A stretch of 34,513 bases of DNA from Litorilinea aerophila (GTDB lineage: Bacteria > Chloroflexota > Anaerolineae > Caldilineales > Caldilineaceae): NCBI GenBank assembly GCA_945897075.1, contig CAMDEX010000034.1, forward strand, positions 1 through 34,513. Reading direction: 5' to 3'. Positions within the stretch are counted from its first letter, which is position 1. Each line of letters starts with the position of its first letter. Below the pieces are notes generated by a model. It was not told the origin of the DNA. It did no database searches and saw only the letters and a program-made list of their open reading frames with translations. Made by a program: the position numbers and the translations under genes. This document shows positions 1 through 34,513 of this stretch, piece by piece.

Positions 1-23
1 TGCGACGGCAGAGGAGAGCGACG

Positions 24-416
24 ATGACAACAGCAGAAATGATTGTAGAAAAGGTCAAAGAACTGGTGGCTCCGCTGGGCGCGGAGGATCGGCTGCGCGC
101 TATTCAGGCAATCGCGGTGATGGAAGCCGCCGGCGCTGGAATGAGGGAAAAGCGCAGAACTGCGTCGAAGCAGCGCAGCGATCAAATGCTGCAAGAGCAG
201 GAGGGCTGGTTTGCCCAACCGTCTGACGTTCGCCAGAGCTTTCGAGGGTGTTTTATTGCTGTGCGTAATGGAGAGGTGATCGATCAAGACGCGGATCAGT
301 CGAAACTAATACAGCGGGTGCATACTCAGTTTGGCGATGCACCGATCCCCATTCTGGACGGCGATTGGGACGAAACGCCCGTCTATACGTTCCACAGCAT
401 GCATTTGGATCGATAG
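24..416 (+). CDS. DUF5678-like hypothetical protein
   Basis: A 130-residue protein with no known enzymatic role. The first ~45 residues are helical and basic. The C-terminal half (about residues 70-125: FRGCFIAVRNGEVIDQDAD, then LIQRVHTQFGD and a short strand) resembles DUF5678, a small domain in which a protein 'keeps' a value and its ID with a strand-strand-helix pattern. The start is supported by a purine-rich GAGGAGAG about 8 nt upstream. The stop is 2 nt before the start of the retropepsin-like gene, so the two are almost certainly translated from one transcript. DUF5678-type genes are often seen next to small aspartyl-protease-like genes, which fits. The family assignment rests on recall of the motif pattern only. 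Confidence 0.7.
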   Translation: MTTAEMIVEKVKELVAPLGAEDRLRAIQAIAVMEAAGAGMREKRRTASKQRSDQMLQEQEGWFAQPSDVRQSFRGCFIAVRNGEVIDQDADQSKLIQRVHTQFGDAPIPILDGDWDETPVYTFHSMHLDR

Positions 417-418
417 CG

Positions 419-814
419 ATGTCATTTGCTTACAATCCCACTTTCTATCCGCCATTTCCCGTTCTTCCCGTCGTTCTGCGCGTTTTTGAAGGGCAAAGCA
501 GCGACAAGTTGCCTGCGTTGATTGACACGGGTGCGGACGTTACATTCGTACCAGCCACACTTCTACGACGCTTACGCGCGCAAGATTCCCATGCCGCACG
601 CGTTCGCAGCCACTGGGGCGAGTGGCGGGTTGTAACTATTTTCGTAATTGACATTGAAGTAGCTGGCGAGACATTGCCTGCTGTTGACGTCATTGCCGAT
701 GAGCAGGGCGATATGATTCTCCTGGGCCGCAGCGTCTTGAACCGGCTGCTCCTCCTTCTCGACGGCCCTGGCCGGCAGACAGATGTGCTGACACGTCGTC
801 CTGTGCGTTTCTAA
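419..814 (+). CDS. Retropepsin-like aspartyl protease fold protein
   Basis: A 131-residue protein with the single-lobe aspartic protease signature: LIDTGADVTFVP with D36-T37-G38-A39, and a C-terminal hydrophobic-hydrophobic-G motif, MILLGRSVLNRL, that forms the second half of the retropepsin core. Like retroviral proteases it would work only as a dimer. The reading frame is open 54 nt further upstream, but that would overlap the preceding gene. The ATG at 419 is preferred because it follows the upstream stop by 2 nt and begins at the conserved MSFAYNPTF-type N-terminus. The substrate is unknown. There is no signal peptide, so it is probably cytoplasmic. It is translationally coupled to the DUF5678-like gene. 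Confidence 0.8.
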   Translation: MSFAYNPTFYPPFPVLPVVLRVFEGQSSDKLPALIDTGADVTFVPATLLRRLRAQDSHAARVRSHWGEWRVVTIFVIDIEVAGETLPAVDVIADEQGDMILLGRSVLNRLLLLLDGPGRQTDVLTRRPVRF

Positions 815-858
815 CGATCTTCCCCCATCCACCCACCACCTGTGAGAAAGAAAGTCCC

Positions 859-2130
859 ATGTCCGCAGAATTGCTCAACAAAGTCAACACCCATTCCCGC
901 CCGTCCGACCTGCGCATCACGGATCTGCGCGTGGCCAATCTGGCCGGACTGCCTATGCGGTTGGCGCTGATCCGCATTGACACCAACCAGGGCATCTCCG
1001 GCTACGGCGAAGTGCGCGACGGGGCCAGTATGAATTACGCGCTGACTCTCAAACGCCAACTGATCGGCGAGAACCCCTGCAATATAGACAAAATTTTCCG
1101 TAAAATCAAACAGTTCGGTTTCCACGCCCGTCAGGCCGGCGGTGTCTGCGCCGTGGATATGGCTCTCTTCGATCTGACAGGCCGGGCCTACGGCGTGCCC
1201 GCCTACCAGCTTGCGGGCGGCAAATTCCGCGACAAAGTACTCTGCTACTCGGACACGCCCAGCGTCCCTGACGGCAAAGAGATGGGTCAGCGGCTCAAAG
1301 AGCGTATGCAGATGGGCTTCAAATTCCTCAAGATGGATGTGGGCATTGACCTGCTGCGTCAAGTACCCGGCAGCCTGATTGCCCCGCCGGAGATGCTGGA
1401 GAGCCGCAACGTCATGCACCAGTTCACGGGCATTCAGATCACCGACATCGGCATTGAGCACCTTTGCCAGTACGTGGCGGATGTGCGCAGTATCATCGGC
1501 TACGAGATTCCCCTGGCCGTAGACCACTTCGGCCACATCGGCCTGAAATCTTGCATCCGCCTGGGCAAGGCGCTGGACAAATTCACCCTGGCCTGGTACG
1601 AGGATATGATTCCCTGGCAGTTTGCCGAGCAGTGGGCCGAGCTGACCGCGGCTGTGGACACCCCCACCTGCACCGGCGAGGACATCTACCTAAAGGAGGG
1701 CTTCCTGCCCTTGCTGCAAAACCGGGCGGTCAATATCATCCACCCGGACCTGGCCTCCTCCGGCGGCATTCTGGAGACGAAGAAGATCGGCGATCTGGCC
1801 CAGGACTACGGCATTGCGATGGCGATGCACATGGCCGGTTCGCCCATCAGCGCGCTGGCCAATATGCACTGCGCCGCAGCCACCGAAAATTTCTTGGTGC
1901 TGGAAAACCATTCGGTGGACCACCCCCAGTGGAACCAGCTCGTCACCGGTCTGCCCGACCCGCTGATTCAGGACGGCTTTATGGCAGTGACCGAAAAGCC
2001 GGGGCTGGGCTTCGACGACATCAACGAAGAGGTGGCGCGCCGTTACCTCAACCCGCGCAACCCGGTCTACTTCGACCAGCCCACCGACGCCTGGGACAAC
2101 GATTGGTCGTGGGATCGCCTGTGGAGTTGA
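859..2130 (+). CDS. Mandelate racemase/muconate lactonizing enzyme family protein
   Basis: Enolase-superfamily enzyme of 423 residues, the usual size. An N-terminal capping domain (about 15-135) is followed by a (beta/alpha)7-beta barrel. Visible catalytic elements are a lysine motif FKFLKMD (K155, K158), metal ligands D222 (AVDHFG), E248 (WYEDM) and E274 (CTGEDIY), and the barrel histidine H324 (MAMHMAGSP). These enzymes abstract a proton alpha to a carboxylate and then racemise or dehydrate, often on sugar acids. The exact substrate cannot be read from sequence. The start has a GAGAAAGAAAG purine run about 7 nt upstream. The neighbouring PhyH and flavin oxidoreductase genes on the same strand suggest a catabolic cluster, although a separate promoter intervenes at 2214. 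Confidence 0.93.
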   Translation: MSAELLNKVNTHSRPSDLRITDLRVANLAGLPMRLALIRIDTNQGISGYGEVRDGASMNYALTLKRQLIGENPCNIDKIFRKIKQFGFHARQAGGVCAVDMALFDLTGRAYGVPAYQLAGGKFRDKVLCYSDTPSVPDGKEMGQRLKERMQMGFKFLKMDVGIDLLRQVPGSLIAPPEMLESRNVMHQFTGIQITDIGIEHLCQYVADVRSIIGYEIPLAVDHFGHIGLKSCIRLGKALDKFTLAWYEDMIPWQFAEQWAELTAAVDTPTCTGEDIYLKEGFLPLLQNRAVNIIHPDLASSGGILETKKIGDLAQDYGIAMAMHMAGSPISALANMHCAAATENFLVLENHSVDHPQWNQLVTGLPDPLIQDGFMAVTEKPGLGFDDINEEVARRYLNPRNPVYFDQPTDAWDNDWSWDRLWS

Positions 2131-2213
2131 GAGAAGCAGCGGTTCTCATTCAAAGGCGTAACTCATCGCGCGGCCCAAAGACCAGTTGTAGACGTTGGGC
2201 ATGGGAATACTCC

Positions 2214-2242
2214 TTGTGAGGCTTGGGCACTTGTGCTATACT
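2214..2242 (+). promoter_or_regulatory. Sigma-70-type promoter giving a leaderless transcript
   Basis: The -35 is TTGTGA (2214-2219), with a 17-nt spacer and a -10 of TATACT (2237-2242) preceded by TGC, an extended -10. Counting seven bases from the end of the -10 puts the start point on the A of the ATG at 2249, and there is no Shine-Dalgarno sequence. The mRNA is therefore predicted to be leaderless. Confidence 0.7.
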
Positions 2243-2248
2243 GCCGGT

Positions 2249-2719
2249 ATGTTCACATTCACAGGTCTGATTATTAAAGAAGAAGACGGCTACACTGCGC
2301 TTTGCCCTGAACTGGACGTGGCTTCGTGGGGCGACACACCCGCAAATGCCCAGACGATGCTGCTGGAAGCCGCTACCCTCCATCTGGAAGGCGCATTTGA
2401 AGATGACCTTCCTTACCTGCGCCCCGTGCCACAGAATGCGGATCCCCGCCAGACAGAGCCTGACTTAATTCAGCAGATATTTCAATTCCAGACAGCAACG
2501 ATTTCTGCAAAGGGTTGGATTGTCATTCCTGTTGATATGCGCCGTCAATACGGTTTGAATCCAGGGGAGCGTGTCGTGTCGGTCGCTTACGGAGGCGTGC
2601 TGTCAATCATCCCCCGACTGTCTAACCCAATTGGGCAAGCGGCAGGTCGCTTCAAGGGAAAGAGGTCTCTCATAGACGCACTCTTGGCCGAACGGAGGCG
2701 GGAGCGCGCCCGTGAATAG
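2249..2719 (+). CDS. HicB-like/AbrB-like fusion, antitoxin-type protein
   Basis: A 156-residue protein with two domains. Residues 1-53 (FTGLIIKEEDGYTALCPELD, then a helix rich in A, L and E) match the HicB-type partial RNase-H fold: an extended strand pair, 'Y.A.CPELD', then a helix. Residues 81-123 (TISAKGWIVIPVDMRRQYGL, then GERVV) match an AbrB/MazE swapped-hairpin DNA-binding domain, with the conserved 'KGqIvIP...R...gl..Ge' pattern. The tail SLIDALLAERRRERA is typical of VapB/AbrB antitoxins. No toxin follows: 2720-2890 holds only short frames, so this is an orphan or has lost its partner. The longer frame from 2195 is rejected because the promoter lies inside it. Confidence 0.8.
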   Translation: MFTFTGLIIKEEDGYTALCPELDVASWGDTPANAQTMLLEAATLHLEGAFEDDLPYLRPVPQNADPRQTEPDLIQQIFQFQTATISAKGWIVIPVDMRRQYGLNPGERVVSVAYGGVLSIIPRLSNPIGQAAGRFKGKRSLIDALLAERRRERARE

Positions 2720-2903
2720 AAATTGTTGGCGTCGATCATCTGAGAATTACCGAAAATATCGTCTCCATACTTTAGTTGCCACAATAGAAGACGGATAACA
2801 GAATTTGCGGATTTGATTCCGCGCAATCAGCGTTTGTCTGCGTAAATCTGCGTCCAAAGACTTTCTTGGAATCATTCCGAACCGTATTCAAAAGGATATG
2901 CCA

Positions 2904-3737
2904 ATGGGCATTCTCAGCGCAGAAGATCGAGCTTTTTGGGAAGAGCAGGGCTATATCGTCGTTCCCAACGCAGTGCCGCAGGAGAATCTCGACCGGGTGA
3001 TCGACGCCCTGTGGGAGTTCCTGGCGATGGATCGCAACAACCCGCAGGAGTGGTACAGCCGCCCGGATTGGCATCGCCCAACCGGAATGGTGGAGCTTTA
3101 CCACCACCAGGCCCTGTGGGACAACCGCCAGCACCCCCGCATCCACCAGATTTTCGCCGAACTCTTTGGCGACGAGAAGCTGTGGGTCAGTTTGGACCGG
3201 GTGAATATGAACCCGCCCGCCCGCCCTGATTGGGACTATCACGGCTTTATCCACTGGGATTTCGACCCGACCACCTGGCCGATTGGTCTGCGCGTGCAGG
3301 GGGTGTTGAATCTGACCGACACGGACGAAGCCCAGGGCGGTTTTCAGTGTGTGCCCGCTTCACACCGCCAGGTGGCGGAGATTGTGGCTCGCCAGAAAGA
3401 GGGCGCTAACCTGCGCAGCCCGGACATCAGCGGTCTGACCGTCAAACCCATTCCAGCCAAAGCAGGCGATCTGGTCATCTGGCATACGGGTCTGCTCCAC
3501 GGCAACGGGCGCAACCGCACGGATCGCCCGCGGCTGGCCCAGTACATCACAATGTATCCTGCCCAGCCAGAGAACGAGGAAGCCCGGCGTCAACGCATCG
3601 AACAGTGGCAGCAACGCCGCCCGCCCGCCAACAGCCGTGCCTTTCCCGGCGACCCGCGCAAGCTGGAAGAGTTACACGGCCAACCCGCACAGCTAACCGA
3701 TCTGGGCAAAAAGTTGCTTGGATTGGAGCTTTGGTAA
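2904..3737 (+). CDS. Phytanoyl-CoA dioxygenase (PhyH) family protein
   Basis: Fe(II)/2-oxoglutarate-dependent oxygenase of 277 residues. The iron-binding triad is visible: H117-x-D119 in FIHWDFD and a distal H199 in LLHGNGRN, followed by an arginine in DRPRLAQY that would bind the 2-oxoglutarate carboxylate. Such enzymes hydroxylate small molecules; the substrate is unknown. An ATG 6 nt upstream (2898) lies only 1-2 nt after AAAGGA, so the second ATG, with about 7 nt spacing, is the better start. It is followed 18 nt later by a flavin oxidoreductase gene, probably co-transcribed. The 184 nt before it contain no gene, only TCTGCG-type short repeats. Confidence 0.93.
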   Translation: MGILSAEDRAFWEEQGYIVVPNAVPQENLDRVIDALWEFLAMDRNNPQEWYSRPDWHRPTGMVELYHHQALWDNRQHPRIHQIFAELFGDEKLWVSLDRVNMNPPARPDWDYHGFIHWDFDPTTWPIGLRVQGVLNLTDTDEAQGGFQCVPASHRQVAEIVARQKEGANLRSPDISGLTVKPIPAKAGDLVIWHTGLLHGNGRNRTDRPRLAQYITMYPAQPENEEARRQRIEQWQQRRPPANSRAFPGDPRKLEELHGQPAQLTDLGKKLLGLELW

Positions 3738-3755
3738 TACAAAAGGAGACGCGCA

Positions 3756-4688
3756 ATGTCAACCGTCCAATTCGGCCTGCGTGTGCCCGCCTTCCCGGTA
3801 GACGGCAGCCGGGGGCACAACTTCACCGCGCAGATCGAGGCCGCTTTGACCGCGGCGTCGGGCAAATTTCACTCGGCCTGGGTGGCCGATCACTTCATCC
3901 CCTGGGCGGGCTGGCAGGCCGCCGAGACCGACACGCTGGAATGTCTGGCCTCCATCTGCTATCTGGCCGGGAAGTTTCCCCTGCTTCACTTTGGCACAAT
4001 CGTCCTCTGCCAGTCCTACCGCAATCCGGCCCTGCTGGCCAAGATGGGGGCTACCCTGCAACTGCTCAGCGGCGGGCGCTTCATTTTTGGCATCGGCGCG
4101 GGCTGGAAAGCCGACGAATACAAAGCCTACGGCTACGATTTTCCCTCGCCAGCCGTGCGTATCCGTCAGTTGGAAGAGACGGTGGAGATTGTCAAACGGA
4201 TGTGGACGGAGACGCCTGCCAGCTACGCGGGTAAATACTACCGCATAGACAACGCGCTGTGCGAGCCAAAGCCCAACCCGCTCCCGCCCATTTTGATCGG
4301 CGGCGGCGGTGAACAGTTGACCCTGCGTGTGGTGGCGAAGCACGCGGACTGGTGGAACATCCCCGGCGGCGACGCGGCCCGCTATGCGCAGAAGCTGGGC
4401 GTGTTGCGCAGCCACTGCGACGCGGTAGGCCGGGATTTCGACAGCATCCGCAAAACCTGGGCGTGCGAGACAATCTCGGTTGCCCCCACCCGCGCACTGG
4501 CGCAACGCTACGCCGACGCCTCCCCCTTTGCCGTAGGCGGCGGTATCCTGGGCACGCCGGAAGAGGTGGCGGATCAGTTGCGCGCCTTCACCGCCCTCGG
4601 CGTGGACTATTTCATCCTGCGCTTCACCGACTTTCCCAGCACCGACGGCCCATTGCTCTTTGCCGAAGAAGTGATGCCGCTGTTGTAA
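3756..4688 (+). CDS. LLM-class (luciferase-like) flavin-dependent oxidoreductase
   Basis: A 310-residue TIM-barrel enzyme of the bacterial-luciferase/F420-dependent superfamily. Typical segments are present: VADHFIPW near residue 45, a GTIVLCQSYRNPALLAKM strand-helix, LSGGRFIFGIGAGWK around 105-120, RIRQLEETVEIVKRMW, and PPILIGGGG before the last third. The cofactor could be FMN or F420, and sequence alone does not decide. A strong AAAAGGAGA sits 7 nt before the ATG. It lies 18 nt after the PhyH gene, so the two may carry out successive oxidations of one substrate; this is inference. A heptanucleotide array begins immediately after the stop. Confidence 0.92.
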   Translation: MSTVQFGLRVPAFPVDGSRGHNFTAQIEAALTAASGKFHSAWVADHFIPWAGWQAAETDTLECLASICYLAGKFPLLHFGTIVLCQSYRNPALLAKMGATLQLLSGGRFIFGIGAGWKADEYKAYGYDFPSPAVRIRQLEETVEIVKRMWTETPASYAGKYYRIDNALCEPKPNPLPPILIGGGGEQLTLRVVAKHADWWNIPGGDAARYAQKLGVLRSHCDAVGRDFDSIRKTWACETISVAPTRALAQRYADASPFAVGGGILGTPEEVADQLRAFTALGVDYFILRFTDFPSTDGPLLFAEEVMPLL

Positions 4689-4689
4689 G

Positions 4690-4842
4690 GCGAACGGGGA
4701 TTGGCGAACGGGGATCGGCGAACGGGGATCGGCGAACGGGGATCGGTCAGGACGAACCCCAGTCGCCAGTCCCTAATCGCCAGTCTCTAATCCCCAATCC
4801 CCAATCCCCAATCCCCGTTCGCTACTCCCCACCCCCCGCCGC
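4690..4842. repeat. Heptanucleotide repeat array between convergent genes
   Basis: Degenerate 7-bp units. The first half reads GGCGAAC GGGGATC repeatedly. The second half reads CCCCAAT and CGCCAGT units on the same strand. The outer arms, GCGAACGGGGATTGG near 4691 and CCAATCCCCGTTCGC near 4816, are exact reverse complements of 15 bp, so the array can fold into a long hairpin. It begins 1-2 nt after one stop codon, and the stop codon of the opposite-strand hyuB-like gene (4787-4789) lies inside it. Confidence 0.9.
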
Positions 4843-6469
4843 CCGGCGTTTCGATGCGTAGCCGGCTGCCCGCGGCCAGACGGCGGCTGAACTTGCTGGG
4901 CAATTCCTCTTCACGCCCGTCCGGGTGGATGAGCGTATTGCGCCCAGTTGCGCCCGCCCCGCCGCCCGCCAATCCCCAGGGACCGACCACCCGTCGCTCG
5001 CTGAGGACGGTGACAGTCGTCTCCCCCAGCAATTCGTACTCCCGGATCAGCCCGTCGCCGCCCCGGTGTTGACCCGCGCCGCCGCTGCCCCGGCGCAATT
5101 GGTAGCGCAGCAGGCGTAGCGGATAGGCCATTTCCAGCGCTTCGACGGGTGTGTTCAGTGTGTTGGACATGTGGACGTGCGCACCGCTCAGCCCGTCGCC
5201 CGCGGGGTGCGCGCCCATCCCGCCGCCCAGCGTCTCGTAGTAGGCCCAGGGCGAACCGTCGGCCCGTTTGCCCCCCATTGTGCAATTGTTCATTGTGCCC
5301 TGGCCGGCCGCGGCCACCCGATCCGGCAGAGCCTGGGCCAGCGCGCCCAGCACCACATCCGTCACCCGCTGGGAGGTCTCCACATTGCCCCCGGCCACGG
5401 CGGAGGGCGGCTGGGCGTTGACCAGACAGCCAGGGGGAGCAGAGACTGTTACCGGCGCAAAACAGCCCGAATTGACGGGAATTTCACCGGCCAGCGCCCG
5501 CACGACGTAATAGCAGGCGGATTGGGTCACGGCCAGGGGCGCGTTGAGGGACGATTGGATGGCGTCCGCCGTGCCCGCAAAGTCAAAGTTAATCGTCTCG
5601 CCCGCAATCGTCGCCGTTACCCGAATCGGCGTCAGCGTCACCCCTTGCGGCTGGACAAACTCGATCACATCCTCGAAGGTGTACGCGCCGTCGGGCCAGC
5701 CCCGGATGGCAGCGCGGGTCAGCCGTTCGCTGTAGGCCAGCAGATGATCGGCGTAGGCATTCACCTCCTCCGTGCCGAAACGTTCCACCAACTCCAGCAG
5801 ACGCGTTTCGCCCACCGCGTGCGCGGCCCGTTGCGCGGCCAGATCGCCGCGTCGCTCGTCTGGTGTGCGCACATTGCGCAGGATCAGCGCCAACACCCCC
5901 TCCACAAGCTGCCCGGCCGCGTATACTTTCACGGGCGGGATGATAATCCCCTCCTGATAAATTTCTGTGGAAAGGGGCAAAGAACCGGGGGACATACCAC
6001 CCACATCGGCGTGGTGGGCGCGGCTGGCGATGAAGAAGGAAGGGGGCTGGGGATTAGAGACAAGGGATCGGGGATCGGGGATCGGGGATCGCGCCCCAGT
6101 CTCCAATCCCCAATCCCCAGTCTCCAATCCCCAATCCCCGATAAACACCGGCGAAATCATCGTAATGTCGGGCAAATGTGAGCCGCCGGCATAGGGGTCG
6201 TTGAGGAGAACCAGATCGCCCGCGGCCCAGTGCGGGAAGGCGGCGAGGGCGGCGGCCACGCTGGCGGGCATCGCGCCCAGGTGGACGGGGATGTGCGCGG
6301 CCTGGGCCACCATCCGCCCCTCCCCGTCAAAGAGCGCGCAGGAATAGTCAAGCCGCTCTTTGATATTGGGCGAGTAGCTGGTGCGGCGCAGAGTCACGCC
6401 CATCTCCTCGGCAATCCCGGCGAAGCGATGGCGGTAGAGTTCGAGGGTGATGGGGTCTGGTCTGGTCAT
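4787..6469 (-). CDS. Hydantoinase B/oxoprolinase family protein
   Basis: A 560-residue HyuB-type subunit. Together with HyuA it catalyses ATP-dependent hydrolysis of 5-oxoproline or hydantoin-like rings. Conserved blocks are [20 protein letters not shown] (~40-59), [19 protein letters not shown] (91-109), AHHADVGG (151-158) and a glycine-rich C-terminus. The start at 6469 is chosen because AAAGGTG lies about 8 nt upstream and [15 protein letters not shown] is the usual family N-terminus; the frame is open for 18 more codons of repeat DNA. Two oddities are seen. Residues ~110-143 are a repeat-encoded insertion (GDWGLET repeated) exactly between two conserved blocks, and the last ~11 residues plus the stop codon are encoded by another array. 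The enzyme may tolerate these as loops. Confidence 0.9.
6045..6152. repeat. Heptanucleotide array read in frame inside the hyuB-like gene
   Basis: Runs of GGGGATC units followed by inverted CCCCAAT/CCAGTCT units, about 105 bp, wholly within coding sequence. Because 7 and 3 share no factor, the array is read through three frames and gives a 7-residue peptide period ([14 protein letters not shown]). The reading frame is preserved on both sides. Confidence 0.9.
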
Positions 6470-6487
6470 TGATAAACACCTTTCTTT

Positions 6488-6562
6488 CTGACGGCAGACG
6501 ACGGACCGCGGACCGCGCAGCATCTGTCAAACAGTAGACCGCAGACAGCAGACGGCGGACCA
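6488..6562. repeat. Heptamer-type AGACGGC/GGACCGC repeats upstream of the hyuB-like gene
   Basis: Degenerate units such as ACGGCAGACG, GGACCGCGGACCGC, AGACAGCAGACGGCGGACC. They are the same sequence class as the array at 7073-7203 on the other side of the four-helix-bundle gene. The positions suggest that this gene and its flanking repeats entered a once continuous hyuA-hyuB operon. Confidence 0.75.
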
Positions 6563-6623
6563 TTGGTATCGTCTCTGGTACGTCAATTGGCGACTGCATC
6601 TGTTGCGGTCTACTGTCAACAGA

Positions 6624-7038
6624 TTAAAAGGGAATGCCCGTATCCGCCTGATACTCTTCAGATTCGTCGCGTAGGGTTTCTGAGCGTAGGGAGCGACGAA
6701 AGGATTGTAGCTTTGCGAATAAAGTTTGGCTGGCTCGATAGGCGGTGCGTAGCTGCTCAATATCCTTCAAGTAGCCGCGACGGTGAATAATGTGAAGGCA
6801 GGCAACCGTTTCTACAAGCGAACGAATCGCTATACCCAAAAATCGTGACTGCTCCGCGTCACTTTGGCCGGTCGAACCCTCTGCGATATTCAGGGAGATA
6901 CTGGTAGCGGCGCGTACGATCTGACTTTTCAAGTTGTACTCTTCCGATCTGGGAAGTTCACTTGCGATCGCATAAATAGAGGTCAAGATAGTCCAGCGCC
7001 AGTTTCCACACATCCAACTGCTCAAATTTGTACGCCAT
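6624..7038 (-). pseudogene. Four-helix-bundle protein (S23/IVP family), frameshifted
   Basis: Two frames must be joined to give the protein. It starts at ATG 7038 (MAYKFEQLDVWKLALDYLDL, with AAAGGAG 6 nt upstream) and then continues, after one extra base near 6976-6982, as IYAIASELPRSEEYNLKSQI and IVRAATSISLNIAEGS to the stop at 6624. The joined ~138 residues match the whole length of the TIGR02436-type family: 'LDVWK.a..L...iY', 'LP..E.y.L.sQi.RAa.SI..NIAEG' and 'fl.iA..Sl.E'. Members were first found in 23S rRNA intervening sequences, and the Avd accessory proteins of diversity-generating retroelements share the fold. It sits between hyuA and hyuB, flanked by heptamer arrays. The extra base may be a genuine mutation or an assembly error. 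Confidence 0.8.
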
Positions 7039-7072
7039 ACCCATCTCCTTTGGAATATGCCTCAATTTGCTG

Positions 7073-7203
7073 TAGACGGCAGACGGTAGACCGTAGACGG
7101 TAGACCGCGGTCCGCCGTCTGCCGTCTGCGGTCCGCCGTCCGCCGTCTGCCGTCTGCCGTCCGCGGTCCGCGGTCCACCGTCCGCCGTCCGCCGTCCGCC
7201 GTC
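7073..7203. repeat. Heptanucleotide array (AGACGGC/CGTCCGC class)
   Basis: About 18 consecutive degenerate 7-bp units: AGACGGC, AGACGGT, AGACCGT, then GGTCCGC, CGTCTGC, CGTCCGC. The first part is roughly the inverse of the second, giving fold-back potential. It ends on the stop codon of hyuA (7202-7204), so it fills the 3' flank of that gene. Confidence 0.92.
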
Positions 7204-9298
7204 ATCTCTCCACCCACAAATTGCCCCAGCCGTCCATCCTGGCACCCCAGCCAGGCGGGATGACTGTCGTCGTGTCGAATTGGTAGACGACGGCGGGGCC
7301 GGGAAAACGGTTGCCGGGGGCGAGACGGCTGCGGTCATACGTTGCAGTGGCGGTGGGCGCGTCGGCCTGAAACCAGACGAGTTTTTCGCCCAGAAAGGCC
7401 GGGGAAGCATCCGCCACGCCCAGTGGCCGCCGCTGGACTTCCGGCTGCGCGCCCGGCGCACTGCCGCGCAGCCGCAAAGTGACCACTTCCACCGGCTCGT
7501 CGCGGCGGGCATAGCCGTAGCGCTGCTCGTGTAAAATGTGGAACCCGGCCACGGCTTCCGCCAGCCCGACATGGCTGACGGGCGTCGCCAGGGGGACGGT
7601 GAGTTCGTAGCTCTGTCCCCGGTAGCGCAGATCCAGCGCGGCGTCCAGCCGGGGATCGGCCACCCCTTCCCCAGCCAGCACAGCCCGGCTCTCCGCGGCC
7701 AGCCGGGCAAAGTGGCCGGCGAGGAAGCCGATCTCCGCCTGTAGCGCCCCAGCCTCGCGCAAAATGGCCTGGGCGTTTTCGTGTACCACATCGGCCATCA
7801 GCAGCCCCAGCGCGCTGAGTACGCCGGGGCTGGGTGGGATGAGGATGCGCTGCACGCCCAACGCCGCGGCCAGATCGCAGGCGTGCAGAGGCCCCGCGCC
7901 GCCAAAGGGGACGAGTACGAAGCCGCGCGGGTCGTGCCCCCGTTCCACCGAGACCCGGCGCAGCGCGCGTTCCATTGTGGCGTTGGCAATGCGGATGACG
8001 CCCAAAGCGGCTGCCTGCGCTGAATAACCGCCCAACGCTTCGCCCAGGCGGGTGAGCGCGCCCAGCGCGGCCTCTGCATCCAGCGCCACCGCACCCGTGC
8101 CGCCCAGAAAGTTGCCGCCGTCCAGCCGCCCCAACACCAGATTGGCGTCGGTGACAGTCGGTTGCACGCCGCCCCGTCCGTAGCAGACCGGGCCAGGCAG
8201 CGCGCCCGCGCTCTGCGGGCCGACACGCATCCCGCCCCCCGCATCCACAAAGGCCAGACTGCCGCCCCCCGCGCCCACAGTGTGGATGTCAATGACGGGC
8301 AGACGCAGGGGCAGCCCGGCAATTTCACTCTCCCCGCTGCGCGGAATCTGGCCGGGGCAGAGCGCCACATCGGTGCTGGTGCCGCCCATATCGAAGCTGA
8401 TGATGGCGGGCCGTTCGCTTTCCAGCGCCTGGGCTGCCACGGCGAATGCGCCAACAACCCCGCCCGCTGGCCCGCTGAGGACGAGGCGCGCCGGTTCCGC
8501 GCTGGCCTGTTCAACCCCAATCGCGCCGCCGTTGGATTGCATCACCCGCACGGGTACGCCGTCCAGGGCTGCGGAAAGACGGCGCAAATAGCGGTCAGCC
8601 AGGGGTTGCAGATAGGCGTTGATGACTGTCGTGGCCGTGCGCTCGTACTCCCGGTATTCGGGCAGGAGGTGGCTGCTGATAGAAAGGAGGGCGTCGGGCA
8701 GGTAGCGGCGCAGAATGGCCGCGGCCTGTTCTTCGTGGGCCGGGTTGCGGTAGGAGAAGAGGAAGACGACGGCGACGCTCTCCGGCTGGGTCGCGGCCAT
8801 CTGGCGGGCTACTGCTTCGAGCGCGGCTTCGTCCAGGCGCGTGAGGATATTGCCGTCTACGTCCAGCCGCTCCACCGCCTCGAAACGCAACTCAGCCGGC
8901 ACCAGTTGGGGCGGGCGCTGCTGGTGCAGGGCGTAGAGATGGGGGCGGTTCTGGCGGCCAATTTCGATCACATCGGCAAAGCCGGCGCTGGTGAGGAGAG
9001 CGGTGGCCGCCCCTTTGCGTTCGAGGAGAGCATTGGTGGCGGCGGTAGTGCCGTGGACAACCAGACCCCCAGCCCAAGCACCCCCACCCCCACTGTGGGG
9101 GAGGGGGGAAGGGGCTTTTGCAAGTTCAGGGAAGTTCAAAAGTTCTGACAGTCCGGTCACAATGCCCCGGCTCTGGTCGTCCGGCGTGGTGGGGGATTTG
9201 TGGATGCGTATCTGCCCGTTTTCCAGCAGGACAAAATCGGTGAATGTGCCGCCGACGTCAATGCCGATCAGTTTCACAAGTTGTTGATCCCTACGCAT
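7202..9298 (-). CDS. Hydantoinase A/oxoprolinase family protein
   Basis: A 698-residue HyuA-type ATP-binding subunit that partners HyuB in ring hydrolysis of 5-oxoproline, hydantoin or a related compound. Motifs are IGIDVGGTFTDFVLLENG (11-28, phosphate loop of the actin/Hsp70-like fold), VHGTTAATNALLERKGA (81-97), ISFDMGGTSTDVALCPG and a C-terminal PFGGAGPLHACDLA. Start: ATG 9298 has AGGA about 9 nt upstream. A GTG at 9277, with AGGGA 10 nt upstream, is an equally plausible start close to the conserved core. Residues ~61-78 (APSPLPHSGGGG...) are a low-complexity insertion encoded by a palindromic CCCCCAC/GTGGGGG run resembling the dispersed repeat at 10651 and 11383. hyuB lies downstream but is separated by a repeat-flanked gene. 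Confidence 0.92.
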   Translation of the reverse strand: MRRDQQLVKLIGIDVGGTFTDFVLLENGQIRIHKSPTTPDDQSRGIVTGLSELLNFPELAKAPSPLPHSGGGGAWAGGLVVHGTTAATNALLERKGAATALLTSAGFADVIEIGRQNRPHLYALHQQRPPQLVPAELRFEAVERLDVDGNILTRLDEAALEAVARQMAATQPESVAVVFLFSYRNPAHEEQAAAILRRYLPDALLSISSHLLPEYREYERTATTVINAYLQPLADRYLRRLSAALDGVPVRVMQSNGGAIGVEQASAEPARLVLSGPAGGVVGAFAVAAQALESERPAIISFDMGGTSTDVALCPGQIPRSGESEIAGLPLRLPVIDIHTVGAGGGSLAFVDAGGGMRVGPQSAGALPGPVCYGRGGVQPTVTDANLVLGRLDGGNFLGGTGAVALDAEAALGALTRLGEALGGYSAQAAALGVIRIANATMERALRRVSVERGHDPRGFVLVPFGGAGPLHACDLAAALGVQRILIPPSPGVLSALGLLMADVVHENAQAILREAGALQAEIGFLAGHFARLAAESRAVLAGEGVADPRLDAALDLRYRGQSYELTVPLATPVSHVGLAEAVAGFHILHEQRYGYARRDEPVEVVTLRLRGSAPGAQPEVQRRPLGVADASPAFLGEKLVWFQADAPTATATYDRSRLAPGNRFPGPAVVYQFDTTTVIPPGWGARMDGWGNLWVER

Positions 9299-9311
9299 TT
9301 TGGTTATTCCT

Positions 9312-9378
9312 GGTAACTACCTGGCCAGGCTGGCGACTCCCCGGCACTTTTTATCCAAACGGGTCAAAGGTAGTTACC
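9312..9378. repeat. Inverted repeat element with 10-bp arms between SRPBCC and hyuA genes
   Basis: GGTAACTACC (9312-9321) and GGTAGTTACC (9369-9378) are exact reverse complements separated by 47 bp. The right arm contains the stop codon of the SRPBCC gene (9374-9376). There is no T-run, so it is not a canonical intrinsic terminator. It may be a small mobile palindromic element or a regulatory site. Confidence 0.7.
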
Positions 9379-9856
9379 CCGCTTTGACCAGGGCGACAAG
9401 CTGGTCGAGACATTTCCCCCAACCGGCATGAAAGCCCATCTCCTCGTGGGTCTTGCGTCCTGCCTCGTCTCTGTGCATGGCCCGCGCCGTGTATTTCGTA
9501 CCGCTGCCGTGGGCCGCAAAGGTGATGACCGCTGTGAAAAATCCGTTCTCTACAGGCCGAAAGCCGGGACCCAGCGCGTCGGTGAAAACGATCTTTTCGT
9601 TCTCGATCAGCTCCAGATAACAGCCCATGTTGGGAAACTCCTCTCCCTCCGGGGAACGCATGACAGTGCGGCACATCCCACCCGGACGCAGATCGAGTTC
9701 ACACTCCGAGACAGTCCAGGGCGCAGGCGCGAACCATTTTTTGAGATGTTCGGGCTGGGTCCACGCCGCCCAGACCAGTTCACGGGGAACATCAATCACG
9801 CGTTCCAGGACGAGATCGGTTTGGGGGTTGAATTGGTCGTACTCTGCTCGGTTCAT
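9374..9856 (-). CDS. SRPBCC/AHSA1-type (START-like) domain protein
   Basis: A 160-residue protein of the Bet v1-like SRPBCC superfamily, AHSA1 branch. The family N-terminus [35 protein letters not shown] and the C-terminal [18 protein letters not shown] are clear. The fold makes a deep hydrophobic pocket; the ligand is unknown. Its ATG overlaps the stop of the upstream ArsR gene (ATGA, 9853-9856), so translation is coupled. ArsR-SRPBCC pairs of this kind are common and usually behave as a small autoregulated operon. Confidence 0.93.
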
Positions 9857-10197
9857 TCTTCTCTCTCCTTGTTGCTCAGGTTGATTAAATAATCGTCAAG
9901 CTGGTCGAGGCGTCGCTCCCACAGCGTGCGTTGCTCCGCCAGCCAGCGTTCCGTCATCGCCAGCGCCTGGGGTTCGATCTGGCAGGTGCGCACCCGCCCC
10001 ACTTTGTGGGAACGCAGCAGGCCGCTCTCTTCCAGCACTTTCAGATGTTGCAGGAAGGAGGGCAGCGCCATCGCAAAAGGCCGCGCCAATTCGCCTACCG
10101 ACGCCGGCCCAGTCGAGAGGCGTTCCATCACCGAGCGCCGGGTGGGGTCGGCCAGGGCGTGAAAAATTTTGTCCAGAGGGTGCGCTTGGTTAGGCAT
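9853..10197 (-). CDS. ArsR-family winged-helix transcriptional regulator
   Basis: A 114-residue regulator with the ArsR HTH pattern: [40 protein letters not shown] (recognition helix) and [20 protein letters not shown] (wing). The metal-binding ELCVCDL-type cysteines are absent, as in the SdpR/AHSA1-linked subgroup, so the signal is probably not a metal. The start at 10197 lies right behind a consensus promoter with essentially no leader and no Shine-Dalgarno. It is translationally coupled to the SRPBCC gene and is likely to repress its own promoter. Confidence 0.94.
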
Positions 10198-10204
10198 GTG
10201 GCTA

Positions 10205-10233
10205 ACTATAGCACAAGGAAATAGCTATGTCAA
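10205..10233 (-). promoter_or_regulatory. Consensus sigma-70 promoter, predicted leaderless, for the ArsR operon
   Basis: Read on the minus strand: TTGACA (10228-10233), a 17-nt spacer, TATAGT (10205-10210). The start point falls at about 10198, one base before the ATG at 10197. The spacer region contains the palindrome ATAGCTAT, and the -10 overlaps CTATAG; both are candidate operator halves for the ArsR protein. Confidence 0.85.
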
Positions 10234-10328
10234 TACCTAACTGTTGCGGGTTGCGGATTACGAGTTATGAGTTGCGGGCAAATAGTGCCATTTTAGTCCA
10301 AAAAGAGCCACCCCCGGCGCATGACGCT

Positions 10329-10397
10329 GGGGGTGGAAGGTGGAAGGTGGAAGGTGGAAGGTGGAAGGTGGCAGGTGGAAGGTGGAAAGTGGGAACG
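10329..10397. repeat. Heptanucleotide array (GGTGGAA class)
   Basis: About nine units of GGTGGAA with variants GGTGGCA and AGTGGGA, uninterrupted and in intergenic DNA. This class reappears at 12340-12400 (in coding DNA), 13782-13829, 15244-15305 and 17416-17510. Confidence 0.92.
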
Positions 10398-10510
10398 GCA
10401 GGGAGGAGTAGAGAAACGACTTAAGCGGGAGTAAGCTCGGCCAGTGTATTCATCTCTGGTATCCGAAAGGCTAGGACGATTTGATTGCGGAGTATGCCGG
10501 CGTCAAGTGG

Positions 10511-10563
10511 CTCGTTCCCATCGCTCCCGCGTGGGAACGGCTGTGCGACGCTCTGCGTCAGGG
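10511..10563. repeat. 53-bp dispersed repeat, copy 1
   Basis: Starts CTCGTTCCCA and ends CTGCGTCAGGG. The reverse complement of 13712-13764 matches at 51 of 53 positions. It contains the palindromes GACGCTCTGCGTC-like and TTCCCA...TGGGAA. The two copies are inverted relative to each other and enclose the toxin-antitoxin and CHAT-FGE genes. Confidence 0.9.
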
Positions 10564-10588
10564 TTGCCGGTCGGTGGGGCGACAGTCT

Positions 10589-10633
10589 GGACGCTGAGCG
10601 TCCGGGGAAGTGCCCACGCAGGAGCGTGGGCAC
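10589..10633. repeat. Two adjacent perfect hairpins
   Basis: GGACGCTGAGCGTCC (10589-10603) is an exact odd palindrome. GTGCCCACGC-AGGA-GCGTGGGCAC (10610-10633) is a 10-bp stem with a 4-nt loop. They look like REP-type extragenic palindromes. No T-run follows. Confidence 0.8.
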
Positions 10634-10650
10634 GAGAGAACCCCACCCAC

Positions 10651-10697
10651 CCGCCAATCAGTCCCTCCCCCGCTGCGGGGGAGGTTAGGTGGGGGTT
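10651..10697. repeat. 47-bp direct repeat, copy A (CCCTCCCCCGC palindrome class)
   Basis: Begins CCGCCAATCA and contains CTCCCCCGC-TGCGGGGGAG and then GTTAGGTGGGGG. It matches 11383-11429 at 46 of 47 positions in the same orientation. The copies lie on either side of the RelE-type toxin-antitoxin pair. Confidence 0.9.
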
Positions 10698-10704
10698 TTG
10701 TAGT

Positions 10705-10986
10705 TCAATTCAATCCCAACCGCTTCTTTACATCGGCCAGCGGGATTCGTTTTCCATTGGAGCGCCGCTCGGCCAGAAAGCGCAGCAATACCTGATTTTC
10801 CCCGGTGACCTGTACTTCCTGGGCAAAGTCGTCGCTGTCGCCGACGGGAAAGCCGGTCCAGCCATCGAGAGACATCAGGACAAACTGTTGCCCATCAGCG
10901 GTCTGTAGAATCAAATCGTCCTGACGCACATCGTTAAGCAGGTCAAACAGAAACTTTTCTTGTGTTGGTACTGTAATAACTCTCAT
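10705..10986 (-). CDS. Antitoxin-like protein of a RelE/ParE-type module
   Basis: A 93-residue acidic protein. Residues 8-45 (EKFLFDLLNDVRQDDLILQT, then ADGQQFVLMSLDGW) resemble Phd/YefM-like or related small antitoxins that carry 'dd.ilr..dG..fvl...d'. The C-terminal half (ENQVLLRFLAERRSNGKRIP, then LADVKKRLGL) would be the toxin-wrapping tail. It has no helix-turn-helix, so autoregulation is uncertain. Its ATG overlaps the toxin stop (ATGA, 10983-10986), so the toxin comes first and the antitoxin second, the reverse of most RelBE operons. It is named by context and pattern only. Confidence 0.8.
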   Translation of the reverse strand: MRVITVPTQEKFLFDLLNDVRQDDLILQTADGQQFVLMSLDGWTGFPVGDSDDFAQEVQVTGENQVLLRFLAERRSNGKRIPLADVKKRLGLN

Positions 10987-11276
10987 AGATCCCTCCGTTT
11001 GCCACGCACGTACAACTGGTTGCCAATCTTAAGCCCGATGACCTCAATGCTGACAATCTGTACTGTTGTCTCGACGTTATAGAAGACCCGATACCTCTCG
11101 ATACGCAGTTCCCATTCGGCCACATCATTGGGACGCATCCGAAAACGATTGTGTGTCTCCATCATCGGCTCATACGTGAGTTGGGCTTCGATACTTGCGA
11201 CGATTTTCTGTTGCTCGAATTTTCGGAATGCTTCCAAGTCATCGAGCGCTTCTGAAGAGAATTCGATCTCGTACAT
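10983..11276 (-). CDS. RelE/ParE-family toxin-like protein
   Basis: A 97-residue protein with the RelE-like fold pattern: MYEIEFSSEALDDLEAFRKF (strand then helix), SIEAQLTYEP, RFRMRPNDVAEWELRIERYR and VFYNVE with a final strand VQIVSIEVIGLK. The R..YR.fY core is typical of the family. RelE members cleave mRNA in the ribosome and ParE members poison gyrase; which applies is not decided here. It is the first gene of a two-gene module, behind an extended -10 promoter. Confidence 0.9.
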   Translation of the reverse strand: MYEIEFSSEALDDLEAFRKFEQQKIVASIEAQLTYEPMMETHNRFRMRPNDVAEWELRIERYRVFYNVETTVQIVSIEVIGLKIGNQLYVRGKRRDL

Positions 11277-11317
11277 TGTTTTCCCGTGTATCTGTGAAGA
11301 TGAATTCTTCTATCAAG

Positions 11318-11326
11318 AGTATAGCA
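11318..11326 (-). promoter_or_regulatory. Extended -10 promoter for the toxin-antitoxin operon
   Basis: Minus-strand TGC-TATACT: the -10 is at 11318-11323 and the TG extension at 11325-11326. No good -35 is found 17 nt upstream. The leader to the ATG at 11276 would be about 35 nt, with a weak GGGA before the start. Confidence 0.6.
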
Positions 11327-11382
11327 CAAAATTCAGGCGACGCTCTTTCGCCAAATTATACGGTACACCCAACAAACTCAGC

Positions 11383-11429
11383 CCGCCAATCAATCCCTCC
11401 CCCGCTGCGGGGGAGGTTAGGTGGGGGTT
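11383..11429. repeat. 47-bp direct repeat, copy B
   Basis: The same sequence as 10651-10697 with one mismatch (A for G at position 11), in the same orientation. Recombination between the copies would remove the toxin-antitoxin genes. Confidence 0.9.
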
Positions 11430-11463
11430 CTTCAAAAAATTGATCGCCTGACGGCGATACACG

Positions 11464-11515
11464 CTGGGGGCTATGCCCCCAGACCCCCGCCCGGTGCTGC
11501 TGCGCAGCAGCCGGG
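11464..11515. other. Two strong GC-rich hairpins downstream of the CHAT-FGE gene
   Basis: CTGGGGGC-TAT-GCCCCCAG (11464-11482) is an 8-bp stem with a 3-nt loop. GCTGCTGCGCAGCAGC (11496-11511) is a perfect 16-bp palindrome with further CCGG flanks. They lie 60-110 bp beyond the stop codon of the CHAT-FGE gene. Hairpins just past the variable repeat are a known cis requirement of several diversity-generating retroelements. They could equally be transcription-ending or REP-like structures; no T-run is present. Confidence 0.7.
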
Positions 11516-11571
11516 CAAAGCACAGAGTGCCATCGTTTTTCAGAGTCCAGAGAAGACCAGAGTCCATCGGT

Positions 11572-13548
11572 TCAACTGCCGGGGGAAAGGAGGCGAAACC
11601 CGAGGTCCCTGACCCTGTAGTCAGGGTTGTACCTGTACCGATAGGCGCAACGCACGTTGTTACGGTAGTAGGGGAACGACCCCCCACGCAACACACGACG
11701 GTCATTCTCCTTACGGTTCAAATTTTCTCTCCAGTCCTCCAGTTTATACGGATAACTCCCCCAAGCACTTCGCGTCCATTCCCATACATTCCCCGCCATA
11801 TCCAACACCCCGTATGGACTGGCCCCCGCGGGATACGCGCCGACCGGCGTCGTGTCGCCCACATTGTTGTCGAAATTGCAATGGCTCTTGTCCGGCGGCT
11901 GGTTGCCCCAGGGCCAGATGCGCCCATCCGTTCCCCGCGCCGCCTTCTCCCATTCAGCCTCGCTGGGCAGTTGAGCGCCTGCCCAAGCGCAGAAGGCGAT
12001 GGCATCGTGCCAGGAGACATTGACAACCGGATGCTCTTGCTTGCCGTCAGGAATCCGCCCGCCTTTCCAGTGTTCAGGAGTCTTGTACTTCGTGGCCTGC
12101 ACAAAGCGTAAATATTGGGCGTTCGTCACCGGCACGCGGGCAATCCGATATTCCGGCAGATAGAGCGTGTGCTGCGGCATTTCGTCGTCGGAAGCCATCG
12201 AATCCTTTTTCTTATCACTGCCCATCGTAAACTCCCCGGCGGGGATCGTCACCCAATCGAAATCAATAGGAGATTTGCGAACGGGGACTGGAGATTGGGG
12301 TGTGGGAGCTACAGCAGGCGTTTTTACCGGCGCAGTCGCTTCTCCACCTGCCACCTGCGACCTGCCACCTGCCGCCTTTGCCTTTTGCTGTTCTTCCTCT
12401 TCTCTGCGCCTTTGCGCCTCTGCAGGAGAACTCTCCCACTCAAATAGCCGTCCATCCGTGGCCCGCATATACAGCACCGGCGTGCCCCACTCTACCGAAT
12501 TGGGACGGGCGAAACTGAGAGATCGTCGGGCTTCGGTCACGGCAGCGTCCACCGGTAAGCCGTCGGCCAGGGCTTCGTAGAAGGAGCGGCTGAATTCCAG
12601 CGCGGCTGCGTCGCTGATCTCGTATTGCATCGCCAGCACCGCGGGCACGCTGCGCCGGGCCAGGGCAGCGGCCGTGCTGGAGAAGATGTCTAGCTGCCCC
12701 GCCTTTGCGCCGTCGCAGGCATTGAGCAGGGCCAGACGCAGGGATTGCTTATCCAACAGCCGGGCCAACTGACCGGCGTAGATACGCTCGGCCTCGCCCC
12801 GTTCGTCGGCAAAAGCCAAAAAGCCCTCGTCCCGGCTTTTATCAAATCCGCCGTGGCCGATAAAATGGAAGATATGCCAGTCGGAACGGCGCATCTCCCG
12901 CTGCAAAACGCGCCAGCTTCCCCCGTCCAGCCAGGTCAGTTCCAACAATCCCTGTGCTTGCAGAACAGCGAGCGCCTGCTCCAACTGCTTCTGCTCCGTC
13001 GCCACGTCCAGCGCTTCGTAGCTGCGCGGACTGGCCACCATCCCCAGAATGCGCAGGGGCGGCGTCACCATCAACGGTCGGAGCGGCTGGGCCACGGGCA
13101 GATAGCGCACCAGCGGGGTGTCGCTGGCCAGGCAGAGGTAATCGTCGTTGCGCGGGTCGTGCAGGAATTCCCAGGGCAACGCGGCCAGTTCCGCCGCGTC
13201 CATACGCAGTTTCAGGCGCAGACCGTGCCCGCCGCGTTCGGCTTCGCGCCGGCTCTCGTAGAAGAGGGCGCGCACCTCCCCGACCAGCAGAAAGTCGAAG
13301 AAGGCGCTACCCAACGCCTTGACCGACGTTTCTTCTTTCGTCAACGCTTTGCGCCGGGGTCCACCACTGGAACGGAGCAGGGCGATCTCCAAATCCTTCA
13401 GCCGGAGTTCCAATTGGGATTCACTGAACGGAAAAGCGACCGACTCTTTCGCCACACCCATTGGCGAACGCACGACCGTCACTGTATAGCCATAACCGTT
13501 GAGAACTGACTCAATGCTCAGTTCGAAGTCAAGATAGTCGTGCGCCAT
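11572..13548 (-). CDS. CHAT protease domain fused to FGE-sulfatase (C-type-lectin-like) domain
   Basis: A 658-residue fusion. Residues ~1-365 form a CHAT (caspase-HetF-associated) peptidase: LAALPWEFLHDP, TPLVRYLPVAQPL, then the catalytic His H232 (FHFIGHGGF) and Cys C278 (LALLNACDGA). Residues ~370-428 are a charged, repeat-encoded linker. Residues ~430-658 are a formylglycine-generating-enzyme-like domain: DWVTIPAGEFTMGSD, PVTNAQYLRFV, HPVVNVSWHDAIAFCAWAG, LPSEAEWEKAARG, GVLDMAGNVWEWT, RRVLRGGSF, GFRL. In such proteins this domain is usually a C-type-lectin-fold binder, not an enzyme. The start at 13548 (MAHDYLDFEL) has GGAAGG 6 nt upstream; the frame is open further into a repeat. The last ~30 residues resemble a DGR variable region. 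A sensor-protease role in biological conflict or signalling is inference. Confidence 0.93.
   Translation of the reverse strand: MAHDYLDFELSIESVLNGYGYTVTVVRSPMGVAKESVAFPFSESQLELRLKDLEIALLRSSGGPRRKALTKEETSVKALGSAFFDFLLVGEVRALFYESRREAERGGHGLRLKLRMDAAELAALPWEFLHDPRNDDYLCLASDTPLVRYLPVAQPLRPLMVTPPLRILGMVASPRSYEALDVATEQKQLEQALAVLQAQGLLELTWLDGGSWRVLQREMRRSDWHIFHFIGHGGFDKSRDEGFLAFADERGEAERIYAGQLARLLDKQSLRLALLNACDGAKAGQLDIFSSTAAALARRSVPAVLAMQYEISDAAALEFSRSFYEALADGLPVDAAVTEARRSLSFARPNSVEWGTPVLYMRATDGRLFEWESSPAEAQRRREEEEQQKAKAAGGRSQVAGGEATAPVKTPAVAPTPQSPVPVRKSPIDFDWVTIPAGEFTMGSDKKKDSMASDDEMPQHTLYLPEYRIARVPVTNAQYLRFVQATKYKTPEHWKGGRIPDGKQEHPVVNVSWHDAIAFCAWAGAQLPSEAEWEKAARGTDGRIWPWGNQPPDKSHCNFDNNVGDTTPVGAYPAGASPYGVLDMAGNVWEWTRSAWGSYPYKLEDWRENLNRKENDRRVLRGGSFPYYRNNVRCAYRYRYNPDYRVRDLGFRLLSPGS
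11593..11676 (-). other. Candidate DGR variable repeat (VR) at the 3' end of the CHAT-FGE gene
   Basis: Within the segment encoding SFPYYRNNVRCAYRYRYNPD and YRVRDLGFR, candidate variable codons are TTC, CCC, TAC, TAC, AAC, AAC, TAC, TAC, AAC, TAC, GTC and GAC. All end in C, with variation at the first two bases, which is what adenine-directed mutagenesis of AAC template codons yields. Invariant residues R, CAYR, NP/D and GFR stay fixed, as at the end of known FGE-type DGR targets. No template repeat or reverse transcriptase is present in this window. Confidence 0.6.
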
Positions 13549-13634
13549 TGGGAACCTTCCTGCGCCTGAAGCCGATGCAATCGGGATGAGGGGCAGCTTT
13601 GCTAATCCTTTATCTGAAGTTAACTTTTCCGTGT

Positions 13635-13663
13635 AGTATACTCGCCGTTTGTGCGCAACGCAA
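13635..13663 (-). promoter_or_regulatory. Promoter with inverted-repeat operator for the CHAT-FGE gene
   Basis: Minus strand: the -10 is TATACT (13635-13640), the spacer 17 nt and the -35 TTGCGT (13658-13663, weak). The inverted repeat CCGTTTG (13645-13651)/CAAACGG (13661-13667) lies over the spacer and -35, where a regulator would block polymerase. The transcript leader would be about 80 nt. Confidence 0.55.
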
Positions 13664-13711
13664 ACGGAAATTACAGCCCACTGCTTCTCTTGTGGCAATG
13701 CTGATTGGCCG

Positions 13712-13764
13712 CCCTGACGCAGAGCGTCGCAGAGCCGTTCCCACGCGGGAGCGCTGGGAACGAG
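13712..13764. repeat. 53-bp dispersed repeat, copy 2 (inverted relative to 10511)
   Basis: Begins CCCTGACGCAGAGCGTC and ends GGGAACGAG. It is the reverse complement of copy 1 with two mismatches. With copy 1 it bounds a 3.2-kb segment carrying the toxin-antitoxin and CHAT-FGE genes. Confidence 0.9.
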
Positions 13765-13781
13765 GAACGAGGAAAACGCAC

Positions 13782-13829
13782 CTGCCACTTTCCACCTGCA
13801 ACTTTCCACTTTCCACCCGCCACCACCCG
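13782..13829. repeat. Heptanucleotide array (TTTCCAC class) next to a stop codon
   Basis: Units such as CTTTCCA, CCTGCAA, CTTTCCA, CTTTCCA, CCCGCCA. It ends on the stop codon of the SHMT-like gene at 13830. It is the reverse complement class of the GGTGGAA array at 10329. Confidence 0.85.
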
Positions 13830-15167
13830 CTACCGCGGCCAGCCGTTGTCAAAATTGTAGTAGAAATCCTGCAAGGGCAGCCGGAACGCCTCGACATCCT
13901 TGCGCACGGCATCGGTATCTTTCTTGTCGATCAGCACCCGTTGGAAGAAGTCGGCGATGCGAGCCATATCGGCCTCCATCAGCCCCAGGCGCGTCACTTC
14001 GATTGTGCCAATGCGCAGACCGCTGGGACGATCCCAATCCGCCGCGGTGTCGCCGGGGATCAGATTCTTGTTGGTGATCAGATTGGCCGCGGCCAACCGG
14101 TGCGCCACATCCAGCCCGCCGCCAAAACGCCGCACGTTGGCGATGATCTGGTGGCTCTCCGAATAGCCCCGCTCCGCAGCCAAAACCGGGATGCCCCGCT
14201 CGTCCAGCGCCTTGCCCAACGCCTTCGAATTCTTGACGATCTGGGCCATATAGACGCTGCCGAATTCCAGCATCTCCGCCGCGGCCACCGCCAGCGCCGC
14301 CACCCGGTTGACCTGATGGGTCGCCACCAGCGCCGGGAAGATGGCTTCTGTGATCGGCACAGTCAGCGCCGGGTCGTTCCAGAGGATCATACCGCTCTGC
14401 GGGCCGCTGAAAGTCTTGCCCGCGGAGCCGGTCAGAATCACCGCGCCCTCACGCAGCGGGTCTTGAAACTGCCCGCCCGCGATCAGACCGGCCTGGTGCG
14501 CGCCGTCATAGACAAACTTGCCGCCCCAGGGCGCAATGATCTCCGCCATCTGGCGCACGGGCAGGGGAAAGAGCGTCATTGACATCCCCATCACCACCAG
14601 CTTGGGCTGAATGCGCTGGGCTTCTTCGGCGAAGCGGTCCAAATCCACTTCCAGCCGCTGCGGGTCAAAGGCAATGTCGTGGATTTGCAAGCCGCGTGTG
14701 CCTGCAGGGCCGTCCTGTCGGTTGCTGGAATGGCCGCCGTAGGGCTGCGCGGCGCTCATCACAGCGTCACCCGGCTGGACGAGGGAATGGTAGACGGCCA
14801 GGTTGCCCAGCATACTGCCCATCAGCCGGTGGTCGGCGTAGTGGCAGCGGAAGGCTTTTTTGAGCAGTTCCACGCAGAGCGACTCTACTTCATCAATGTA
14901 TTGGGTGCCGGCAAACCAGCGGTTGACGCGCCCGATGTGGCCTTCGGCGGCCCGGATGCCGATCTCGGCGGCGAGCAGGCGGCGCACAGTCGGGCTGGTG
15001 GGCGCTTCGGGGGCCAGGAGATTGAGACAGCGCTTGCCGCGCCACTCTTCGTTGGCTGCCACCGCCTCCACCACCCGTTGCGCCATCCCGGCTGGCCCGC
15101 CCGCATTCTCCAGAATCGCGCGGGCCTGGGCCAGGACATCTGCATCGTGTACTTCAAACTGAGCCAT
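13830..15167 (-). CDS. Serine hydroxymethyltransferase-like PLP-dependent enzyme
   Basis: A 445-residue fold-type I PLP enzyme of the SHMT family. Signature parts are LNLLAPEAPTSPTVRRLLAA, RWFAGTQYIDEVESLCVELL, a PLP-pocket DGAHQAGLIAGGQF and the Schiff-base lysine K251 in ILTGSAGKTFSGPQSGMI. Housekeeping SHMT has TTTTHKTLRGPR here, so the TGSAGK context and the overall divergence point to a specialised member, for example an alpha-methylserine or other aldol-type hydroxymethyltransferase; the substrate is inference. A clear AGGAAGGAAAG precedes the ATG by about 5 nt. It is transcribed from a consensus promoter at 15215-15243, divergent from the MFS gene. Confidence 0.9.
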   Translation of the reverse strand: MAQFEVHDADVLAQARAILENAGGPAGMAQRVVEAVAANEEWRGKRCLNLLAPEAPTSPTVRRLLAAEIGIRAAEGHIGRVNRWFAGTQYIDEVESLCVELLKKAFRCHYADHRLMGSMLGNLAVYHSLVQPGDAVMSAAQPYGGHSSNRQDGPAGTRGLQIHDIAFDPQRLEVDLDRFAEEAQRIQPKLVVMGMSMTLFPLPVRQMAEIIAPWGGKFVYDGAHQAGLIAGGQFQDPLREGAVILTGSAGKTFSGPQSGMILWNDPALTVPITEAIFPALVATHQVNRVAALAVAAAEMLEFGSVYMAQIVKNSKALGKALDERGIPVLAAERGYSESHQIIANVRRFGGGLDVAHRLAAANLITNKNLIPGDTAADWDRPSGLRIGTIEVTRLGLMEADMARIADFFQRVLIDKKDTDAVRKDVEAFRLPLQDFYYNFDNGWPR

Positions 15168-15214
15168 TGCTCTTTCCTTCCTGGATTTCAGTGGTTTCTG
15201 TCGGTGGTTGCCAA

Positions 15215-15243
15215 ATTTTACCGCCCTTCGGGGTATCTGTCAA
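15215..15243 (-). promoter_or_regulatory. Consensus sigma-70 promoter for the SHMT-like gene
   Basis: Minus strand TTGACA (15238-15243), 17-nt spacer, TAAAAT (15215-15220). The start point is near 15208, giving a ~40-nt leader with a good ribosome-binding site. A heptamer array begins just upstream of the -35. Confidence 0.85.
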
Positions 15244-15305
15244 CGAGTTGCGGGTTGCGGGTTGCGACCTGCCACCTGCGACTTTCCACCTGCCACCTGC
15301 CATCT
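15244..15305. repeat. Heptanucleotide array in the divergent intergenic region
   Basis: Units GTTGCGG, GTTGCGG, GTTGCGA, CCTGCCA, CCTGCGA, CTTTCCA, CCTGCCA, CCTGCCA. It abuts the -35 of the SHMT-like promoter. The rest of the gap to 15401 is pyrimidine-rich, with no gene seen. Confidence 0.88.
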
Positions 15306-15401
15306 CTGGGAGATCCTTCATTTCTTCGTCTCCCTTCGTCCCTTCGCGATCATTCACCCGCAACTTGCCACTTTCCCCCCTTCCAGCGACAATAGAAAGA
15401 G

Positions 15402-16709
15402 TTGCCTTTCACCCTTGCCAACGGATTGCCCTTGTCTACGCACAACGAATCATCTGCCCGCTCGTTTCTGCCCGCCTATCTGCGCGCCGCGCTGCCCGGC
15501 GTGCGCCGCAATGCCCTCCTGGACCTGTGGGGTGCAGTGGCTTACGGCTTCTTCTTCGGTGCGGCCCTCCAGTTTATCCCCGTTGTTCTGCGCAATCTGG
15601 GCGCGTCGACGGAGATGCTGGCGCTCTACACCTCACAGACCTATCTGGGGTCGATCCTCACCTCCTTCAGTATCGTCCTTATGCGCCGCCGCCGCACAAA
15701 GAGCTTTGCCGTGGCCTGCTGGTATGCGGCCCGGGCCATCTTTCTCTTCGTGGGTCTGGTCAAGCAGGTACCCTGGCTCGTCCTGCTCACCGCGCTTTTC
15801 TGGTTTCTGGAAGCCTTCCCCTCGCCCGCCTATACCCGCATCGTCCAGGTCATCTACCCGGAAGCGATCCGGGGCAAAATTCTCGCGCTCACCCGTCTGG
15901 GCATGACAGTGGCGGTCGTCGCCATCACGCCTCTGGCCGGCTGGGCGCTGGACGAATGGGGCTACCGGATTCTCTTTCCCCTGGCCGGGCTGATGGGCAT
16001 TCTTTCGACGGTCTTCTTCAACCGCATAGAAGTCAACGAAGGCCCTCTGCCGCCGCGCCAGACAAAGACGCTGGCCGGGCTGCTGGCGATTGTACGCACC
16101 AACCGCCCTTTTGCCCTGCACCTGCTCAGTTTCACCGTCTATGGCTTGGGCGCGCTGCTTGGCTACGCTCTCTACCCGGTGGTGCAGGTGGATCGCCTGC
16201 ATCTCTCTTACACCCAAATCGGGCTGCTCGGTCTGGCCCAATCCGCCTTCTGGCTGCTGGGTTTTCTCTATTGGGGCGGCGCAGTGGACAAGCGGGGCGG
16301 GCTGTGGGTGATGCGGGTCAATCTACTCATCGCCTTCTTTGTGCCTTTCTCCTACATCTGGGCGACAAACGGCTGGATGCTGCTGCCCGCCTTTATCGCC
16401 CAGGGCATCATCTCCGCCGGGGTGGATTTGGGGCTGATCAACACCTCCATCTCCCTGGCCGAGCCGGACAAAGTGGTGGAGTACGCGGCGGTACAGGCGA
16501 CGGTCATTGGTCTGCGCGGGCTGATTACCCCTTTCATCGGGGCCTGGCTCTACCGCGTCGACGTGCCAGAAGCGGTCATCTTTGCCATCGGCAGCCTGCT
16601 CATCCTCGTCTCCTGGTGGATCACCGGTCTGATCCGCGTGCATCCCACCCCCGCCGGCGCGGCCCTGCGCTACCGCTGGCCGCTGCGTTTTCGCTTCCCG
16701 CGCTTCTGA
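15402..16709 (+). CDS. Major facilitator superfamily (MFS) transporter
   Basis: A 435-residue protein dominated by hydrophobic helices, about twelve in all, for example GAVAYGFFFGAALQFIPVVL, LTRLGMTVAVVAITPLAGWA, ILFPLAGLMGILSTVFF, LLSFTVYGLGALLGYALYPV, LLPAFIAQGIISAGVDLGLI. A basic loop with RRRRTKSF lies between helices 2 and 3, where MFS proteins carry their conserved G-x3-D-R-x-G-R-R/K motif, and a long central loop sits around residues 210-225. It lies in the inner membrane; the substrate is unknown. The start is uncertain: TTG 15402 follows a purine run with no spacing, and TTG 15432 is the next option. A strong terminator follows the stop. Confidence 0.9.
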   Translation: MPFTLANGLPLSTHNESSARSFLPAYLRAALPGVRRNALLDLWGAVAYGFFFGAALQFIPVVLRNLGASTEMLALYTSQTYLGSILTSFSIVLMRRRRTKSFAVACWYAARAIFLFVGLVKQVPWLVLLTALFWFLEAFPSPAYTRIVQVIYPEAIRGKILALTRLGMTVAVVAITPLAGWALDEWGYRILFPLAGLMGILSTVFFNRIEVNEGPLPPRQTKTLAGLLAIVRTNRPFALHLLSFTVYGLGALLGYALYPVVQVDRLHLSYTQIGLLGLAQSAFWLLGFLYWGGAVDKRGGLWVMRVNLLIAFFVPFSYIWATNGWMLLPAFIAQGIISAGVDLGLINTSISLAEPDKVVEYAAVQATVIGLRGLITPFIGAWLYRVDVPEAVIFAIGSLLILVSWWITGLIRVHPTPAGAALRYRWPLRFRFPRF

Positions 16710-16713
16710 CCCC

Positions 16714-16749
16714 GTAACGCAAGCTGTCAGCTTGCGTTACCTTATTTTT
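16714..16749 (+). terminator. Intrinsic terminator after the MFS gene
   Basis: GTAACGCAAGCTG (16714-16726), one central T, CAGCTTGCGTTAC (16728-16740): 13 complementary bases on each side, followed by CTTATTTTT. It separates convergent genes. The T-run is on the plus side only, so it mainly ends MFS transcription. Confidence 0.92.
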
Positions 16750-16753
16750 CAGA

Positions 16754-17260
16754 TTAAGCTGGCACAGTCTCGGTCACCAGGCGGCGCGCCCAAATTGTGG
16801 CCCGCTCCGCTTCACCCTCCAGCAGCGGCCCTTCCGTATCACCCACATAGAAGCCTTCGGGCAGGAGCGCCAGCGTGCCCCCCTTCTTCACGAGCTGGTC
16901 GGAGATGGACCGGGCTGCATAGCCGAAAAGACCGACGAGGGCGTTAAGAAACCAGCCGATGGCGCGAATCTTTTCCGCAGTGAAACGGGTGTCGAAGGCG
17001 GCCACGCGCACACCGCGCAGAGAATTGTTGGGGATTCCCTTGAGAAACTCGGTTGTCGTTGGCATCGGCCGGAAGCCGCGCGTGGGGGAGCCGACGACAA
17101 GCAGATCCACGCCTGCCAGTTGCTGGGCTTTCACGTCAGCCACCGGGTAGACGTCCACATCCCCGACGCTACCCAATGCGGCGCGCACTCCGTCGCCGAT
17201 GGCCTGGGCGATTTTGGCTGTGTTGCCAAAGCCCGAATCATACACAATCATCGCTTTCAT
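16754..17260 (-). CDS. Flavodoxin family protein
   Basis: A 168-residue FMN-binding electron carrier. The phosphate loop is YDSGFGNTAKIAQAIGDGV (residues 7-25), where the usual 'S/T-x-T/G-GNT' is SGFGNT. A middle segment DLLVVGSPTRGFRP and a C-terminal GFYVGDTEGPLLEGE complete the alpha/beta fold. AGGAGG lies 9 nt before ATG 17260, which fixes the start; a longer upstream frame has no support. It could serve a reductase or a stress role. It is convergent with the MFS gene, and no co-transcribed partner is seen. Confidence 0.93.
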   Translation of the reverse strand: MKAMIVYDSGFGNTAKIAQAIGDGVRAALGSVGDVDVYPVADVKAQQLAGVDLLVVGSPTRGFRPMPTTTEFLKGIPNNSLRGVRVAAFDTRFTAEKIRAIGWFLNALVGLFGYAARSISDQLVKKGGTLALLPEGFYVGDTEGPLLEGEAERATIWARRLVTETVPA

Positions 17261-17383
17261 GGGTGTCAACCTCCTGTGAGTTGGATTGAAATTGAAAACA
17301 CCACCCTTCAGTTTATCGGGGTTGTTTTGACAACACACTACCCGGCTGGCGGGTTTCCGTTGTACTCCCAGAACAACCGCAGT

Positions 17384-17412
17384 CTGACAGCCCACCCCCA
17401 ATCGGGTATACT
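17384..17412 (+). promoter_or_regulatory. Promoter for the PHP-helicase gene
   Basis: CTGACA (17384-17389), 17-nt spacer, TATACT (17407-17412). The start point is near 17419, so the whole ~155-nt leader up to the ATG at 17574 is the heptamer array described next. Confidence 0.75.
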
Positions 17413-17415
17413 ATC

Positions 17416-17572
17416 GCAAGTGGCAGGTGGCAAGTCGCAAGTGGCAAGTGGCAGGTCGCAAGTCGCAAGTGGCAGGTCGCAAGTGGCAAGTGGCAAGTGG
17501 CAGGTCGCCAATCGCCAATTGTTAGTCGCCAATCGCCAGTCGCCAGTCGCCAATCGCCAATCGCCAACCCGC
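17416..17572. repeat. Heptanucleotide array forming the 5' leader of the PHP-helicase gene
   Basis: About 22 units. The first stretch is AAGTGGC/AGGTGGC/AAGTCGC, the second CGCCAAT/CGCCAGT/TTAGTCG. It reaches 3 nt before the ATG. No ordinary ribosome-binding site is visible in it. Confidence 0.93.
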
Positions 17573-17573
17573 C

Positions 17574-21071
<3,498 letters not shown>

Positions 21072-21127
21072 GATATTGGGGTATTGGGTATTTCGTGAAG
21101 CGCCGAGGATTTTTTTGAGGAGGAGAT

Positions 21128-21343
21128 TTGGAGCAACCCATCACTGGCTTTCGGCTGGATGAGATAGGCGATTGGGTGGCTGTGTTGGCCTGTGGACACG
21201 GCCAGCATGTGCGCCACGACCCACCGCTGACCTTCCGTTCTTGGGTTCTCAGCCCGGAAGGGCGGGACGCCAAGCTCGGCTGGACGCTTAACTGTGTGCG
21301 TTGTGATCGGGGAGAACCGCCCACATTGACAAGGCATCAATAG
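21128..21343 (+). CDS. DUF3565 domain protein
   Basis: A 71-residue protein that closely fits DUF3565: MEQPITGFRLDEIGDWVAVL, ACGHGQHVRHDPPLTFRSWV, CVRCDRGE. The conserved CGH and C-x-x-C may bind metal; the function is unknown. The start is TTG at 21128, supported by GAGGAGGAGAT just upstream. It follows the PHP-helicase gene by 57 nt and could be the last gene of that transcript. Region 21344-21509 after it shows no gene or clear signal. Confidence 0.9.
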   Translation: MEQPITGFRLDEIGDWVAVLACGHGQHVRHDPPLTFRSWVLSPEGRDAKLGWTLNCVRCDRGEPPTLTRHQ

Positions 21344-21509
21344 CAAAGTTACTTTGAAGCAGGTGTGCAGAACCCCCACAAGTTCGGGCCGATGGGTCTG
21401 GCCCTGGGACGTACGCCCACGCCCCAGCGTTATCAGTTCAGGGGCTGTGTCCAGCGACAGGTATTCACGGCGGCGTAAATGACTTCGTGTTTTTTAATCG
21501 TCTCTCGAT

Positions 21510-21538
21510 TTGACAAAAATGGACAGAACCTTTATAGT
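21510..21538 (+). promoter_or_regulatory. Perfect-spaced sigma-70 promoter upstream of rpoB
   Basis: TTGACA (21510-21515), 17-nt spacer, TATAGT (21533-21538). The start point is near 21545. It is the only good promoter found between the DUF3565 gene and rpoB, 415 nt before the rpoB start. Confidence 0.85.
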
Positions 21539-21544
21539 TGATTG

Positions 21545-21656
21545 TTGCGAAGCGACGATCTCTTTGCCCGCCACATTTTGACACGTTGCACGGTTCAAAC
21601 CCTGGAGGCAAAGCATTACCCAACCCGAATGAACTGAGGCGTTGGGTTTTTTGTTT
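21545..21656 (+). ncRNA. Candidate small RNA or attenuated rpoB leader
   Basis: A ~110-nt unit between a consensus promoter and an intrinsic terminator, with no open frame of note. An internal 7-bp stem pairs CTTTGCC (21572-21578) with GGCAAAG (21607-21613), enclosing a GGTTCAAACC loop region. It does not match tRNA, 6S or SRP RNA as far as I can see. It is either an independent sRNA or the first part of an rpoBC leader with premature termination. Confidence 0.45.
21618..21652 (+). terminator. Intrinsic terminator upstream of rpoB
   Basis: ACCCAAC (21618-21624) pairs with GTTGGGT (21641-21647), followed by six Ts (21647-21652). The 16-nt loop may have an inner CC/GG pair. It lies ~75 nt after the predicted start point and 300 nt before rpoB. 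Confidence 0.85.
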
Positions 21657-21945
21657 CTTGCGCGATCCGATTCCGGGAATCGTGCCCAAGTGGTAGGTAG
21701 CTTCCAGATTTCAGACGACGTAGAGAATATACTTTCAAAATCGTTTTGGCGAGTTAAGACAAGTTGCTACGTCGAAAATGACAAACAGGTTTTTATAAGG
21801 CACTCCAACGAATTTTCCACGGCAATGCTGCTTCAGTGGGTGGAAAGCTCGTAGAGTGCCCTATTTTGCTTTGAAGCCCAATTGCGCGGACTGACAGCAA
21901 TTGTGGCGACCGTGGACCGGGTACACCCGCCTTTTGGGTGACAAT
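21657..21945 (+). other. Structured, gene-free rpoB leader
   Basis: Successive stems: CGATTC/GAATCG near 21667-21682; CGACGTAG (21716-21723)/CTACGTCG (21767-21774); GGCACTC (21799-21805)/GAGTGCC (21854-21860) enclosing TTTCCAC/GTGGAAA (21814-21820/21840-21846) and followed by CTATTTTG; and CACCC/GGGTG (21924-21940). The AT content is higher than in the flanking genes. No coding frame is convincing. Confidence 0.6.
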
Positions 21946-21959
21946 GTGAAGGAGTGACT

Positions 21960-25865
<3,906 letters not shown>

Positions 25866-25866
25866 A

Positions 25867-25952
25867 TCGGGGATCGGCGATCAGCGACTGGCGACTAGGA
25901 AGATGGATTCCCAGTCGCCAGTCGCCGTTCCCCAGTTGCCAGTCGCCAATCG
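25867..25952. repeat. Heptanucleotide array between rpoB and rpoC
   Basis: Units GGGGATC, GGCGATC, AGCGACT, GGCGACT, then CAGTCGC, CAGTCGC, CGTTCCC, CAGTTGC, CAGTCGC, CAATCG. The two halves are inverse to each other. It begins 1-2 nt after the rpoB stop and ends just before the rpoC ribosome-binding site. Confidence 0.92.
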
Positions 25953-25967
25953 ATAGGAGAACCACAA

Positions 25968-30596
<4,629 letters not shown>

Positions 30597-30649
30597 GGAG
30601 TGGCGGCTGGGGGTGTTTCTTCTCCGATTGCCGTTCGCTGTTTAGGGCT

Positions 30650-30761
30650 TGGTCATCGTGCGGGCCAGACCTGTCAGGTGCGCAGGTAAAGCAGTCTGGA
30701 AGTCCGCGAGAACTTTATCTGCGCACCTGACAGGTCTGGCAAGTGGCCGAAGCGATGACCA
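30650..30761. repeat. Long perfect inverted repeat (22-bp arms plus 9-bp outer arms)
   Basis: The inner arms are 30664-30685 and 30719-30740, exact reverse complements of 22 bp starting GCCAGACCTGTCAGGTGC. The pairing continues inward by AGGTAAAG/CTTTATCT with one G-U. The outer arms are TGGTCATCG (30650-30658) and CGATGACCA (30753-30761). The core contains the odd palindrome ACCTGTCAGGT. It is either a non-autonomous mobile palindrome or a processing/termination structure; no T-run follows. Confidence 0.9.
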
Positions 30762-30773
30762 TTAGCTATTCAA

Positions 30774-30807
30774 GGGGCGATACTCGCACAGAGTATCGCT
30801 CCTTTTC
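30774..30807 (+). terminator. Intrinsic terminator of the rpoBC operon
   Basis: GGGGCGATACTC (30774-30785), loop GCACA, GAGTATCGCTCC (30791-30802) with one G-U pair, then TTTT. It lies 178 nt after the rpoC stop and 47 nt before the SDR start, so the SDR gene needs its own promoter; none is obvious in the gap. Confidence 0.85.
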
Positions 30808-30853
30808 TATATCTCCGGGCACTGACGCTGCCGGTTCAGGGGGAGTCTCTCTC

Positions 30854-31615
30854 ATGCGATTACACAACAAAATTGCGATTGTCACCGGCGGCGGTGCGGG
30901 GATGGGGTTGGCCGTGGCCCTGGCCTATGCCCGTGAAGGGGCGCAGGTGGTGGTGGCCGAGATCAATGCGGCCAACGGCGAGGCCGCGGTGCAGACGATC
31001 CGCGCTGCGGGCGGCCAAGCCATCTTCACCCAGACTGACGTAGCCGACAGCAGACAAGTGGCGGCTATGGTGGATGCTGCGTTGAACGCCTTCGGGGGGG
31101 TGGACATTCTCTACGCCAACGCTGCGGTACAACTGGTGGGCCAAGACGCCCGCGCCCACGAATTGAGCGAGGCAGCTTGGGATCGCACCTACAGCATCAA
31201 CATTCGGGGCGTCTGGCTCTGCGCCAAATATGCGATCCCCGCCTTGCTGGCGCGGGGCGGCGGTTCAATCATCAACGTGGCCTCGCCCACCGGTCTGTTG
31301 GGCTGCGCGCCGGGGTTCACCGCTTATAGCTCGGCCAAAGGCGCGGTCTATGGGCTGACGCGGGTGATGGCCGCCGATTATGCGCGCGACAACATCCGCG
31401 TCAACGCGCTCATCCCCGGTGCCACCGAGACACCTCTTACCCGTGAACTTTTTGCCAACGCTGCGACGCGCAACTCGTTGATCGCGGCCACGCCGCTGGG
31501 TCGTCTGGGTCAGGCCGAGGATGTGGTTGGTCTCGCAGTTTTCCTCGCCTCGGACGAATCGGCCTATTGCACAGGCGGCTTCTTCCCCGTGGACGGGGGG
31601 CTGACCGCTATTTAG
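30854..31615 (+). CDS. SDR-family NAD(P)-dependent oxidoreductase
   Basis: A 253-residue classical short-chain dehydrogenase. Cofactor loop IAIVTGGGAGMGLAVALAYA near residues 7-26, NAAVQLVG in the middle, and the active-site YSSAK with Y158 and K162, followed by NALIPGATETP. The C-terminal VVGLAVFLASDESAYCTGGF and FPVDGG are typical. The substrate is unknown. GGGGAG lies 9 nt before ATG 30854; an upstream frame from 30743 runs through the terminator and is rejected. A GGAAGGGA repeat starts immediately after the stop. Confidence 0.93.
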   Translation: MRLHNKIAIVTGGGAGMGLAVALAYAREGAQVVVAEINAANGEAAVQTIRAAGGQAIFTQTDVADSRQVAAMVDAALNAFGGVDILYANAAVQLVGQDARAHELSEAAWDRTYSINIRGVWLCAKYAIPALLARGGGSIINVASPTGLLGCAPGFTAYSSAKGAVYGLTRVMAADYARDNIRVNALIPGATETPLTRELFANAATRNSLIAATPLGRLGQAEDVVGLAVFLASDESAYCTGGFFPVDGGLTAI

Positions 31616-31736
31616 GGAAGGAAGGGAGGAAGGGAGGACAGGAGGAAGGGAGGACAAGAGGATACTCTCCGCATCTCTTCCTCCCAATCGCCAGTCGCCG
31701 TTCCCCAGTCGCCAATCGCCGTTCCCCAGTCGCCAA
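31616..31736. repeat. Two classes of heptamer/octamer array between convergent genes
   Basis: GGAAGGGA and GGACAGGA units (31616-31665) are followed by CGCCAGT, CGTTCCC, CAGTCGC and CAATCGC units (31683-31736). The first begins directly at the SDR stop; the second runs to the stop codon of the isomerase-like gene on the other strand. Confidence 0.9.
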
Positions 31737-32516
31737 TCACAGGATGTTGCGGCACTCGGAGACGATTTCCCGGCTGGCTTTCAGCGCGGCGAAGGGGTCG
31801 GGCAGGCGGGGGCTGAGTTCCAGGCTGACGCCGCCGTCGTAGCCGATTTCGTCCAGCGCAGCGAAGATGCCGCGCAGGGAGTCTGCGGTCATCACCCCGT
31901 CCAGCAGAGACCAGTGGAGATCGCCCACGCCGTCGTTGTCGTCCAAGTGTACGTAGCCCAGACGTTCCCCGGCCTGGCGGATGATAGCCGCCGGGTCTTC
32001 CCCGCGCATCTGAATGTGGCCACTGTCGAAAAGCAGGTAGAAGTTCGGGTGGGCCACGGCCCGCACAAAATCCAGCGTGGCCGCGGCCGTGTCCAGGGCG
32101 CGTCCGGGGAAGTGTTCGATGCCGAGTTTTAGCCCGCGGCCCTGGGCTACCTGCGCCGCGACAGCCACCGAGTCGGCGTAGCGGCGCAGGGCGTCTGCGC
32201 TTCCATCCGGCCCCGGAACGATATAGGCGGCAGTCGCTCCGAGGGAGGCGGCGTGGGCCAGTGCGCTGCTCGTGTGGGCCAGGGCCGCGGCCCGCGCGTC
32301 TGCGTCGGGGCTGTCCAGCGCCGCGCCCTCTGGCATTCCGAAGGAGACGCCCACGCAAGAGACAGCCAGACCCAACGCTTTGGCCTGGGCCTGGCTCTCT
32401 GCCGTCGCCAGCATTGACGGTTGGATGTCGATCCACGCAAAGCCCAACTCGGCCATCCGTTTGAGATTGTCTTCTTCCGGGCCGGTCAGCGCCCAGATGC
32501 AGCAGGAAAAGCGCAT
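31737..32516 (-). CDS. Sugar phosphate isomerase/epimerase-like TIM-barrel protein
   Basis: A 259-residue protein of the xylose-isomerase-like TIM-barrel family (AP endonuclease 2 fold). Motifs: LGIEHFPGRALDT with the metal-ligand E, LLFDSGHIQMRGED with D and H, YVHLDDNDGVGDLHW, and a final SLELSPRLPDPF. These enzymes act on keto-sugars or inositols; the substrate is not deducible. AAAGGA 9 nt before the ATG lies in the last codons of the upstream PhyH gene, and only 6 nt separate the two, so they form an operon and probably act on one small metabolite. Confidence 0.92.
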   Translation of the reverse strand: MRFSCCIWALTGPEEDNLKRMAELGFAWIDIQPSMLATAESQAQAKALGLAVSCVGVSFGMPEGAALDSPDADARAAALAHTSSALAHAASLGATAAYIVPGPDGSADALRRYADSVAVAAQVAQGRGLKLGIEHFPGRALDTAAATLDFVRAVAHPNFYLLFDSGHIQMRGEDPAAIIRQAGERLGYVHLDDNDGVGDLHWSLLDGVMTADSLRGIFAALDEIGYDGGVSLELSPRLPDPFAALKASREIVSECRNIL

Positions 32517-32522
32517 GGCTGT

Positions 32523-33341
32523 CTATCCTTTGGGTTGGGGCGGGCGCAGGGGAGCGATGGGTTGCAGAATCTTGCGCCGTTCGGGGGTCAGACGGTCGAG
32601 CAGTTCTTGGGAATAGTCGTAGCCATAACGGGTGCGGCCCCAGCTTACGCCATAGCGAAAAATTGTCACCCGCCGCTGGCCGGGATTGGTGCGGCTGCCA
32701 CCGCCGTGCATCACGCCGTCCACAAAGAGCAAGGCATCGCCTTTCTTCAGATAGAGTTCGACCGCGCCCTCCAGATTGTCCATCCGCTCCAGTTTGGCGT
32801 AGTCGCCTGCGTTGGGATGGGTAAAGTTGGATTTGTGGCTGCCCGGAACCACCATTGTGGAGCCGTCGCCCGGCCCCACATCGGTCAGCGCCAGGATGAT
32901 ATTGCATTGGCCGCAGCGGAAGACGCCGTGGTTGTAGTGGTAGGCCCCACGCAGCGCGCCGCGGAAGCCGCCGGAATGGACCGGATGATGGCCGCCCGCC
33001 TCGCGCACAGAGAGCATACACTCGTCAATAAAGAGTCCCTGCACGTAGGATTGCTCTTCGCCGCAGTAGTGGCGCACATACTCGATCCAGCCGGGGTGGT
33101 CAATCAGTTGCTCGAAGGGGCCGCCCAGTTCGACGCAGTTGTGAATTTCCAGACCGGTGGACGCCGTATAGTCCCGGCGCTGGGCATTGCCGAGCCACTC
33201 GCCGTAGCCCAGGGGTGGCAGCGCATCAATCGCGCGGTTGAGTTCGTCAAGCAGTGCCGGCTCGACGGCGTTTTCCAAAACCAGATAGCCGCGCAGGTCG
33301 AAAAGAAAATCGTCCAGCGGGGTGGGGGTGCGTTTTTCCAC
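32523..33341 (-). CDS. Phytanoyl-CoA dioxygenase (PhyH) family protein
   Basis: A 272-residue member of the Fe(II)/2-oxoglutarate oxygenase PhyH family. The body has LRGYLVLENAVEPALLDELN near the N-terminus, ILALTDVGPGDGSTMVVPGS, HKSNF and the distal LFVDGVMHGGGSRTN with R at QRRVTIFRY. The usual HxD is not obvious; the corresponding place reads HHPVHSGG, so the enzyme may use a variant metal site or be inactive. Start: GTG 33341 has AGGAG with 9-nt spacing; TTG 33347 is 3 nt from it and less likely. It is the first gene of a two-gene operon with the isomerase-like gene. Confidence 0.9.
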   Translation of the reverse strand: MEKRTPTPLDDFLFDLRGYLVLENAVEPALLDELNRAIDALPPLGYGEWLGNAQRRDYTASTGLEIHNCVELGGPFEQLIDHPGWIEYVRHYCGEEQSYVQGLFIDECMLSVREAGGHHPVHSGGFRGALRGAYHYNHGVFRCGQCNIILALTDVGPGDGSTMVVPGSHKSNFTHPNAGDYAKLERMDNLEGAVELYLKKGDALLFVDGVMHGGGSRTNPGQRRVTIFRYGVSWGRTRYGYDYSQELLDRLTPERRKILQPIAPLRPPQPKG

Positions 33342-33401
33342 GAACAATATCTCCTATTGATTGATGAGTTACAGCGGTTGAGGGATGCTGGCGTATCAGG
33401 A

Positions 33402-33517
33402 TATTCGTCTATGACACGACTTACGCAGTTACTCCTGGGAACGCCAGCATCCTGCTGGCTGCCGCCAGGGATGGCGGCGTTCCCGGCTGCGTAAGTCCTG
33501 TATGCTATTCGTCTATG
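33402..33517. mobile_element. MITE-like element with terminal inverted repeats and flanking direct repeats
   Basis: GACTTACGCAG (33418-33428) and CTGCGTAAGTC (33487-33497) are exact inverted repeats. TATTCGTCTATG occurs at 33402-33413 and again at 33506-33517, like a target duplication, though 4 nt and 8 nt from the arms. Inside, GGGAACGCC/GGCGTTCCC (33437-33445/33476-33484) enclose two hairpins (GCCAGCA/TGCTGGC and GCCGCCA/TGGCGGC), forming a cloverleaf-like fold. It has no transposase, so it would be non-autonomous. Confidence 0.75.
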
Positions 33518-33540
33518 TGGGGAGGAATGGACGGGTTGGG

Positions 33541-34410
33541 TTATTCCGCCACCAATAGGCACTCCAATTTGTGAACCAGACAGTCTGGTCTCTCTTTGCG
33601 CCAACGGTCGAAGAGCGCGTAGAGGTCGGTTTCGTCCTGGGCAGCCATGCCGTAGCGCACCAGTGGCCCATCGCCGGCTGGCTGGGGGTGGTGGTCTTCG
33701 TGGGGTTTGCCTTCGCTGCACAATTTGCACAGCATCCGCATCGCCGACCAGTTGTCCAGACCGATCCCCCGCGCTTCGGCCAGATGGGCGAGGGCTGTGC
33801 GATCTTCTTTGCTGGGCGCTTCCACAGTCGCTTCGTAGGTGCTGAAGGGGGAGGCGTAGAGCAGCTCCAGTTCATTGAAGACGGGCACTTCGATTCCGCC
33901 CAAATCCCGAAAGCCCACCGGCTCGCCGTCGTGCAGCACAATGTCCTGGTAGCGGCGTCCAGACGCGGGCGTGGGCACATTCTGAATCTGGGCGCGCGCG
34001 GGGTCGAGACGTTTTGTCCAGACCACTTCCGGGTTGCCCTTTGGATCGATGCGGATGGGCGTTGGCCCCAATTTCAGCAGGGGTGGATCGTCGCCGTCGG
34101 CGATCTCGATGCCGTAGCCACGCCACGCCCGGCGCGCTTCGCGCCAGTCTCCCAGCGCGGTGGCGGCGATGCCCAGATTCCACCACGCGCCGGAGTCGGA
34201 CCTGTCCAACGCCACGGCCTTCTGGTTATAGCGCAGACATTCCGGCCAACTGTGCTGGAATTTGTAGGCCAGGCCGAGATTGAACCAGGGCACCGACCAG
34301 TCGGGCGCGGCTTTGATCGCTTTGCGAAAGTCCTCCATCGCCGCGGCCAGCTTGCCCTGGTCCATCAGGCGTGTGCCCCGTTCGTTGAATTTGACCGCTG
34401 GGGTTTTCAT
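33541..34410 (-). CDS. Tetratricopeptide-repeat protein
   Basis: A 289-residue protein. The first ~110 residues contain about three TPR units (AAAMEDFRKAIKAAPDWSVP, NLGLAYKFQHSWPECLRYNQ, WWNLGIAATALGDWREARRA) that form a superhelix for protein binding. The rest (110-289) is a separate, unassigned domain with conserved-looking RYQDIVLHDGEPVGFRDL and two cysteines in MRMLCKLCSEGK. The Shine-Dalgarno is weak (AAGGCGAACCC before the ATG). No operon partner is seen; the MITE-like element lies just downstream. Confidence 0.85.
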   Translation of the reverse strand: MKTPAVKFNERGTRLMDQGKLAAAMEDFRKAIKAAPDWSVPWFNLGLAYKFQHSWPECLRYNQKAVALDRSDSGAWWNLGIAATALGDWREARRAWRGYGIEIADGDDPPLLKLGPTPIRIDPKGNPEVVWTKRLDPARAQIQNVPTPASGRRYQDIVLHDGEPVGFRDLGGIEVPVFNELELLYASPFSTYEATVEAPSKEDRTALAHLAEARGIGLDNWSAMRMLCKLCSEGKPHEDHHPQPAGDGPLVRYGMAAQDETDLYALFDRWRKERPDCLVHKLECLLVAE

Positions 34411-34471
34411 TGGGTTCGCCTTGTCTCAGTAGCTGCTGTAGATGTTCAGATGCTGTTTTTCGTAGGGGCGC

Positions 34472-34513
34472 TGCTTGCTGCGCCCGTCTCGTCTGTGCCG
34501 GGCGCAGCAAGCA
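34472..34513. repeat. 14-bp inverted repeat at the window edge
   Basis: TGCTTGCTGCGCCC (34472-34485) and GGGCGCAGCAAGCA (34500-34513) are exact reverse complements with a 14-nt loop. They look like a REP-type palindrome; the pairing may extend beyond the window. Confidence 0.75.

Follow-up and report, generated by a model that had tools for sequence, protein, structure and literature searches.

Can the end of a protease-linked protein be rewritten by a diversity-generating retroelement (DGR) whose reverse transcriptase (RT) and template lie elsewhere? The question is raised by a gene in the window, by which we mean the whole 34,513-nucleotide stretch of Litorilinea aerophila DNA that was analyzed. 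A sequence-only reading had described this gene as a fusion of a CHAT protease with an FGE domain whose C terminus varies as in DGR targets. It had seen neither an RT nor a template repeat in the window and had thus proposed a remote (trans) target. Our searches agree on both absences, as no RT match and no template-like second copy of the variable repeat (VR) occur in the window.

Architecture and neighborhood of the CHAT-FGE gene

The fusion was borne out by the open reading frame and by Pfam, which recognizes both domains.

11572 to 13548, minus strand: CHAT-FGE fusion gene, 658 amino acids (open reading frame, ATG at 13548)
12517 to 13236, minus strand: CHAT caspase-like domain, residues 105 to 344 (Pfam PF12770, 1e-24)
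11587 to 12258, minus strand: FGE-sulfatase domain of C-type lectin fold, residues 431 to 654 (Pfam, 1.7e-61; predicted structure)

The gene is also open from an alternative GTG start at 13809. Two residues of the CHAT domain, His232 and Cys278, which we take to be the catalytic dyad of a putative protease, are present in 17 of the 18 relatives checked, and the SAVED_CHAT model of PADLOC matches this domain at 3.3e-16. The structural model, which covers the FGE part, has a mean pLDDT of 95 and matches structures of FGE and EgtB; the structure alignment drew on 46 of 52 usable loci (52 tried out of 80 that had been fetched), on four additional targets and on the window protein. Formylglycine-generating enzyme and EgtB share the fold and the family of this domain, but when the window protein is aligned to human FGE (1y1e), the two cysteines that the human enzyme has in this stretch are not paired with a cysteine. 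Those two cysteines are presumably the active-site pair, whose residue numbers appear in structure entry titles. Given their lack of partners, the FGE domain of the window protein, of lectin fold, is probably non-enzymatic.

The best named relative of the protein comes from a Caldilineaceae MAG (43%), and G010, a genome of the same family as that of the window, yields this match as well. The window neighbors submitted to Pfam comprise one ParE-like gene, the others being genes of housekeeping or metabolism (for instance SHMT, a UvrD-like helicase, rpoB and rpoC). Among them, no conflict-system gene adjoining the target was found, which counts against reading the protein as a conflict sensor.

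Adenine-directed variation in four genes

A search of the genome with the end of the window gene returned three more strong VR copies, on contigs C253, C89 and C43. The C89 gene has a NACHT N terminus according to Pfam, and the C253 and C43 genes appear from their sequences to have coil-like and lipoprotein-like N termini, respectively. The template of a congener, genome G006, served as the reference to delimit the variable stretch of the window gene.

11578 to 11700, minus strand: variable repeat, the stretch matching the G006 template (85% over 123 bases; template comparison)
11602 to 11673, minus strand: core of the variable repeat, 24 codons; the template of the congener has adenine in 18 of these (codon comparison)

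The four VRs of this genome vary in 28 out of 123 columns, and 27 of these columns are adenines of the congener template (hypergeometric probability 3.4e-21, calculated with the 31 adenines that the template has in its first 117 columns). The 72-column core alone yields the same 27 of 28 (2.3e-15). The exception, a single T/G column in the C89 VR where the template has no adenine, counts against our best explanation; at every other non-adenine position the four VRs are identical. Changes among the four VRs fall on codon positions 1, 2 and 3 in 16, 11 and 1 cases. In contrast, the 120 codons upstream of the VR are 54 to 71% identical between pairs of the four genes, and change there is rich in third positions. 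The identity of the VRs at non-adenine sites next to such diverged flanks argues that homogenization was recent.

Comparison of the congener template with the window VR over 95 columns revealed differences at 13 of 30 adenines and at 2 of 65 other bases. Over 117 columns, the template departs from the VRs of this genome at four non-adenine positions, all of them common to the four VRs, as would be expected if the genome's own template carries those bases. None of the 18 core codons with adenine can turn into a stop codon, and approximately 5.6e16 proteins are allowed.

The sequence-only reading had relied in part on codons ending in C as the signature of a DGR. Such codons do make up 15 of the 24 in the VR core, compared with 31% of the 625 preceding codons (binomial probability 0.0015). 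A count of 15 is, however, also attained elsewhere in the gene by a stretch of 24 codons. We therefore rejected codon counting as proof of a DGR, since it is weak by itself; the sister copies and the real template are decisive. With these, sequence comparison confirms that the C-terminal end of the window protein is a DGR variable repeat, and the aligned VRs document a recent, adenine-directed replacement of the C terminus in four genes from one template backbone. It is strongly indicated that this backbone served genes on different contigs, those for the protease and for the NACHT, coil-like and lipoprotein-like proteins.

Template, RT and Avd in a congener

A template for the window VR would carry the backbone GTGCGTTGCGCC. 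A template-like probe found a match in 12 of the 41 genomes searched. On contig C40 of G006, an FGE target gene, an RT gene, an Avd gene and a template of AAC-rich codons follow one another in this order on one strand. The RT, of 351 amino acids, has the motifs GLPIGNLTSQ and YVDD and is 35% identical to BPP-1 brt. Its best match among solved structures is 8ub7, deposited as a reverse transcriptase (2.2e-49), which we take to be the BPP-1 DGR enzyme. The Avd scores 104 bits, over the NCBIfam DivGenRetAVD cutoff of 80.

Differences between templates and VRs were strongly adenine biased in all pairs compared. The pairs of G006 C40, G006 C14 and G010 C723 have no difference among 65, 68 and 67 non-adenine positions, respectively, and the two pairs of G002 C57 have three among 66 each. 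The pairs found in relatives beyond the C40 cassette are those of loci L052, L054 and L058 (G006 C14, G002 C57 with two VRs, and G010 C723), all with the adenine bias. The distribution of the RT is patchy, with a match at 1e-30 in 10 of 46 genomes of the family, this one included.

The DGR cassette of the genome and a template missing from the assembly

A remote target implies a DGR RT elsewhere in the genome, and one was indeed found, accompanied by Avd, in an assembly of 6.38 Mb (397 contigs, 95% complete, 8.8% contamination). The RT is split over two contigs. C183 ends inside it, with 58% identity to the congener RT over query residues 9 to 296, and the start of C282 matches query residues 325 to 350, weakly (E 0.011) but directly before Avd. 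C282 thus carries, in order, the RT tail, Avd, which is over the NCBIfam cutoff (83.8 versus 80), and a template, TR1, at 625 to 690. Over 66 bases, TR1 differs from the VRs on C183, C282 and C6 at 10, 12 and 12 of its 20 adenines, respectively, and at none of the 46 other bases. NACHT-FGE proteins were recognized by Pfam on C89 and C282.

The genome thus has a template of its own, but its backbone differs from that of the window VR. TR1 was rejected as the template of the window gene because 10 of 46 non-adenine positions mismatch. No template with the window VR backbone was found in the assembly (397 contigs, 95% complete); the matching copy is the one beside RT and Avd in G006. No second DGR-type RT was found in the assembly, and the genome yielded only one clear Avd, the runner-up having an E of 0.04. 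The window lacks DGR machinery, and three other contigs each carry a VR of this backbone, so that the proposal of a remote (trans) target fits. These data support the view that the window gene is such a target and that its template is missing from a fragmented assembly.

Two other RT-domain genes, L002 and L003 on C28 and C190, encode proteins of 748 and 988 amino acids of another type, which match the DGR RT weakly (6e-9 and 6e-5, respectively). Directly after the DGR cassette on C282, positions 3539 to 7685 of the plus strand (L020) hold a separate CHAT gene, a MoxR-type ATPase gene and a DUF58 gene.

A hairpin block behind the variable repeats

The likeness among the four genes of this genome continues into their 3' flanks, where a block with three hairpins was delineated.

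11434 to 11571, minus strand: 3' block also present behind the other three VR genes, whose copies match over 84 to 138 bases (flank alignment)
11489 to 11516, minus strand: GC-rich hairpin 1, 55 bp after the stop codon (folding and conservation)
11464 to 11482, minus strand: hairpin 2 of the block (folding and conservation)
11443 to 11458, minus strand: hairpin 3, terminator-like, with a T run behind it (folding; no excess over shuffles in the terminator scan)

The blocks of the three sister genes are 83 to 91% identical to that of the window. A search of seven genomes of the genus, this one included, identified 11 block matches in six genomes among the candidates scored, which numbered 40 out of 47 in this genome and 40 out of 52, 41 and 42 in G002, G003 and G005, respectively. 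All 11 lie at most approximately 112 bases behind an FGE gene, and four of them are partial (29 to 60 bases). The four VR genes gave the only block matches among the 40 of 47 candidates scored in this genome, and a 789-kb control from it contained no match below E 0.27. Covariation in the hairpins is slight, with a double change in 2 of 41 pairs and an unfavorable covariation term, so that folding and conservation are what supports the structure of the block. Two sites were returned by the terminator scan versus 2.5 expected from shuffles, i.e., no excess. We infer that the block probably acts in cis and singles out a gene as a DGR target.

Target and non-target homologues

The G006 genome also encodes, on C50, a full-length CHAT-FGE homologue with both domains, 54 to 57% identical over its length. 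Judged by sequence, this homologue is a non-target: it differs from the G006 template at 25 of 65 non-adenine positions, and codons ending in C make up only 4 of the 24 in its core. The term homologue refers here to sequence, not to gene position. The block is absent behind the C50 gene, which was for this reason left out of one flank alignment and kept in another. By the same measure, the template differs from the C253, C89 and C43 VRs of L. aerophila at 2, 3 and 2 of 65 positions, from G002 C132 at 4, from G001 C3 at 6 and from G006 C165 at 11. Targets and the non-target thus contrast unusually cleanly, and this contrast represents the most useful part of the analysis.

The G001 C3 gene (L168/L055), a further CHAT-FGE copy, retains the 3' block, but its VR is partly decayed and its frame changes twice, for which sequencing error could also be responsible. 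No RT match was found in G001, which is listed as 100% complete. At L057 (G006 C165, approximately 9187 to 11655, minus strand), a single frame of 850 amino acids encodes a CHAT domain 78% identical to that of the window protein and an FGE domain only 42% identical. This mismatch, as read from the sequences, is a sign of swapping of the sensor half.

Proposed mechanism and alternative explanations

The explanation that best accounts for the data, and that we consider probable, is that the window gene is a remote DGR target, its FGE sensor likely switching the CHAT protease. The DGR RT and Avd would copy an adenine-rich template, making errors at its adenines. The resulting cDNA would take the place of the last part of the FGE domain and so alter as many as 18 residues, according to the codon comparison. 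One template backbone would in this way supply four genes, for a protease, a NACHT, a coil-like and a lipoprotein-like protein, and the hairpin block behind each VR would mark the gene as a target. Judging from the architecture and from published proposals, the ligand of the FGE part most likely changes, and its binding would switch the caspase-like CHAT protease, as in a conflict or cell-death sensor. A bolder version, toward which we lean less than halfway, is that VR and 3' block form a portable tag, one template diversifying any FGE gene that bears it. If so, one shared variable sensor design would stand before several outputs (protease, NACHT switch, surface lipoprotein), and target status would be gained and lost between species.

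The four VRs might instead owe their diversity to a DGR that no longer exists in the genome, template and RT having disappeared, which would leave the gene now fixed. No template of the window backbone was found in the assembly, and loss does occur in the genus, as illustrated by G001, which has no RT match and whose copy shows 6 of 65 non-adenine differences and two frame changes. However, the agreement of the VRs at non-adenine sites, set against 83 to 91% identity of the blocks and 54 to 71% of the upstream coding DNA, speaks for recent homogenization, and in an assembly of 397 contigs even the single RT is cut where a contig stops; we thus regard a fossil target as improbable. Ordinary duplication or gene conversion of the FGE end, without any retroelement, would explain why the likeness extends 84 to 138 bases beyond the stop codon, and copying probably contributed, at one time or another, to the spread of ends and flanks. 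Such copying would place neither 27 of 28 changes on template adenines nor spare third positions (16/11/1), and a real template exists with RT and Avd in a congener. As a full account it is refuted, and we give it next to no credence.

The role of the protein and that of the block are each subject to another reading. The FGE part of a DGR-diversified regulator would bind host or environmental signals, and CHAT would trim housekeeping partners. The housekeeping neighborhood of the window gene is in line with this, and regulatory tuning is argued for in the available text of a cyanobacterial DGR paper (PMC7517822). Nevertheless, the CHAT domain matches SAVED_CHAT of PADLOC, one sister target is a NACHT-FGE, and CHAT and MoxR-type genes adjoin the DGR cassette of this genome, which makes a regulator appear rather unlikely to us. 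As for the block, it might be only a transcription terminator copied along with the VR, with no part in targeting. The terminator-like hairpin 3 with its T run, the slight covariation (2 of 41 pairs with an unfavorable term), and a 55-bp spacing and loops that are unlike those of the phage hairpins of Guo et al. (2011) are compatible with that role. Hairpins 1 and 2 are nonetheless extra to a terminator, all 11 matches in the seven genomes lie behind FGE genes, and the non-target homologue is devoid of the block. A mere terminator is accordingly a serious but somewhat disfavored reading, and a targeting signal is the one that we prefer.

Relation to known systems

The FGE part of the window protein is related by sequence (7.7e-16) to variable protein 1 of Treponema denticola (PDB 2y3c), which, unlike the window protein, has no CHAT fusion. 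We take the Treponema protein to be a DGR target, as supported by a reference title.

According to the accessible sections of Dore et al. (2024, PMC10907252), Thiohalocapsa PB-PSB1 has lectin-fold VRs (CLec, some FGE) behind effector or NTPase domains, its DGR 2 target bears CHAT and TIR, and the VRs of DGR 4 and DGR 5 match the DGR 2 template at all non-adenine sites, i.e., in trans. The multicellular hosts in the RT clades of that paper include filamentous chloroflexi. As in the conflict sensors described there, VR-bearing lectin folds are joined here to an effector or NTPase (CHAT-FGE in the window, NACHT-FGE on C89 and C282). Unlike in those sections, it is the C282 cassette rather than the window target that has CHAT and MoxR-type genes beside it. 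The window CHAT is moreover joined to one FGE domain, with neither TIR nor NTPase, in a host of the Caldilineaceae, and its template is missing from the assembly, whereas read-level diversity is a Thiohalocapsa result.

For cyanobacteria, the parts available of Vallota-Eastman et al. (2020, PMC7517822) describe CLec variable proteins with varied N termini, including CHAT-like and orthocaspase-like ones, and many remote targets, which cis hairpins were suggested to activate. Compared with that set, our case concerns another phylum, and its 3' block is common to unlike targets and absent behind a non-target homologue. CHAT-bearing, remote and trans DGR targets are thus already published for cyanobacteria and Thiohalocapsa in the accessible portions of these papers (PMC7517822, PMC10907252), and the window gene adds a case to a described class.

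According to Guo et al. (2011, PMC3240598), efficient retrohoming in phage BPP-1 requires a hairpin located downstream of the VR, and a reporter can be retargeted with no more than IMH and hairpin. Our system resembles it by its RT, Avd, adenine-directed change and inverted repeat downstream of the VR. The BPP-1 and phage hairpins reported in that text lie 4 to 34 bp from the VR and have 4-nucleotide GRNA loops, whereas hairpin 1 has another loop. Further DGR literature, also available in part, comprises PMC7159879, PMC8195603 and PMC8144416. A literature search that was thin on subscription journals found no publication describing this set of genes, a weak indication of novelty.

The set bears on how genes become remote DGR targets, as four genes of one genome and several congener targets share the VR backbone or the block, and a CHAT-FGE non-target has neither. 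This contrast can be used to test if the block is enough to turn a gene into a target. A variable lectin fused directly to CHAT, with no NTPase between them, provides a simple construct for determining whether DGR-diversified sensors switch effectors.

Other features around the variable genes

A dispersed repeat of approximately 50 bp is present in the window at 13736 to 13762 (minus strand) and 10513 to 10539 (plus strand), in L016 at 235 to 261, and in L017 at 9374 to 9400 and 13097 to 13123. Copies precede three of the four VR genes by 143 to 305 bp and follow two of them. Near-exact copies number five around VR genes and one in the 789-kb control, and more divergent copies occur in five control stretches; the repeat was dropped as the bound of a mobile unit. 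A phage origin was likewise rejected, one VR-backbone pattern having 0 matches in viral_contigs. P0001 matched 518 plasmid records in part, 0 of them covering 80% of it. Just behind the 3' block, at 11022 to 11276 on the minus strand of the window, is the ParE-like toxin gene, after which the sequence seems to hold an antitoxin-like reading frame.
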